This document shows positions 1 to 64,000 of a stretch of 64,000 bases of DNA, piece by piece. The DNA comes from Aerococcus viridans (GTDB lineage: Bacteria > Bacillota > Bacilli > Lactobacillales > Aerococcaceae). Below the pieces are notes generated by a model. The model worked only from the letters and a program-made list of their open reading frames with translations, did no database searches and was not told the DNA's origin. The stretch's first letter is position 1; every line of letters starts with the position of its first letter. The DNA lies in the NCBI RefSeq assembly GCF_002083135.2, contig NZ_NBTM02000001.1:1674001-1738000 (forward strand), read 5' to 3'. Made by a program: the position numbers and the translations under genes.

Positions 1-1
1 G

Positions 2-703
2 ACTGTTAACGAAGGAATTTCAGGAATCGCTGAAGCAGATTCAACCATTAAATTCGGTTTTATTCCACTAGGGACAGCCAATGATTTAGCACGTGCCTTA
101 GGAATAAGTCTAAAACCTAAAGAAGCTGCTAAAGACCTGGCTAATTTTAAAACGCGGAGAATAGATATCGCTAAAATAAACGACCAGTACTTCTGCAACG
201 TGGCTGCTATTGGGTCAATTCCAACAGCCGTAATGGAAACCTCAAGTGAAGAAAAATCAAAATTTGGTTTCTTTGCCTATGTGCGTGATTCAATGCGTGC
301 TGTATTAAAAGATGACCAGTACACCTACAAATTAGTCTTAGACGACGATGAAGAAATTGAAATCTCAACAAAAGTACTTGTGATTGCCTTAACAAACAGT
401 GTAGGTTCATTTGAAAACATGATTGCTGGAGCAACACCAGATGACGGTTTATTACATATCATGACCTTAAAAGATGAAAACTTATTAGCTGAATTACCTG
501 GTATGCTTCATGAATTAAACGGCGGGTATATCTCTGAAGCCAGTAACATGATTACTTATAACGTCAAAAAAGTGGCTATCTCTGTTATAAATGAAGATGC
601 GGACGAAGTGAAAGTGAATATTGACGGCGAGGTTGGTCCAGCGCTACCAATTGATATCGAAGTCTTACCATCACATGTGGAAGTAATGGTGCCTAATAAA
701 TAG
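2..703 (+). CDS. Diacylglycerol/lipid kinase (DAGK catalytic family), 5'-truncated by window edge
   Basis: The reading frame is open from base 2, and the upstream part lies outside the window. The first codons give TVNEGISGI, the tail of the GGDGT-VNE nucleotide-binding motif, followed by FGFIPLGTANDLARALGI, the second hallmark of the YegS/DgkB (BmrU) family. The rest matches the beta-rich C-terminal domain of these enzymes. They phosphorylate diacylglycerol or a related lipid at the inner membrane face to recycle it into phospholipid synthesis. About 233 residues are visible of a usual 300 or so. The substrate (diacylglycerol, undecaprenol or other) cannot be told from this part. Confidence 0.9.
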   Translation, partial: TVNEGISGIAEADSTIKFGFIPLGTANDLARALGISLKPKEAAKDLANFKTRRIDIAKINDQYFCNVAAIGSIPTAVMETSSEEKSKFGFFAYVRDSMRAVLKDDQYTYKLVLDDDEEIEISTKVLVIALTNSVGSFENMIAGATPDDGLLHIMTLKDENLLAELPGMLHELNGGYISEASNMITYNVKKVAISVINEDADEVKVNIDGEVGPALPIDIEVLPSHVEVMVPNK

Positions 704-775
704 GCTTCATTGCTATGATGTCAATACTTTGATATAATAACCTAGTGAAAAATTACAGGAAAGAGGGTATATGTC

Positions 776-1507
776 GTGGCTGGACATAATAAATGGAGTA
801 AAATCAAAAACAAAAAAGGTGCAACCGATGCTAAACGGGCGAAAGTATTCCAAAAACTTTCTCGTGAAATTTATGTAGCAACGAAAGCGGGTGGACCTGA
901 TCCAGAATCAAACCCATCTTTACGTTTGGTTATGGATAAAGCAAAAGCAGCGAACATGCCTAATGACAATGTGAACCGTGCGATTGAAAAAGGTTCAAGT
1001 AACAGCGCTGGTGAAGACTACGATGAAATCACTTACGAAGGTTATGGGCCAGGCGGTATTGCCATTTTAGTTGAAACCTTAACTGATAATACCAACCGTA
1101 CTTTAACCAATATCCGTACTATTTTTAACAAAAACGGTGGTTCATTAGGTGAATCAGGTTCAGTTGCTTACATGTTTGACCGTCAAGGTTACATAGTGAT
1201 TGAACGTGAAGGTTTAGAGCTTGACGAAGATGAAATGTTAATGAACGTAATCGAAGCTGGTGGGGAAGACATGACAACTTCGGACGAAGTATTTGAAATT
1301 TCTACAGAAGCTTCTGACTTCACTGATGTTCGTGACGCTTTAGAAGCGCAAGGATTCAAATTAGCACAAGCTGAAATCACAATGGTAGCTAAAACAATGT
1401 TAGAACTACCTGAAGATAAAGCTGGCCAACTTGAAAACTTGATCGACTTATTAGAAGACGATGATGATGTACAAAACGTACATTACAATACAGAATTAGC
1501 TGAATAA
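776..1507 (+). CDS. yebC: YebC/PmpR family protein (TACO1-like)
   Basis: This 243-residue protein begins MAGHNKWSKIKNKKG, the invariant start of the family. The start is GTG at 776, behind the purine-rich AGGAAAGAGGG; the ATG four bases upstream is out of frame. Members are cytosolic. They were long annotated as transcriptional regulators, and more recent work links them to translation of proline-rich stretches. Full length (usual 240-250), with no missing parts. It stands alone, followed by its own terminator, and the convergent V-ATPase operon ends just beyond. Confidence 0.95.
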   Translation: MAGHNKWSKIKNKKGATDAKRAKVFQKLSREIYVATKAGGPDPESNPSLRLVMDKAKAANMPNDNVNRAIEKGSSNSAGEDYDEITYEGYGPGGIAILVETLTDNTNRTLTNIRTIFNKNGGSLGESGSVAYMFDRQGYIVIEREGLELDEDEMLMNVIEAGGEDMTTSDEVFEISTEASDFTDVRDALEAQGFKLAQAEITMVAKTMLELPEDKAGQLENLIDLLEDDDDVQNVHYNTELAE

Positions 1508-1517
1508 AGTTATTCAA

Positions 1518-1567
1518 TACAAATAGTGTTGGTAGGGGTTCGAAGGAACTCCCATCAACACTTTTTA
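1518..1567 (+). terminator. Intrinsic terminator of yebC
   Basis: A hairpin with arms AGTGTTGGTAGGG and CCCATCAACACT is followed by TTTTT. The 5' side holds 17 bases (1518-1534) identical to the inner part of the left inverted repeat of the ISL3 elements in this window. The 3' arm also resembles the right IS end. Confidence 0.85.
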
Positions 1568-1576
1568 TATAATCAA

Positions 1577-1627
1577 AAAGACGACCTAAGTATACTGGTG
1601 CGAAACCAGTTTACATAGGTCGTCTTT
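1577..1627 (-). terminator. Terminator of the V-ATPase operon (bidirectional)
   Basis: The arms GACGACCTAAGTA and TACATAGGTCGTC enclose a second short stem, ACTGGTGCGAAACCAGT. A-runs and T-runs on the two sides let it work in both directions. It lies 8 bases beyond the ntpD stop. Confidence 0.85.
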
Positions 1628-1634
1628 ATCTTTA

Positions 1635-2255
1635 CTACTTGCTATTTAAGATACGTTTAACCACTTTAAGACGGGTAAATTCTTCACGTTCTTTCTCTTC
1701 AAGCGCTGAAGAAATAGATTTTTGTGCACCTTCCAATTGAGGAATGGTCACGTTTTGAAGGGCATTTACACGTTTTTGCGTTTTCTGCATGTTGTTCGCT
1801 AAACGATAAGCCGCATTCTCAACTTCAGCGATTTGAATCAGCAATTCTTTTACCCGACGAAAGGCAATTCGTGCTTCATCAATAGCCACTGTATTGTCAT
1901 AGAATGAGTAGGCGGGCTTCATAGGTCGAGGTTTGTAATTAATTTCTGGCACCTCTGAACCCATGACACTACGTACTTTTAATTGGATATCATCTTCAAC
2001 ACTCACGTTGGTTGATGCATCATGTACACTTAAAATACCATTTTCATAAGCAGCAATTGATAATTTATGATAAGCCAACTCATAAGCCTTTTTAAGGTCA
2101 TCCTGTAAGCCGGATGCTTTATTTAGCAAACCAATCAACTCATTCATCAAGATAATCCGTTTCCGGTCCAGCAATAGATAACCGTTACGCGAAAGATCTA
2201 ATGTCTTTTGAATCTGCATTAAGTTCCCCTTGGTAGGGGTGTTATTAATATCCAT
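1635..2255 (-). CDS. ntpD: V-type ATPase subunit D (central rotor shaft)
   Basis: 206 residues with the long N- and C-terminal helices typical of subunit D, which forms the coiled-coil axle turning inside the A3B3 ring. The N-terminal segment PTKGNLMQIQKTLDLSRNG and the C-terminal helical stretch rich in K, R and E match the family. It is the last gene of the operon, 14 bases behind ntpB with its own AAGGTGG ribosome site, and is followed directly by the terminator. Length is normal (200-215). Confidence 0.93.
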   Translation of the reverse strand: MDINNTPTKGNLMQIQKTLDLSRNGYLLLDRKRIILMNELIGLLNKASGLQDDLKKAYELAYHKLSIAAYENGILSVHDASTNVSVEDDIQLKVRSVMGSEVPEINYKPRPMKPAYSFYDNTVAIDEARIAFRRVKELLIQIAEVENAAYRLANNMQKTQKRVNALQNVTIPQLEGAQKSISSALEEKEREEFTRLKVVKRILNSK

Positions 2256-2269
2256 TAATTTTCACCACC

Positions 2270-3694
2270 TTATACTAGGGGCTTGTCAGTTGTTTGTTGG
2301 TTTAATACCTCATCAGCTGTGTTTTTGTAGTATTTATCAAGGACTTCAGTATCCATACGTGTCAATTCTTCACGTGGGAAAATACCTAGTAATTGCCAAC
2401 CTAAGTCCAATGTCTCTTGGATGGTTCTTGTTTCATCTTGGCCTTGACCAACAAATTTTTGTTCGAATAATTCACCAAATTTAAGGTAAAGTTTATCAAC
2501 ATCCGATAACTCTTCTTCCCCGATAACAGAAGCTAAAGATTTTGCCTCGTTAGCACCAGAATAAGAAGCGAATAACTGGTTAGCTACATCAGAGTGGTCT
2601 TCACGGGTAAATCCTTCACCAATACCATCTTTCATCAAACGAGATAGTGAGGGTAGAATCCCAACTGGTGGATAAACGTTTTTACCTTCAATCACACGGT
2701 CTAATACAATTTGCCCTTCAGTGATGTAACCAGTAAGGTCAGGAATAGGGTGCGTGATATCGTCATTAGGCATGGTCAAAATAGGAATTTGCGTTACTGA
2801 ACCTGGTTTACCTTTAACGATACCCGCACGTTCATAAATAGTCGCCAATTCAGAGTAAAGGTAACCTGGGTAACCTTTACGAGAAGGGATTTCTTGTTTT
2901 GCTGAAGATACTTCACGTAACGCCTCAGCAAAAGAAGTCATATCCGTTAAGATAACTAACACATGTTTACCTAAATCATAAGCCAAGTATTCAGCCGTTG
3001 TTAGGGCCACACGAGGCGTGATTAGACGTTCCATAACGGGATCATCGGCGGTATTCACGAACATGGTTACGTGGTCCATGGCACCAGATTCTTCAAATGA
3101 ACGGCGGAAGTAGTCAGCAATATCATGTTTTACACCCATTGCAGCAAATACAACCGCGAATTCTTCATCAGAATCTTCACCTAATTTGGCTTGTTTAACA
3201 ATTTGAGCAGCTACTTGGTTATGGCTCATTCCATCACCAGAGAAGATTGGTAATTTTTGACCACGAATCAAAGTCATCAACCCATCAATTGCAGAGAAAC
3301 CAGTTTCAATATAGTCACGTGGGTAAACACGAGATACTGGGTTAAGCGGGGCACCATTCACATCACGTTTGATACCAGAGTGGACAGGTCCTAAATTGTC
3401 GATTGGACGACCGATACCATCGAATACGCGACCTTGAATTTCTGGTGCCAATTCGATTTCCAAACCATGGCCAGTAAATTGAGTATGTGTATTATCTAAA
3501 GACATTGAAGTAGTGGAGTCAAATACTTGGATAATAGCTTTTTCACCTTCCATTGTAATAATTTGACCTAATTTTTCTTCGTTGCTATTCACGCGAAAGC
3601 GTACGATATCGTTATATGCAGCGCCTCTAACACCATCTACAACTACTAGAGGGCCATTAATGGAGTTTAATCCTAGATATTCTATTGCCATCAT
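2270..3694 (-). CDS. ntpB: V-type ATPase subunit B (non-catalytic)
   Basis: 474 residues of the non-catalytic B subunit, which alternates with A in the cytosolic head. It shows [13 protein letters not shown] and [17 protein letters not shown] in place of a Walker A P-loop, then [17 protein letters not shown], all typical of B. It begins 9 bases after ntpA. The start could be ATG 3694 or the adjoining ATG 3691. No truncation. Confidence 0.95.
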
Positions 3695-3703
3695 TATTCC
3701 CCC

Positions 3704-5470
3704 TTAACCGTTCTCTTGCATTGCTTTTTCATAGAAGGCATCAATATCTTCAAAGTAGTGATCAAAATCAGCTATATTATCGTTTGAAGTAGTATATTTC
3801 ATATTGATGACATCCGTGAAAATACTTGATTTGTTTAGATAAGACATTGGCATACCCCATTGAATCAATGATTTAGCCCGGTGATGTAAGTATAAAATAA
3901 CTTCCATCATTTTTTCTTGTTTAGCCATAGGAACCGCAGAGTCGATTTTATGGAAGGTATTTTGTTGTAAGAAACCCTCACGGAAAACACGCGCAGTTTG
4001 TAAGACTAATTTTTGATGATCCGGTAAGACATCAGAACCAATTAGTTTTACAACTTCCATTAATTGATCTTCTTCATGTAAAAGAGCCATCATTTCAGCA
4101 CGGTTAGCTAGGAATTTTTCAGAAATGTTGGCAGTATACCAAGCACCTAAATCATCCACATATTGACTATAAGAATTCATCCAGTTAATTGCAGGATAGT
4201 GACGTTTATGTGCAAGTTCTGAATCTAGCCCCCAGAAACAACGTACGAAACGTTTAGTGTTTTGGGTAACTGGCTCTGAGAAGTCCCCACCTTGAGGAGA
4301 TACAGCACCGATAATCGATACTGAACCTTCTGATTGGTTTAAGTTACGCATGTAACCAGCACGTTCATAGAAGGTAGCAATACGACTAGCTAAGTATGCA
4401 GGGAAACCTTCTTCAGCGGGCATTTCTTCAAGACGACCAGATAACTCACGTAAAGCTTCGGCCCAACGAGAAGTTGAATCGGCCATGATCGCTACGTCAT
4501 AACCCATATCACGGTAGTATTCAGCGATTGTTAAACCTGTATAAATAGAGGCTTCACGGGCTGCTACCGGCATGTTAGAAGTGTTGGCAATTAAAACTGT
4601 ACGTTCCATCAAAGGCGCATTTGAACGAGGGTCAATCAATTTTGAGAAGTCTTCAAGTACTTCGGTCATTTCGTTCCCACGTTCACCACAACCAATGTAG
4701 ACAATCACATCAGCATCAGCATATTTGGCAATCTGATGTTGCATAGTCGTTTTCCCAGTACCGAAACCACCAGGAATCGCAGCAGTACCACCTTTAGCGA
4801 TAGGAAAGACTGAGTCAATAATCCGTTGACCAGTTACAAGTGGAGTAGTTGACTCGAATCGAGAAGCAACAGGACGTGCTTGACGGATTGGCCATTCTTG
4901 ATAAGCTTTGATTTCATCAATGTCACCATTGAAGCGGCGTACTTTAACCAAGATATCCTCGATTGTATAGTCACCTTCAGTAACGACTTCTATGACTTCA
5001 CCAACAGTTGTAGGAGGTACCAATACTTTATGGGTAACGGCATTTGATTCTGGGATTTCGGCGATAATTGCACCACCAGAAACTTGATCACCGACTTTAA
5101 CAACTGGTTTCACGTGCCATAAGGTTGATTTATCAAGTGAATCTACTTGAACACCACGTTTGATCATGTATCCGGATTGTTTTTCAATTTCAACTAAAGG
5201 ACGTTCAATACCATCATAGATATTATTGATTAAACCAGGGCCTAACTGTACTTTAATCGGCATTGTTGTACCGTAAACGCGTTCTCCTGGACGGATACCC
5301 GCAGTTTCTTCGTATACTTGAATAGTGGTTTCTTTTTCATTGATGGAAATAACTTCCCCAACTAATTTGTCTTCACCAACGTGGACCATCTCTTGCATAG
5401 ATAAGTCGGTTGGACCAGCGATTTTAACGATTGGACCCGAAATTGAATAAATTAAATTTTCGTTTGCCAT
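3704..5470 (-). CDS. ntpA: V-type ATPase catalytic subunit A
   Basis: This is the catalytic subunit: a P-loop [10 protein letters not shown], the following GCGERGNEM segment, and [13 protein letters not shown]. The product [15 protein letters not shown] from ATG 5470 has 588 residues, the usual size. ATG 5479 and a more upstream in-frame ATG give extensions. 5470 was preferred because homology starts there, although the AAGGAGG site (overlapping the ntpE end) is then 12 bases away. ATP hydrolysis here drives ion pumping, or the reverse. The gene starts one base past the ntpE stop, indicating translational coupling. Confidence 0.95.
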
Positions 5471-5471
5471 T

Positions 5472-6059
5472 CTAGTCATCAACCTCCTTGATAGTAAAGC
5501 TATCTTCAACGTTTGCTAATAGGGTAGAGAAAGAGTAATCAATCAACACTTGACGGTCTTTCAAGACACCACGGACGCCACCTAAAAACTCACGGTCTGA
5601 AATTTGAATATTTGCATTTGTTTCTTCAAATAAAGTTTCAAGCATACCTTGATCTGAATGGTTGATGTAAACAACCAACTCTTCACGGTTTTTTTCTGCA
5701 TAGTCTTTTAAGTTATTAATCATCACAACTAATTGGTTGCGGTATTCATCTGTTTGCATGTAATTTTGAATCGCATCGTTGAATTCAGCGAATAGCGTTT
5801 TTTTCAACTTTTCTTCTGATAAGTACAAGTCACGTTGTAAGTGAATTTGACTTTGAGAAATGTTTTTATTTAACTCTTTACGCATATCTTTTTTGGCGTT
5901 TACAAATTTTGCATCAAACTCTTGATTTGTATTTTTCACAAATTCATCATAGTCTTTTTGCAAAGTTGCTCGGTATTGATTGACTTGTTCATCAATAATA
6001 TCTTGCGCTTGTTGGTTGACTTGCGTTTCAAAATAAGCAAATTTATCTTCTAAATCCAT
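5472..6059 (-). CDS. ntpE: V-type ATPase subunit E (peripheral stalk)
   Basis: 195 residues: a long charged helical N-terminal half (roughly residues 1-115, coiled coil with many Q, K and E) and a compact C-terminal domain ending near GVRGVLKDRQVLIDYSF. This is the shape of subunit E, which pairs with the small subunit encoded first in the operon to form the peripheral stalk holding the head still. It lies 17 bases behind ntpG and abuts ntpA. Confidence 0.88.
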   Translation of the reverse strand: MDLEDKFAYFETQVNQQAQDIIDEQVNQYRATLQKDYDEFVKNTNQEFDAKFVNAKKDMRKELNKNISQSQIHLQRDLYLSEEKLKKTLFAEFNDAIQNYMQTDEYRNQLVVMINNLKDYAEKNREELVVYINHSDQGMLETLFEETNANIQISDREFLGGVRGVLKDRQVLIDYSFSTLLANVEDSFTIKEVDD

Positions 6060-6076
6060 TGCTTAAAACTCCCATT

Positions 6077-6381
6077 CTATAATTGGATACCAATTGCATG
6101 TTGAATTGTTTCTGCAATGGTATTGGTCGCATTTTGATATTCATTTGCACCTAAGACTGAAGTGATAAGTGGTGTTGCTTGGTTAAAGCGAACATCATTT
6201 ACAAGGTCTTGATTGCTTTCAATTAGAGAAGGCGAAAGGTAAAGAATACCAATACCTTTATTAGCTACTGCACGTTTAAAGGCAGGTTCAAATTCCGCAG
6301 GCTTTACAATTTCACCTTCAATACCTACTAATCGCAATCCAGTCAAAGTGTCTAAGTTATCGCAGATTACGTAAGCATTCA

Positions 6382-6382
<1 letters not shown>
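6077..6382 (-). CDS. ntpG: V-type ATPase subunit F (NtpG, rotor)
   Basis: 101 residues with a Rossmann-like F subunit pattern: MNAYVICDNLDTLTGLRLVG, then GIGILYLSPSLIES. F binds D at the base of the rotor. The ATG overlaps the end of ntpK, so the two are translationally coupled. E. hirae naming calls this subunit NtpG; other schemes call it F. Confidence 0.88.
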
Positions 6383-8791
<2,409 letters not shown>

Positions 8792-8795
<4 letters not shown>

Positions 8796-9835
8796 TGATT
8801 TAAACTCCTTTCTATAGGTGAGATGTTTTTATATGTAATTCGTTCGGTTAATTCTTCTAACATTAGTAGTGCGCGACGACTATCTTCTAAATAATTAATA
8901 ATTGCAAACATAGATCTTGGTGCTCTATTTGCTAGATGACTTTGTAAAGATCTTAAAAATGCTTCTTCATATTTTTGAAGGGATTCCTCAGTTGATAAAT
9001 GTTCAAAAATATCACCATAACCAAGCTCTGCAACTGTTATTTCAAAATTACGAATATCAGGTGCTTGTAGCAATCGATCAACATACTCATCATTTAAGCG
9101 ATAATGAGCATCCACTAGAGCAGAAGTCACTTCGTTGTCATTTAATTGGTAGAGGAATTTCAAACGATAAATTGTAAAAATATTTAAGATATCAAAGCGG
9201 GCGCCGAATAGTTTTTTAAAACCTGTTAATGACTCACCAGTTAGATATTTTTTACCGCCTTGCCAAATTTGTTGAATGACAAATTGGTCAAAGGCAATTT
9301 CGAATTCATAGCGGTCATAGTCATTTTGACTAAATAAGTTACTATATTGTTGGAAAAAAGGTCCGTAAATGGTGTCAGCAAGTGCATCCACAACTGCTTT
9401 TACGTCAGTTGCCATGATCAAATCTGTCGTTTTGAATCCGCGATTATCATCAAGATAATGGGTTACTGGACTCATGATGACGGTTGTTTCACCGCGATTA
9501 TCTACCGTTCGTAAGGTATGTTTGATAAACCAAGCTTCAAAAAACATTGCATATCGTTTAAGGAAGGCGCGTTGTTGCAAAGAGGCAAATCGATATATCT
9601 TTAAAAACTCAAAGAAATTGCCGTAATTAAGCATCAACTCAATATCTTCTCGCGAAGAGACATCAGTTTTTAGAACGTCTGCTGCCTTTTTGTAAGAAGG
9701 ATTTTCGGTGATTAATGCGTACAATTCATTTAATGTAGGAATATCCCCATGAGCCTCGATTTTCTCACTGGTCAGTAAATGCTTTCGCATACCATGAATT
9801 TTTGTGTCTATAGCAGTATAGTTATCCAATTTCAT
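8792..9835 (-). CDS. ntpC: V-type ATPase subunit C (d-type, rotor socket)
   Basis: About 347 residues, all helical and without membrane segments, with repeated three-helix bundles of the AC39/subunit C-d family. It caps the c ring and receives the D-F axle. ATG 9835 (MKLDNYTAIDTK) is preferred; an in-frame TTG at 9844 is possible. It overlaps ntpF by 14 bases and ntpI by four. Assignment rests on size, position and overall pattern, since the family is poorly conserved. Confidence 0.82.
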
Positions 9836-10151
9836 CGACTCCAAGCTTTGTTACTTTTTCCATGAACTCGTCTACATAAAGACCGTGCTCATTGTCAAGA
9901 ATATCTTGAATGCGTTGCATTTTACGGGAAAATTTGGCAGTAAGATTATGAGAAGTTTCATAGTCCTCAGAACTAAACGATTCTCTTGTTGCTTCGATTT
10001 TTTTAGCATAAGCATCATTAGCCGCTTGTAAAAAATCACGTTTCTTATCGTCAAATGATCTTTTAATGCTCATTTTTTGATCTTGAACCGTATTCTCCGC
10101 ATCTTTAGCCGTATTTTCGATTTGATATAAACGATTTACGATGTCATCCAT
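9822..10151 (-). CDS. ntpF: V-type ATPase small peripheral-stalk subunit (NtpF/G type)
   Basis: 109 residues, almost wholly charged helix with a coiled-coil pattern (many K, E, D and Q; no membrane segment). The stalk partner of subunit E has this form, and the gene is first in the operon as ntpF is in E. hirae. The AGGGAGG ribosome site lies nine bases ahead. Sequence motifs are weak, so the call rests mostly on context. Confidence 0.75.
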   Translation of the reverse strand: MDDIVNRLYQIENTAKDAENTVQDQKMSIKRSFDDKKRDFLQAANDAYAKKIEATRESFSSEDYETSHNLTAKFSRKMQRIQDILDNEHGLYVDEFMEKVTKLGVDEIG

Positions 10152-10198
10152 TGCAGTTCCCTCCCTTTTTGTAGTGCCAATTTAGCGGCCTAACTTAA

Positions 10199-10226
10199 AG
10201 TATATCATTTCAGAAAATTTTCAAAA
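10199..10226 (-). promoter_or_regulatory. Possible promoter of the V-ATPase operon
   Basis: On the minus strand TTTTGA and TATACT are 16 bases apart, about 48 bases upstream of ntpF. The -10 is good; the -35 is weak. The intergenic stretch (10152-10366) also holds a GCGC-stem hairpin with a run of eight Ts (10247-10280, plus strand) whose role is unclear. Confidence 0.35.
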
Positions 10227-10323
10227 TTAAAACGGGGGCCTATCATGCAAAAGTGCGCAAAATTTTGAGATGCGCTTTTTTTTGCATATTATTTTCATTT
10301 CGTAAGCGATTTTATAAAAATTC

Positions 10324-10331
10324 TTCGTATA
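10324..10331 (+). promoter_or_regulatory. Possible competence sigma-factor (-10) box for comG
   Basis: TTCGTATA lies 35 bases before the comGA start. It differs at two positions from the streptococcal ComX box TACGAATA and stands where that box would stand. No good housekeeping promoter is seen there. Weak evidence. Confidence 0.25.
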
Positions 10332-10366
10332 AATTATATGACCTGAAAATAAATGGAGGTGATAGG

Positions 10367-11395
10367 TTGAAAGAAATGATAGACAAGATGATTTCGATGG
10401 CGATATTAAAACGGTCCGATGATATCCACATTCTCCCGGAGGGACAGCAATATCATATTTTTCTGAGAGACGGATACCAATTGATATTGCAGGAAACCCT
10501 TGAATTTGAGAAAGGTAGCCAGCTGATACGGCTTTTAAAATACATGGCTAATATGGATGTAGGTGAGAAACGTATGCCCCAAGACGGTGCTATTGTCTAT
10601 GACCTGGCAGACGACAAAATCGAATTGCGATTATCGTCAATCTCAAATTATCTCATGCATGAATCATTAGTCATTCGTGTCTTTCATGATAAGGTGACCA
10701 GTGATTTTAAAGCCAATCACTTGAATCAAGAAGCTTATGACACTATGAACAAATATATGAAGCGCAAAAGTGGTTTGATTATATTTTCAGGTCCAGTTTC
10801 TTCAGGTAAAACAACGACTATATACCAGTTGCTAAGGAATGCCTATCAAGAAAAAGCCAGTCAAATTATTACCATCGAAGAGCCCATTGAAATTAAAGAA
10901 CCCACTTTCTTACAAACTGAAGTCAATGAAAAGGCGGATATTACTTATGACCGTTTGTTGACGGCTAGTTTGCGACATCATCCAGATATTATTCTAATTG
11001 GTGAAATCAGAAGTGAAGAAACGGCGAAAATGGTGATCCGCGCTTCACTGACTGGTCATCTGGTTCTAGCCACTATTCATGCTAAAAATACTTTTGGTGT
11101 TATTGGACGCTTGAAAGAATTAGGGATCACAAACGAACAATTGGTTCAGACCTTACTATTAGTCGTTGCCCAAAGGCTGGTGCCTCGTGTCCTTGATCAA
11201 GACTTAGAAGCGACTGAGAAATTAGCCATATTTGAGTTGCTACACGGCGACCAGCTGAGTAGTTTCATTTTAAATCAAAGCTATCCAAATGATTTTAAAT
11301 CACTAAATCGACTATTAAAGGAGGCTTATGAACATGGTTACATCGCCCAGTCGAGCATGGAAGAATATCAACTGGAAACAATTAGCGAACACTGA
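10367..11395 (+). CDS. comGA: Competence pilus assembly ATPase ComGA
   Basis: 342 residues from TTG 10367, which sits behind GGAGGTGATAG; the longer frame from 10253 has no ribosome site and a non-conserved start. Walker A GPVSSGKTTT lies near residue 142, an Asp/Glu box IITIEEPIE follows, then Walker B IILIGEIRSEE and TGHLVLATIHAKN. This is the PilB/GspE-type secretion ATPase that powers assembly of the competence pseudopilus at the inner membrane face. First gene of a seven-gene operon; its 3' end overlaps comGB. Full length. Confidence 0.93.
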   Translation: MKEMIDKMISMAILKRSDDIHILPEGQQYHIFLRDGYQLILQETLEFEKGSQLIRLLKYMANMDVGEKRMPQDGAIVYDLADDKIELRLSSISNYLMHESLVIRVFHDKVTSDFKANHLNQEAYDTMNKYMKRKSGLIIFSGPVSSGKTTTIYQLLRNAYQEKASQIITIEEPIEIKEPTFLQTEVNEKADITYDRLLTASLRHHPDIILIGEIRSEETAKMVIRASLTGHLVLATIHAKNTFGVIGRLKELGITNEQLVQTLLLVVAQRLVPRVLDQDLEATEKLAIFELLHGDQLSSFILNQSYPNDFKSLNRLLKEAYEHGYIAQSSMEEYQLETISEH

Positions 11396-12413
11396 AATTA
11401 CTAGCACTTGGAAACCACAATTACAGGCGACTGTACTTTTATATATCGCAGAAATGCTTCAAGAAGGGTTTCCTATGCTTGAAATATTTGCTTTCTTAAA
11501 GACTATTTTTCCTAAGCAGGAAGTGACCTTTGGCAAAATGGCAGCCGGTTTCTCAGCTGGCCAGTATTTTTACCAAGTTATACATGAAATGAAAATTAAG
11601 GGTAACGTAGCGTATCAAATCCAGGTGGCAGAAGCTTATGGCAATTTTGGTTTAGGGCTAGAAACGATTGCAATGTACATTCAAGAACGTGATCAACAGA
11701 TGCAAAAGCTAAAAGGGGTAATGCTTTATCCAATTGCTTTAATTGTGTTGATGATTGGCATGTTATTTGGCCTGCGTATATTTCTTTTGCCACAATTGGC
11801 TTCTATGTCAGTGGGTGAGGGACAGGGGTTACTGAGCTATTTATTGATTTTCTTGCAAGAGCTGCATTGGATAATGATAGGGTTTTTAATTCTGCTGTTA
11901 GTTATACTTATCGTCTATCTAATATGGAAGAAGAGGACTAACCCATTATCAAGAGCAAGGTTATATGTCAAATTACCAGTGGTTGGAAAATTATTTAGAT
12001 TATATTACACCCAGTTTTTTGCTTATGAATTTAGCCAACTATTTAGAATAGGTTATTCAGTGCGGCAAATCACTGAGTCGTTAATTAAACAAAATGAAGT
12101 TGCATTCTTACAAGCTTTTGGTGAGTACTTAGACGAAAGATATTATCAAGGTGTGTCATTTACGGATAGTTTAACAGCTGCCGATGTGTTCACCCGTGAA
12201 TTTCCAGCAATAGTAATTCAGGGAGAATTATTAAATCAATTGGCGATTAAGACAAGGTTATATAGTCAGAGGGTTTTAAGACTTCTGTATCAAACGATTG
12301 ATCAACAAATAAAGATAGCACAATCCATTTTGTTTTTGAGTGTCGCAATCTGTGTGGTCATGGTCTACTTAATTTTAATGTTACCAATGTTAACGATGTT
12401 AGAAACAATTTAA
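11334..12413 (+). CDS. comGB: Competence pilus platform protein ComGB
   Basis: About 359 residues of the GspF/PilC family with three clear membrane helices (near 128-155, 178-200 and 330-352). It anchors the pilus machine and couples ComGA to pilin polymerisation. It overlaps comGA by about 60 bases. AAAGGAGG at 11317-11324 favours ATG 11334 (spacing nine) over ATG 11328 (spacing three). No internal break. Confidence 0.9.
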   Translation: MVTSPSRAWKNINWKQLANTEITSTWKPQLQATVLLYIAEMLQEGFPMLEIFAFLKTIFPKQEVTFGKMAAGFSAGQYFYQVIHEMKIKGNVAYQIQVAEAYGNFGLGLETIAMYIQERDQQMQKLKGVMLYPIALIVLMIGMLFGLRIFLLPQLASMSVGEGQGLLSYLLIFLQELHWIMIGFLILLLVILIVYLIWKKRTNPLSRARLYVKLPVVGKLFRLYYTQFFAYEFSQLFRIGYSVRQITESLIKQNEVAFLQAFGEYLDERYYQGVSFTDSLTAADVFTREFPAIVIQGELLNQLAIKTRLYSQRVLRLLYQTIDQQIKIAQSILFLSVAICVVMVYLILMLPMLTMLETI

Positions 12414-12425
12414 GGAGGAATTATC

Positions 12426-12743
12426 ATGAAAAAAGTATTAGTTAGGTTCATTCAAAAGGGTCGTAGAAAAGAAGGTTTTACGCTTATAGAAATGGTTTTG
12501 GTCCTATTTATTGTGGCAGCCTTGTTACTGCTAATTATACCAAACATGTCCAAGCAAACAAAAAATGTAGAGACTAAAACTAACGCTGCTTTAGTCGAAA
12601 CTGTTGAAACGCAGAAGGAATTATATTTACTAGAACATGATGAAGCAAGTGTCACGGCGGAAGTACTAGCGGAGCAGGGTTATATCACAGATGAGCAATT
12701 AGAAAAATATAATGCTATTCCAGCTGGAACTGTTACCCCTTAG
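12426..12743 (+). CDS. comGC: Major competence pseudopilin ComGC
   Basis: 105 residues with a type IV prepilin leader: basic N-terminus, then KEGFTLIEMVLVLFI, with cleavage expected after the Gly by ComC and a Glu at position +5. A hydrophobic helix and a short polar C-terminal domain follow. It is the main subunit of the DNA-uptake pilus. AAGGAGG lies eight bases before the ATG; the gap behind comGB is 12 bases. Confidence 0.93.
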   Translation: MKKVLVRFIQKGRRKEGFTLIEMVLVLFIVAALLLLIIPNMSKQTKNVETKTNAALVETVETQKELYLLEHDEASVTAEVLAEQGYITDEQLEKYNAIPAGTVTP

Positions 12744-12782
12744 GGATTTTTAGGGTCATCATTTTAAGAGGAGTGGATTTTG

Positions 12783-13232
12783 ATGAAAAAACATAAAAGG
12801 AAATCAGGATTTACTCTTCTAGAAATGATACTCGTTTTATTTGCGCTGTCATTATCATTAATACTTGCGGTCCCATATGCAAATGACGCAATTGTCCGCT
12901 ATGAATCAAAAGTAATGATGCGTAATGTCATGCAACACTTTGAATACGCGCATAAGATGACAATTGTGAGGAAAGGTATTCATTTTGTGACTTTCTCAGG
13001 TAATACAGTGGAATTTCGAGCTGATCTATTACGCCCTTCACCAGGAGATACGACATTTGTATTTCCAAAAGAAGCTAAGTTTGTGCATTATAAAAGATTT
13101 GAATTTTCTACGTCAGGAACTGTTGGGCCACAAACGATTACCTTAAGAACACCAACGAAGGATTATGCAATAGTTTATCAATTTTCTGGAGGGCGCTATG
13201 TTATTGAAGAAAAAGAGCCAATTGATTCATAA
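12783..13232 (+). CDS. comGD: Minor competence pseudopilin ComGD
   Basis: 149 residues with prepilin signature KSGFTLLEMILVLFALS near the N-terminus, then a beta-rich domain. ATG 12783 is chosen; TTG 12780 directly before it is also in frame behind AGAGGAG. Minor pseudopilin of the uptake pilus. Overlaps comGE by 35 bases. Confidence 0.88.
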   Translation: MKKHKRKSGFTLLEMILVLFALSLSLILAVPYANDAIVRYESKVMMRNVMQHFEYAHKMTIVRKGIHFVTFSGNTVEFRADLLRPSPGDTTFVFPKEAKFVHYKRFEFSTSGTVGPQTITLRTPTKDYAIVYQFSGGRYVIEEKEPIDS

Positions 13233-13518
13233 TTCCAATAGTAAAAAGGAGAAGCGAGGGTTTATGTTCATCGAATCTATTATTGGCCTGTCTTTAATGG
13301 GGGCTATGGTCTTCCTCCTTGTCATGAACCAGCAGATGCAACTTGAAAACCTCAGACGAAGTGAAATGGACTTAAGTCAAAGTCGTGAACAGTTTCATCA
13401 ATTAAACGCTATTCAATTTGGGGCAAGCATACATGAAGGGATAGAAATCAATCTGGATAAAGGGATACTGGAGGATCAACGTGAGGGTCATTTCACAGAA
13501 TTTAAGATCCAAGAATAA
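13198..13518 (+). CDS. comGE: Minor competence pseudopilin ComGE
   Basis: 106 residues: a basic N-terminus, then KRGFMFIESIIGLSLMGAM, a prepilin-type motif with Met in place of the common Thr. GGAGG lies six bases before ATG 13198, inside the end of comGD. Small size and position between comGD and comGF support ComGE. The tail is charged and poorly conserved. Confidence 0.78.
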   Translation: MLLKKKSQLIHNSNSKKEKRGFMFIESIIGLSLMGAMVFLLVMNQQMQLENLRRSEMDLSQSREQFHQLNAIQFGASIHEGIEINLDKGILEDQREGHFTEFKIQE

Positions 13519-14014
13519 ATTAAAGGGGCGAGAGTTAAAGCTGACTAAGTTAAAGCTAACTATGTCAAATATGATTAACTCAAGATCAGGGTTCACCTTA
13601 TTGGAAATGATTTACGGGCTATTTTTCTATGCCCTTATTCAATTTACCTTTGTGGCTGTGATGGGTACAGAGATGAATATATATAACCGATATGAAGTAA
13701 TGGCCTACGATGACTTTGATATCTTCTCAAACCAATTTTTGACAGACCATACGCAAACCGAACTGGTTGGATATACTGCAAATACACTTTCCCTCAAAGA
13801 AAATAATAAGGTCGGTATTTACCGATTTTATAAAGATAGTAATGGGAACTTTTGGATCAGATATTCTTTAAACGGTGGGTACGAGCCACAAATTCCAAAC
13901 GCTACTAGGCTGACTATAAAAGAATTAGATCATGGGAACTTCCTGTTTGAAGTGAGGCTATTCGATGGTAGGGATTATAAGATCCTTTTACCTTTAGTAA
14001 AGAAGGGTAAATAA
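13481..14014 (+). CDS. comGF: Minor competence pseudopilin ComGF
   Basis: 177 residues with SRSGFTLLEMIYGLFFYAL as prepilin signature at about residue 34, later IYRFYKDSNGNFWIRYSLNGG typical of ComGF. GTG 13481 has GGAGG six bases before it and overlaps comGE. ATG 13562 would give a conventional short leader but has a poor ribosome site, so the long basic leader from the GTG is preferred. Confidence 0.85.
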   Translation: MRVISQNLRSKNKLKGRELKLTKLKLTMSNMINSRSGFTLLEMIYGLFFYALIQFTFVAVMGTEMNIYNRYEVMAYDDFDIFSNQFLTDHTQTELVGYTANTLSLKENNKVGIYRFYKDSNGNFWIRYSLNGGYEPQIPNATRLTIKELDHGNFLFEVRLFDGRDYKILLPLVKKGK

Positions 14015-14016
14015 TA

Positions 14017-14640
14017 ATGAAGAAAAGTGGTTTTGTCTTGTTTACCGCATTAATGTATATGTCGATTTTAACCTTCATCTATTTAGTTAACTTAAATATG
14101 TATAGTAACCAAGTTAAAATGAATGAAGAGATTAACATATCCTATCAAGCACAAATCATGTCTCGTCTGGCGGTGGAGAAAGTGATCGCTGAAAAGGAGA
14201 AAGAAGTATCTAGCCAAATAAGATCAAAGGATCAGCCGTCAGGGCCATCAGATAGTAAAGAATCAGATACATCCTATTCTAGAGAAGAAAGTGATGAAAA
14301 ACCTTTGCTAGATGAAAGCAGTGAAATCTTAAATAAACCTGATCAACCAGGTGTTTCAGAGATTGAGCCGGATGCTAACGCTGAATCGGGTAATCAAGAG
14401 GATATAGAAAATACCGAAGCAACTGTTAATTCAGTAACTTCAGATCAAGTAAAAGAAGTAGAGGCTGCCACTCACTCCATAATATCATTGACAGATGGTA
14501 AGTGGACTATGGTCTTTAGCCAAGGACATGTGTCAGTTGAATTAAAAAATAAGGTCTTTAACACGACTGTATTTGTTGTAGAAAACGGACGGCAATATAA
14601 ATATAATAATGTCCCTTATGATCAAAGAACTCAGGAGTAA
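14017..14640 (+). CDS. comGG: ComGG-like minor pseudopilin with acidic/serine-rich insert
   Basis: 207 residues, last in the comG operon and two bases after comGF. The N-terminus MKKSGFVLFTALMYMSIL is a prepilin-like hydrophobic leader, and the C-terminus (GKWTMVFSQGHVSVELKN) resembles ComGG. Between them, about residues 65-150, is a low-complexity stretch rich in S, E, D and P that usual ComGG (about 120-150 residues) lacks. Role as minor pilin is inferred from position. Confidence 0.72.
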   Translation: MKKSGFVLFTALMYMSILTFIYLVNLNMYSNQVKMNEEINISYQAQIMSRLAVEKVIAEKEKEVSSQIRSKDQPSGPSDSKESDTSYSREESDEKPLLDESSEILNKPDQPGVSEIEPDANAESGNQEDIENTEATVNSVTSDQVKEVEAATHSIISLTDGKWTMVFSQGHVSVELKNKVFNTTVFVVENGRQYKYNNVPYDQRTQE

Positions 14641-14798
14641 GTAGCTGTGGGTAATAGGTATAAAGTGAGCAAGAATATTAATAAAGAGCCCTATGAATAA
14701 TGCTAAGTTTCATTGAAGACTGATATATGCTATACTAATTGGGCTATAAAAAGTGATTCTATTTAGAGAGATAGATTAGTCAATATGAGGTGAAAAGT

Positions 14799-15878
14799 TT
14801 GGAAAAGAGAATAAGTGCTTTGCAAGAAAGCATGGCAGCTGAAGGTATTAATGCTTACTATGTCACTGACCCATTTAATTTAAGATATATTTCTGGTTTT
14901 ACTGGAACAAGTGGTACAGCATTGATTACCGCGAATAATGCTTACTTCATCACAGATTTTAGATATCGGGAACAAGCGAAAGCACAGTGTGCTGGCTATG
15001 AAATTATCATTGCTGGTGGATCTGCAGCGCATACTAGCCCCTTGAGATTCGTTCAATCAGTAGTGGCCAACGAAAATATAGGCCAACTTGGTTATGAAGA
15101 AGAATATATGACAGTTGCTAAATTTGATGAGTTAGAAGATATCGTTTCTGCTCGATTAATCCCAGCATCTGGAATGATTGAGGCTTTACGTCAAACCAAA
15201 GACCAAGAAGAAATTGCGATAATTCAACGTGCATGTGAAATTGCTGATGCAGCTTTCGACCATATCTTAGGTTTCATACAAGTTGGTATGACTGAAATCC
15301 AAGTTGCAAATGAATTAGATTTCTTTATGAGAAGCCAAGGGGCGAGCGGTGTTTCTTTTGAAACAATTGTTGCATCTGGCTACCGGTCTGCAATGCCACA
15401 TGGTGTGGCCTCTGATAAAGTGATTGAAGCGGGCGATATCGTGACTATGGACTATGGTTGCTACTATAAGGGTTACGTTTCTGACATCACAAGAACCATT
15501 GCAGTTGGTGAACCGTCAAGTAAGATGAAAGAAATCTATGATATTGTTTTCCAAGCGAACCAACTAGTGAATGAGCAAGCAAAAGCTGGCATGACTGGTG
15601 AAGAAATGGATGCTATCGCACGTGACTTTATTGCTAGCTATGGTTACGGTGATGACTTTGGCCACTCACTTGGACATTCTATTGGTTTAGATATTCATGA
15701 GTCACCAAATGCAAGTATGCATAATAAACAACCACTAAAAGAGTACACGGTTATTACAAATGAGCCTGGCATCTACCTGGAAGGTATTGGCGGGGTTCGT
15801 ATTGAAGATGACATCATCTTGACAGAAGATGGGAATAAAGTTCTGACACATGCTCCTCGTCACTTGATTATCGTGTGA
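14799..15878 (+). CDS. M24 family aminopeptidase (Xaa-Pro dipeptidase type)
   Basis: 359 residues in the pita-bread fold: an N-terminal creatinase-like domain (1-120), then the metal site with Asp in MDYGCYYKGYVSDITR, His in GHSLGHSIGL, Glu in TNEPGIYLEG and Glu in GGVRIEDD. It removes N-terminal residues before proline, or splits X-Pro dipeptides, in the cytosol. TTG 14799 is preferred because GAGGTG covers the alternative GTG 14790. The gene lies before efp, as yqhT does in Bacillus, so the pair is conserved synteny. Confidence 0.9.
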   Translation: MEKRISALQESMAAEGINAYYVTDPFNLRYISGFTGTSGTALITANNAYFITDFRYREQAKAQCAGYEIIIAGGSAAHTSPLRFVQSVVANENIGQLGYEEEYMTVAKFDELEDIVSARLIPASGMIEALRQTKDQEEIAIIQRACEIADAAFDHILGFIQVGMTEIQVANELDFFMRSQGASGVSFETIVASGYRSAMPHGVASDKVIEAGDIVTMDYGCYYKGYVSDITRTIAVGEPSSKMKEIYDIVFQANQLVNEQAKAGMTGEEMDAIARDFIASYGYGDDFGHSLGHSIGLDIHESPNASMHNKQPLKEYTVITNEPGIYLEGIGGVRIEDDIILTEDGNKVLTHAPRHLIIV

Positions 15879-15895
15879 TTTTACGTAGATGATTG

Positions 15896-15930
15896 AATGC
15901 ATCCGACTTTTTGAGCCAGGATGCATTTTA
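15896..15930 (+). terminator. Weak terminator between the peptidase gene and efp
   Basis: The arms AATGCATCC and GGATGCATT, with 14 bases between them, run into TTTTA. Perfect pairing but a short T-run. Confidence 0.6.
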
Positions 15931-15975
15931 ATGTGTTATAATTTTGGTATGATTAAATTTTTAGGAGATGTATAT

Positions 15976-16536
15976 ATGATTACAACAAACGATTTTAAAA
16001 CAGGCTTAACTATTCAAGATAATGGTAACTTATACCGTGTTGTAGAATTCCAACACGTTAAACCAGGTAAAGGGTCTGCTTTCGTGCGTTCAAAATTAAA
16101 AAACTTACGTACAGGTGCATTATTAGATAAGACCTGGCGTGCAGGTGAAAAAGTAGAAACTGCTCATATCGAAAACCGTGACATGCAATACTTATACGCT
16201 GATGGCGATACTCACGTCTTTATGGATAATGAAACGTATGAACAAACTGAAATTCCAGCAAACCAAATTCAAGACGAATTAAAATTTATGTTAGAAAATA
16301 TGGAAGTTAAAATCATCACTTTTGGTGCTGAAGTATTAGGTGTTGAATTACCTAAAACAGTTGAATTAGTTGTTAAAGAAACAGAACCTGGTATCAAAGG
16401 TGATACTGCTTCAGGTGGTTCTAAACCTGCTACTATGGAAACTGGTGTAGTTATTAACGTTCCATTCTTTGTTAACGCTGGTGACAAATTAGTAATCAAT
16501 ACTTCTAACGGTGGAGAGTACATTTCACGCGCGTAA
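15976..16536 (+). CDS. efp: Translation elongation factor P
   Basis: 186 residues from ATG 15976 (TTAGGAG eight bases ahead). An upstream in-frame ATG at 15889 adds a non-conserved stretch and is rejected. The three OB-like beta domains are present, with loop KPGKGSAF carrying Lys32, the residue modified in Bacillus-type EF-P. The factor relieves ribosomes stalled on polyproline, and comG/ntp products are translated in the same cells. Full length. Confidence 0.96.
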
Positions 16537-16559
16537 TTTGAGATAAGGAGTGAACGACA

Positions 16560-16934
16560 ATGGCTGATAAAATTGAAGCATACAAGCATAATCAAGTGCA
16601 AGCTACCGGTGCAATTGAAATTGCTCCTCAAGTAATCGAAAATATTGCTGCAACGACTGCCTTGCAAATTAAAGGTGTTCGAGCGATTAAACGTGCTAAC
16701 AAGACAATTCAAGATGTTTTCCAACGCGATGCCGGAGTAATTCTTTATCAAAATAATCGAAATGAAATGGTATTAGACCTGTCTGTAGAATTATATTTTG
16801 GAACTGCTGTAATTGCAGTTGCACAAAATATTCAATCACAGGTAATTGACCAAGTGAAGTACATGACAGATATTACGATTGATGTCGTAAACGTTCATGT
16901 GACAAACTTGTATATGGAAAAAGCAAGCAAATAA
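16560..16934 (+). CDS. Asp23/Gls24 family protein (YqhY-like)
   Basis: 124 residues: ATGAIEIAPQVIENIAATTAL at the N-terminus and a later VDLSVELYFGTAVIAVAQNI-type stretch define the Asp23/Gls24 family. In Bacillus, yqhY lies between efp/accBC and nusB and has been tied to control of acetyl-CoA carboxylase; in other species family members are cell-envelope stress proteins. No membrane helix, so cytosolic. It sits 23 bases behind efp and 21 before nusB, forming one operon. Confidence 0.88.
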   Translation: MADKIEAYKHNQVQATGAIEIAPQVIENIAATTALQIKGVRAIKRANKTIQDVFQRDAGVILYQNNRNEMVLDLSVELYFGTAVIAVAQNIQSQVIDQVKYMTDITIDVVNVHVTNLYMEKASK

Positions 16935-16955
16935 ATCGTATTAAGGGGAACAAGT

Positions 16956-17603
16956 ATGAAATTAGGGTTATCACAAATTAGAGAGCTCGCTGTATTAATA
17001 TCTTATGAGCAAGAGTTCAATCCACAACTTTCTTTGGAAAGTGCCTTCAATCATATCTTACAAAACCACAAGAAATTGGGTCAAAAGGTAAATTTTGAGG
17101 AATTAACTGAAGAAGAATTTATTGAGTATGAAAATCATGCAATCAAGTTGAAGGATAGTATTGAGAATTTTTCAGCTAAAAATCATTTTGATAAATTACC
17201 GGATGTTACTGAGGATGTGACTGTTCCCGCTTATTTACGTACATTAGTAGAAGGTGTTAAAACGAATCGCTTTGAGATTGACCAAATGATTGATAAACAT
17301 ATCCACGGGAATTGGTCAGTGCAACGACTAGAATTAGTGAATCTACAAATTCTACGAGTGGCAGTGTTCGAGTTACTATTTACCGATGAAGAGACGGTTC
17401 CTCGTGTAGTAGCGGTTAATGAAGCGATTGAATTAGCTAAATTATATTCGGACGACCGTGCACGTAAATTTATTAATGGAATCTTATCAAACGTCTTAGC
17501 TGAATTAAAAGCCAATGCCGATGTTAAACCAGTAGAAACTGTGGGCATTGATATTATTGAAGAAAGCGAAACAGACTTAGGTAGTGAACAGTCAGCTGAA
17601 TAA
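16956..17603 (+). CDS. nusB: Transcription antitermination factor NusB, extended
   Basis: 215 residues; the conserved core is the C-terminal half, with VQRLELVNLQILRVAVFEL, VNEAIELAKLYSDD and KFINGILSNVLAEL. It binds boxA RNA with NusE (S10) in rRNA antitermination. It is longer than the usual 130-150: the N-terminal helical half is stretched by about 30 residues, and an acidic tail of about 30 follows the core. The stop codon ends three bases before the IS, and the 8-bp target duplication includes it, so the gene is intact but cut off from its terminator. Confidence 0.92.
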   Translation: MKLGLSQIRELAVLISYEQEFNPQLSLESAFNHILQNHKKLGQKVNFEELTEEEFIEYENHAIKLKDSIENFSAKNHFDKLPDVTEDVTVPAYLRTLVEGVKTNRFEIDQMIDKHIHGNWSVQRLELVNLQILRVAVFELLFTDEETVPRVVAVNEAIELAKLYSDDRARKFINGILSNVLAELKANADVKPVETVGIDIIEESETDLGSEQSAE

Positions 17604-17606
17604 TCG
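17599..17606 (+). repeat. Target-site duplication, left of IS copy 1
   Basis: AATAATCG is repeated exactly at 19272-19279 on the other side of the element. It spans the TAA stop of nusB. Confidence 0.93.
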
Positions 17607-17696
17607 GGTTCTTTTACAAATAGTGTTGGTAAATAATTTCAAATATCGCGAATACGTTATTTAGTATTTATTAATATGTAAATGAGCTTCAAAGAG

Positions 17697-17732
17697 AAAA
17701 GCTATACACGATTATGTGTATGGCTTTTTTTT
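17697..17732 (+). terminator. Terminator inside the left end of IS copy 1
   Basis: The arms AAAGCTATACAC and GTGTATGGCTTT are followed by a run of Ts, oriented to stop transcripts entering from the nusB side. The same hairpin lies at 27874-27909 in copy 2. It may replace the displaced nusB terminator and shields the transposase from antisense reading. Confidence 0.7.
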
Positions 17733-17801
17733 GCCCTTAGGCAAGAAGATTATTATGTTGTAGCAACAAGGTCTACGAAAATAGTAATAGTTTGGCAGGC
17801 C

Positions 17802-19142
17802 TTAGCTTGCCATTGCTTCATAAGTGGATGGTGCTGGGTTTGAAGGTTTGTATTTTAGTTTGAATTGGACTAGTATTCTAGCGCGTAAATTAAAGAAATT
17901 AGCATATCCGAAACCAGTACGCTTAATTAATTTAATCTTATTATTAATACCTTCGGTAGGTCCGTTTGAGACGGTATAAGTTAATGAATTATGGATATAT
18001 GGTAAAAACTTCTGTAAAGTTCTGATAGTTCTTCTCGCACGTCGAGGCAAGGTTATTTTCCTTGTGCTCTTCAATATTTCATCAAATAGCTCAATGTTAT
18101 GCGTAGAAATTGCGTACTTAAGCTCATTCATTAGAGTATATGTTACTAATAAATCCGGCGAAATATTCAATAGGAAATCAACAATGCGCTGTTCCGAAAT
18201 TTCTTCACCAAATTGGCGAACATAATATGTATCAGTGAAATTTAAGTCTTCAGCATTTTTTAGCAACAACTTCCATTGTTTTTTAAGTTTTCTGTAGTCA
18301 GATGGTCGGCTATTTTTCACGATATTCATAGCTTTAATACGAACAGAATTAATTGTCTCATTTAGTAACTTCACGATATGGAATCGATCAATTACAATCT
18401 TAGCATTAGGAAAACTAGTACGTATTACTTCAAGATAGGGTGTATACAAATCGATAGAAACAGTTTTCACACTACTTCTAGCAGCCCAAGTAAAGGAAGC
18501 AAAGTAATCGATTAGAGAAGCTTGTTTCCGATCAACAATAATATCAATCAACCTTCTATTATGGGTGTCCACAAGGACAGCACTCATCGCATTGGCTACT
18601 CGATTAGTAGATTTAAACTCATCTATACCAAGGTTACTAGGCAGATAGTTTCCTTTTGGTGATAGTCCTTTACCAGCTTTCAGTAGAATCCTAGCGACTG
18701 TTGGAGACGACACGTGATATCGTTTAGCGATTAATCGCATGGATTGTGTTTCAACTAATTCTGAACTTATCTGACTTTTTATTGAGTTTGAGATACAGCA
18801 GTATTTCTGTACTAACGGTGTTTCAGCAATAAAGGTTTGCGCGCAATGTTTACAATAAAATCTTTGCTTCTTTAGTTTTAGCAATATCGGATTTGAAACT
18901 GAATTAGGTAATCTTATAATTGTAGGCTTAAACCCATGTTTAATCAGATCATGGCTTCCTGTATTCTTTACACCACATTGGATACAAGCCTTAGGCTTGT
19001 AGGTTAAGATGCCTTCAACGACTATATAATTCACATCTTGATACTTTTCAGTTGGAAGCAGAGTCATTCCCTCTGGTACACCAATTTGAATATTATTGTC
19101 GAGAATTCCGCAAAGTTGTTTTATAATAGTTATATGGGACAT
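17802..19142 (-). CDS. ISL3 family transposase (copy 1)
   Basis: 446 residues. The start is ATG 19142 (MSHITIIKQL) behind GAAGGAAAATTC; the longer open frame runs out of the element and is not used. The N-terminal zinc-binding part has CIQCG and FYCKHCAQTF, then a helix-turn-helix near SMRLIAKRYHVSSPTVARIL. The DDE core shows NLGIDEFKST, VSIDLYTPYLE, VIDRFHIVK and NGPTEGINNKIKLIKR. All catalytic positions are present, so it should be active. Confidence 0.94.
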   Translation of the reverse strand: MSHITIIKQLCGILDNNIQIGVPEGMTLLPTEKYQDVNYIVVEGILTYKPKACIQCGVKNTGSHDLIKHGFKPTIIRLPNSVSNPILLKLKKQRFYCKHCAQTFIAETPLVQKYCCISNSIKSQISSELVETQSMRLIAKRYHVSSPTVARILLKAGKGLSPKGNYLPSNLGIDEFKSTNRVANAMSAVLVDTHNRRLIDIIVDRKQASLIDYFASFTWAARSSVKTVSIDLYTPYLEVIRTSFPNAKIVIDRFHIVKLLNETINSVRIKAMNIVKNSRPSDYRKLKKQWKLLLKNAEDLNFTDTYYVRQFGEEISEQRIVDFLLNISPDLLVTYTLMNELKYAISTHNIELFDEILKSTRKITLPRRARRTIRTLQKFLPYIHNSLTYTVSNGPTEGINNKIKLIKRTGFGYANFFNLRARILVQFKLKYKPSNPAPSTYEAMAS

Positions 19143-19271
19143 GAATTTTCCTTCTTTCAGTATTCGTCGAGGTTTACTTGAAATAAGGATATCATGTCCT
19201 TTTTTTGCGTACACAAAAATAGTGCCGATGAGACTCAATTGAATCTCACCAACACTATTTATTATAGAACC

Positions 19272-19279
19272 AATAATCG
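19272..19279 (+). repeat. Target-site duplication, right of IS copy 1
   Basis: AATAATCG is identical to 17599-17606. Confidence 0.93.
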
Positions 19280-19294
19280 TGTTGAGTGCAAGAG

Positions 19295-19321
19295 ACCGGG
19301 ACCTGAGTCCCGGTTTTTTTA
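19295..19321 (+). terminator. Original terminator of the efp-nusB operon, displaced by the IS
   Basis: Perfect arms ACCGGGAC and GTCCCGGT with a 4-base loop and seven Ts. It lies 16 bases beyond the IS duplication, so before insertion it was about 15-20 bases behind nusB. Confidence 0.85.
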
Positions 19322-19425
19322 AATGTTTATAGGTATAATTTAATGATATTGCCACTACAAGACTGTTATTATGGCTCAACTTTCGATATACTTGTTACAT
19401 TACATTATGGATAAGGTGGGCTATT

Positions 19426-20277
19426 ATGATAGAAATTCGTTCGAAAGAATATGTTAAAGTTCAAACTGAGTTATTGAAACAAAGAGTAAGTGAATTAAAA
19501 GATAGCGGCATTCACCCTAAAATAGTCATTATTCTTTGTGGTGATGATGAAGCGAGTGCGTCATATGCACGAACCAAGACAAGATTTGCTGACAAAATTG
19601 GCGTAACAAACGAGTTGATTTCTTGCCCAAGCAATACAACAACAGAAGAATTGTTGGCTGTAATCCAACAATATAATGAAGATGAAACAGTACAAGGTAT
19701 AATGATTGAGATGCCTTTACCAAAACAAATTGACGTACAAAAAATTAATATTGCGATTGATCCAGATAAAGATTTAGATGCCATTCACCCAGTGCATTTA
19801 GGGAACCTATTAGCTGGTAATCAAAGTCGGGTACCGAATACACCACTTTCAGCAATCACCTTGATGGACGAAGTGAATACAACTTTTAGAGGGAAACGCG
19901 CTGTGATGATTGGCCGGTCTACAATCGTTGGAAAACCACTAGCAGAATTGATGTTACAACGTGGGGCTACGGTAACGCTTGCTCACAGTCAAACGGAAAA
20001 TATGGCTGAATTAACGCGGTCTGCTGATATTATTTGTGTTGCCGTTGGTATTCCGAAATTTTTAACAGAAGATATGGTTTCACCAGGTACAACTGTGATT
20101 GATATTGGGACTACATATGACGAAAATGGTAAAGTTACTGGGGACGTAGATTTTGAAAATGTCGCTGAGAAAACCCATGCCATTACACCAGTGCCAGGCG
20201 GTGTTGGACCAGTCACCAAATTAATGGTATTTAAACAGATGATTGATAGATTAGAGGAAGTGACAGGTATTGTCTGA
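19426..20277 (+). CDS. folD: Methylenetetrahydrofolate dehydrogenase/cyclohydrolase FolD
   Basis: 283 residues. The YxxxK active-site motif is in ASYARTKTRFADKIG, GRSTIVGKPLAELML forms the NADP site, and TPVPGGVGPVTKLM closes the family pattern. It interconverts 5,10-methylene- and 10-formyl-THF for purine, thymidylate and fMet-tRNA synthesis. It heads the housekeeping cluster; its last eight bases overlap xseA. Normal length. Confidence 0.96.
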   Translation: MIEIRSKEYVKVQTELLKQRVSELKDSGIHPKIVIILCGDDEASASYARTKTRFADKIGVTNELISCPSNTTTEELLAVIQQYNEDETVQGIMIEMPLPKQIDVQKINIAIDPDKDLDAIHPVHLGNLLAGNQSRVPNTPLSAITLMDEVNTTFRGKRAVMIGRSTIVGKPLAELMLQRGATVTLAHSQTENMAELTRSADIICVAVGIPKFLTEDMVSPGTTVIDIGTTYDENGKVTGDVDFENVAEKTHAITPVPGGVGPVTKLMVFKQMIDRLEEVTGIV

Positions 20278-21631
20278 TAAGAATTATTTAACCGTTAGCC
20301 AGTTAACGCAATATATCGCCACTAAGTTTGAAAAGGATCCTTATTTACATCAGGTCTACGTAACAGGTGAAGTATCAAACTTTAGAAAACGCGCTAAACA
20401 TCAGTACTTTTCCTTAAAAGATGACCATGCAGTATTATCTGGGGTCATGTTTGCCAATGCTTTTAACCAGCTGAAATTTGATTTAGAAGATGGGATGAAA
20501 GTCTTAGCAATTGGTCGTATCGGTGTTTTTAATGCGACTGGTCGTTACCAGTTGTATATTGACCACCTTGAGCCAGACGGTGTGGGTGCTCTCTACCAAC
20601 GCTATGAGCAATTAAAGAAACAGTTAACCGAAGAAGGCCTTTTTCATTTTGACCCTAAGCCGATTCCAAGATATCCAAAAAATATCGCAATTATTACATC
20701 GCCGTCAGGTGCTGTAATTAGAGATATTATTACAACCGTTAAGCGTCGGTACCCAATTGTACAATTGACCCTGTACCCGACTGCTGTTCAAGGCAAGCAC
20801 GCTGCTGACGAACTGATGAAGAATTTAGAACGTGTGTCCGCGCACGGTGACTATGATACAGTGATTATTGGCCGCGGTGGTGGATCAATTGAAGACTTGT
20901 GGCCTTTCAACGAGGAGAAGGTCGTTCGTGCGGTCCGGAAGATGGACATCCCTATTATTTCCTCAGTCGGCCATGAAACGGATACAACCCTCGTTGACTT
21001 TGCCAGCGATCAAAGAGCAGCCACACCAACAGCTGCTGCGGAAATTGCTACACCGGTTTTATCAGAAGAGTTGATTCGCATTCAAGAATTGCAGGCGCAA
21101 CTATATCGAGCACAGGTTAATCGTATACAATATTTAAATCAGCAATTACTAGAATATCAAAATGCTTATATTTTCCGCCAACCATTGCGGTTATATGAAG
21201 GCCACCAATTAAAATTAAAGAACTTACAGGCACAACTGGTTCAGTCGCAGGAAAGCTACTTGAAATCTCAAAAAGTTGCCGCACAGCACTTAGACCAAAG
21301 GCTAAACCAAACATCTCCTGCAATTACATTAGGCAATTACCGGACAAAATTACAATACATGCAACAGCAATTGATCAATAGTCAAAGCAACCAGGTAAGG
21401 TCTAAGGAATATCAATTGCAAAAAGCGATGTCTCAACTGGATCTTTTATCACCCCTAAAACGGATGAGTAAAGGTTTTGCTTATGTGACAAGTAAACAAG
21501 AACCAGTAAATACCATTACAAAAGTGGATATTGGTGATCCATTAGCTATTCAGCTGGCGGATGGCCGAATTACCGCGCAAATTACTGGTACAGACAAAAA
21601 ACAATTTTCTAAATTAAAAGGAGAATCATAG
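20270..21631 (+). CDS. xseA: Exodeoxyribonuclease VII large subunit
   Basis: 453 residues from TTG 20270 (MSDKNYLTVSQLTQYI), which overlaps the folD stop. The N-terminal OB-fold is at residues 1-100, the nuclease core has VIIGRGGGSIEDLWPFN and ISSVGHETDTTLVDFAS, then a long coiled-coil region (270-400) and a short C-terminal domain. With XseB it degrades single-stranded DNA to oligonucleotides. Start choice is supported by GAGGAAG upstream. Confidence 0.95.
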   Translation: MSDKNYLTVSQLTQYIATKFEKDPYLHQVYVTGEVSNFRKRAKHQYFSLKDDHAVLSGVMFANAFNQLKFDLEDGMKVLAIGRIGVFNATGRYQLYIDHLEPDGVGALYQRYEQLKKQLTEEGLFHFDPKPIPRYPKNIAIITSPSGAVIRDIITTVKRRYPIVQLTLYPTAVQGKHAADELMKNLERVSAHGDYDTVIIGRGGGSIEDLWPFNEEKVVRAVRKMDIPIISSVGHETDTTLVDFASDQRAATPTAAAEIATPVLSEELIRIQELQAQLYRAQVNRIQYLNQQLLEYQNAYIFRQPLRLYEGHQLKLKNLQAQLVQSQESYLKSQKVAAQHLDQRLNQTSPAITLGNYRTKLQYMQQQLINSQSNQVRSKEYQLQKAMSQLDLLSPLKRMSKGFAYVTSKQEPVNTITKVDIGDPLAIQLADGRITAQITGTDKKQFSKLKGES

Positions 21632-21877
21632 ATGGCTATCGATACCTCAAAACTATCGTTTGAAGAAGCGTTAGAAAAACTAGAAGCAATCGTCAATCAA
21701 TTACAATCTGGCGATATCAAATTAGAAGAATCAATGGATGCTTTTCAAGACGGCATGATTCTAAGCAAATATTGCAGCCAAACTTTAGAAAACGCTGAAG
21801 AAACAATGACAAAATTGATGACAGAAAACGGTCAATTAGAAGCATTTGAAGAACCAACGAGTCAAGGTGACCAGTAA
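21632..21877 (+). CDS. xseB: Exodeoxyribonuclease VII small subunit
   Basis: 81 residues with LSFEEALEKLEAIVNQLQSG and LEESMDAFQDGM, the helical hairpin of the family. Several copies wrap the coiled coil of XseA. AAAGGAG before ATG; starts at the base after the xseA stop. Confidence 0.95.
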   Translation: MAIDTSKLSFEEALEKLEAIVNQLQSGDIKLEESMDAFQDGMILSKYCSQTLENAEETMTKLMTENGQLEAFEEPTSQGDQ

Positions 21878-21878
21878 A

Positions 21879-22772
21879 ATGGATGCAGCTATTTTTATGG
21901 AAAACCAATTACCAGTCTTAGACGAAGCTATTTTGAAGTCTATTGATCAATTTGGTCACGCCCAACCTGGTCAATTGAAAGAATCAATGGTTTATTCATT
22001 AAATACAGGCGGTAAACGAATTCGACCGATGTTATTGTTGGCTACTTTAAAAGCGCTGGACGCTGACATTCAAACAGGGTTAAATACAGCTATTGCCTTA
22101 GAGTATATCCATACGTATTCTTTAATTCACGATGACCTACCAGCGATGGACAATGACGATTACCGCCGGGGTAAACCGACTAACCATAAAGCCTTTGATG
22201 AAGCGACAGCTATTCTTGCTGGCGACTCACTGCTAACCGATGCATTTGCTTTAGTCGCAAATGACTCAAAAATCGAAAATCCACAAACGAAAGTGAATTT
22301 GATTGCTGAATTATCAAAAGCAGCCGGTTCCACCGGTATGATTGCCGGGCAAATCATGGACGTTAATTCAGAAGGCAAACAAGTTAATTTGCAATCAATG
22401 CAAAATATCCATAAGCGCAAAACTGGTGAATTGATCCGCTATGCTTTATTTGCAGGGGGACAAATCGCTGAGGCTTCTAGTGAAGTTGCTGCTTTATTAG
22501 ATGACTTTGCTTGGACATATGGGATTGCTTACCAAATCCAAAATGACTTACAAGAAGTGATGTGGACGGATGACGCGCGAGGTAAATTAAACCATTCTGA
22601 TGCAGAACTAGATAAAAATACGTACCCATCAATAATGGGTACTAATGGTGCCTTGACAGCTTTATCTGATAAAATAGAATCATGTAAAAGTATATTAGAC
22701 CAAATTCAAGAAATTGAACCAGCATTTGACGTAGAATTATTAGCTGGCTTCTTGAAATACTTAAAAATTTAA
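21879..22772 (+). CDS. ispA: Polyprenyl diphosphate synthase (farnesyl/geranyl type), atypical second Asp motif
   Basis: 297 residues from ATG 21879, one base after xseB. GGKRIRPML, the first Asp-rich motif HDDLPAMDNDD with two extra residues typical of IspA, and a Lys-Thr pair KRKTGEL are present. The second motif, usually DDxxD after FQ or YQ, reads YQIQNDLQE here: first Asp to Asn, last to Glu. It makes the C15 precursor of undecaprenyl phosphate and quinones. The absence of dxs behind it fits use of the mevalonate pathway. Confidence 0.9.
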   Translation: MDAAIFMENQLPVLDEAILKSIDQFGHAQPGQLKESMVYSLNTGGKRIRPMLLLATLKALDADIQTGLNTAIALEYIHTYSLIHDDLPAMDNDDYRRGKPTNHKAFDEATAILAGDSLLTDAFALVANDSKIENPQTKVNLIAELSKAAGSTGMIAGQIMDVNSEGKQVNLQSMQNIHKRKTGELIRYALFAGGQIAEASSEVAALLDDFAWTYGIAYQIQNDLQEVMWTDDARGKLNHSDAELDKNTYPSIMGTNGALTALSDKIESCKSILDQIQEIEPAFDVELLAGFLKYLKI

Positions 22773-22792
22773 CAGCAAAAAGGGGTGAATTA

Positions 22793-23608
22793 ATGGAGAA
22801 AGAAAGAGCGGATATTTTAGTCGTTCGCCAAGGATTAGCGGATTCGCGTGAAAAGGCCAAACGATTTATTATGGCGGGACAAATTTATACTGAAAAAGCC
22901 TTACGGGTGGATAAACCGGGTGAAAAGTTACCGGTAACGACGCAATTGACTTTAAAAGGGGAAGATGTGCCATATGTATCTCGTGGAGGCTTTAAATTAA
23001 TTAAAGCCATGGAGTCTTTTGACATCGACTTTACCGAGAAGAAAGTGCTAGATATTGGCTCATCAACTGGTGGATTTACAGATGTTGCCTTACAAAATGG
23101 GGCCAGTATGTCTTACGCCCTGGACGTTGGAACCAATCAACTAGACTGGAAATTACGTTCTGATGACAGAGTTGTGGTGATGGAACAAACGAATTTCCGT
23201 TATTCGAAGCCTGAAGACTTTGTAGCCGGACAACCAGATATCGCAACGATTGATGTATCCTTCATCTCTTTAGATTTGATTTTACCACCTTTACGCCCGA
23301 TTCTTAAATTCAATGGGCAAGTGGCTGCATTAGTAAAACCACAATTTGAAGCTGGTAAAGATAAAGTTGGTAAAAAAGGGATCGTTCGGGATAAAAAAGT
23401 CCATAGAGATGTGATTGAACATACCATGCAAACAGCAATTGGATTTGGTTACGATGTTTCAGGTTTAACTTATTCACCAATTACTGGTGGTACTGGGAAT
23501 ATTGAATTTTTAATGCTACTAACGAATACAGAAGGTGAGCCTGGCCAAATTGATCCCGCAATAAATATTGATGCGGTCATCGAAGAGGCCCATTCAGTGT
23601 TTCATTAA
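22793..23608 (+). CDS. tlyA: TlyA family rRNA 2'-O-methyltransferase / hemolysin-like
   Basis: 271 residues: S4 RNA-binding domain (about 1-65, RADILVVRQGLADSREKAKR) then an FtsJ-type methyltransferase with SAM motif LDIGSSTGGFTDVAL and KPQFEAG. In mycobacteria TlyA methylates 16S and 23S rRNA. Its place between ispA and recN is the usual one in Firmicutes (yqxC); the argR gene often found between tlyA and recN is absent. Confidence 0.92.
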   Translation: MEKERADILVVRQGLADSREKAKRFIMAGQIYTEKALRVDKPGEKLPVTTQLTLKGEDVPYVSRGGFKLIKAMESFDIDFTEKKVLDIGSSTGGFTDVALQNGASMSYALDVGTNQLDWKLRSDDRVVVMEQTNFRYSKPEDFVAGQPDIATIDVSFISLDLILPPLRPILKFNGQVAALVKPQFEAGKDKVGKKGIVRDKKVHRDVIEHTMQTAIGFGYDVSGLTYSPITGGTGNIEFLMLLTNTEGEPGQIDPAINIDAVIEEAHSVFH

Positions 23609-23647
23609 CGAGGGTATCTATAGAGTTAGATAAGGGGAGAGATGTAA

Positions 23648-25342
23648 ATGCTTCAGCATCTTACAATTAAAAATTTTGCAATTATAGAAGATTTAACAAT
23701 TGATTTTGATACAGGCATGACTGTCCTAACTGGTGAAACAGGTGCCGGGAAGTCCATTATTATTGATGCTGTTGGTTTGTTAGTCGGTGGTCGTGGATCT
23801 ATAGATTTCATTCGCTATGGTAGCGAGAAATTTGACCTACGAGGAATCTTTTACATGCCTGATTTATCTGAAGAAGGCCGCAATATATTGGCGGATAATA
23901 ATATTCCTTTCGATGATGCCCAATTGATGATTGTCCGTCAGTTAGATACCAATGGTAAAAATACAATCAAAGTTAATGGCGTATCCATGACTGTTAGCAT
24001 GCTCAAAGCTTTAGGTACACACATTGTAGATATCCATGGGCAAAATGAGCACCAGTCCTTAATGAACACAAGCAATCATATTCATTTGCTAGATCATTTT
24101 GATAAGCATGAAATTGCGCCTAAACTAGCTAGCTACCAAGAAGCTTATGCAGCATATAAAACTGCGAAAAAGCAATTAGATAGTCAAAACCTAAACGAGC
24201 AAGAAGCTGCCCAACGCGTTGATTTACTAAAATTCCAAATCAATGAAATTGAATCGGCGAATTTACAAGTGGGCGAAGACCAAGCTTTAATTAGTGAGCG
24301 TGACCAATTGCAAAATTTTCAAAAAATTGCTGATGCTTTAGGTGCAAGCAATAATTTGCTGTCTAATGCTGATTTGAATATTATCGATCTAGTTGGTCAA
24401 GTCATTGGTGAACTTGAAACCATACGTGATTTTGACACGACTTATAGTGATTTTTATGAACAAACAACGGGGACTTATTATGCCTTACAGGATTTAGCCT
24501 CAAGTATTTCAGACCAAGTAGATCAACTGCACTATGATCCTAATCGTTTAGATGATATCATTGAACGATTAGCGGTATATAAAAATCTGTCTCGTAAATA
24601 TGGGGACGATACTGAAGCCGTTCTAATCTATCTGGACAAGGCGAAAGAAGAGTTGAAGCAGATTGAAAACCGTGAGTCGAATCAACAAAAATTAAAGGAT
24701 GCAGTAAAAAAAGCGCAAGCAAATGCATTAGCCTTAGCAGAAGATTTATCTAAGAGTAGAAAATCTGCAATATCAGGTTTAGTGACGGCCATTGAAGGGC
24801 AGATGCGGGCGCTTTATATGGAGAAAGCCAAATTCCGCGTGGATATGTTTGCCCTGGATGAATTAGGACCCTATGGGATTGACGATGTCGCTTTTATGAT
24901 TGCCACTAACCTTGGTGAGCCATTTAAGCCGCTTGTTAAGGTCGCATCGGGCGGGGAGTTATCTAGGTTGATGTTAGCAATGAAAACTATTTTCCAAAAT
25001 GCATCAGGGGTAACTGCAATTATCTTTGATGAGGTGGATACGGGGGTATCTGGGCGTGTGGCTCAGGCTATTGCAACCAAGATGTTTGAAATTGCTCTTA
25101 AGGCTCAGGTATTATGTATTACGCATTTACCTCAAGTGGCATCGATGGCTGACCACCAATTGTTAATCTCTAAAGAGGAAAACAGCAACCGTACATATAC
25201 AAATGTACGATTACTAACAAATGAAGAACGGATAGACGAAGTCGCAAGAATGCTAACGGGTTCTAATATTACGGCAGTTGCCAAGGAAGCAGCGGCTGAA
25301 CAAATTGAAGAGGACCGACAATTTAAAGCGAACCTTCGCTAA
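23648..25342 (+). CDS. recN: DNA repair protein RecN
   Basis: 564 residues of an SMC-like ATPase: Walker A GETGAGKSIII at residues 31-41, a central coiled coil (about 155-370), signature VASGGELSRLMLAMK, Walker B IIFDEVDTGVSG and ITHLPQVASMADHQ. It acts early in double-strand break repair by joining DNA ends. ATG 23648 is preceded by GGGGAGAG. Full length. Confidence 0.96.
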   Translation: MLQHLTIKNFAIIEDLTIDFDTGMTVLTGETGAGKSIIIDAVGLLVGGRGSIDFIRYGSEKFDLRGIFYMPDLSEEGRNILADNNIPFDDAQLMIVRQLDTNGKNTIKVNGVSMTVSMLKALGTHIVDIHGQNEHQSLMNTSNHIHLLDHFDKHEIAPKLASYQEAYAAYKTAKKQLDSQNLNEQEAAQRVDLLKFQINEIESANLQVGEDQALISERDQLQNFQKIADALGASNNLLSNADLNIIDLVGQVIGELETIRDFDTTYSDFYEQTTGTYYALQDLASSISDQVDQLHYDPNRLDDIIERLAVYKNLSRKYGDDTEAVLIYLDKAKEELKQIENRESNQQKLKDAVKKAQANALALAEDLSKSRKSAISGLVTAIEGQMRALYMEKAKFRVDMFALDELGPYGIDDVAFMIATNLGEPFKPLVKVASGGELSRLMLAMKTIFQNASGVTAIIFDEVDTGVSGRVAQAIATKMFEIALKAQVLCITHLPQVASMADHQLLISKEENSNRTYTNVRLLTNEERIDEVARMLTGSNITAVAKEAAAEQIEEDRQFKANLR

Positions 25343-25361
25343 TACTAGGAGGAGTGGGTGG

Positions 25362-26312
25362 ATGAAGCCTAAAATGATAGTGATTGCTGGGCCTACGGGT
25401 GTAGGGAAGACCAGTTTATCTTTAAAATTAGCCAAAAATTTTAATGGCGAAATTATTAACGGTGATTCCATGCAAATCTACCAAAATCTAGATATCGGGA
25501 CAGCAACACCGACTGAAAGTGAGCAAGCGCAAGCTGTCCATCATTTAGTTTCCTATGTTAAAGTGGACGAGGAATACTCAGCTTCCCGCTTTAAAGAGGA
25601 TGCTAAGTCGGCTATGGAGGCTATTTTGGCAAAAGGAAAAGTCCCTATATTAGTGGGGGGAACTGGCTTATACCTAGAATCCTTTATATATGACTTATCC
25701 TTGGGTGGTAAAGATTTGGAACATCCTGAATTCCGTGCGCAAATGGAAACCTTAGCGCAAATGGAAGGGAATGAAGCAGTCTACCAGAAATTGGTTAATT
25801 TAGACCCTAAAGCTGCAGACCAAATTCATCCCAATAATTTACGTAGAGTCATTCGGGCATTAGAAGTTGGGACTTTTTCGGACAGGCTATTTTCAGACCA
25901 ATCGGAAACGCATGAGAATCATGTGTCGCCTTATGACTTGCTGGTTATCGCTTTAAATGCGGACCGACAAGTCTTATACGAAAGAATCAATATGCGGGTC
26001 GATGATATGATTAACCAAGGGCTTATTGAAGAAACGAAATGGTTGTTGGCGCAAAACTTAGATGAGAATCAACAATCAATGAAAGCTATCGGCTATAAGG
26101 AATTATTCCCTTATATTCGAGGTGAAATGCCACTTGAATTAGCGCTTGAAGATTTAAAGCAAAATTCAAGAAGGTATGCCAAACGACAAATAACATGGAT
26201 CAAAAATCGATTAACAGATGCGCATTGGCTAGATTTAGTGACGCATCCTGAGAATTTGCAGCAGGTATTAAAGCTAGTAGAAGATTTTTTAAATGTGACT
26301 AGTTTGCCTTAA
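25362..26312 (+). CDS. miaA: tRNA dimethylallyltransferase
   Basis: 316 residues from ATG 25362, behind AGGAGGAG; a longer frame starting inside recN is rejected. P-loop IAGPTGVGKTSLS, NGDSMQIYQNLDIGTATP, PILVGGTGLYLES and KRQITWIKNR all fit MiaA. It adds the isopentenyl group to A37 of tRNAs reading UNN codons. hflX follows, as in many bacteria. Confidence 0.95.
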   Translation: MKPKMIVIAGPTGVGKTSLSLKLAKNFNGEIINGDSMQIYQNLDIGTATPTESEQAQAVHHLVSYVKVDEEYSASRFKEDAKSAMEAILAKGKVPILVGGTGLYLESFIYDLSLGGKDLEHPEFRAQMETLAQMEGNEAVYQKLVNLDPKAADQIHPNNLRRVIRALEVGTFSDRLFSDQSETHENHVSPYDLLVIALNADRQVLYERINMRVDDMINQGLIEETKWLLAQNLDENQQSMKAIGYKELFPYIRGEMPLELALEDLKQNSRRYAKRQITWIKNRLTDAHWLDLVTHPENLQQVLKLVEDFLNVTSLP

Positions 26313-26351
26313 TTTGTATTTATTCAGATTTTCGGTCCAGAAGGAGGAAGT

Positions 26352-27584
26352 ATGCAACAAGTTTTATTAGCAGCAGTTCAGACACCTGACATTAGTGACC
26401 GCCAATTTGATATGCAAATTGAAGAGTTAGAGGAGTTAGTGAATACGGCAGGGGGAGAAGTGGTTGGGCTCGTTTCACAAAAACGGGAAAGATTTGACAC
26501 AAGAACCCTAATTGGAAAGGGGAAAGTGGAAGAATTGGCCATGCATGCAGATGCAAATGAAGCTGATTTAATCATTTTCTACCAGCAATTAACGCCGTCA
26601 CAAAATAACAACCTACAACAGGCAGTAGATTTCCCAGTGATTGACCGGATTCAATTAATTTTGGATATTTTCGCTATGCGGGCAACATCAAAAGAAGGTA
26701 AATTGCAAGTTGCCTTAGCACAGAACGAATACCTATTACCGCGTTTAGCAGGGAATTACAATGCCCTATCTAGGCTTGGTGGGGGGATTGGGACGAGAGG
26801 TCCTGGTGAAACGAAAATTGAGCAAGATCGTCGGGTGCTTCGTAACGAGATTCAACGCATCAAGGGTGAGTTGAAAGAAGTAGAGAAGCACCGTAGTCGG
26901 ACTCGTGAGAACCGGGAAAAGGGTGCTATATTCCAATTGGGCTTAATTGGCTATACCAATGCCGGCAAGTCAACAATTACAAACGCCTTGACCCACGCGG
27001 ATACCTTGGAAGAAAACCAATTATTCGCCACCTTAACTCCCTTAACACGGGTATTTTCACTCAACAATCATTTCCAAATGTCCATTACGGATACGGTAGG
27101 ATTCATACAAGATTTACCCCCACAAATTATCGATTCATTCCATTCAACCTTGGAAGAAAGTCGTCAGGTAGATTTGATGTTGATTGTGATTGATGCGTCA
27201 TCGCCGTATGCAAGCGAACATGAAGCGGTCGTCCTAGATACCTTGAAGCAATTAGATATGCTGGATATCCCACATCTATTCGTTTATAACAAGATGGATA
27301 AAGTAGCAAATACCAACCAAGCAATCTTGGCCTTTAATCAGCCAAACGTGCAGATTAGTGCCAAGTCTGAAGAAAGCATTGAAGAACTGTTAGCAGCCAT
27401 CGTCAATGAATTGAAAGACCAATATGATGAAGTTGAAATTGCTGTTTCACCGAGTCAAATCGGTAATTGGATGGGACTGCAAGACCATATTTATTTTGAA
27501 AAGATGGAATTTGACGAAGTGTCTCAGCAATATGAATTGCATTTATTTAAACCCAAATATTTACAATTGCCTAAGTCTGAGTAA
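26352..27584 (+). CDS. hflX: Ribosome-associated GTPase HflX
   Basis: 410 residues: N-terminal domain with GGGIGTRGPGETKIEQDRR, then GTPase motifs GYTNAGKST (G1), DTVGFIQDLP (G3) and NKMD (G4). It splits or rescues stalled ribosomes under stress. AGAAGGAGGAAG before ATG 26352. Last protein gene of the run that began at folD. Confidence 0.95.
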   Translation: MQQVLLAAVQTPDISDRQFDMQIEELEELVNTAGGEVVGLVSQKRERFDTRTLIGKGKVEELAMHADANEADLIIFYQQLTPSQNNNLQQAVDFPVIDRIQLILDIFAMRATSKEGKLQVALAQNEYLLPRLAGNYNALSRLGGGIGTRGPGETKIEQDRRVLRNEIQRIKGELKEVEKHRSRTRENREKGAIFQLGLIGYTNAGKSTITNALTHADTLEENQLFATLTPLTRVFSLNNHFQMSITDTVGFIQDLPPQIIDSFHSTLEESRQVDLMLIVIDASSPYASEHEAVVLDTLKQLDMLDIPHLFVYNKMDKVANTNQAILAFNQPNVQISAKSEESIEELLAAIVNELKDQYDEVEIAVSPSQIGNWMGLQDHIYFEKMEFDEVSQQYELHLFKPKYLQLPKSE

Positions 27585-27591
27585 AATGCAC

Positions 27592-27619
27592 TTGACAGAT
27601 ATTGCTATCTTGGTATAAA
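27592..27619 (+). promoter_or_regulatory. Promoter of the tRNA-Arg gene
   Basis: TTGACA, 16 bases, TATAAA; 35 bases before the tRNA. Near-consensus, as expected for a stable RNA. Confidence 0.75.
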
Positions 27620-27653
27620 ATTTAATAGTTGTCATCTAAACATGACGGCTTTT

Positions 27654-27727
27654 GTTAGGATAGCTCAGCTGGATAGAGCAACGGTCTTCTAAACCGTAGG
27701 TCGTGGGTTCGAATCCCACTCTTAACA
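27654..27727 (+). tRNA. tRNA-Arg (anticodon TCT)
   Basis: A 74-base cloverleaf: acceptor arms GTTAGGA and TCTTAAC (one G-U), D arm TAGCTCAGCTGGATAGAGCA, anticodon stem ACGGT/ACCGT with loop CTTCTAA (TCT at 27688-27690), and T arm GTGGGTTCGAATCCCAC. Discriminator A; the CCA end is not encoded. It reads AGA/AGG. Confidence 0.97.
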
Positions 27728-27734
27728 TTAAGTG

Positions 27735-27782
27735 AAAACCGCTATATATCAACATTTAAGTGTTGGTGTATAGCGGTTTTTT
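27735..27782 (+). terminator. Terminator of tRNA-Arg, T-run shared with IS copy 2 target
   Basis: Perfect arms AAAACCGCTATA and TATAGCGGTTTT. The T-run is part of the 8-bp target GTTTTTTG duplicated by the IS, so the hairpin remains whole and a second T-run stands on the far side of the element. Confidence 0.88.
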
Positions 27783-27783
27783 G
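27776..27783 (+). repeat. Target-site duplication, left of IS copy 2
   Basis: GTTTTTTG is repeated at 29449-29456. Confidence 0.9.
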
Positions 27784-29448
27784 GGTTCTTTTACAAATAG
27801 TGTTGGTAAATAATTTCAAATATCGCGAATACGTTATTTAGTATTTATTAATATGTAAATGAGCTTCAAAGAGAAAAGCTATACACGATTATGTGTATGG
27901 CTTTTTTTTGCCCTTAGGCAAGAAGATTATTATGTTGTAGCAACAAGGTCTACGAAAATAGTAATAGTTTGGCAGGCCTTAGCTTGCCATTGCTTCATAA
28001 GTGGATGGCGCTGGGTTTGAATGTTTGTATTTTAGTTTGAATTGGACTAGTATTCTAGCGCGTAAATTAAAGAAATTAGCATGTCCGAAACCAGTACGCT
28101 TAATTAATTTAATCTTATTATTAATACCTTCGGTAGGTCCGTTTGAGACGGTATAAGTTAATGAATTATGGATATATGGTAAAAACTTCTGTAAAGTTCT
28201 GATAGTTCTTCTCGCACGTCGAGGCAAGGTTATTTTCCTTGTGCTCTTCAATATTTCATCAAATAGCTCAATGTTATGCGTAGAAATTGCGTACTTAAGC
28301 TCATTCATTAGAGTATATGTTACTAATAAATCCGGCGAAATATTCAATAAGAAATCAACAATGCGCTGTTCCGAAATTTCTTCACCAAATTGGCGAACAT
28401 AATATGTATCAGTGAAATTTAAGTCTTCAGCATTTTTTAGCAACAACTTCCATTGTTTTTTAAGTTTTCTGTAGTCAGATGGTCGGCTATCTTTCACGAT
28501 ATTCATAGCTTTAATACGAACAGAATTAATTGTCTCATTTAGTAACTTCACGATATGGAATCGATCAATTACAATCTTAGCATTAGGAAAACTAGTACGT
28601 ATTACTTCAAGATAGGGTGTATACAAATCGATAGAAACAGTTTTCACACTACTTCTAGCAGCCCAAGTAAAGGAAGCAAAGTAATCGATTAGAGAAGCTT
28701 GTTTCCGATCAACAATAATATCAATCAACCTTCTATTATGGGTGTCCACAAGGACAGCACTCATCGCATTGGCTACTCGATTAGTAGATTTAAACTCATC
28801 TATACCAAGGTTACTAGGCAGATAGTTTCCTTTTGGTGATAGTCCTTTACCAGCTTTCAGTAGAATCCTAGCGACTGTTGGAGACGACACGTGATATCGT
28901 TTAGCGATTAATCGCATGGATTGTGTTTCAACTAATTCTGAACTTATCTGACTTTTTATTGAGTTTGAGATACAGCAGTATTTCTGTACTAACGGTGTTT
29001 CAGCAATAAAGGTTTGCGCGCAATGTTTACAATAAAATCGTTGCTTCTTTAGTTTTAGCAATATCGGATTTGAAACTGAATTAGGTAATCTTATAATTGT
29101 AGGCTTAAACCCATGTTTAATCAGATCATGGCTTCCTGTATTCTTTACACCACATTGGATACAAGCCTTAGGCTTGTAGGTTAAGAAGCCTTCAACGACT
29201 ATATAATTCACATCTTGATACTTTTCAGTTGGGAGCAGAGTCATTCCCTCTGGTACACCAATTTGAATATTATTGTCGAGAATTCCGCAAAGTTGTTTTA
29301 TAATAGTTATATGGGACATGAATTTTCCTTCTTTCAGTATTCGTCGAGGTTTACTTGAAATAAGGATATCATGTCCTTTTTTTGCGTACACAAAAATAGT
29401 GCCGATGAGACTCAATTGAATCTCACCAACACTATTTATTATAGAACC
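27784..29448 (-). mobile_element. ISL3-family insertion sequence, copy 2 (1665 bp)
   Basis: Same length, ends, internal terminator (27874-27909) and transposase as copy 1, with only a handful of base differences. Flanked by its own 8-bp duplication, so it arrived by transposition and not by recombination with copy 1. Orientation is the same as copy 1, leaving 8.5 kb of housekeeping genes between two direct repeats. Confidence 0.95.
27979..29319 (-). CDS. ISL3 family transposase (copy 2)
   Basis: 446 residues, starting at ATG 29319 by the same reasoning as copy 1. It differs from copy 1 at four residues that I can count: Ile/Phe near residue 43, Asn/Asp in the central region, and Tyr/His and Pro/His near the C-terminus. 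None hits the DDE residues or the zinc cysteines. The His for Tyr change lies just behind the conserved EGINNKIKLIKRTGFG. Confidence 0.94.
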   Translation of the reverse strand: MSHITIIKQLCGILDNNIQIGVPEGMTLLPTEKYQDVNYIVVEGFLTYKPKACIQCGVKNTGSHDLIKHGFKPTIIRLPNSVSNPILLKLKKQRFYCKHCAQTFIAETPLVQKYCCISNSIKSQISSELVETQSMRLIAKRYHVSSPTVARILLKAGKGLSPKGNYLPSNLGIDEFKSTNRVANAMSAVLVDTHNRRLIDIIVDRKQASLIDYFASFTWAARSSVKTVSIDLYTPYLEVIRTSFPNAKIVIDRFHIVKLLNETINSVRIKAMNIVKDSRPSDYRKLKKQWKLLLKNAEDLNFTDTYYVRQFGEEISEQRIVDFLLNISPDLLVTYTLMNELKYAISTHNIELFDEILKSTRKITLPRRARRTIRTLQKFLPYIHNSLTYTVSNGPTEGINNKIKLIKRTGFGHANFFNLRARILVQFKLKYKHSNPAPSTYEAMAS

Positions 29449-29456
29449 GTTTTTTG
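29449..29456 (+). repeat. Target-site duplication, right of IS copy 2
   Basis: GTTTTTTG is identical to 27776-27783. Confidence 0.9.
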
Positions 29457-29500
29457 TTGAAAACTTTTTTTACCAACTAGTGGGGCTAAAAATGCATGAA

Positions 29501-29686
29501 TTAAATTTTTTTAAAGGTGTATTTATGTTCATTTTTAGTTACATGAGCATAAATATTTAATATAGCTTGGAAAATGGCTTCCTCTATTTTTTGATATTTG
29601 ACCTTGTTAGTACTTTTGCCTTTTTTCTCTTTGATACTCTTATTATTTCCGCTAATCACAGTGTCCATAATGGTAAATAATCTCAT
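29501..29686 (-). pseudogene. Possible 5' remnant of a TetR-type regulator
   Basis: A 61-residue frame. Residues 27-61 (KYQKIEEAIFQAILNIYAHV and following) resemble the first helix of TetR regulators, up to a Thr-Phe-Lys-Lys-Ile that would start the helix-turn-helix. It then stops at a TAA after a run of seven As. Lacks the rest of the helix-turn-helix and the ligand domain. Similarity is faint, and the frame may be chance. Confidence 0.2.
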
Positions 29687-29790
29687 TATGATATCAATAA
29701 CACATTACTATCAAGTTCGTAGCAATCAAATTCTCAATTATTTATTAGTCAACTGATAATAGGTATGTAGAAAATTCATTCAATTAAAGT

Positions 29791-29919
29791 TCATTCTTCT
29801 AACAAGCGTTCTGCCTCTAGATTAGACCGAAGAATAATTTCTGTCGAATGGAATTGATAAAAAATTTGATAGCTAATTAAAACGATAATCTTTTTTTGAT
29901 TCGTGACCCTCGTGGGCAT
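29791..29919 (-). pseudogene. Possible C-terminal remnant of a ParE/RelE-like toxin
   Basis: A 42-residue frame with KKIIVLISYQIFYQFHSTEI, recalling the beta-strand core (YRI.Y...v.iL) of ParE/RelE toxins. No antitoxin and no N-terminal half are seen. Very tentative. Confidence 0.12.
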
Positions 29920-30434
29920 GACTACTTATGTGATGTTTAAGAAATAAAAGTACAGAAGCGCACACCTTACAAAAAGCGGATATCATACCCACAGCCCATA
30001 CAAAGAAAAAGACAAGTAAAGAGTGGTGTATGATTCGATGCACTGTATTTTACAAAAAATGGAAGACTTGCCTAATTAGAAACAATCTTTTTTATTAGAA
30101 AATAAAACATGAAAATATATTCTCTCTAAATGATCTTAAAATATACAGAGATGAATCCCATATTTAAATTCAAAAATAGAATAATTTGTAAGGAATTGAT
30201 TCGAATCAACGTGCATTTCTTACAGATTGTATTGTTTTGTTCATTTTCATAGTCACATCAATATGGTTATGCCGGGTGGTTTGCTATAATGAAAGTGTGA
30301 AAGTGGGCCAAATTTTACTAGAGCGTAATCTTCTATTCATGAAATAGTTAACCTTTTGTAAAGATACGACATTTAAGGCTTGCAATTTGATTTGTTATGA
30401 TAAAATAGTTATAAGATAAATGGGAGGTAGGACC

Positions 30435-31163
30435 ATGAAAAAAGTATATTCATTATTAGGTATTTCTTTATTAACTTTATCATTGGCGGCTTGTGAAAAT
30501 GTTGATTCTGCTTTGGGTATGTATTCAGATGAAACGTCATCAAGTGAAGAAAGTGCTTCTTCTTCAACATCGTCTGAGAGTGCTTCTTTAAATGTTGTAG
30601 AAGCTGACAGCTCTTCTTCAAGTGAAGCATCTGCTGATGCTGATTCAGAATCTTCAAGCGACGATACTGGAGCGTCAATTGATGAAACAACACAAACATC
30701 GGAAGAAGTTGTGGCGGATTCATCGGTAGCGAGTGAAGCTGCAACTGCACAAGCCATGACAACTGATGAGATTGAATCTTCTATCATTGCAGCAGAACCT
30801 GAAAAAACTGCACCATCCTCAGAAGTGGTACCATCTAGCGAAGTGGAAGATCAAGGGACTTACGCAAGTTCTAGTCAAGCAGAAGGTAACCAAGGCGCTT
30901 TCGACAATACACGTGCGCGTGACTTGTTGGCTGAAGCAGCGCCTTTAATTTCTGCTGATTCGCAAGGTGCATACCAATCTGACGAATATTTCTTCTTACC
31001 AACATTGGTGAATGAAGATTTAGCACAAGTAGATGTTTATCGTCAATCTCCTGATGGACAAGGACATACAAATCTGATTGCAACTTACCGTTATGATGCT
31101 TATTCAGGCACTTTGATGGTGATGGATGTTGTGAGTGGTACTTGGCAAAATACGGGACAATAG
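30435..31163 (+). CDS. Putative lipoprotein with Ser/Asp/Glu-rich linker
   Basis: 242 residues from ATG 30435 (GGGAGG eight bases ahead). Signal peptide with lipobox SLAAC: Cys21 would carry the lipid. Residues about 30-150 are a low-complexity acidic, serine-rich stretch without structure, probably crossing the wall. A small C-terminal domain (about 155-242) contains DEYFFLPTLVNEDLAQVDVY and IATYRYDAYSGTLMVMDV and is unlike families I know. It stands alone with its own promoter region and terminator. Function unknown; surface location is inferred. Confidence 0.8.
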   Translation: MKKVYSLLGISLLTLSLAACENVDSALGMYSDETSSSEESASSSTSSESASLNVVEADSSSSSEASADADSESSSDDTGASIDETTQTSEEVVADSSVASEAATAQAMTTDEIESSIIAAEPEKTAPSSEVVPSSEVEDQGTYASSSQAEGNQGAFDNTRARDLLAEAAPLISADSQGAYQSDEYFFLPTLVNEDLAQVDVYRQSPDGQGHTNLIATYRYDAYSGTLMVMDVVSGTWQNTGQ

Positions 31164-31194
31164 AATCGCTTAGTGCATACAAATAAATTTAAGG

Positions 31195-31256
31195 CTGGTG
31201 ATTTTTAATTGGTGCTAGAGGGTATATAGCATTCGATTTCAACCACCAGTTTTTAT
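31195..31256 (+). terminator. Probable terminator of the lipoprotein gene
   Basis: The arms CTGGTG and CACCAG with a long loop, followed by TTTTTATTT. The loop may fold further. Weak stem. Confidence 0.45.
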
Positions 31257-31335
31257 TTGCTTTAAATCAGGAAGAAAACTTGTTAAATAGCCCTAAATTA
31301 AGTAGTATTAAGAGTAAAGAATTGAGGTGGCAAGT

Positions 31336-32316
31336 GTGAAAGACAAATTGAAAGATCGAATTATTCCAATGACCTTAGCCTCGGTTAATCAGGCAAATAT
31401 TGCTGGTAGTGCTGCAGAAATGTCCTATTACTTTCTACTATCTCTGTTCCCGCTATTGATGATGATTGCCAACATTATACCGATGTTACCGTTTGATCCA
31501 GATTCAGTTGTTGGATTACTTGAAACGTTATTACCTGACCAAGTGGAGCCTATAATTGTGCCTACATTGGAGTCTTACCTATCATCAGATACAACTGGTG
31601 CGCTTTCTGTTTCCTTCATATTGATTCTATGGTCTGGATCTACGGCTTTCGGAACCGTACAAAATATTTTAAACAGGACCTATGGCATTACAGATAAACC
31701 GAATTTTATTATTTCGCGCTTATTCTCCTTCGCCATTGCCTTCGTTTTAGTTATATTTGCTGTGGCATTAAGTGTCCTGTTCGTATTTGGACAAACACTT
31801 TTAGAAGCAGTAAACCAATTCATAGACGTGCCAATGCAATTGTTTGATATTTTTACCAGTGTAAAATGGCCAATTCTATTGCTTGTTTTGATTCTGGTAT
31901 TTACTTTTATTTACCAATTTATTCCACATCACAAGTATCCGCTTAAGTTCGCGGTACCAGGAGCGGTTGTAGCGACACTGCTTTCAGCTGTTCTGTCGAG
32001 TGGATTTTCATTCTATGTGAATAATTTTGGTGGTTCATCAGTTTCAAACGGGACTATCGGGGTATTCATTGTATTAATGATCTACCTTTGGTTAACATCA
32101 ATCGTGTTAATTGCAGGTGCCATGATTAACCATATTATCTACCGTTTAAACAATGTGGAAGAATTCATCGATTCAAGTCCAAACTACCATACAACAACCT
32201 CTGCGGGTTTCCCTTTTATGGATAAAAAGACAATCGCAATAGGTGCATTAAAGCGTCAACCAGGAGATATCGTTATTTCGGATAATCCTGCACGACCACA
32301 AGGAAATAGAGATTAA
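31336..32316 (+). CDS. YihY/BrkB family membrane protein
   Basis: 326 residues with six membrane helices and the family opening SAAEMSYYFLLSLFPLLMM, then WSGSTAFGTVQNILNRTYG. Once called ribonuclease BN by mistake, the family has no firmly shown function; transport or envelope roles are suspected. GTG 31336 is preferred because GAGGTGG lies six bases ahead and covers the alternative GTG 31327. rodA follows 14 bases later, so the two share an operon. Confidence 0.88.
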   Translation: MKDKLKDRIIPMTLASVNQANIAGSAAEMSYYFLLSLFPLLMMIANIIPMLPFDPDSVVGLLETLLPDQVEPIIVPTLESYLSSDTTGALSVSFILILWSGSTAFGTVQNILNRTYGITDKPNFIISRLFSFAIAFVLVIFAVALSVLFVFGQTLLEAVNQFIDVPMQLFDIFTSVKWPILLLVLILVFTFIYQFIPHHKYPLKFAVPGAVVATLLSAVLSSGFSFYVNNFGGSSVSNGTIGVFIVLMIYLWLTSIVLIAGAMINHIIYRLNNVEEFIDSSPNYHTTTSAGFPFMDKKTIAIGALKRQPGDIVISDNPARPQGNRD

Positions 32317-32330
32317 AGGGGCGCATTATT

Positions 32331-33620
32331 TTGGAAAAACGTTCGTCAAATCGGCGATTAAAGAAGAAACCAACGAGTAGAGTCGATATCACTATCGTCA
32401 TATGCGTCACGTTGTTAGCTTTGGTGAGTATCGTGACTATTTTTTCAACGACCTATTTACAATATGATTCAGGGTCCTATTCCCAAACCATTATGCAAAT
32501 AGCTTGGTTTGCGGTTGGGGCTGTAGCAGCAGCTATAGTGATGCAGCTTGACCGGAAAACCTTGTATCACTTTGCGCCGGTAGCATATGGATTAGGGCTA
32601 GTTTTACTCGTATTAGTATTGATTTTCTATGACCGTGAATTAGCCGTGACCAATGGGGCACATTCATGGATTACCATTGGACCGTTATCTCTTCAACCTT
32701 CAGAGTTAATGAAGGTTGCTTATATCATCATGATGGCTTATTTAGTTCAAGGCTACAATGATGAAGGCCGTCGTCTTGGTATTGAAGACATGGTCATGAT
32801 GGAACGAGTTAAATTTGATGCGCGATTCTTATTAAAAATTACTTTATGGACTATCCCACCGGTTGCTTTAATCATTGCACAGAATGACTTGGGGACAACC
32901 TTGGTATTCTTAATGATGTTTATCGGTGTCATATTCGTGTCAGGAATTACCTGGTATATTATTTTACCTGCATTCCTATCATTTGCGGTTATCGGCTTAA
33001 TATTGATTATCTTGGTGGTCTACCAACGCGATTTACTATATGCATTAGGCTTCCAAGACTATCAATTCGCCCGCATCGATTCATGGTTAAACCCGTTCGG
33101 TAATTCGGCCAATGAGTCTTACCAATTAGCACAAAGTTTGAAGGCCATCGGTTCTGGGGGCCTTCTTGGAAAAGGGCTTGGTCAATTCCAAGTTCACGTC
33201 CCAGTTCGAGAGTCGGATATGATTTTCTCTACTATCGGTGAAAACTTTGGTTTCCTAGGGTCAAGTTTTGTCGTCTTATTATACTTCATCTTAATATTCC
33301 AAATGATTTCAGTGGCCTTTAGAGCCCACGACGCCTTCTATGCGTCAATGGTTTCAGGGGTAGTCATGATGTTCACCTTCCATATCGTCGAAAATATTGG
33401 GATGTCTATCGGGCTTTTACCGCTGACAGGTATTCCATTACCGCTAATTTCAGCGGGTGGTACTGCCTTAATCACGAGTATGTTAAGTATCGGTTTAATA
33501 CTGTCAATCAAATACAATGAGGGCTTGGATGATGAGCACTTAAGCAAGAATCCGGTTGTGAAAGCCATTCGCTGGGTCAATCGTTTAATCCCACAAAATT
33601 TGATTGATAAACTAACCTAA
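32331..33620 (+). CDS. rodA: RodA-type peptidoglycan glycosyltransferase (SEDS family)
   Basis: 429 residues with about ten membrane helices. SEDS hallmarks are present: GAHSWITIGPLSLQPSELMK with the catalytic-region Asp/Glu loops, QNDLGTTLVFL, RIDSWLNPFGN, and TGIPLPLISAGGTALI near the end. It polymerises lipid II glycan strands for elongation together with a class B PBP. RodA rather than FtsW is favoured by the position outside a division cluster and by the DSWLNPF loop. Starts with TTG 32331 behind AAAGGGG. Confidence 0.92.
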   Translation: MEKRSSNRRLKKKPTSRVDITIVICVTLLALVSIVTIFSTTYLQYDSGSYSQTIMQIAWFAVGAVAAAIVMQLDRKTLYHFAPVAYGLGLVLLVLVLIFYDRELAVTNGAHSWITIGPLSLQPSELMKVAYIIMMAYLVQGYNDEGRRLGIEDMVMMERVKFDARFLLKITLWTIPPVALIIAQNDLGTTLVFLMMFIGVIFVSGITWYIILPAFLSFAVIGLILIILVVYQRDLLYALGFQDYQFARIDSWLNPFGNSANESYQLAQSLKAIGSGGLLGKGLGQFQVHVPVRESDMIFSTIGENFGFLGSSFVVLLYFILIFQMISVAFRAHDAFYASMVSGVVMMFTFHIVENIGMSIGLLPLTGIPLPLISAGGTALITSMLSIGLILSIKYNEGLDDEHLSKNPVVKAIRWVNRLIPQNLIDKLT

Positions 33621-33648
33621 TTTTTGAATAATTTTAGAGGTGAATTGC

Positions 33649-33966
33649 ATGCATAAAGTTTATAGTAAAGAGGGCTTGTACCTTGAAGAGCAAGCTGACG
33701 GCACAGTTCGTATCGGCCTTTCTTCTTACGGTTCAGATGCAGTTGGTGAGGTTTCTTACTTCGCCTTCTTCAATGATCGTGAGTTAGTTGCGGGTGAGCC
33801 ATTTTTCTCAGTTGAAGGGTCTAAAGCTGTCACAGACATGCTAGCACCAATCTCAGCAGATATTGTTTCGAAAAATGAATCATTAACTGACCAACCAGAC
33901 TTACTGAATGAAGATGACGAAAGCCTCAAATGGTTAGTAGTCGCAAAAAGCAATCAAGTGGGCTGA
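33649..33966 (+). CDS. Stand-alone glycine cleavage H-like (lipoyl) protein
   Basis: 105 residues from ATG 33649 (GAGGTG ahead). Resembles GcvH: an E-G-S-K-A stretch (SVEGSKAVTDMLAPIS) keeps the lipoyl lysine, followed by NEDDESLKWLVV. No gcvT, gcvP or lipoate ligase is nearby. In Gram-positives, stand-alone GcvH-like proteins serve as lipoyl donors for other 2-oxoacid dehydrogenases or have redox roles. Function here is inferred. It ends the yihY-rodA operon before a strong terminator. Confidence 0.8.
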   Translation: MHKVYSKEGLYLEEQADGTVRIGLSSYGSDAVGEVSYFAFFNDRELVAGEPFFSVEGSKAVTDMLAPISADIVSKNESLTDQPDLLNEDDESLKWLVVAKSNQVG

Positions 33967-34010
33967 TTTTTTATCTGAAGATCAACCGATTGAAAACTAA
34001 ATAAACATAA

Positions 34011-34062
34011 AAGAACTGGATCTCTTAGCCAAACATGTGGCTTTAAGAGGTCCAGTTTTTTA
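34011..34062. terminator. Bidirectional terminator between the gcvH-like gene and tetR
   Basis: The arms AAGAACTGGATCTCTT and AAGAGGTCCAGTT carry an inner stem AGCC..GGCT; A-runs and T-runs lie on both sides. Serves the convergent genes. Confidence 0.85.
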
Positions 34063-34084
34063 GTATGGAATAGTTGCTATATTG

Positions 34085-34621
34085 CTACATCAATGAAAAG
34101 AAGTAGGCAATTTCTTCAATGGTATATTTCTTATTGTACTCTTCAAATTTAGCCAAGAAATTGATGACGGCAGAGGCCTTCAAATCATTGGCTAATTCAT
34201 CATATTTACTAGGAATTTCCATTTGTCTCACATCGGTCGGGAAATTTTCTTTAATAGACTTGGTCATTTTATGAACGAAAGAGGGGTCGCCATTTTCACC
34301 TAAAAGGATACTTGACCGGGTAGTTTCTTTAGAAAAATTGCTCAAAATATGAAAAAGCACCTCGTATTTACTTGTTTGAGCGAACAACTCTTCAACTTGA
34401 CCCATGGCCTCATTTTCTAAATTGTCGATAATTTCATTTTCGATTTCTTCAACCACAGCGTATTTATCATCAAAATACCGGTAGAATGACGACCGGTTTA
34501 GGCCAGCTTCTTTTACGATATCTTGAATAGTGACGGTGGTGAAGGGCTGGTCTTCCATTAATTTTAGAAGGGATGATTTGATGTTTTCACGTGTTTGTAA
34601 TGATTTATTACTTACAGCCAT
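34085..34621 (-). CDS. TetR family transcriptional regulator
   Basis: 178 residues from ATG 34621 (AAAGGA ahead). The N-terminal helix-turn-helix reads FTTVTIQDIVKEAGLNRSSF followed by YRYFDDKYAVVEEI, as in TetR proteins. The C-terminal domain, which would sense a ligand, is not recognisable. It is divergent from the ABC exporter at 34781, which it probably represses. The 160 bases between them hold GACACTTTGTCCTATTTTGT, with two GT-rich half sites, as a possible operator. Confidence 0.88.
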   Translation of the reverse strand: MAVSNKSLQTRENIKSSLLKLMEDQPFTTVTIQDIVKEAGLNRSSFYRYFDDKYAVVEEIENEIIDNLENEAMGQVEELFAQTSKYEVLFHILSNFSKETTRSSILLGENGDPSFVHKMTKSIKENFPTDVRQMEIPSKYDELANDLKASAVINFLAKFEEYNKKYTIEEIAYFFSLM

Positions 34622-34780
34622 TTGTTCGTCCTTTGCCAACCTTTAGGGTAAAATATACTTATACTATCACAATTTTATCATATCTTTATAGAAAAAGACA
34701 CTTTGTCCTATTTTGTGCTAGCCATGAAAATGAATATACTATATGCTATGAAAGCAAATAAAAAAAGGAGTCTTATGTAA

Positions 34781-37117
34781 ATGCTTGAACTAAAAAATCT
34801 GAAGAAAACTTATCAAGTTGGCGATACGATTACGCATGCCTTAAATGATGTGTCGTTAGCTTTTAGAAAACAAGAATTTGTGGCGATTCTAGGTCCTTCT
34901 GGATCAGGGAAAACCACACTTTTAAATGTGATTGGTGGTTTAGACCAGTATGACTCTGGTGACATGGTGATTAACGGCCAGTCAACTAAAAACTTCGAAG
35001 ACCAAGATTGGGATGCATACAGGAATAATTCAATTGGATTCGTCTTCCAGTCATATAATATCATCAGCCATTTAGATGTCTTATCTAACGTGGAATTAGG
35101 GATGACTTTATCTGGTGTGGCGAAAGAAGAGAAGCGGGAAAAAGCGAAAAACGCCTTGATACGTGTGGGCCTAAAGGATCATATGCACAAGCAACCCAAC
35201 CAATTATCGGGTGGACAAATGCAACGTGTGGCCATTGCGCGTGCCTTAGCTAATGATCCGGATGTCCTCTTATGTGATGAGCCAACAGGGGCTTTGGATT
35301 CAGAAACAGGTCAACAAATTATGGCCTTGATCCAAGAATTGGCCAACGAAAAACTCGTGATTATGGTTACCCATGATAGCGAATTAGCCCACCAACACGC
35401 CAACCGAATCATCAATTTTAAAGATGGTGAAGTGATTAACGATTCAAATCCATACAACAACGAGGACGCGGATGCAGTCTTGGATATGCGCCGTACGGGT
35501 ATGTCTTACCTAACTGCCTTAAACCTATCCTTCAAAAATATCATGACCAAAAAAGGGCGGACATTTATCACATCCTTCGCTTCAAGTATTGGGATTATTT
35601 CAATTGCAGTTGTCCTATCTCTGTCAAACGGTTTCCAAAAGCAAATTGATGCAACCCAGGCCGAAACGAGTGCTCAATTCCCGGTAACCATATCACAAGT
35701 TGCCCAAGATGCCTCTAATTTCACGCTATCAACTGAAGAAGAAACGGAATACCCAAACGGCAATACTGTCATTGCTAACGAAGATCCAGCTTCAGCTGGT
35801 CAACATGAAAATGACATTACCAGTGATTTAGTTGAGTACGTGAAGGACATCGACCCAGACCTGACTGAGGCTTTAAACTATACTTATTCTGCCCAGTTGA
35901 ACCTTTTACGCGATGTAGATGGGGAAGTTGAGCAGGTTGCCTTTTCTAATTACGCTCAAGATTCAGCTACCAGTGACATCCAAAGTTTCTATGCGACATC
36001 ATCAGGTATTGGAGCTTCCACCTTCCCAGAGGCTACTTCTGGCGATGAGAATGACTTCTTATCGGAAAACTACGACGTGCTTGCAGGGGACTTACCATCT
36101 GAAGAAACGGATATTGTCTTAGTAGTTGACGAATACAACAAGGTCAACTTAAATGCCTTGAATAATCTAGGGTATGACTATGAAAACGGCGATGAAATTG
36201 CCTTTGAAGACATCGTTGGTACCGAAGTAGTGGTCGCTTCAAACGATGCTTACTATCAAGGATTACCAACAGGTACATACGTGCCTAACCAAGATTTAAA
36301 TGCTGTTTACGATAACGAGAACAATCAGACATTACGCGTATCAGCTGTTATTCGGCCAAAAGAAGACGCCACTATGGCAATCTTAACTGAAGGGATTAAC
36401 TATTCAAACGCTTTGACTGAAACTGTGATTGAAAATAATCAAAATTCAGCTATCGTTCAAGCACAAAATGATAGTGACAATTCAGTCCTTACAGGTGAAA
36501 GTGTAGATGAATCTGGTAAAGAACAAGTCTTAACTGCACTTGGCGCTAACCCCATCCCCTCATCTATCATGATTTACCCTAAGAACTTTGAAACGAAAGA
36601 TGAGGTTCTTGCCTATTTAGATGCTTACAACGAAGGTAAATCTGAAGACGAGAAAATCCTGTATACTGATTTAGCGGGTACCATGACTGAATTAACTGGC
36701 GGTATTATGGACGCAACAACTTACGTTCTAATTGCCTTTGCCGGTATCTCATTAGTGACTTCAATGATTATGATTGGGATTATCACCTATACGTCAGTCC
36801 TTGAACGTACTAAAGAAATCGGTGTCCTTAAAGCCTTAGGTGCTCGGAAAAAAGACATCACTCGTGTATTTGACTCTGAGACCTTAATCCTAGGTGTGCT
36901 TTCCGGTTTAATTGGTGTTGGGACTGCTTACTTATTAACATTCCCAATCAATATACTGATTGAATCCTTAACAGACCTTAAAAATGTAGCCATTTTAGAC
37001 CCAGTACATGCAGTTGTCCTATTGATCATCTCAACTGTTTTAACAGTTATTGGTGGGCATATTCCAGCCCGGATGGCAGCGAAGAAAGATGCCGCTGAAG
37101 CCTTACGCGCTGATTGA
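34781..37117 (+). CDS. ABC transporter, fused ATPase-permease (MacB/FtsX type)
   Basis: 778 residues. ATPase domain 1-230: [44 protein letters not shown]. One membrane helix near 258-280, an extracellular domain of about 350 residues, and three C-terminal helices with the FtsX pattern ([20 protein letters not shown]). Such MacB-like proteins act by moving substrates or signals across the membrane mechanically, often for peptides or antimicrobials. The tetR gene next door suggests drug- or peptide-inducible expression. The extracellular domain is rich in Asp, Asn and Glu. Substrate unknown. Confidence 0.92.
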
Positions 37118-37208
37118 TGTTATTTGCTTAATGCTAGATGTCTAATCTTAAATAATAGTTAGCAAAACTGCAGTCGTCATTTTGCAAAAAATAAATACAT
37201 CACAAGAG

Positions 37209-37256
37209 CCACCTAAAGTAGGGACGCAAATCCCGTTAACTTTAGGTGGTTTTTTC
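37209..37256 (+). terminator. Terminator of the ABC exporter gene
   Basis: Perfect arms CCACCTAAAGT and ACTTTAGGTGG, inner stem GGGA..TCCC, then six Ts. Confidence 0.9.
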
Positions 37257-37258
37257 TT

Positions 37259-38037
37259 AATGCTATGCCTGCCCTTAAACGTACGGATATTGGTGTAGCT
37301 ATGGATGTTTCTGGTACGGATGTGGCCAAGGAATCAGCGGATATGATTTTAACCGATGACAATTTTAGTACCATGTCTCAAGCTATACGTGAGGGCCACC
37401 GAATCTACGATAGCATCAAGAAGAGTATCCTTTTCCTATTACCAACATCTTTTGCTGAAGGGTTAATCATTGCCTTTACAATCATGATGCAAACGGAATT
37501 ACCGCTACAAGCGAGGCAATTACTATGGATTAACTCGGTGTCTGCCAGTACCATCCAATTTGCCTTCATTTTTGAACCAGCTGAACCAGGTGTTATCAAC
37601 CGGAAACCGCGTAAAACCGGCAACAAGTTGATGAGTCGACATGACGTTTGGCAGATGGCTTATGTATCTGTTCTGATGACTGTGATTTCTTTAATTTCTC
37701 ATCTCACTGGTTGCTGGGTCAAGGGGTTAGTGAAACTGTTGCCTCTACCGTTATGGTGAATACGGTTGCCTTGAGTAAAGTATTTTATCTTTTCAACATT
37801 CGTACAAGCGAGTCAGCTTTCTCCAAGGCATCTTTTACCAATCCAAAGGCCTTTCTAATTATCAGCGTGATGGTCATTTTACAGTTATTACTGACCTTTG
37901 TGCCATTCATGCAAGCGGCTTTCTCAACTGAAAGTATTTCCTTGGTCGGTTGGTTGATTGCCATTGGTGCAGGAATTATTGTCTTATTGGTGACAGAATT
38001 AGATAAATATTTCCGTAAAAATAAAGCGAACAATTAA
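37259..38037 (+). pseudogene. P-type cation ATPase, 5'-truncated and frameshifted remnant
   Basis: Only the C-terminal third survives. It begins at what was the GDGVNDAPALK hinge motif (here NAMPALKRTDIGVAM), directly behind the terminator at 37256. Actuator, phosphorylation and most of the nucleotide domain are missing. The frame then breaks near 37708-37730: the first frame ends at 37759, and the homologous continuation LLGQGVSETVASTVMVN lies in another frame up to 38037. There are about five membrane helices. It is not the same gene as the intact ATPase at 50456-53170. Non-functional. Confidence 0.88.
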
Positions 38038-38056
38038 CAAAAGTCATTTTAAATAA

Positions 38057-38106
38057 AAGAACTGCCGCTTTCTCTAAATTAGAGAGAGCAGGCAGTTCTT
38101 TTTTTG
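38057..38106. terminator. Bidirectional terminator
   Basis: The arms AAGAACTGCC and GGCAGTTCTT with an inner stem CTCTCTAA-type, and T-runs on both sides. Between the ATPase remnant and the convergent metQ-like gene. Confidence 0.88.
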
Positions 38107-38140
38107 TAGCTTATCTTGCTGTTGTATTCATTTACTTTTT

Positions 38141-39097
38141 TTATTGATTTTCTAGTTTAGCAGTATAGTCTTCATAGGTTTGATTAGCGTCTATACCCAG
38201 TTGCCAAACTGGGGTGTAGATTGGGTTAATAGAAGCCGCGTATTCATCGGTTTCCGGCGTCATATAAGTATCAACAACGGTTTGTAAGTTAGGGTCGTCT
38301 AGCTCATCTTCTCTCACTGCAATCGATAGGAAGTATTCTGGCGGTGTTTGTTCTGGATTTTCTAAAATGATGGCGTCATCAACGGTCATACCAGCGTCTA
38401 CAAAGTAAGACACAGCAGACACAGCCAAGTCTAAATCAGGTAAAGCACGTGGTAGCTGGGCAGCTGGCATATAGTTGAATTGAATATTTTTTGGATTCTC
38501 TACAATTTCATCTTCGGTAGGGATAGTGCTCGCGTCGTCAGCTAAGGTGATTACGCCATTAGCATCTAAGAAATTCATGATATAACCGATGCTGACAGCA
38601 TCATCATTCATCCCTAATGCTGCATTGTCTGGAATATCTTCAAGCGAATTAATGGCATCATCACTAGAAAATAGGCCTAAACGAGAAACTAAGGTAAAAG
38701 CAATAGGACGAATTTCCTGGCCTTGCGTTTGTTCTTGGTTAAAGGTATACATGAAGGGGATATATTGGAAATTATTTAAATCAATATCGCCTTCAACTAA
38801 GGCTTTATTGGCTGTGGCAAAATCACTGAAAAGAACGACTTCAAGGTTAATATTCGTCCCGTTTTCTTCTAAACGGTCAGCAACATTTTGCCAAATGTCT
38901 TCCGTGATGGCGGACACTACACCTACTTTTAAGTTGACCACTTCGTCACTAGTACTTCCTATATCATTAGTTTCACTTGAGCTTGTTGCCTTGTCGCTTG
39001 CTGTACTACTTTCACTAGCTTCCCGAGAGCCAGCTGTTAAACCACAGGCTACAAGGAAAGGTAGGATAAACAACCACAGTAGTTTTCTAAACTTCAT
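38141..39097 (-). CDS. MetQ/NlpA-type substrate-binding lipoprotein (orphan)
   Basis: 318 residues. Lipobox FLVACG at residues 14-19, a short Ser/Thr-rich linker to about 50, then the NlpA family pattern: VGVVSAITEDIWQNVADRL, ALVEGDIDLNNFQYIPFM, ALPDLDLAVSAVSYFVDAG. The family binds methionine or related amino acids for MetNIQ importers. No metN or metI lies nearby, so it must share a distant transporter or act alone. AGGAGGCG precedes the ATG. The exact ligand is unknown. Confidence 0.88.
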   Translation of the reverse strand: MKFRKLLWLFILPFLVACGLTAGSREASESSTASDKATSSSETNDIGSTSDEVVNLKVGVVSAITEDIWQNVADRLEENGTNINLEVVLFSDFATANKALVEGDIDLNNFQYIPFMYTFNQEQTQGQEIRPIAFTLVSRLGLFSSDDAINSLEDIPDNAALGMNDDAVSIGYIMNFLDANGVITLADDASTIPTEDEIVENPKNIQFNYMPAAQLPRALPDLDLAVSAVSYFVDAGMTVDDAIILENPEQTPPEYFLSIAVREDELDDPNLQTVVDTYMTPETDEYAASINPIYTPVWQLGIDANQTYEDYTAKLENQ

Positions 39098-39191
39098 AAA
39101 GAAAAAACGCCTCCTGATTTCTGTTATAGTTTGAATATAAATCTATTACATTCTAAACGAACTTACTAGAAAAAGAAAGCGTTTAATATTA

Positions 39192-39953
39192 TTAGAAATT
39201 GTGGAACCACTCAAATATTGGTAGCATATTGTCTTCAAGGTTATCTGTCATCATTTCCGGATGCCACTGTACCCCTAAAATATTATAGGTTGATTTGGAC
39301 TTGTCCACTTCATAGGATTCAATGACCCCATCATTGGCCCAGGCTGTTGCCTTAAGTAGAGGTGATAGGTCTTCAATCACTTGGTGGTGGTAGGTATTAA
39401 TAAGCAGTGTTTTTGGATTATCAAATAGGTTGCTGATGATAGACCCTTTTTCCAATTGGATTGAGTGGTGCGGGAAGTGCATACGACTCCAATTCTGAAT
39501 GTGTTGAACGGCATTGGCCTGACTGATTGGGTATTCGCTTAAATCTTGGTAAACTGTCCCATTGAGTAGGATATTAATCAATTGGAAACCACGACAGATG
39601 CCTAATATCGGAATATTCTTTTTGGTGGCAGCTTCAAATAGAGCCCGTTCCCAACGATCTCGTGGGGGATAGACACTTTGTAATTTAGGCGAAGGCTCAC
39701 GGCCGTAAAGTAGCGGTGAAACGTCTTGTCCACCAGTAAATACAAGACCGTCCAATTTGGCAACATACAGTTCTGCCAAGGATAAGTCTTCTTGTAAAGG
39801 GATAATAATCGGAATATGCCCAGCTTTGGTTAAAGAGTTGCTATAACCGTGGGGACTATAATCACGCATAAATTCATCCCAGTCATGATCAAGGGCGTTA
39901 TGGTTTCCGGTAACACCAATGACCTGTTTATATGTGGATACTTCATTATTCAT
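39192..39953 (-). CDS. Class I glutamine amidotransferase-fold hydrolase (PuuD/peptidase C26)
   Basis: 253 residues with the catalytic triad of gamma-glutamyl hydrolases: Cys in PILGICRGFQLIN, and His and Glu in LGVQWHPEMM; GLVFTGGQDVSPLLYG is also conserved. Relatives split gamma-glutamyl-GABA or other gamma-glutamyl amides. No putrescine genes lie nearby, so the substrate is open. Monocistronic, with GGAGTGAC before the ATG. Confidence 0.9.
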   Translation of the reverse strand: MNNEVSTYKQVIGVTGNHNALDHDWDEFMRDYSPHGYSNSLTKAGHIPIIIPLQEDLSLAELYVAKLDGLVFTGGQDVSPLLYGREPSPKLQSVYPPRDRWERALFEAATKKNIPILGICRGFQLINILLNGTVYQDLSEYPISQANAVQHIQNWSRMHFPHHSIQLEKGSIISNLFDNPKTLLINTYHHQVIEDLSPLLKATAWANDGVIESYEVDKSKSTYNILGVQWHPEMMTDNLEDNMLPIFEWFHNF

Positions 39954-40158
39954 ACTGTCACTCCAAACTTTGATTTCCTATTTATTATACCAACAAACAC
40001 TGGGGTAGGGTCAACTTAGACTACTTTTTCAAGATGATAGCGAATAAGGATAACAATTGATAGCTAATCGACACCCTGAAAAAGGGCTCAATTCTTCGAA
40101 TATTACAATATTGAATGGTATATTAATTGCAGCGGATTTAAGGAATAAGGAAATGAAT

Positions 40159-41228
40159 ATGATCATATCAGTGAATTTACCAAGTTTTACGATCGGGCCG
40201 GATGCCTATGATGATATTAAAAAATACGCAGGTTTTGCAGGAGAGAAAGCAGCCATCATAGGTGGAGAAACTGCTTTGGAGAAGGCTTTGCCAATATTGA
40301 AACCAGCGATTGAAGCAGCCGGATTAACCATTACCACCATCGAATGGTATGGGGGCGAGGCTTCTTATTCAAACATTGACCGCCTTGTCGCTTTAGACCA
40401 AGTTCAAGCAGCAGATATGATTTTTGCGGTCGGTGGCGGGCGGGCCATTGATACTGGTAAAACAGTTTCAGCTAAACTTGAAAAACCAATTTTCACTTTC
40501 CCAACAATCGCCTCGAACTGTGCGCCAACTTCAGCCGTTTGCGTCTTATATAATGACGACCATGAATCAGCGGGTTCATACCGGTTACATGCACCGGCCG
40601 TCCATTCATTTGCCGACTCAACTATTATTGCTGAAGCACCTGAGCAAGACATTTGGGCCGGAATCGGTGACGCAATTTCTAAAGAAGTGGAAGTATCTTT
40701 TTCAGCTGAGGGACGAGAATTAGCCTACAATAATGCAATTGGTGTCCATATTGTCCAAGGGGCTAACCAACGTGTCTTGAAAAATGGCTTAGCGGCACTT
40801 GAAGTTGCCAAAGACCACCAGGAATCACCTGCTATCGATAATATTTAATTGAGATTCTTGGGACAACTTCGTATACGTCAGTATTAGTGGATCATGACTA
40901 TAATGGTCACTTTGCCCACTCATTCTACTACGGAGTAACTGTCTTACCTCAAGGGGAAAGACACTTGCACGGTGAAATCGTATCTTACGGGGTATTAATT
41001 GTCCTACAATTGGCTAAAAAATATGACGAATTGAAAAAAATTCGTGATTTCATGATTTCAGTGGGATTACCAACGTCATTAAAAGCCTTAGAAATTGAAA
41101 GTGACGAAGATTTGAAAACACTATTAGATAAGGCCTTTACCTTAGACCATATTCAAACATCACCATTTGAAATTAACCGTCAAATGGTTGAAGATGCTAT
41201 TCAGGAGGTTGAAAAATTAAACCAATAA
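40159..41228 (+). pseudogene. Iron-containing alcohol/glycerol dehydrogenase (GldA-like), frameshifted
   Basis: The first part (to 40848) has the nucleotide-binding FAVGGGRAIDTGKTV and FPTIASNCAPTSAVCVLY; the second (to 41228) has the metal-binding His residues in NGHFAHSFYYG and GERHLHGEIVSYG. They are in different frames: after residues DNI the frame hits TAA at 40846, while the matching frame reads IEILGTTSYTSVLVDHDYNG across the same point. One base has been lost or gained near 40840-40850. Joined, the two parts make a normal length of about 357. ATG 40159 is preferred (AAGGAAA ahead). Probably inactive unless the break is a sequencing error. Confidence 0.85.
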
Positions 41229-41260
41229 TTTGATGCATTATCATTTATATAATCGAGTGC

Positions 41261-41290
41261 GGGCTGTGGCGAAATGCTGCAGTCCTTTTT
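41261..41290 (+). terminator. Terminator behind the gldA-like gene
   Basis: The arms GGGCTGTGG and CTGCAGTCC (with wobbles), then TTTTT. Confidence 0.7.
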
Positions 41291-41566
41291 CTGGATTTTT
41301 GAGCTGATGAAGGCTAGTAATATAACTTTTGCAGTCGGTGCATTAATCATGATAGAATGATAGCGATGAAGAAGAAGCTTTATGCATGTAGAGTCTTTTA
41401 TATTTGGTGAAAAAGTGATACAATTGACTAATTGTAAAGCAGTATTTTTACAAAGTGCCCGGTTCTTACCAGTAGGAATTTAATGTGTTTGATTGGTGGT
41501 TTATATTAATCAAATAGACTAGCAAGGGACGTATAAATTCATGAATCGGCCTTCAATATATAAATC

Positions 41567-41618
41567 AAAATAAGAGGCAAGTTGGCATCTGACTAAGTTG
41601 ATGATTTGTCTTATTTTT
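41567..41618 (+). promoter_or_regulatory. Hairpin in the argS leader, possible attenuator
   Basis: The arms AAAATAAGAGGCAA and TTGTCTTATTTT, then T-rich sequence, end about 18 bases before the argS start, with the ribosome site just downstream. About 340 bases lie without a gene before argS; a second small stem, TTGATT..AATCAA, is in it. No T-box motif (AGGGTGG) was found. Whether it ends transcription early is unproven. Confidence 0.4.
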
Positions 41619-41635
41619 CGAGAGGAGAACACTTA

Positions 41636-43336
41636 ATGGACTTAAAAAATCAAGTTGCCCAAGTCATTAAATCGAGCATTGAAACTGAATTGACTTTGGA
41701 ACAAATTCAAAATCTATTAGAAGTACCAAAACATGAGGGACACGGGGATATCGCCTTCCCATGTTTTATTTTTGCTAAGGAATTGCGTAAAGCGCCTCAA
41801 GCCATTGCACAGGAAATTGCACCACAAATTGAGGGTGAAATTGTAGACCGTGTTGAAGCAGTTGGCCCATACATCAACTTCTTCTTAAATCAAACATTGG
41901 TAACACAAGCAATCCTAACTGAGATTTATGAAGCAGGGAACCGCTTTGGTGAATTAGCCATTGGACACGGTGAAAATATCACCATCGATATGTCTAGTCC
42001 AAACATTGCGAAACCTATGTCAATGGGACACTTACGATCAACTGTTATCGGGAATGCCATTGCCAACATCACAACAAAAGTTGGGTTCAATCCAGTACGT
42101 ATCAACCACTTGGGTGACTGGGGAACACAATTCGGTAAGTTGATTGTTGGTTATAAAAAATGGGGTTCTGAAGAAGCTGTTCGTGAAAACCCAATTCAAG
42201 AATTGTTGAAATATTATGTACAATTCCATGAAGAAGCAGAAGATGATGAAAGTCTTGAAGATGAAGGGCGCCTATGGTTTAAAAAACTAGAAGATGGCGA
42301 TCCAGAAGCCTATGAATTATGGAAATGGTTCAAAGACGAGTCATTAAAAGAATTCCAACGCATCTATGATATCCTTGGCATCGAATTTGATTCTTACAAC
42401 GGGGAAGCATTCTACTCAGATAAAATGCCAGCTGTTATCGATGAATTAGCTGACAAAGGCTTATTAAAAGTGGACCGCGGGGCAACAATCGTTGATTTAG
42501 AGGCTTATAACTTAAACCCAGCTTTAATTAAAAAATCTGATGGGGCGACTTTATACATCACACGTGATTTAGCAACAGCTTTATACCGTAAAGGAACTTA
42601 CAACTTCGACCAATCACTTTACGTGGTTGGTAACGAACAAAGTAACCACTTCAAGCAATTAAAAGCTGTGTTAGAGTTAATGGGTTATGACTGGGCTGCA
42701 GACATTAATCACATTCCATTTGGTTTAATCACCCAAGACGGTAAGAAATTGTCTACTCGTAAAGGGAATGTTGTATTGTTAGAAGACGTATTAAACGATG
42801 CCATTGACTTGGCCTTCAAACAAATTAACGAGAAAAACCCTGACTTAGAAAATAAAGAAGAAGTTGCCCACCAAGTTGGTGTTGGTGCTGTTATTTTCCA
42901 TGACTTGAAAAATGACCGCTTAAATAGCTTCGACTTCAACTTAGAAGAAGTTGTGCAATTTGAAGGGGAGACTGGCCCATATGTACAATATGCCAATGCT
43001 CGTGCCCACTCAATCTTGCGCAAAGGAAACTTTGAGCCAGCTAAGATCAGCGAAATGACAAACTTCAACCTAGATAGCGATGAAGCTTTCCAAGTATTGA
43101 AAGAATTGAACCGTTACCCAGATATTGTAGCTAGTGCATATGAAAAATACGAACCATCTGTTGTGGCTAAATACTTATTAGCCTTATCTCAACAATTCAA
43201 CAAATACTATGCACATACACATATCCTAGCTGAAGATGATCAATTACAATCCCGTTTAGCATTAGTATATGCCTTAACACAAGTGTTAGAATCTGGTTTA
43301 GCTATCCTTGGCGTACAAGCACCAAGCCAAATGTAA
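41636..43336 (+). CDS. argS: Arginyl-tRNA synthetase
   Basis: 566 residues from ATG 41636 (AGAGGAG ahead). Class I synthetase: N-terminal Add1 domain (1-90), HIGH-type SSPNIAKPMSMGHLRSTVI, KMSK-type DGKKLSTRKGN, and C-terminal anticodon-binding domain ending SGLAILGVQAPSQM. Charges tRNA-Arg, including the TCT isoacceptor encoded at 27654. Full length. Confidence 0.97.
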   Translation: MDLKNQVAQVIKSSIETELTLEQIQNLLEVPKHEGHGDIAFPCFIFAKELRKAPQAIAQEIAPQIEGEIVDRVEAVGPYINFFLNQTLVTQAILTEIYEAGNRFGELAIGHGENITIDMSSPNIAKPMSMGHLRSTVIGNAIANITTKVGFNPVRINHLGDWGTQFGKLIVGYKKWGSEEAVRENPIQELLKYYVQFHEEAEDDESLEDEGRLWFKKLEDGDPEAYELWKWFKDESLKEFQRIYDILGIEFDSYNGEAFYSDKMPAVIDELADKGLLKVDRGATIVDLEAYNLNPALIKKSDGATLYITRDLATALYRKGTYNFDQSLYVVGNEQSNHFKQLKAVLELMGYDWAADINHIPFGLITQDGKKLSTRKGNVVLLEDVLNDAIDLAFKQINEKNPDLENKEEVAHQVGVGAVIFHDLKNDRLNSFDFNLEEVVQFEGETGPYVQYANARAHSILRKGNFEPAKISEMTNFNLDSDEAFQVLKELNRYPDIVASAYEKYEPSVVAKYLLALSQQFNKYYAHTHILAEDDQLQSRLALVYALTQVLESGLAILGVQAPSQM

Positions 43337-43388
43337 TTTTTTGGACGCTAGGTTGTTAAAACCAATTTAAAACAAAATATGTTTTCAT

Positions 43389-43422
43389 AGGAGAAAGGTA
43401 GTCACTGCCTTTCTCCTTTTTA
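43389..43422 (+). terminator. Terminator of argS
   Basis: Perfect arms AGGAGAAAGG and CCTTTCTCCT with TTTT behind. Confidence 0.9.
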
Positions 43423-43486
43423 TTGACTTTCAACTCATATTTTTCCAAGAATTCTCATCCACCTTTAAAAAATCTTAACAAGTGTC

Positions 43487-43514
43487 TTGACTTTAAATGT
43501 CAAACCATTATAAT
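43487..43514 (+). promoter_or_regulatory. Promoter of the uracil permease gene
   Basis: TTGACT, 16 bases, TATAAT. Transcription would start near 43521, leaving a leader of about 140 bases. Confidence 0.75.
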
Positions 43515-43520
43515 AATGAA

Positions 43521-43620
43521 AGCATAAAATCCTGTGAAGCATTGAGGGCGGGACCCAAGGTGTGACCACATAATGTCAATTGTGTTCTTAGGTCAATTTG
43601 CGAATGGCCTTATTTTTTTG
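43521..43620 (+). promoter_or_regulatory. Leader with attenuator-like switch ahead of the uracil permease
   Basis: A terminator-like stem AGGTCA (43590-43595) / TGGCCT (43605-43610) is followed by TATTTTTTT. An alternative stem pairs GACCACA (43564-43570) with TGTG and GGTC (43581-43594) and would use up the 5' arm of the terminator. This is the layout of a transcription attenuator. PyrR control is a guess from the gene downstream; the known PyrR loop consensus is not clear here, nor a purine riboswitch. Confidence 0.5.
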
Positions 43621-43661
43621 GAAAAAAATAGGGTAAAACAAATTTGAGGGAGATGTGAGTT

Positions 43662-44960
43662 ATGGCAATTAAAGCGAAACCACTTTTATTAGATGTAGAG
43701 GAAAAACCGTCGTTCGCGAAAGGTTTATTATTGAGTTTTCAACATGTATTTGCAATGTTTGGAGCAACAGTATTGGTGCCGATTCTTTTAGGGATGCCTG
43801 TATCTGTTGCTCTTTTTGCGAGTGGGATTGGGACTTTAATTTATCAGGTTGCAACTAAAGCGAAAGTACCTGTTTACTTAGGATCTTCATTTGCTTATAT
43901 TACGGCGATGCAAATTGCAATTCAACAAATGGGCGGAGATGTTTCAGCAGCCCAAACTGGTGTCCTCATTTCTGGTATAGTCTACGTTCTTGTAGCGATT
44001 GCGATTCGTTTCGCAGGTACTAACTGGATCGATAAATTATTACCGCCAATCGTTATTGGACCTATGATCATGGTAATTGGTTTAGGTTTATCATCAAGTG
44101 CGGTAACCAATGCAGGTTTTGTAGCAGAGGGGGATGTACGTAACATTGTTGTAGCTGTTGCTACCTTCTTGATCACAGCCCTAGTTCAAACTAGAGCGAA
44201 AGGCTTTTTCAAAATTATTCCGTTCTTAGTAGGGATTGTCGGTGGTTATATTGTAGCGGTCCTATTGGGGATTGTAGATTTTACACCAGTTATAGAAGCG
44301 CAATGGTTTGAGTTACCTGCTTTATACCTACCATTTGAAACATCTGTGTTTGAATCATATAATTTATACTTTGGTCCTGAAACATGGGCGATTGTACCTA
44401 TTGTCTTGGTCACTATTTCAGAACATATTGGTGACCATACAGTATTAGGTAAAGTTGTTGGCCGAAACTTCCTGAAAGAACCAGGTCTAAGCAGAACCTT
44501 AATTGGTGACGGGGTAGCCACTGCAGTGTCAGCCTTCATCGGTGGACCAGCGAATACAACATATGGTGAAAACACTGGGGTGATTGGTTTAACACGTGTG
44601 GCTTCAGTATCGGTTATCCGAAACGCCGCTATTATCGCTATTATCTTAGCTTTCTTTGGTAAATTTACTGCCTTGATTTCAACAATTCCAAACGCTGTAG
44701 TCGGTGGAATGTCTATCTTACTTTACGGGATTATCGCAAGTAACGGTTTGAAAGTCATGATTGAAGAGCAAATCGACTTCAACCAAGTACGCAACTTAAT
44801 TATTGCGTCAGCAATGTTGGTTATTGGATTAGGTGGCGCGGTCTTAGACCTTGGTTACTTAACCTTCTCAGGAACTTCCTTATCAGCCATCGTTGGTATT
44901 ATATTAAACTTAATCTTACCTACAGAGGTGACTTTCCAAGCCGATAGAGATGTTAAATAA
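43662..44960 (+). CDS. Uracil/xanthine permease (NCS2 family, UraA-like)
   Basis: 432 residues, about 14 membrane segments. FQHVFAMFGATVLVPILLGM and the substrate-site stretch ISEHIGDHTVLGKVVGRNF mark the uracil branch of NCS2. It imports uracil, most likely with protons. GGGAGATG precedes the ATG. Monocistronic between its leader and a strong terminator. Confidence 0.92.
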   Translation: MAIKAKPLLLDVEEKPSFAKGLLLSFQHVFAMFGATVLVPILLGMPVSVALFASGIGTLIYQVATKAKVPVYLGSSFAYITAMQIAIQQMGGDVSAAQTGVLISGIVYVLVAIAIRFAGTNWIDKLLPPIVIGPMIMVIGLGLSSSAVTNAGFVAEGDVRNIVVAVATFLITALVQTRAKGFFKIIPFLVGIVGGYIVAVLLGIVDFTPVIEAQWFELPALYLPFETSVFESYNLYFGPETWAIVPIVLVTISEHIGDHTVLGKVVGRNFLKEPGLSRTLIGDGVATAVSAFIGGPANTTYGENTGVIGLTRVASVSVIRNAAIIAIILAFFGKFTALISTIPNAVVGGMSILLYGIIASNGLKVMIEEQIDFNQVRNLIIASAMLVIGLGGAVLDLGYLTFSGTSLSAIVGIILNLILPTEVTFQADRDVK

Positions 44961-44979
44961 TTAAATAAAAATTGTTAGC

Positions 44980-45020
44980 AAAACGGCGGTTGAGACTAAG
45001 CTATCTCAACCGCCGTTTTA
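44980..45020. terminator. Strong bidirectional terminator
   Basis: Perfect 16-base arms AAAACGGCGGTTGAGA and TCTCAACCGCCGTTTT. Shared by the permease and the convergent gene. Confidence 0.95.
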
Positions 45021-45047
45021 GCGTTTATTGTTTTTCAAATGTGTTAA

Positions 45048-46262
45048 TTAGTCTCTGGAATAGTCTTTATCTTCGCCTTGTAATTCTGGGTTGGTATCAA
45101 CTTCGTGATACATGTTATGGATAGACAGTACAACGAACAAGAATAGGAAGGCTGTTTGTAACCAGAATATGGTGAGGTCAAACATGCCGTGCAGGATAAC
45201 GATACTGCAAAAACTACAAATCAAGGCTAAGCGACGTCGTAAAATCGGATATTGCCGCATTTGATGAATTTTCTTACCTAATGAAATCAGTGAAGGTAGC
45301 AATATACCTGTCCCGATGGCACCATAAGAAAGAAGCGTGTCTAAGACAATATTATGCGCATGTTGGGTGTATTTGTCCCCATAGTCATGCCAGACATTGA
45401 GATAAGTCAAAGGACCTTGTCCAAACCAGAAGTTATCTCTTAAGCCTTTCAAGCCGATTTCCCAGATGACAAACCGGTCTTCAAAAGCAAAGCCTAAATC
45501 CTCAAATCTCGGAAGGAATCCTAATTTGATGGCAATCAGTGTCCCAATCGTAGCAGTTATAAATGTCCCGACTGCTATTTTTTTATAACCCAATACGAAA
45601 TAGAATACGAAGAGTGTCCCAATCACCACGAGTAGTGAGGTACGGGTTCCAGTATAGGTGATGGCGAATAGGTTGCATAAGGATATAAATAGAAAAACGC
45701 ATTTCTTCCGGTATTTAGTCGTCCGCATCATTTTGTAGAGGCCGATAAAGAAGAAGAATTCTAACATCATGGCATAGTAGTTGGGGTTGGCAAATGTTGC
45801 TTCCGCCCGACCGTTATGGATACGGTTAATTTCTGGGGATATAAAACTGTAATCCCATTCTGGTACCCAATTTAAATATTCAAAGGTTGCGAATATAAAG
45901 ATGATAAATGAGCCAATTAAGGCAATGTTCAACAATTCTTCAACGTAATAGGGTCGAATGACTTGTTCGTAATAGTTAAAATAGATGGCGATTGGTATAA
46001 AGGCAATCGAAATCCCTAATCCTGCCCAGTTTTGAAAGATAAATGAAATCACTGCTGAATACGCAATAAATATCCATATTGAGGTGGGGACTTCTCGCTT
46101 AATGTAGCGCGGTCCAAGTAGGCCTAACATGAATAAGAATATGAATATGACAGCGAAAGTGACTAAGGTCATATAAAATGGAAATAGGTTACTGATAAAT
46201 AATATCGAGATCAGTAATGATTGAACTGGCCAGGTTAGTTGAGCTTCTGGTTTACTCACCAA
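45048..46262 (-). CDS. O-antigen ligase/polymerase-like membrane protein (Wzy_C)
   Basis: 404 residues with about ten to twelve membrane helices and the large extracellular loop of Wzy/WaaL proteins, with FANPNYYAMMLEFFFFIGL, TGTRTSLLVVIG and FWFGQGPLTYLNVW. Such enzymes join or polymerise polysaccharide units on the outer face. No capsule genes lie nearby, so the substrate is unknown. TTG 46262 or GTG 46259 behind GGGAGG. Ends in a short charged tail. Confidence 0.82.
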   Translation of the reverse strand: MVSKPEAQLTWPVQSLLISILFISNLFPFYMTLVTFAVIFIFLFMLGLLGPRYIKREVPTSIWIFIAYSAVISFIFQNWAGLGISIAFIPIAIYFNYYEQVIRPYYVEELLNIALIGSFIIFIFATFEYLNWVPEWDYSFISPEINRIHNGRAEATFANPNYYAMMLEFFFFIGLYKMMRTTKYRKKCVFLFISLCNLFAITYTGTRTSLLVVIGTLFVFYFVLGYKKIAVGTFITATIGTLIAIKLGFLPRFEDLGFAFEDRFVIWEIGLKGLRDNFWFGQGPLTYLNVWHDYGDKYTQHAHNIVLDTLLSYGAIGTGILLPSLISLGKKIHQMRQYPILRRRLALICSFCSIVILHGMFDLTIFWLQTAFLFLFVVLSIHNMYHEVDTNPELQGEDKDYSRD

Positions 46263-46464
46263 AAGTACACCTCCCTAATGTAATCATAGTTATCATTATA
46301 GCAACAATTCACTGAAAAAACATGGATAGGCCGCAATATTATTAGATTTTTAAGACCTTTCATTTGTGGTTCGGGTAAGATATGAAACCCTCGTCTATAA
46401 GCACTATAATTAAAAGATTGTTGGAATAATGATATAATAAGATATATTGATTGGAGGGACGGAT

Positions 46465-47172
46465 ATGGAAAAACTCATTTGGACCGGACTTGATGAAAAG
46501 GCCTTTAAACCTTACAAGTCTTGGATCAACAAAGATAGTCCGGGTATCTGTGGCACCTATTGTGCGGCGGTATTAACCCATTTTACAGTGCTTCGGGATA
46601 CCAACCACAGGATGGCTAAACAGGACCTAATTGATGCCTATAAAAAGGTTGTCGACGACTACCACCTACATAGTGGGACTTTTTATTGGAATGTGGAAAC
46701 AGGCTTAAATTCAGTATTCAATTTCGAAAATTACCGTGCGAAATCAGGCTTGTTACCGGATATTGAAGTACCTAAGTTAATTGACCAATACCAAGCACCA
46801 GTCATTGTTGGTACCTTAAAATATTTAGGTTCTGCTTATAAAAACCATTGGCTACTTGTCTATGCTTACGCTTATGACGAGCAAAATGATTTATATTTTA
46901 AAGCTTACGATAATCACGGTAAACACAATGCAGTCATTCCAGCTAAACAAACGAATGCCTATGTATATTTAGAGCCGATCCAAGTAACGACATCAGAGCC
47001 GTCTACTGACGAAATAACCAATGAAGTGGACGATTTTACGCAAGATATTGCGATTGAAACCAATCAAGCGAGACAAATCTTTTTACAACGGCAAGCTAAA
47101 GAAGTTGAAGAACGGAAGAAAAAACAAATTTTTGGAAAAGAGTGGAATGAATGGAAAGATATGATTATATAA
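46465..47172 (+). CDS. Papain-like (C39-type) cysteine peptidase fold protein, cytosolic
   Basis: 235 residues from ATG 46465 (GGAGGGAC ahead). A likely catalytic Cys stands in SPGICGTYCAAVLTHF and a His in SAYKNHWLLVYAYAYD, with Asp in KAYDNHGKHN as a possible third member. No signal peptide or membrane helix. The C-terminal 50 residues are a charged helix. The end overlaps the glutathione reductase gene by 22 bases, so they are translated together. Whether it cleaves peptides, or acts on glutathione or other isopeptides, is not known. Confidence 0.7.
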   Translation: MEKLIWTGLDEKAFKPYKSWINKDSPGICGTYCAAVLTHFTVLRDTNHRMAKQDLIDAYKKVVDDYHLHSGTFYWNVETGLNSVFNFENYRAKSGLLPDIEVPKLIDQYQAPVIVGTLKYLGSAYKNHWLLVYAYAYDEQNDLYFKAYDNHGKHNAVIPAKQTNAYVYLEPIQVTTSEPSTDEITNEVDDFTQDIAIETNQARQIFLQRQAKEVEERKKKQIFGKEWNEWKDMII

Positions 47173-48503
47173 GTATCGGTGGCGGGAGTGCCGGTATCGC
47201 ATCAGCAAACCGTGCCGCTGAATATGGAGCTAAAGCGTTAATTATTGAGAAAAGAGACGTTGGGGGTACTTGCGTAAATAGAGGTTGTGTACCCAAGAAA
47301 ATTTCTTGGCATGGGACTATGCTGAGAGACCAGATCAATGAATATGGGTCTGCATACGGCCTAAACTTCACTGAAGAAGGCCCGGTTGACTATGCAGCTT
47401 TAAAAGCCAATAGAGACGCCTATATTGACCGTATCCACGGTGGCTATGCATCAGGATTTAAATCTCGTGGCACCCATTATTTAGCGGGTGAAGCCAAGTT
47501 CATTGACAACCATACTGTAGAAGTTGACGGCGTCCAATACACAGCCCCACATATCGCCATTGTGCCAGGTGGTCGTCCGCGTTTAATCGACCTACCAGGA
47601 ATCGATTTGGTGGATACTTCTGACGACTTCTTTGAATGGGAAACTTTACCAGAAAGCGTCTTAATCATAGGTGCAGGTTATGTGGCAACCGAATTTGCGG
47701 GGGTATTAAATGGCCTAGGTGTCAAAACAAGCCAAGCTGTTCGACATGACCGTCCTTTACGAGGTTATGATGAAGCGATTATCGAAGTTTTAGTTGAAGA
47801 AATGAAGAAAACAGGTATTGAATTGCTGACTGAAAGTGATCCTGAATCCATTGAACAATTAGCTGATGGTTCACTTCGCGTAAACTTTAAAAATGGCCAA
47901 CATGCTGACGCTGAAAAAGTGATTTACGCCATCGGACGTACACCAAATACAGATAATATCGGTTTGGAAAATACAGATGTTAAATTAACAAAATCAGGCC
48001 ACATCAAAGTGGATGGCTACCATAATACCAATGTGGAAGGTTTATATGCCTTTGGTGACGTTATAGGTAAAGTTGAATTAACACCGGTAGCCATTATGGC
48101 GGGTAGAACATTATCCGATACCATTTTTAATGGTGCTGACCCGTACTTATTAGACTATGACACAGTACCAACTGTCATCTTTACCCATCCAGCAATAGGG
48201 GCGATTGGTTATTCAGAAGAGGCAGCTAAAGAAAGATTTGGTGCGGACAAGGTGAAAGTGTATACTTCAAACTTCACGCCAATGTATTCAGCAGTTTCAG
48301 AAAACCGCCAACCAGCACGGTTTAAATTGATTACCCAAGGCGACGATGAAGTGGTTGTTGGTGTTCATGGGATTGGTTATGCCGTAGAAGAAATGATGCA
48401 AGGTTTTGCGGTTGGTGTTCGTTTAGGATTAACCAAGAAACAATTCGACCAAACAATTGCCATCCATCCAACAGGCGCAGAAGAGTTCGTCACCATGCGC
48501 TAG
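47151..48503 (+). CDS. gor: Glutathione-disulfide reductase
   Basis: 450 residues: FAD site SIGGGSAGIASANRAAEYG, redox-active Cys pair in GGTCVNRGCVPKK, NADPH site IGAGYVATEFAGVLNGLG, second FAD contact AFGDVIGKVELTPVA, and C-terminal HPTGAEEFVTMR with the catalytic His-Glu. Reduces GSSG to GSH with NADPH. Firmicutes with this enzyme usually import or make glutathione (GshF); neither gene is in the window. No ribosome site of its own is obvious, which fits coupling to the upstream gene. Confidence 0.93.
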   Translation: MERYDYISIGGGSAGIASANRAAEYGAKALIIEKRDVGGTCVNRGCVPKKISWHGTMLRDQINEYGSAYGLNFTEEGPVDYAALKANRDAYIDRIHGGYASGFKSRGTHYLAGEAKFIDNHTVEVDGVQYTAPHIAIVPGGRPRLIDLPGIDLVDTSDDFFEWETLPESVLIIGAGYVATEFAGVLNGLGVKTSQAVRHDRPLRGYDEAIIEVLVEEMKKTGIELLTESDPESIEQLADGSLRVNFKNGQHADAEKVIYAIGRTPNTDNIGLENTDVKLTKSGHIKVDGYHNTNVEGLYAFGDVIGKVELTPVAIMAGRTLSDTIFNGADPYLLDYDTVPTVIFTHPAIGAIGYSEEAAKERFGADKVKVYTSNFTPMYSAVSENRQPARFKLITQGDDEVVVGVHGIGYAVEEMMQGFAVGVRLGLTKKQFDQTIAIHPTGAEEFVTMR

Positions 48504-48522
48504 ATTTAATAGAATACAAAAT

Positions 48523-48565
48523 AAAGCGTCCATCAGGAATCAGAAATCCTAATGGACGCTTTTTG
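48523..48565. terminator. Terminator of gor
   Basis: The arms AAAGCGTCCAT and ATGGACGCTTT, inner stem AGGAT..ATCCT-like, then TTTTT. Confidence 0.88.
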
Positions 48566-48619
48566 TATAGATGTCAATAGACCTGGATGCAAAAAGATTG
48601 ATTTGCTTTGATTCAATTT

Positions 48620-48967
48620 TTAATGATAAACGCGCTCGATATAAATTTGGAAGCCGGCCTCAGATACGTCAAAAGTAACATAATCGATAACGGCAGCTAA
48701 AATTTCTGTATTAAAGGTATCATTACGGATACCAAGAAGGTCTTCATAACAATATTCAATTTCTGGTTGTCTCTTAGCATTTAACTCATTTAGTTGATCT
48801 ACAAAAGAGTGTGGAAGATTAGGTTTTTTTCCATCAAATTTAATTACAGACGTAGATTGCTTATCGGTCGCGATGGATAGCTCCATTTGATATTTATTAA
48901 TTTCATAATCATCAAATAAGTTCATAAATTCTGATACAATACGATTAACCTTTGCGTATTCTCTCAT
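48620..48967 (-). CDS. Small uncharacterised protein coupled to the DUF1576 gene
   Basis: 115 residues, mixed alpha/beta, no membrane helix, no motif I recognise. It overlaps the upstream DUF1576 gene by 23 bases and has AAAGGAG 13 bases before its ATG, inside that gene. Translational coupling suggests a partner or regulator of the membrane protein. The N-terminus MREYAKVNRIVSEFMNLFDD is amphipathic. Confidence 0.75.
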   Translation of the reverse strand: MREYAKVNRIVSEFMNLFDDYEINKYQMELSIATDKQSTSVIKFDGKKPNLPHSFVDQLNELNAKRQPEIEYCYEDLLGIRNDTFNTEILAAVIDYVTFDVSEAGFQIYIERVYH

Positions 48968-50258
48968 GTTCGTTAGTTCTCTCCTTTATGACATCAAGTA
49001 TAGGGACAAGGAACGCTGCGACGAAACCTCCAGAAAAGCCATTATTGTATAGGTTCAATCCGGCATGGGCAGAACCAGTGTTTTGCACAACTGCTGCATG
49101 CAAAGCGCCGGCAATAAGACCAGCCTTCCATCCATAATACCCAGCGATTGGTGCTAGGGTAGTACCAAATAATGCAGCTAATAGTGCACTTGTTGTGTTA
49201 GGGTTGTCAATATGCATAGCAATTTGCATCAAATAAATACCTACCATAATAGGGATGATATTAAATGGGTTTTTACCAAATGCTGCAAAACCAATTACAG
49301 TCAAGACTCCGCCAACAACTGCACCCTCTAGTTGGCCACCAACAATATACACATATGAGATAGCTATTAAACCTAGAATACCCATATTCATCAAGGTAAT
49401 GGGTGTTCCAAATTCAATCACAATATCTGAGATTAGTTGTCCGGAAGATTTTCGTAATTTCATATAACCCTTAAATGAATAATCATTCAAAATAAATCCA
49501 CATAAGAATAACACAAGTGAAAAAATGATAAAAAACGATGTTACGAGCGGACTAAATAATTGTTGGATTTCAATATCGTAAGATACCGGCAATTCAAAAA
49601 CGCGCATTATAGATGCAATCAGTAATCCAATAACACCAGCAGTGAAACCAGTATTATATAGATTGAATCCCTGATGAAATCGTATAAAGCTAGATGAGAC
49701 TGGGTGAATTACGAAACCAATTATTACCCCGGACACGATACCGACCGGCATACCTATATAGATGGGTAGCCCCTGCCCAAATGTGATTAAAGACACTACA
49801 GGACTTAAAGCTGAAGAAAAAAGAGCACCCAATACTAGGTTTGCAATCGGCGTATGCGAATATTTGCTATAAAGAAAGGTACCAATTAGAAATGGTATCG
49901 AATTATATAAGTTTTTCCCGAAGAAGGAAAAGCCCATGACTGTCAATATTGCAGCTAAAAGTGGACCGGTAATTTTAGGGGCGTTACGATGTATAAAAAA
50001 AGTATTGGCTAAAGTTAAAGTTCCTACGTTAAAAAAAGTTGCACCTATTCCACCAACTTCAAAATAATCCGTAATTAAATTACTAGGAGACAAGAGAATT
50101 GTCCAATAACCAGATATTAAAGTGCTAGGTGATTGCATAATTAACCCAAATAATATAAAAATGCTAGCTACTGTATAGAAGAATAAGGGTTTAATTTCAG
50201 TTTCACCAAAGAATAGAAATAAAAATCGTTGTAGTTGATTGTTGATTGTATTGCGCAT
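48945..50258 (-). CDS. DUF1576 family membrane protein with internal duplication
   Basis: 437 residues with ten to twelve membrane helices. Two halves repeat the same motifs: SFFGKNLYNSIPFLIGTFLY against AAFGKNPFNIIPIMVGIYLM, and GFNLYNTGFTAGVIGLL against GLNLYNNGFSGGFVAAFL. Such an inverted or tandem repeat is typical of transporters and channels, recalling urea-transporter-like folds. No substrate is known for the family. RBS AAAGGTGG. A likely first gene of a two-gene operon. Confidence 0.85.
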   Translation of the reverse strand: MRNTINNQLQRFLFLFFGETEIKPLFFYTVASIFILFGLIMQSPSTLISGYWTILLSPSNLITDYFEVGGIGATFFNVGTLTLANTFFIHRNAPKITGPLLAAILTVMGFSFFGKNLYNSIPFLIGTFLYSKYSHTPIANLVLGALFSSALSPVVSLITFGQGLPIYIGMPVGIVSGVIIGFVIHPVSSSFIRFHQGFNLYNTGFTAGVIGLLIASIMRVFELPVSYDIEIQQLFSPLVTSFFIIFSLVLFLCGFILNDYSFKGYMKLRKSSGQLISDIVIEFGTPITLMNMGILGLIAISYVYIVGGQLEGAVVGGVLTVIGFAAFGKNPFNIIPIMVGIYLMQIAMHIDNPNTTSALLAALFGTTLAPIAGYYGWKAGLIAGALHAAVVQNTGSAHAGLNLYNNGFSGGFVAAFLVPILDVIKERTNEHERIRKG

Positions 50259-50393
50259 CTAAAACCACCTTTAATAGTATAATATATTTTATTTTTATTT
50301 AATCTTAGCAAGAATCTGGTAGGTAAACAAGCAAAAATTGCAAAGATATATAATGAGATAAACTCAAGAAAAACAGATCATATGACAAAATAT

Positions 50394-50425
50394 AAAAAGG
50401 CTATGACGGAAGTGTCACAGCCCTT
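50394..50425 (-). terminator. Terminator of the Mn/Ca P-type ATPase gene
   Basis: On the minus strand GGGCTGTGAC and GTCATAGCC pair around ACTTCC, then TTTTT. Confidence 0.85.
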
Positions 50426-50455
50426 TGTAGCTTAAAAAGCAAATAGATAAAATTG

Positions 50456-53170
50456 TTATTTGTTTAATTCAGACCCAGCATCAAATTTTTCGTCCCAACC
50501 AGTAGCACGGATAATAAATTTACCGATTTCTACGTAAAGTACTACAGAAGCAGCAGCTAATAGAATTACAGTCCACATTTCCATAGCCATTGGGTCACCT
50601 AACAAGTGAACAGTACCGAAGGCGTCGTTTAGACCTGGTATGAATACAGTAATTAACATCAATACTGTTGAAGCTAATACTGCGATGTTTAACCACTTAT
50701 TGTCGAATGGATTTGAAGCGAATAGTGACTTGAATACTGACTTAGAGTTGTAAGCGTGGAACAACTGGATGAATGCTAATGTTAAGAAGGCCATAGCTTC
50801 TGCATCTTCCAACGGAACACCCATTTGGTAACGACCGTACCAGAATACAAATAATGTTGCAGCACCTTCATAGATACCTTGATAAATAATTGATGGTAAT
50901 ACACCATTTGATAATAAGTTACCAGAACGTCCACGAGGTTTGTGTTCCATTACATCAGATTCCGCTGCTTCAAGACCTAAAGCAATTGCAGGGAAGGTAT
51001 CAGTTACTAAGTTGATCCATAAGATATGGATAGGTTCTAAGATTGTCCAACCAAGCATTGTTGCAACGAATAAAGTCATAACCTCACCCAAGTTAGCAGA
51101 TAGTAAGAATTGAACTGCTTTTTGGATATTTGAGAATACTTTACGTCCCTCTTCGATTGCAGTGATGATTGTCGCGAAGTTGTCATCAGCAAGTACCATG
51201 TCAGAAGCACCTTTAGAAACTTCTGTACCAGTGATACCCATACCAATACCGATATCAGCTTGTTTCAAAGAAGGCGCGTCATTAACACCGTCACCAGTCA
51301 TCGCAACAACTTTATCGTGTGATTGCCATGCAGATACGATACGAACTTTATGTTCAGGAGATACACGCGCGTAAACTGAATATTGTTCAACATTTGCTGC
51401 TAATTCTTCATCAGTCATTTCGTTTAAGTGTGCACCAGTTGTAACTGCTTCTTCTTGGCCTTCTTCAATGATACCTAAACGAGCTGCGATAGCTGCGGCG
51501 GTATCTTTGTGGTCACCAGTGATCATAACAGTACGGATACCCGCTTGTTTTGCAGTAGCGATAGAGTCTTTAGCTTCTGGACGCTCAGGGTCAATTTCCC
51601 CAACCATACCAGCGAAGATTAGATCATGCTCTAAAGTTTCTGTGTTGAATTCACCAGGTAAATCATCAATGTAACGGTAAGACATACCTAATACACGTAA
51701 TGCTTGGATAGCCATACCGTGGTTAGCGTCTAATAATTCCTTACGAGCAGCTTCATCCAATGGTAAGATTTCGCCGTTATTCACGTAGTGTGTACATTTT
51801 TCAATAATAACATCAGGCGCCCCTTTAGTCATTGAAACGTATTTACCGTGTGATTGCTCTTCACCTAAAGTTTCGTGAACAGTAGTAGACATTTTACGAT
51901 CTGAATCGAATGGTATTTCACCGACACGAGGTTGAACTTTGATTGTTTCACGAACATCGTAACCTTTGTCGAAACCGAATTGAATCATTGCAGTTTCAGT
52001 AGGGTCACCAGCTAATGAACCATCTTTAGCGATTGTAGAGTCATTGGCCATATTCATAACTCGGAAAACAGGTTCATTATGGTCAATGTCTTCAGATGCA
52101 TCGTGTAATTCACCATTATAGTAAACTTTTTCGATAGTCATCTTGTTTTGAGTTAGGGTACCAGTTTTATCTGAACAGATAACTTCTGTACCACCAAGTG
52201 TCTCAACGGCTGGTAACTTACGTACTAAGGCACGACGGTCAGCCATTTTTTGAGTACCTAATGCAAGGATAATAGTTGAGATAGCAGGTAGACCTTCTGG
52301 AAGGGCAGCAACGGCAATTGAGATTGCTGTTAATAGCATTGTGATCCAGTCAAATCCACGTAATAAACCTAGGAAGAAAATAACAACGGCAATAATAACA
52401 ATTGCGTAAGTTAGGAAACGAGTTAACCCGTTCATGTTTTCTTGTAATGGTGTTGTTTTACCTTCAGCGTTTTCTAACATCTCAGCGATGTTACCAACTT
52501 CAGTATCCATAGCAGTTGCAGTTACAATACCTTCACCACGACCGTATGTTACGTTAGTAGAAGAGAACCCCATATTTAAACGGTCACCGATACCAGCATC
52601 ACCTTCAACAGTGGCAGTATCTTTAGTAACTGGTACAGATTCACCAGTTAAAGCAGCTTCTTCAATTTGTAATGAACTTGCTTTGAATAGACGTAAGTCG
52701 GCAGGAACAACGTCACCAGCTTCAAGGATTACAATATCACCAACAACGATATCTTTAGAATCGATTGATTTAACTTCGCCATCACGACGAACGTTTGCTT
52801 TAGGTGAAGACATATTCCTAAGAGAGTCAATAGCATCCTCAGCTTTATTTTCTTGAACAACACCCATGATTGCATTAATTAATACAACCGCAAGAATAAT
52901 AATTGCATCTACTAATCCGTGAGTACCTTCTAAAATTAATGAAAGTGCTGCAGCGATTAATAAGATAATAATCATTAAATCTTTAAATTGATCCAAGAAC
53001 TTTTGTAAGGTTGACTTGCGTTCCCCTTCTTTAATTTCGTTCGGTCCGTTCTTCTCTAATCGACTGGCAGCTTCAGCATCAGATAAACCTTCAATAGAAG
53101 AATTTAATGATGTGAAGACTTGATCAGCATCTTGAGTGAAGAAAGACTGATTGTTCTTTTCTTCTGACAT
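50456..53170 (-). CDS. P-type Ca2+/Mn2+-transporting ATPase (PacL/SERCA type)
   Basis: 904 residues. Phosphorylation site CSDKTGTLTQNKM near residue 335, TGES motif in AALTGESVPV, hinge TGDGVNDAPSLKQADIG. The SERCA-type metal ligands are all there: Glu in ALPEGLPA, Asn and Glu in NLGEVMTLF, Asn and Asp in WINLVTDTFPA. It exports Ca2+ or Mn2+. The riboswitch in its leader points to manganese; homologues with the same leader are MgtA in pneumococcus and YoaB in Lactococcus, both shown to protect from Mn excess. Confidence 0.94.
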   Translation of the reverse strand: MSEEKNNQSFFTQDADQVFTSLNSSIEGLSDAEAASRLEKNGPNEIKEGERKSTLQKFLDQFKDLMIIILLIAAALSLILEGTHGLVDAIIILAVVLINAIMGVVQENKAEDAIDSLRNMSSPKANVRRDGEVKSIDSKDIVVGDIVILEAGDVVPADLRLFKASSLQIEEAALTGESVPVTKDTATVEGDAGIGDRLNMGFSSTNVTYGRGEGIVTATAMDTEVGNIAEMLENAEGKTTPLQENMNGLTRFLTYAIVIIAVVIFFLGLLRGFDWITMLLTAISIAVAALPEGLPAISTIILALGTQKMADRRALVRKLPAVETLGGTEVICSDKTGTLTQNKMTIEKVYYNGELHDASEDIDHNEPVFRVMNMANDSTIAKDGSLAGDPTETAMIQFGFDKGYDVRETIKVQPRVGEIPFDSDRKMSTTVHETLGEEQSHGKYVSMTKGAPDVIIEKCTHYVNNGEILPLDEAARKELLDANHGMAIQALRVLGMSYRYIDDLPGEFNTETLEHDLIFAGMVGEIDPERPEAKDSIATAKQAGIRTVMITGDHKDTAAAIAARLGIIEEGQEEAVTTGAHLNEMTDEELAANVEQYSVYARVSPEHKVRIVSAWQSHDKVVAMTGDGVNDAPSLKQADIGIGMGITGTEVSKGASDMVLADDNFATIITAIEEGRKVFSNIQKAVQFLLSANLGEVMTLFVATMLGWTILEPIHILWINLVTDTFPAIALGLEAAESDVMEHKPRGRSGNLLSNGVLPSIIYQGIYEGAATLFVFWYGRYQMGVPLEDAEAMAFLTLAFIQLFHAYNSKSVFKSLFASNPFDNKWLNIAVLASTVLMLITVFIPGLNDAFGTVHLLGDPMAMEMWTVILLAAASVVLYVEIGKFIIRATGWDEKFDAGSELNK

Positions 53171-53230
53171 TAATTATCTCTCCATCCTTTAAATTATTAC
53201 CCCTAAAGCAAGATCCAGAGATTGTCTTTC

Positions 53231-53364
53231 AAAAAAAGACCTATGACTACCCCTCCAAGTAGAGAAGTAGCCATAAGTCTCATCTTTTAAGACGGCACCA
53301 GCAGATATCTGCCGTATATGTTGGCGCCGCCACGATACAATAATCGCTGATTACTCCCTCATGG
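53231..53364 (-). promoter_or_regulatory. yybP-ykoY (manganese) riboswitch with terminator platform
   Basis: Read on the minus strand: P1 arms CCATGAG (53364-53358) and CTTATGG (53277-53271) enclose GGGAGTA, a long paired arm with CGCCAACATA, and GCCGTC..GAGAC, in the order known for yybP-ykoY. The 3' P1 arm is also the 5' arm of a terminator, AGACTTATGGCTAC pairing with GTAGTCATAGGTCT, ending in seven Ts. So Mn2+ binding would favour P1 and prevent termination, switching the ATPase on. Identified by eye. Confidence 0.78.
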
Positions 53365-53383
53365 AACTGTTTAAGTTAATATA

Positions 53384-53412
53384 ATTATATTTTATTTAAG
53401 ATAGAATTGCAA
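53384..53412 (-). promoter_or_regulatory. Promoter of the riboswitch-ATPase transcript
   Basis: On the minus strand TTGCAA, 17 bases, TATAAT, just before the aptamer. Confidence 0.65.
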
Positions 53413-53519
53413 TAATTAACTGAAATTAAAATGCGCAAAAAATGTCTAAATTTGTTGAATGGCAAAAGTACCATTTTTGGGGTATAATGATTGTTCGTGA
53501 AAAAAGAAAGGTGTTGAAT

Positions 53520-55667
53520 ATGAAGTCATCTTACATTCAAATTATTAACCAAAGCTTACCATTTAATAAAAAGCAAATTGAAAATGTATTGGAATTGCTA
53601 GAAGAGGGCAATACCGTACCTTTTATCGCTCGTTATCGTAAGGAAGTTACGCAGTCATTAGACGAGGTTCAAATTAGAGAAATTGAACATGCTTACCAAT
53701 ATACGAAACAATTAGAGGAAAGAAAATCATCAGTTCTTGCAAATATTGAAGAACAAGGAAAATTAACAGATGATCTTGCTAAAAAAATTAAACAAGCGAC
53801 AATTTTACAAACGGTTGAAGACCTTTATGCGCCTTATAAACAAAAACGTCGTACAAAGGCAACCATTGCCAAAGAGAATGGTTTAGAAGATCTTGCCAAA
53901 TGGTTATTTTCATCACCAACTACAGGTAATGTTCAAGCGGAAGCTGAAAAATTCTTAAATGACGAAATAAAAGACACTAAAATGGCCTTGGATGGGGCAC
54001 ACGAAATTATGGCTGAATGGATTGCAGAAGATGCAGATATTCGTCTATGGTTACGTAAATATACATTAAAAGAAGGTAAATTAACCAGTCTAAAACGTAA
54101 AAATGCGGAAGATGAAAAAGCTATCTTCGAAATATATTACGATTTTAGCCAAAATATCCAAAACGTGAAACCCTATCAGACATTAGCAATTAACCGGGCT
54201 GAAAAGTTGAAGATTCTAAATGTTTCTATTGAGGCAGACGAGTTTCCAATTATTGAACATTTAGTTCATCGCTTCATTAAAGGTCACCCAGTGTCAACTC
54301 GCGAAATCCAAGCGGCTATTCAAGATTCATTAGATCGTTTCTTAAAACCTTCTATTGAAAGAGAATTGCGTTCTAAATTAACCGAAACAGCTGAGCAACA
54401 CGCTATTGCTACTTTTTCAACGAATTTGGGTAACTTGTTAATGCAACCACCATTGAAGGGACGCGTTGTTTTAGGTTTAGACCCAGCCTTTAGAACAGGT
54501 TGTAAGTTAGCTGTAGTGGATGCCACAGGTAAAGTTTTGGCTAAAGATGTGATTTATCCGCATGCACCAGTCAATAAAAAAGCTGAAGCCAGCAAAAAAT
54601 TCAATGAATTAATCAAAACTTACCAGGTAGAAATGGTTGCGATTGGTAACGGAACAGCAAGTCGTGAGTCTGAACAATTTGTTGCTGAACAAATCCAAGA
54701 TAATGACTTAGACTTGGTTTATAGCATTGTTAATGAAGCTGGTGCTTCAGTTTATTCAGCTAGTAAAATTGCCCGCGAAGAATTCCCTGACTATAACGTT
54801 GAAGAACGTTCAGCCGTATCTATCGCGCGTCGCTTGCAAGACCCATTAGCTGAATTGGTAAAAATTGAACCTAAAGCCATCGGTGTAGGTCAGTACCAGC
54901 ATGATGTGTCTCAAAAAGAACTTGCTGAAAGCTTAGATTTCACTGTTGAAACTGTGGTTAACCGGGTTGGAGTCAACTTAAATACAGCTTCTGCTTCATT
55001 ATTGAGCCATGTTGCTGGCTTATCGATGGCAGTTGCTAAAAATGTCGTTGAGTACCGAAATGAAAATGGTGTCTTTACTGATCGCAAGCAATTAGGTAAG
55101 GTAAAGCGTTTAGGACCTAAAACTTATGAACAAGCAGTTGGTTTCATCCGTATTACAGGGGGCGACAACATTTTAGACAATACAGGTATTCACCCTGAAA
55201 ATTATAAGGAAGTTAAGGCAATTCTGAAAGACTTAGGTATTTCTTTAGAAGAACTTCAAAGTGAAGAAGTCAGAAAAAAAATTGCCAATTTCAATTTAGA
55301 TGCCTTATCTCAATCATATGGTATTGGTAAAGAAACCTTAGTAGATATTCAAAAATCACTACTCACACCAGGGCGTGACCCACGTGAAGACGTTGCTGCG
55401 CCAATTTTAAGATCTGATGTTCTTTCATTGAAAGATTTAAAAGTAGGGATGAAATTACAAGGTACAGTGCGTAATGTTGTTGATTTTGGTGCCTTTGTCG
55501 ATGTTGGTGTTAAACAAGATGGTTTGGTTCATATTTCGAGAATGTCTACAAAATTCATAAGTAATCCAAGTGATATCGCTTCTGTAGGTGATATTGTTGA
55601 AGTTTGGGTATCTGAAGTAGACGAGAAAAAAGGTCGCATCGGTTTAAGCATGCTTGAAATTAAATAA
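53520..55667 (+). CDS. tex: Tex family RNA-binding transcription accessory protein
   Basis: 715 residues from ATG 53520 (AAAGGTG ahead); an upstream in-frame ATG at 53442 adds unconserved residues. N-terminal helical region with TVPFIARYRKEVTQSLDE, YqgF-like nuclease-fold part (GLDPAFRTGCKLAVVD), helix-hairpin-helix segment (NTASASLLSHVAGLSMAVAK) and C-terminal S1 domain (about 640-710, GTVRNVVDFGAFVDVGVKQD). It binds RNA and is linked to transcription and stress. Complete. Confidence 0.95.
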   Translation: MKSSYIQIINQSLPFNKKQIENVLELLEEGNTVPFIARYRKEVTQSLDEVQIREIEHAYQYTKQLEERKSSVLANIEEQGKLTDDLAKKIKQATILQTVEDLYAPYKQKRRTKATIAKENGLEDLAKWLFSSPTTGNVQAEAEKFLNDEIKDTKMALDGAHEIMAEWIAEDADIRLWLRKYTLKEGKLTSLKRKNAEDEKAIFEIYYDFSQNIQNVKPYQTLAINRAEKLKILNVSIEADEFPIIEHLVHRFIKGHPVSTREIQAAIQDSLDRFLKPSIERELRSKLTETAEQHAIATFSTNLGNLLMQPPLKGRVVLGLDPAFRTGCKLAVVDATGKVLAKDVIYPHAPVNKKAEASKKFNELIKTYQVEMVAIGNGTASRESEQFVAEQIQDNDLDLVYSIVNEAGASVYSASKIAREEFPDYNVEERSAVSIARRLQDPLAELVKIEPKAIGVGQYQHDVSQKELAESLDFTVETVVNRVGVNLNTASASLLSHVAGLSMAVAKNVVEYRNENGVFTDRKQLGKVKRLGPKTYEQAVGFIRITGGDNILDNTGIHPENYKEVKAILKDLGISLEELQSEEVRKKIANFNLDALSQSYGIGKETLVDIQKSLLTPGRDPREDVAAPILRSDVLSLKDLKVGMKLQGTVRNVVDFGAFVDVGVKQDGLVHISRMSTKFISNPSDIASVGDIVEVWVSEVDEKKGRIGLSMLEIK

Positions 55668-55711
55668 ATTTCCATAAATTATAAAATAATTAAAATTAAA
55701 TTAAAAAACTC

Positions 55712-55739
55712 TTGATTATTCTATTTTATTTGTTATATT
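55712..55739 (+). promoter_or_regulatory. Promoter of the leucine leader/livJ transcript
   Basis: TTGATT, 16 bases, TATATT, then a start near 55746, about 23 bases before the leader peptide. Confidence 0.55.
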
Positions 55740-55768
55740 TAAATTAACTTAAAGAGAGGAAGGTAGAA

Positions 55769-55855
55769 ATGATGATGATTGTACATTTAAATATGCAAGC
55801 GGAATTTGTTTCTGCTTTCCCACATCAAAATTTATTATTATTATTAGCTAACTGA
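55769..55855 (+). CDS. Leucine-rich leader peptide (28 residues)
   Basis: A short frame behind GAGAGGAAGG, starting with three ATGs and ending FPHQNLLLLLAN-stop. Five TTA leucine codons in a row lie three codons before the stop, with one more Leu earlier and Ile-Val near the start. The next hairpin overlaps the stop codon. This is the form of attenuation leader peptides: ribosomes pausing at the Leu codons for lack of charged tRNA-Leu would change the folding downstream. It lies upstream of a branched-chain amino acid binding protein. Confidence 0.8.
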   Translation: MMMIVHLNMQAEFVSAFPHQNLLLLLAN

Positions 55856-55946
55856 GGATTCTACCATATATTGTAGAGTCCTATTTCTCGTGAGATACGG
55901 GCTCTTAGCTAAGACGCCGGCCCGTTTGAACGGGTCGGCGTTTTTT
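55855..55946 (+). promoter_or_regulatory. Transcription attenuator controlled by the leucine leader
   Basis: Stem 1: AGGATTCTAC (55855-55864) with GTAGAGTCCT (55873-55882). Terminator: ACGCCGGCCCG (55914-55924) with CGGGTCGGCGT (55931-55941), then TTTTTT. Alternatives: AGAGTCC (55875-55881) with GGGCTCT (55899-55905), and the palindrome TTAGCTAA, present at 55844-55851 inside the Leu-codon region and again at 55905-55912 next to the terminator. A ribosome stalled on the Leu codons would free or block these in a Leu-dependent way. The terminator is strong; the exact switching is inferred. Confidence 0.75.
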
Positions 55947-56028
55947 ATTTAGCTATGTTGTTGTATGTGGCTCTTGGGTTATGTTTGGGTTGTAGACAAT
56001 ATTTACAAATAGATGGGAGAAATATTTT

Positions 56029-57240
56029 ATGAAAAATATGAAATTTACTAAAATGCTAACAACTATCTTTGCGGCTTCTATTATAGTAGCTGGTTGCTCA
56101 CAAGTAACTACTGCCACTTCTAATAATTCAAATTCGTCATCCTCTTCAGAGGTGTCAACTAGCGATTCCGATACGGTAAATATTGGTGGACTTTGGGAAC
56201 TAACTGGTGCTACTGCGGCATATGGTGTGGTCCAAGATAATGCTGTCCAATTGGCCGTTGAACAACGGAATGAAGAAGGCGGGATTGATGGAAAAGAAGT
56301 GAGCTATCAATCATACGACAATCAAGGTACACCAGAAGAAGCTGCTACAGGTATGACTTATTTAATTGAGCAAGGCAATTCAGTCGTCCTTGGACCGGCT
56401 ACAGCGGCCTTAACTTTTGCTACCCAACCAGTGGCTGAAAATGCGCAAGTGCCATTTGTATCCGCAACGACAACAGTAGATAATGCAACCATTAACTCAG
56501 AAACGGGTGAGGTTTGGGAATACTTCTACCGGACAAGTTTTGAAATTTCTTTCCAAGGTGCTGCTATCGCTAAGTTTGCCAACCAAAATGGTTACGAAAC
56601 TGCCGCTGTATTGAAAGATAACTCGACTGATTATGGTCAAAACCTAACAGATATCTTTGTTGAAAACTTTGACGGTGACGTGATTATTGATGAATCATAT
56701 ATTTCTGGTGATACAGACTTCAGCTCAGTCCTAACAAATGTTAAATCTCAAAATCCTGATGTAATCTTTATTGCAGGTTACTACCAAGAAGCTGGTCCAA
56801 TCATAAAACAAGCCAGAGAAATGGGTATCGATATTGCGATTGTTGGTCCTAATGGTTTGGGTAACCAAAATATTGTCGAACTAGCAGGTGCTGAAAATAT
56901 GAGCAATGTCTATTACGTAGCCCATTTCGTATATGCAGAAGATGCTGAAAAAGATGTCCAAGACTTCTATAATGCCTATGTTGAAAAATTCGGTACTGAA
57001 CCGGATATGTTCTCTGCAGTAGCATATGACGCTGCAAATATGGTAATGGACGCGATTGATGCAGCCGATTCTACAGAACCAACAGCCGTCAAAGACGCTA
57101 TTGGCGCAACGGAAGAATTTGAAGGTATCGCTTATGATATTACCTTCGATGAAGAGCATAACGTATCTGCACCGGCTTATATTCAAGAAGTAGTTAACGG
57201 TGAACCAACCGAAAATGTTACAGTAATTCAACCAGAATAA
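56029..57240 (+). CDS. livJ: Branched-chain amino acid ABC transporter binding lipoprotein (LivJ type)
   Basis: 403 residues. Lipobox in IIVAGCSQ (Cys23), Ser/Asn-rich linker to about 48, then a type I periplasmic-binding fold: VNIGGLWELTGATAAYGVVQ, AVEQRNEEGGIDGKEV, DNSTDYGQNLTDIFVENF. It binds Leu/Ile/Val for a LivHMGF importer. Those genes, which normally follow livJ, are absent: 84 bases later comes the CBS-ACT gene that usually closes the operon in streptococci. Controlled by the leucine attenuator. Confidence 0.92.
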   Translation: MKNMKFTKMLTTIFAASIIVAGCSQVTTATSNNSNSSSSSEVSTSDSDTVNIGGLWELTGATAAYGVVQDNAVQLAVEQRNEEGGIDGKEVSYQSYDNQGTPEEAATGMTYLIEQGNSVVLGPATAALTFATQPVAENAQVPFVSATTTVDNATINSETGEVWEYFYRTSFEISFQGAAIAKFANQNGYETAAVLKDNSTDYGQNLTDIFVENFDGDVIIDESYISGDTDFSSVLTNVKSQNPDVIFIAGYYQEAGPIIKQAREMGIDIAIVGPNGLGNQNIVELAGAENMSNVYYVAHFVYAEDAEKDVQDFYNAYVEKFGTEPDMFSAVAYDAANMVMDAIDAADSTEPTAVKDAIGATEEFEGIAYDITFDEEHNVSAPAYIQEVVNGEPTENVTVIQPE

Positions 57241-57324
57241 GGTGAAAAATCTGTATTTTACTCAAGTAAATGATAAAATACATGTAAACACTTAAAAACT
57301 ATTGATAAATAGGGAGGGTTCTTC

Positions 57325-57960
57325 ATGAAAATCAAACAATATATGAGTAAAGATGTGATCACTGTTTCACCGGAGACTTCTGTAACAGAAGCTGTGGCTA
57401 AAATGGAAAGTCACCAGATTCATAATCTGCCAGTTACAAGGAAAGGTCAATTTGTTGGGTTAATTACACAAGACATTATTGATGCAAAATCTGCTTCAGA
57501 CGCGACAAGTCTAAGTGTTTACGAATTAAACTACATTCTTTCTCAAGCTGATGTTGAAAAATTCATGGACAAGAAAGTAGCAACTGCCACTACTGAGTGG
57601 ATGGTAGAAGAAGCAGCGGAATATATGCGTGCGAATAACCTACGCGTTTTACCAATTGTTGATGAAAATAAAACAGTTCAAGGGATCGTAACTTATAAAG
57701 ATATCTTCAAAGCCTTAATTGACTTATCTGGTTATACACCAGGTGATAAAGGTAGCCGTATCGTCGTAAAAGTTGTCGAAGATAGAGTAGGGGTCCTTTC
57801 AGAAATTACTAAAGTCCTTGCTGACGCGAGTGTAAGTGTATCGCATATCTTTGTGAATGACGAAGATGGTATTGAAATTACAATTCAAGTTCATACTGGT
57901 CAAGGTGACAATGCTAAAGCAGCTATTGAAACTGCTGGTTATGAAGTTGTCACACTATAA
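57325..57960 (+). CDS. CBS-ACT domain protein (AcuB-like)
   Basis: 211 residues: two CBS repeats (about 1-60 and 75-130; MSKDVITVSPETSVTEAVAK and LRVLPIVDENKTVQGIV) and an ACT domain (about 145-211; VKVVEDRVGVLSEITKVLAD). Such proteins sense adenine nucleotides and amino acids. In streptococci a homologue follows livJHMGF, which suggests a role in branched-chain amino acid uptake or use. GGGAGGG precedes the ATG. Confidence 0.88.
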   Translation: MKIKQYMSKDVITVSPETSVTEAVAKMESHQIHNLPVTRKGQFVGLITQDIIDAKSASDATSLSVYELNYILSQADVEKFMDKKVATATTEWMVEEAAEYMRANNLRVLPIVDENKTVQGIVTYKDIFKALIDLSGYTPGDKGSRIVVKVVEDRVGVLSEITKVLADASVSVSHIFVNDEDGIEITIQVHTGQGDNAKAAIETAGYEVVTL

Positions 57961-57973
57961 TGTTATATAGAAG

Positions 57974-58009
57974 AAAAGTGGTTCAGATATAACATCTGGA
58001 CCGCTTTTT
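57974..58009 (+). terminator. Terminator behind the CBS-ACT gene
   Basis: The arms AAAAGTGGTTCAGAT and ATCTGGACCGCTTTT around ATAAC, then T-run. Confidence 0.88.
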
Positions 58010-58076
58010 GTATAACTTAAGTCGGCATTTTTTCGACAATATTCCTCTTATTCAGTAGGTTTTTTCAACCAAAAAA

Positions 58077-58120
58077 ACAGCCAAAATCCTTTTAAATTAG
58101 GGTTTTTGACTGTTTTTTTT
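58077..58120. terminator. Bidirectional terminator, serves tRNA-Leu on the minus strand
   Basis: The arms ACAGCCAAAATCC and GGGTTTTTGACTGT, with runs of seven or eight T (A) on both sides; 20 bases beyond the tRNA 3' end. Confidence 0.82.
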
Positions 58121-58139
58121 ATTCATTAAAAAGTACATA

Positions 58140-58222
58140 TGCGGCTAACAAGATTTGAACTTGCACGAGAATACTCTCACTGCCCCCTCAAGGCAGCGCG
58201 TCTGCCGTTCCGCCATAGCCGC
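58140..58222 (-). tRNA. tRNA-Leu (anticodon GAG)
   Basis: An 83-base class II tRNA: acceptor GCGGCTA/TAGCCGC, anticodon stem CTGCC/GGCAG with loop TTGAGGG (GAG), long variable arm TGAGAGTATTCTCG, T arm CAAGTTCAAATCTTG. Discriminator A; no CCA encoded. Reads CUC/CUU. Confidence 0.96.
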
Positions 58223-58254
58223 GAATCTAGACTTCTAATGAAGTCTAGTGAAAA

Positions 58255-59229
58255 TTAATAGATTAAACCAACTAAGAAAATGACTGCTAAGAAGAATAGT
58301 AGTAAAACACCCAAAATACTATAGAAGGCTTTTGATTTGTTGACATTACCTGATTGCAAGAAATGTATCGTCATGGTAATGATCAATAAAGCAATTTGCA
58401 TTAAAGTCAATAATAGCACAAAAATCATAAAAATCAATGGCGCTAGTAATGAGCTTAAGAAACAAACGATAGCGACAATTACTGAGATACTATTCATACC
58501 AAAGAAATGGGTCAGCCATACATTGTTACTCATTTTTTCGGATTCATTATTCCGATTGAACAGGTGAATCATTGCTGGTAATAACCACAGGCTAATAATG
58601 AGAAAGACGAATGTTTTCAAACCAAAGCGCCAAGCAACAAATTCGAAATTCAAGTTTGGTAAGACAGATAAATCAGCAAACCATTCGTAATGAGAAACGA
58701 GGTAATTTGCAAGGGAAGTAATAGATACAGTATTTAAGATTGCAAGTAGCAATAAGCTTGTGATACCGTGGTTTGGATTCTTATTTAATTCGTTAGTGGT
58801 AGGTGATTGTATTGGTTTTTTGATATAAGACAAAAGATAAGCTATGTAAGAAGTGAGACGGTTGCCATCTTGTTTGTTTTGACGGCGACTAGGGCCACCA
58901 TTATCAGTAGCTTTTGTCTTTTTATTGTTTTTGCCAAAAGAAAATAATGGCTTCTTAGCTTTCTTCTCGTCTTTATTATCATCTTTGCTATCATAAGAGT
59001 CGGTATTGTCACCCGCATAAGCTGCGTTTTGAATTGTAGAGGTTTGGTGCTCTTTATAAGCCTCAAATTGGTCGTCTTTATCATATATTGTATCCGCATA
59101 TGAAGCTGCGGGAATATCAATCGTATCATGAAAGTCGTCATCCGGGTCACGATGGGTAAAAATATAGTCACAATTTGGACAAATTTTTGTATCTGTTGGA
59201 ATTGTCGACTGACAGTTTGGACATATCAT
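58255..59229 (-). CDS. Zinc-ribbon membrane protein of unknown function
   Basis: 324 residues. An N-terminal zinc ribbon with two CPNC pairs (residues 3-6 and 17-20) is followed by a long acidic then basic polar stretch (about 25-130, with KKAKKPLFSFGKNNKKTK), then five membrane helices (about 155-324). The membrane half recalls Yip1/TcaA-type domain proteins. The ribbon and linker would lie in the cytosol. A regulatory or envelope-stress role is only a guess. It shares no operon; tRNA-Leu lies 33 bases beyond its end on the same strand. Confidence 0.78.
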   Translation of the reverse strand: MICPNCQSTIPTDTKICPNCDYIFTHRDPDDDFHDTIDIPAASYADTIYDKDDQFEAYKEHQTSTIQNAAYAGDNTDSYDSKDDNKDEKKAKKPLFSFGKNNKKTKATDNGGPSRRQNKQDGNRLTSYIAYLLSYIKKPIQSPTTNELNKNPNHGITSLLLLAILNTVSITSLANYLVSHYEWFADLSVLPNLNFEFVAWRFGLKTFVFLIISLWLLPAMIHLFNRNNESEKMSNNVWLTHFFGMNSISVIVAIVCFLSSLLAPLIFMIFVLLLTLMQIALLIITMTIHFLQSGNVNKSKAFYSILGVLLLFFLAVIFLVGLIY

Positions 59230-59375
59230 AGTTATTGTTGCTCCTCATCTTTTCATCACAATTTCCCTAACATTTACGGGTTTAAAAGTGTGATTTACTT
59301 CAATCCATGATAGCATAGTTTTATAGAGGACAGTACAATTACCAATAATTTTAATGTTTTTTAAGGAGTAAAAAT

Positions 59376-59812
59376 ATGACCTATCAACAAAAAACTTTAC
59401 CAACAAAAGTTGATCCCAAAGAACATATAGAAGCATTCGATGTGTCGAAAACAAAAGCAGAAGATGGGTTGAAGCTATTGAAGATTTTCACCGAAAAAAC
59501 AGAGGCAGAACCGATTATGTCGGGGCCATCGATCATAGGCTATGGTATTTATGAATATACGACTACTTCTGGCGTCGAAGGCGTTTGGCCAATGACTGGA
59601 TTTTCGATCCAAAAAGCACGATTTTCCCTATACCAAAATTTGACCAGGAAATCTCGCAAAAATTCTTAGATAGAATTGGTAAGTATAAGGCCGGTGTTTC
59701 TTGTGTTTATATCAATAAATTAGCTGATATTGATGAAGGTGTGTTGAGAGAATTTATCCGCGAAGGATTTCAATATATGCAAAGTCTCTTCAAGACAATC
59801 GATAGAATATAA
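59376..59812 (+). pseudogene. DUF1801 family gene, frameshifted
   Basis: The first part gives MSGPSIIGYGIYEYTTTSG and EGVWPMTGFSIQKARFSLY, typical of DUF1801 (YdhG-like). From about 59627 the family continues in another frame as IPKFDQEISQKFLDRIGKYK and SCVYINKLADIDEGVLREFI to 59812. One frameshift in TCCCTATACCAAAA splits it. Without it the protein would have about 145 residues, the normal size. Cytosolic, function unknown in the family. Likely inactive or a sequencing error. Confidence 0.85.
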
Positions 59813-59922
59813 AAGTATTTGCATTTTTTTATCTTAAATAGGATATTTCGTTTAACCTTTTAAACTATCTTTGATAGAATACAACTATATAATAAAAAAA
59901 AGTTGAAATGGAGATGGAATCA

Positions 59923-60297
59923 ATGAAAATGGCACATACTTGTTATCGTGTAAAAGACTTAGAAGCTTCAAAAGCATTCTATAAAGAAGCATTTGGTTTT
60001 GAAATTGCAGAAGAAAAAGATTTTCCAGAACACGAATTTACATTGACTTATTTATCATTACCAGGTGATGATTATGAGTTAGAGTTGACTTATAACTACG
60101 GTTCAGAGGCTTATGATTTAGGAAATGGCTATGGTCATATTGCGATTGCTGTAGAAGATTTAGAAGCGCTTCATGCATCGCAAAGCGAAAAAGGTTTGGA
60201 TATTACTGACCTTAAACAATTACCAGGGGATACTGAACCAAGATACTTCTTTGTGACTGATCCAGATGGCTACAAAATTGAAGTGATTCGGTTATAG
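59923..60297 (+). CDS. gloA: Lactoylglutathione lyase (glyoxalase I)
   Basis: 124 residues from ATG 59923, with further in-frame ATGs before and after. Two beta-alpha-beta-beta-beta modules. Metal ligands are His in MAHTCYRVKDLEASK, Glu in YELELTYNYG, His in GYGHIAIAVEDLEAL and Glu in DGYKIEVIRL; FFVTDPDGY is also typical. Turns the methylglyoxal-glutathione adduct into lactoylglutathione. It fits the presence of glutathione reductase at 47151. Confidence 0.93.
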   Translation: MKMAHTCYRVKDLEASKAFYKEAFGFEIAEEKDFPEHEFTLTYLSLPGDDYELELTYNYGSEAYDLGNGYGHIAIAVEDLEALHASQSEKGLDITDLKQLPGDTEPRYFFVTDPDGYKIEVIRL

Positions 60298-60347
60298 TAA
60301 AAAATGCAAGATCTTTAATGATTAAAGCTTTATCCGACAAAAAAGGA

Positions 60348-60376
60348 TTGTTTTCTAAGTGATTTCATGTTATAAT
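60348..60376 (+). promoter_or_regulatory. Promoter of the structured RNA
   Basis: TTGTTT, 17 bases, TATAAT; transcript start expected near 60383. Confidence 0.65.
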
Positions 60377-60382
60377 TTCAAT

Positions 60383-60548
60383 ATGCGATGAGGCGACACG
60401 CACAGCATATTGTAAGACTGTGCATGTAGTTAAAGAAAGTACACGATGAAAATCACCACGGGAAGTGGGTACTTGGTCAAAAGCTGATGTGAACGGCTTA
60501 GACCCTAGTCTTGGAAAGCGAGGACATTTTTGTTCTCGCTTTTTTATT
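60383..60548 (+). ncRNA. Candidate structured RNA of unknown class (about 165 nt)
   Basis: No reading frame. From a good promoter to a strong terminator (AAAGCGAG..CTCGCTTT with TTTTTT, 60515-60547) the sequence folds locally: GCACAG/CTGTGC (60400-60423), AAGTAC/GTACTT (60437-60474) enclosing CCAC/GTGG, AAGC/GCTT and AGAC/GTCT. Base content is less AT-rich than the surrounding intergenic DNA. It does not show the hallmark motifs of SRP RNA, 6S RNA, RNase P, tmRNA, T-box, SAM, lysine, TPP, FMN or purine riboswitches. It could be a riboswitch for the next gene or an independent small RNA; another TATAAT at about 60595 suggests the next gene has its own promoter. Confidence 0.55.
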
Positions 60549-60638
60549 TATCTAAAAATGAAAGCTTTTTCATACCACTAAGATTAAATTTTAAGTTATA
60601 ATAGAGAATATAGCAATAATATCTGGGGGATTTGATTA

Positions 60639-61925
60639 ATGCCAAGTAAGAAGTTAGTCATAGTAAGTTTAGATGCTTTTGGAACGGAGGATTTAGCTTA
60701 TGCCTTAACGCTGCCAAACTTCAAGAAATTCCGTCAAGAAGCAGCTTTAGTAGAGGCAGTTGAATCTGTTTACCCATCACTAACCTATATGTGTCATACC
60801 TCAATTGTGACTGGTCAATACCCCAAAGATCACGGCATTATAAACAATACACTCTTACAACCCAACCGAATTTCTCCTGATTGGCATTGGTATACTAAAT
60901 ATATTAAAACACCAACCTTATTCGATATCGCGAGTGAAAATGATTTGAGTGTCTCAACAATCCTTTGGCCTGTTACCGGTAAAAGTAGATCAATAGATTA
61001 TAATATTGCAGAAATTTTTGCAAACCGAAAATGGCTCTCTCAAGTTGCAGTATCCCTATTGGCATCATCACCTAAATACCTCATTGAAAAGAATCATAAA
61101 TTTGGTTATTTACGGTCAGGGATCAAACAACCAGAATTAGACGACTTTGTAACGGCAGTAGCAGTAGACACTATTATGAATGAACAACCAGATGTGATGG
61201 CAATCCACCTTGTTGACCTTGATTCTACTCGACATGGTTTTGGCGTGAAATCACCTGAATCTAAAGCGGCCATTGAGCGAATGGACGCACATTTAGGTCA
61301 ATTGTTCCATGCGATTGAGACAACGCCAGCCTATAAAGAAGCCCATATTGTCTTATTAGGTGATCATTATCAAATTGATACCCAAGTCGTTATTCGACCG
61401 AATCATCTATTTATAGAAGCTGGGTTAATTCAGACGAAGGCACAAAATAAAATCCAAGATTATAAAGTCTACGCAAAAGGGGCGGACGGCTCTTGCTATA
61501 TCTATGTGAAAGATCATAATCCACTCACAATGGCACAACTTAAAGAACTCCTGGCACCTTTAAAACCTTACATCGAAACCATTTATAATCGGGAGGAAGC
61601 GGCTGCTTTAGGTGCAGACCCTGAATGTTTTGCCTTAATCGAAGCAAGTGAAGATTATTACTTTGAAAGTGACATTGAACGACCAATCATTGAAGATACC
61701 AATAAACATATTCCAGGCATCAAGCTATTAAAAGCGAGTCACGGCTATAGTCCTAAAAAAGAAAACTATACGACAATGTTTATGGCAAAAGGACCTAAGA
61801 TTAAAGCTGGTGTAACTTTAGCCAGTGGGCGCTTGGTAGATGAAGGCCCAACAATGCTAGCAATGTTAGATTTAGCATTTAAAACGCCAGTAGAAGGAAA
61901 AGTGTTAGGTCAGATTTTTAAATAG
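60639..61925 (+). CDS. Alkaline phosphatase superfamily hydrolase (nucleotide pyrophosphatase/phosphodiesterase type)
   Basis: 428 residues. Metal ligands and nucleophile of the superfamily: VIVSLDAFG (Asp), YPSLTYMCHTSIVTGQYP (Thr nucleophile region), HLVDLDSTRHG, LLGDHYQID and SHGYSP (His). No signal peptide, so cytosolic. Substrate may be a nucleotide or phosphodiester. 38 bases before glgB, possibly one operon. Confidence 0.88.
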   Translation: MPSKKLVIVSLDAFGTEDLAYALTLPNFKKFRQEAALVEAVESVYPSLTYMCHTSIVTGQYPKDHGIINNTLLQPNRISPDWHWYTKYIKTPTLFDIASENDLSVSTILWPVTGKSRSIDYNIAEIFANRKWLSQVAVSLLASSPKYLIEKNHKFGYLRSGIKQPELDDFVTAVAVDTIMNEQPDVMAIHLVDLDSTRHGFGVKSPESKAAIERMDAHLGQLFHAIETTPAYKEAHIVLLGDHYQIDTQVVIRPNHLFIEAGLIQTKAQNKIQDYKVYAKGADGSCYIYVKDHNPLTMAQLKELLAPLKPYIETIYNREEAAALGADPECFALIEASEDYYFESDIERPIIEDTNKHIPGIKLLKASHGYSPKKENYTTMFMAKGPKIKAGVTLASGRLVDEGPTMLAMLDLAFKTPVEGKVLGQIFK

Positions 61926-61964
61926 CAAATAATATTATTTGCTATAAATAGGGAGGAAATCATT

Positions 61965-63917
61965 TTGTCTAAAGAAAAAGAAGCATTCCCATCAATCCAA
62001 GGTAGAAGCTTGTTCGATGAAATGTATTACTTTAATATTGGCCATCATTATGAGGCTTTTAAATTCCTAGGAGCTAAGAAACAAGTTATTAATGACCAAG
62101 AAGGCTACCAGTTTACTGTATGGGCACCGAATGCCAAGTGTGTTTACTTGGAAGGTGATTTTTCCGATTGGGCAGAAGTGCAAATGGATAAGGTTGCGGA
62201 TACTGGTGCATGGACTGTTTTTATGCAAGATGCAAAAGAATGGGACATTTATAAATTTGTTATTGAAGATCAAGATGGCATTAAACGAGAAAAGCAAGAT
62301 CCCTTTGCCTTTGCTGGTGAAGTTCCACCAAAGAACGCCTCTGTGATACAAGATATTCCAACTTACGAGTGGCACGATCAAGAATGGATCAAACAAAGAC
62401 AGCAATCAAATATGTTTGCTAGCCCAATAAATATTTATGAAGTGCACATGTCATCTTGGAATAGACATGAAGATGGTTCGGCCTATACTTTTGCTGACCT
62501 AGAAGCAGAATTGATTCCTTACGTTAAAAAAATGGGCTATACCCATATTGAATTTATGCCTTTAATGGAACACCCATTAGAAGCCTCTTGGGGTTATCAA
62601 ATTTCGGGTTACTTCTCTATTGCCGGTCGTTTTGGTCATGATTTTGGGCCATTAATGTCCTTCGTAGATGCCTGCCATCAGGTAGGTATCGGGGTCATCG
62701 TTGACTGGGTACCAGGTCACTTTGTGGTGAACGATGATGCTTTGGCCAATTATGATGGCACAGCAACTTTTGAATATCAAGATCCTAATCGTGCTGAAAA
62801 TGTTAGATGGGGGACTAAAAACTTCGATTTAGGGCGTAAGCAAGTCCAGTCATTCTTGATCTCCAGTGCCGTATTTTGGCTCGAAACTTTCCATTTTGAT
62901 GGTATACGGGTTGATGCAGTTTCAAATATGTTGTATTTGGATTATGACATTGGACCTTGGATGCCGAATAAATACGGCCATAACGTTAATCTAGAAGGGC
63001 TTGAATTTTTACGGAAACTCAATACAGAAATTCTTCTCAGAGACCCATCTTACTTAATGATTGCTGAAGAATCTACCGCTTGGAGCGGAGTAACGAAACC
63101 GACTAGCCTAGGTGGTCTAGGATTTAATTTTAAATGGAATATGGGTTGGATGAATGACACCTTGAAATTCTTCGGGATTGATGCCTTCAGTAGAAGCTAT
63201 AATTACAAGTTAATCAATTTCACTTTCATGTACATGCATGATGAGAATTTTGTTTTACCTTTCTCACACGATGAAGTTGTACACGGTAAGCGTTCATTAC
63301 TAGGCAAGATGCCGAATCATAACCGCTATGAGATGTTTGCGAACTTGCGTGTCCTTGAAGGTTACCGGCTACTATATCCTGGTAAAAAATTATCCTTCAT
63401 GGGTAATGAAATCGGGCAATTCTTAGAATGGCGTTTCTATGAAGGGTTGGAATGGTCATCTCTAGAACGAGAGTACAATACTGAATTCCAATCTTACGTT
63501 GCTGAATTGAACCAGCTTTATAAAGAGACGCCTGCACTTCACGAGCAAGATAACCAAAAAGCTGGTATTACAATTATTGAAGCTGATGATGATCAAGAAA
63601 CCACCTTATCATTTATCCGTCATGGTAAAGCAGCGGATGCCTTGTTAGTATGTGCCTTCAATTTCACGCCTGCTGAACGTAGTCACTACCGAATAGGTGT
63701 ACCGTATGCAGGTACTTATCAAGTGGTCTTAAATAGTGAGATGAAGACATTTGGTGGTAATTGGGTGAGTCAAACCACAAACTTTGAAACAGTGGCGGTT
63801 CCACATAAAGGCCAACCATATTCACTAGAAATCAATCTGCCATCTCTAGCAGCAATAGCCTTTGAACCAGTAAATATTAAACTAACGCCTGAAACAACAA
63901 GAAATAAAAACCATTAA
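61965..63917 (+). CDS. glgB: 1,4-alpha-glucan branching enzyme
   Basis: 650 residues from TTG 61965 (GGGAGGAAA ahead). CBM48 N-terminal domain (about 25-120, QFTVWAPNAKCVYLEGDFSD), GH13 barrel with DWVPGHF, nucleophile Asp in FDGIRVDAVSNMLY (near 312), acid Glu in MIAEESTAW (near 366), FSHDEVVHGK, and a C-terminal beta domain. Adds alpha-1,6 branches to glycogen. Probably first gene of a glg operon (glgC, glgD, glgA expected) beyond the window. Confidence 0.96.
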   Translation: MSKEKEAFPSIQGRSLFDEMYYFNIGHHYEAFKFLGAKKQVINDQEGYQFTVWAPNAKCVYLEGDFSDWAEVQMDKVADTGAWTVFMQDAKEWDIYKFVIEDQDGIKREKQDPFAFAGEVPPKNASVIQDIPTYEWHDQEWIKQRQQSNMFASPINIYEVHMSSWNRHEDGSAYTFADLEAELIPYVKKMGYTHIEFMPLMEHPLEASWGYQISGYFSIAGRFGHDFGPLMSFVDACHQVGIGVIVDWVPGHFVVNDDALANYDGTATFEYQDPNRAENVRWGTKNFDLGRKQVQSFLISSAVFWLETFHFDGIRVDAVSNMLYLDYDIGPWMPNKYGHNVNLEGLEFLRKLNTEILLRDPSYLMIAEESTAWSGVTKPTSLGGLGFNFKWNMGWMNDTLKFFGIDAFSRSYNYKLINFTFMYMHDENFVLPFSHDEVVHGKRSLLGKMPNHNRYEMFANLRVLEGYRLLYPGKKLSFMGNEIGQFLEWRFYEGLEWSSLEREYNTEFQSYVAELNQLYKETPALHEQDNQKAGITIIEADDDQETTLSFIRHGKAADALLVCAFNFTPAERSHYRIGVPYAGTYQVVLNSEMKTFGGNWVSQTTNFETVAVPHKGQPYSLEINLPSLAAIAFEPVNIKLTPETTRNKNH

Positions 63918-64000
63918 AGGGTTGGTCTGTTACTACATTTTCGTTGAAATGTCATGATCCCATCATATTTAGGTGGGTGCCTTATGTAAAAAGGGGGAAG
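63918..64000 (+). other. Window end downstream of glgB
   Basis: 83 bases. No terminator is seen. An AAAAAGGGGGAAG at the very end looks like the ribosome binding site of the next gene, in keeping with an ongoing operon. Confidence 0.5.

Follow-up and report, generated by a model that had tools for sequence, protein, structure and literature searches.

The question raised by this locus is whether, and through what arrangement of RNA, a short leucine-rich reading frame governs transcription of the livJ-type gene that follows it. Ribosome-mediated attenuation of branched-chain amino acid (BCAA) biosynthesis has been reported in S. aureus and L. monocytogenes and predicted in L. lactis, Streptococcus and Corynebacterium, as far as the available parts of these papers describe it (PMC5794164, PMC6123439, PMC5864092). 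For livJ, a literature search confined to open-licence papers, which gives weak evidence of absence, returned no title on leader-peptide attenuation. The livJ leader of E. coli, which precedes the same kind of gene, undergoes premature termination that is Rho-dependent. Here we analyse the leader in a 64,000-nucleotide stretch of Aerococcus viridans DNA (the window), where Leu-tRNA-dependent attenuation of livJ had been proposed (the original prediction). Its parts are the following.

55712..55739, + strand: promoter-like site TTGATT-16 nt-TATATT, with TG ahead of the second hexamer (motif search)
55754..55763, + strand: purine-rich tract GAGAGGAAGG, the likely ribosome-binding site of the leader ORF (sequence)
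55769..55855, + strand: leader ORF MMMIVHLNMQAEFVSAFPHQNLLLLLAN, 28 codons (ORF call; C-terminal run kept in copies)
55832..55846, + strand: Leu control codons, TTA x5 (sequence)
55844..55851, + strand: segment 0, TTAGCTAA, overlapping the ORF end; partner 55905-55912 (covariation, cognate test)
55855..55864, + strand: segment 1, AGGATTCTAC, from the last base of the stop codon; partner segment 2 (folds, cognate test)
55873..55882, + strand: segment 2, GTAGAGTCCT; partner segment 1, or segment 3 through 55875-55881 (folds, cognate test)
55897..55905, + strand: segment 3, ACGGGCTCT; partners segment 2 (55899-55905) or the terminator arm (55897-55903 with 55919-55925) (folds, cognate test)
55905..55912, + strand: 3' partner of segment 0, TTAGCTAA (fold, covariation)
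55911..55946, + strand: intrinsic terminator (5' arm is segment 4; hairpin 55911-55944) and U-tract (terminator search, fold)
56029..57240, + strand: livJ-type branched-chain amino acid binding protein, the regulated gene (Pfam Peripla_BP_6)

The leader peptide with its five TTA codons, the strong terminator and the downstream binding protein gene are thus all present as proposed. The predicted hairpin at the stop codon also exists (55855-55882); it was said to lie over the stop, but since it begins on the last base of that codon it is placed just after it. A short second hairpin sits between it and the terminator (within 55712-56028). Terminator-like sites number two against 0.3 expected, the second being the hairpin at 55855-55882 itself, and the 120-nt RNA that spans Leu codons and U-run has a folding energy of -48.5 kcal/mol, where shuffled sequences give -25.3 +/- 3.4 (z = -6.8; none of 200 as good). 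The frame closes GCT AAC TGA after the TTA run and, because it begins ATGATGATG, its real start codon may be 55769, 55772 or 55775. Promoter-like sites were seen five times against 2.1 expected in 461 bases scanned, so that the TTGATT-16-TATATT match is weak taken alone. The sequence TTTAGCTA past the terminator (55948-55955) was dropped as a part because it is absent from paralogous copies. A search of the window for CodY boxes gave 7 matches against 12.2 expected, the sole one near the leader overlapping the livJ start with three mismatches, and no CodY role is therefore claimed.

Nascent chains were folded with the RNA under the ribosome masked, free RNA being assumed to start 13-14 nt past the first base of the A-site codon. 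With the ribosome at Leu1-Leu4 and RNA made to 55928, segment 1 pairs with segment 2 (1:2, 55855-55864/55873-55882) and segment 3 with the terminator arm (3:4, 55897-55903/55919-55925), a pairing that takes up that arm. With the ribosome on the stop codon 2:3 forms and 3:4 does not, and with the A site on Leu5 early RNA prefers 2:3. The alternative pairings foreseen for this leader do, then, switch with ribosome position in these folds. Once the whole terminator has been transcribed it wins in every ribosome state, so the choice must fall during its transcription.

The window leader is in our view very probably a transcription attenuator in which the ribosome senses charged Leu-tRNA and segment 3 has three competing partners. 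When Leu-tRNA is scarce the ribosome would park on the Leu codons, leaving segment 1 free, and hairpin 1:2 would form; during the stall segment 3 would bind the terminator 5' arm, no terminator would arise and livJ would be transcribed (ON). With a ribosome at the stop codon, segment 2 would capture segment 3, the terminator would form and transcription would end (OFF). With no ribosome, segment 0 and the 3' side of segment 3 would pair, enclosing hairpin 1:2 and keeping segment 3 off the terminator arm, and termination would be favoured (OFF). The parts, pairings, conservation and spacing on which this scheme draws were established by computation; we infer ribosome stalling, the order of folding and leucine as the signal.

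The same states were compared across leaders from other loci. Of 53 entered, 3 + 2 without a detected terminator were dropped, giving 48, a set that keeps L051, whose terminator arm is mis-assigned, and L103, whose control run is mis-assigned; near-copies (L073, L075, L077, L089, L092, L094, L098 and L101) and the divergent L071 were left out. In all 48 leaders the stall gave a stronger hairpin 1:2 than the stop position did, a result largely built in by the ribosome mask. In early RNA, 2:3 was stronger with the ribosome at the stop in 46/48 and 0:3 was stronger without a ribosome in 44/48. With the ribosome at the stop, late RNA lost more than one pair of 3:4 in only 29/48; in the remaining 19, 3:4 was still predicted at the stop in late RNA, or was weak in both states. 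For those 19, either folding kinetics must decide or the model fails.

Whether each segment is fitted to its own partners was assessed in 29 representative leaders, by comparing own with permuted segment combinations. Cognate pairings beat permuted ones for 1:2 (z -9.8), 2:3 (-5.2), 3:4 (-4.9) and 0:3 (-6.6), with 0/10000 permutations as good in each case. All four are cognate-specific in the 19 leaders outside the window's clade (0 or 1 of 10000). Within the 10 leaders of the clade 1:2, 2:3 and 0:3 reach 72, 41 and 57 of 10000, and 3:4 is there no better in cognate than in permuted combinations (z -0.6, 2788/10000). By computation, then, the folds and this test both give mutually exclusive hairpins set by ribosome position.

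Covariation was counted on a 25-copy alignment that had not been fitted to structure. The 0:3 helix, which is formed by TTAGCTAA:TTAGCTAA, has 91.4% of its cells paired against 4 to 58% in slid registers, and three of its seven pairs show changes on both sides, as many being reached in 5/500 shuffles; its further pair types are not unusual in number, and the innermost pair fails in 10/25 copies. Compensation is seen where TTAGCTAA:TTAGCTAA is replaced by TTAGTTAA:TTAACTAA in L035/L041 and by TTAACTAA:TTGGTTAG in copies with isoleucine codons. For 1:2, 89.8% of cells are paired, with one double-change pair, no more than in shuffles of the same 25 copies, several rows of which look aligner-shifted. 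In distant members AAGCCC with GGGCUU-type pairings, occupying segment 3 itself, replace the 0:3 helix.

The repeat TTAGCTAA (55844-55851 and 55905-55912) had been put forward as a plausible switch. The pairing of its two copies does covary, but it looks like an OFF lock of the ribosome-free RNA and not like the main switch. The 5' strand of the helix reaches into the end of the ORF, so that a ribosome on the later control codons or the stop masks it, and we read 0:3 as a lock against leakage that would need the absence of any nearby ribosome to act. For the window RNA without a ribosome, 0:3 is present in early RNA with 6.3 expected pairs and is replaced in the late fold by 3:4 (8.6 pairs), so that such a lock would act early or not at all. 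In trp, ribosome release from the stop codon is reported to set a high basal level (PMC1183508, in the part available); by analogy a ribosome-free 0:3 lock would lower such a level, and a strand with three partners would be a simple remedy for leakage in RNA that a ribosome has left or never reached. The stretch between segments 2 and 3 (around GTCCTATTYYTCGTGA) is conserved beyond what pairing needs. We speculate that, with hairpin 1:2 just upstream, polymerase might pause there and give the ribosome time to catch up; NusG-dependent pausing is described as acting in a B. subtilis leader in the available text of one report (PMC6851288).

The window leader is no lone case. A DNA search found three more copies in the same genome, and a covariance model built from eight leaders found 25 strong copies (E <= 3.8e-10) in 5/15 genomes of the genus, five apiece, every one carrying a run of Leu or Ile codons just ahead of the stop; nine of the 15 genomes gave no match to the model. 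In the window genome the five precede the window livJ, two further livJ genes (the leader of one reads Leu, that of the other Ile), a thiolase gene and an SDR gene, while G009 has an extra livJ copy (L049) and lacks the SDR copy in its list. Downstream products of the 25 were checked with family models for the copies of the window genome, L044 and L050, and by tree for most livJ copies; the remainder were assigned by leader similarity. The window genome also has a weaker match (E 0.0012), a leader, MKSFKAANFNIVVIIVT, ahead of ilvB, which brings the genome to at least six leaders. Four other matches to the eight-leader model (E 0.04-0.07) comprise two antisense overlaps, the rejected L042 (G011) and a real ilvE leader (L064, in G009), where the ilvE frame found begins only at about residue 60 to 103 of ilvE models. 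Because first-look filters restricted the candidates scored to between 13 and 150 per genome, counts of genomes bearing the element are lower bounds. Among the five window orthologues, two have Ser in place of Leu at the fourth position of the run. Both the small frame and its Leu run are therefore conserved in relatives, where their absence was to have told against the original prediction, and the recurrence of ORF, run, switch and terminator before orthologues and paralogues lends its central proposal, Leu-tRNA-dependent attenuation of livJ, both comparative and computational support.

The codon runs of these copies differ in phase on one and the same element. In the 19 Leu copies of the clade TTARYTWA starts at codon phase 0, which gives TTA TTA TTA as the repeat, with one TCA or CTT in some; in the five livJ2 copies it starts at phase 1, which gives ATT ATT ATT ATT ATT AAC TAA, with ATC first in one copy and TTG fourth in another. 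A frame moved by one base along the same (TTA)n-TTARYTWA element thus turns Leu codons into Ile codons, which, if the model holds, would offer the sensor a route to change its ligand with the switch unchanged. The third phase (Tyr, then UAG) was seen in none of the copies read. L049, which reads TTA TTA ATT ATT ATT AGC TAA (Leu-Leu-Ile-Ile-Ile), looks from its codons like an intermediate between Leu and Ile leaders. A tree of LivJ proteins was taken to stand in for one of the leaders. The Ile label, borne by livJ2, L049 and the distant L109, must change three times on it, at least two of these changes being forced by well-supported branches, and L049 falls beside livJ1; L109 is no case of a phase shift. 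Control runs of 50 leaders together hold 132 TTA and 67 ATT codons. TTA is the commonest Leu codon (48% in 36 window ORFs), so there is no rare-codon design. Outside the run the peptide has a pooled pN/pS of 0.68 by simple counting (1.12 for livJ1), weak constraint of the kind expected of a sacrificial peptide.

Leaders of this kind extend beyond the genus. With the first model they were found ahead of ilvE, of ilvD and, in three other genera, of livJ, the downstream genes being checked for L066, L071, L072, L103 and L080; among 17 further matches shown, L042 and L078 were read as ordinary palindromes, terminators or a T-box. A core model, R2, was built from 19 rows, most of which begin at the stop codon, so that it holds almost no coding sequence. 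It matched 73/295 genomes of the order at E <= 0.01, many of the weak matches being ordinary palindromes. R2 matches with a fetched locus were read, as was G000:931292 (L129); of 32 match loci, 21 look like true leaders, and 11 were rejected as ordinary palindromes, terminators or a T-box. Outside the family, 10 of the 11 matches at E < 1e-5 show, next to segment 1, a short ORF that closes with a branched-chain run, the exception being L120. These 10 precede three livJ-type genes, five PTS_EIIC_2 (PF13303) permeases, one cstA and the ORF of L117, for which no Pfam match was found at 1e-10. In 398 genomes drawn from the class, some of the same order and in a draw not confirmed to include S. aureus or Listeria, the five matches outside the order at E < 1e-4 were all ordinary palindromes on reading. 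A short, translated-looking ORF with a codon run for the sensed amino acid is thus common to the window leader, its copies and the distant leaders. On balance we lean towards regarding these leaders as an undescribed RNA family of Lactobacillales, in which segment 3 would have three partners, the gene would be ON only with a ribosome on the control codons and OFF with an absent or finishing one, and specificity would change by a one-base frame slide on an unchanged (UUA)n (phase 0 Leu, phase 1 Ile).

Several other explanations have to be weighed. A leader peptide, competing hairpins and a terminator are also what a classical four-segment attenuator of the trp type would offer, in which the stalled ribosome covers segment 1 and 2:3 is the antiterminator. 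We consider this very unlikely here: by coordinates and folds, 2:3 (55875-55905) stops short of the terminator (55911-55944), and segment 1, which lies past the Leu codons, is left free by the ribosome up to Leu4. Another alternative is a two-state attenuator, in which 0:3 would play no part by itself and RNA that is not translated would be read through. The ribosome-free late fold gives 3:4 in the window and in many other leaders (mean 6.4 pairs over 48), as such a device would have it; the covariation of 0:3 in the clade and its cognate specificity over 29 leaders (z -6.6) speak against it, and we regard it as possible though doubtful.

It is formally conceivable that the element is a T-box or another tRNA- or ligand-binding riboswitch, T-boxes being reported to regulate BCAA genes in B. 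subtilis in the available part of one source (PMC6123439). This is highly improbable given that a coding run stands at the stop codon in copy after copy and that Rfam gave no leader family at gathering score in the window leader and 25 other loci, returning two tRNAs only; a search of the leader at permissive E listed 14 weak matches, all under their gathering scores and none of them a T-box. Runs of at least four L, I or V near the C-terminus occur in 5/1169 short ORFs of the window, so that the Leu run by itself is weak proof, and an upstream ORF on the same strand ends at 55667, which would suit an ordinary terminator of that gene next to a chance ORF. Such a coincidence is scarcely credible for a module found ahead of several unlinked genes within a genome and again in other families. 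The preferred reading remains an attenuator with three partners for segment 3.

As modelled, the window leader works like a ribosome-mediated attenuator outside the four-segment layout, and it can be set beside known systems as far as the available parts of the cited papers describe them. In trp and his of enteric bacteria the position of the ribosome on the control codons likewise picks the hairpin, but in trp these codons lie inside segment I and a stall blocks I:II, whereas in the window they precede segment 1 and a stall would permit 1:2 (PMC1183508). The rli60/ilvD leader of Listeria monocytogenes shares a Gram-positive setting, a BCAA leader peptide, a terminator and alternative hairpins; it differs in having four segments with 2:3 as antiterminator, in contrast to the 3:4 antiterminator and three partners of segment 3 proposed here, and in serving biosynthesis and not uptake (PMC5864092). 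Loss of its start codon or ribosome-binding site is reported to cause super-attenuation (PMC5864092). The ilvD leader of S. aureus also has a short Ile/Leu-rich peptide, a terminator 52 nt past the stop and a response to Leu, although its proposed antiterminator, as described, binds the U tail and leaves the terminator stem intact, unlike that of the window (PMC5794164). His leader peptides before hisS paralogues of bacilli are, by their description, likewise Gram-positive and common to paralogues, and unlike the window leader they use His codons and precede aminoacyl-tRNA synthetase genes (PMC2965389). If our reading is true, Gram-positive leader-peptide attenuation reaches from BCAA biosynthesis to uptake.

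The genes behind the leaders are livJ, ilvE, ilvD, ilvB, thiolase, SDR, PTS_EIIC_2 permease and cstA genes. The first four fit the amino acid sensed; the fit is not obvious for the others, and if it is real it would tie to BCAA supply a thiolase whose neighbour is YtnP-like, an SDR whose neighbour is hydratase-like, PTS_EIIC_2 and cstA. In one locus (L131 3423-5625) a Leu leader precedes the thiolase gene together with a YtnP-like lactonase gene, the latter under the curated cut-off, and in another (L132 4614-6243) a Leu leader precedes the SDR gene with a weak HpaH-like hydratase match; we know of no tie of either gene pair to leucine. PTS_EIIC_2 (PF13303) permeases stand behind BCAA leaders in L112, L114, L115, L118, L121 and L123, which hints at a role for them in the traffic of BCAAs or related acids.

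The window livJ has no livHMGF behind it; a cluster in the order livJ3, Ile leader, livJ2, livJ and livHMGF-like genes is found at another place (L130), and the window livJ may accordingly be an orphan that serves distant permeases. In that cluster (L130 3000-11100) livJ3 is preceded by a Leu leader and separated from livJ2 by an Ile leader; the two leaders lie on one strand upstream of the livHMGF-like genes, arranged in series as if they were two chained amino-acid gates. The gene after the window livJ (57325-57960) encodes two CBS domains and an ACT domain. BCAA leaders also precede a BPD_transp_1 ABC permease gene and a CstA-family gene (L110 and L116), where peptide uptake is perhaps under BCAA control. 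Finally, a five-Ile leader (L079 1501-2652) precedes a gene of the bile acid:sodium symporter family, whose best NCBIfam match is PanS, below the cut-off.
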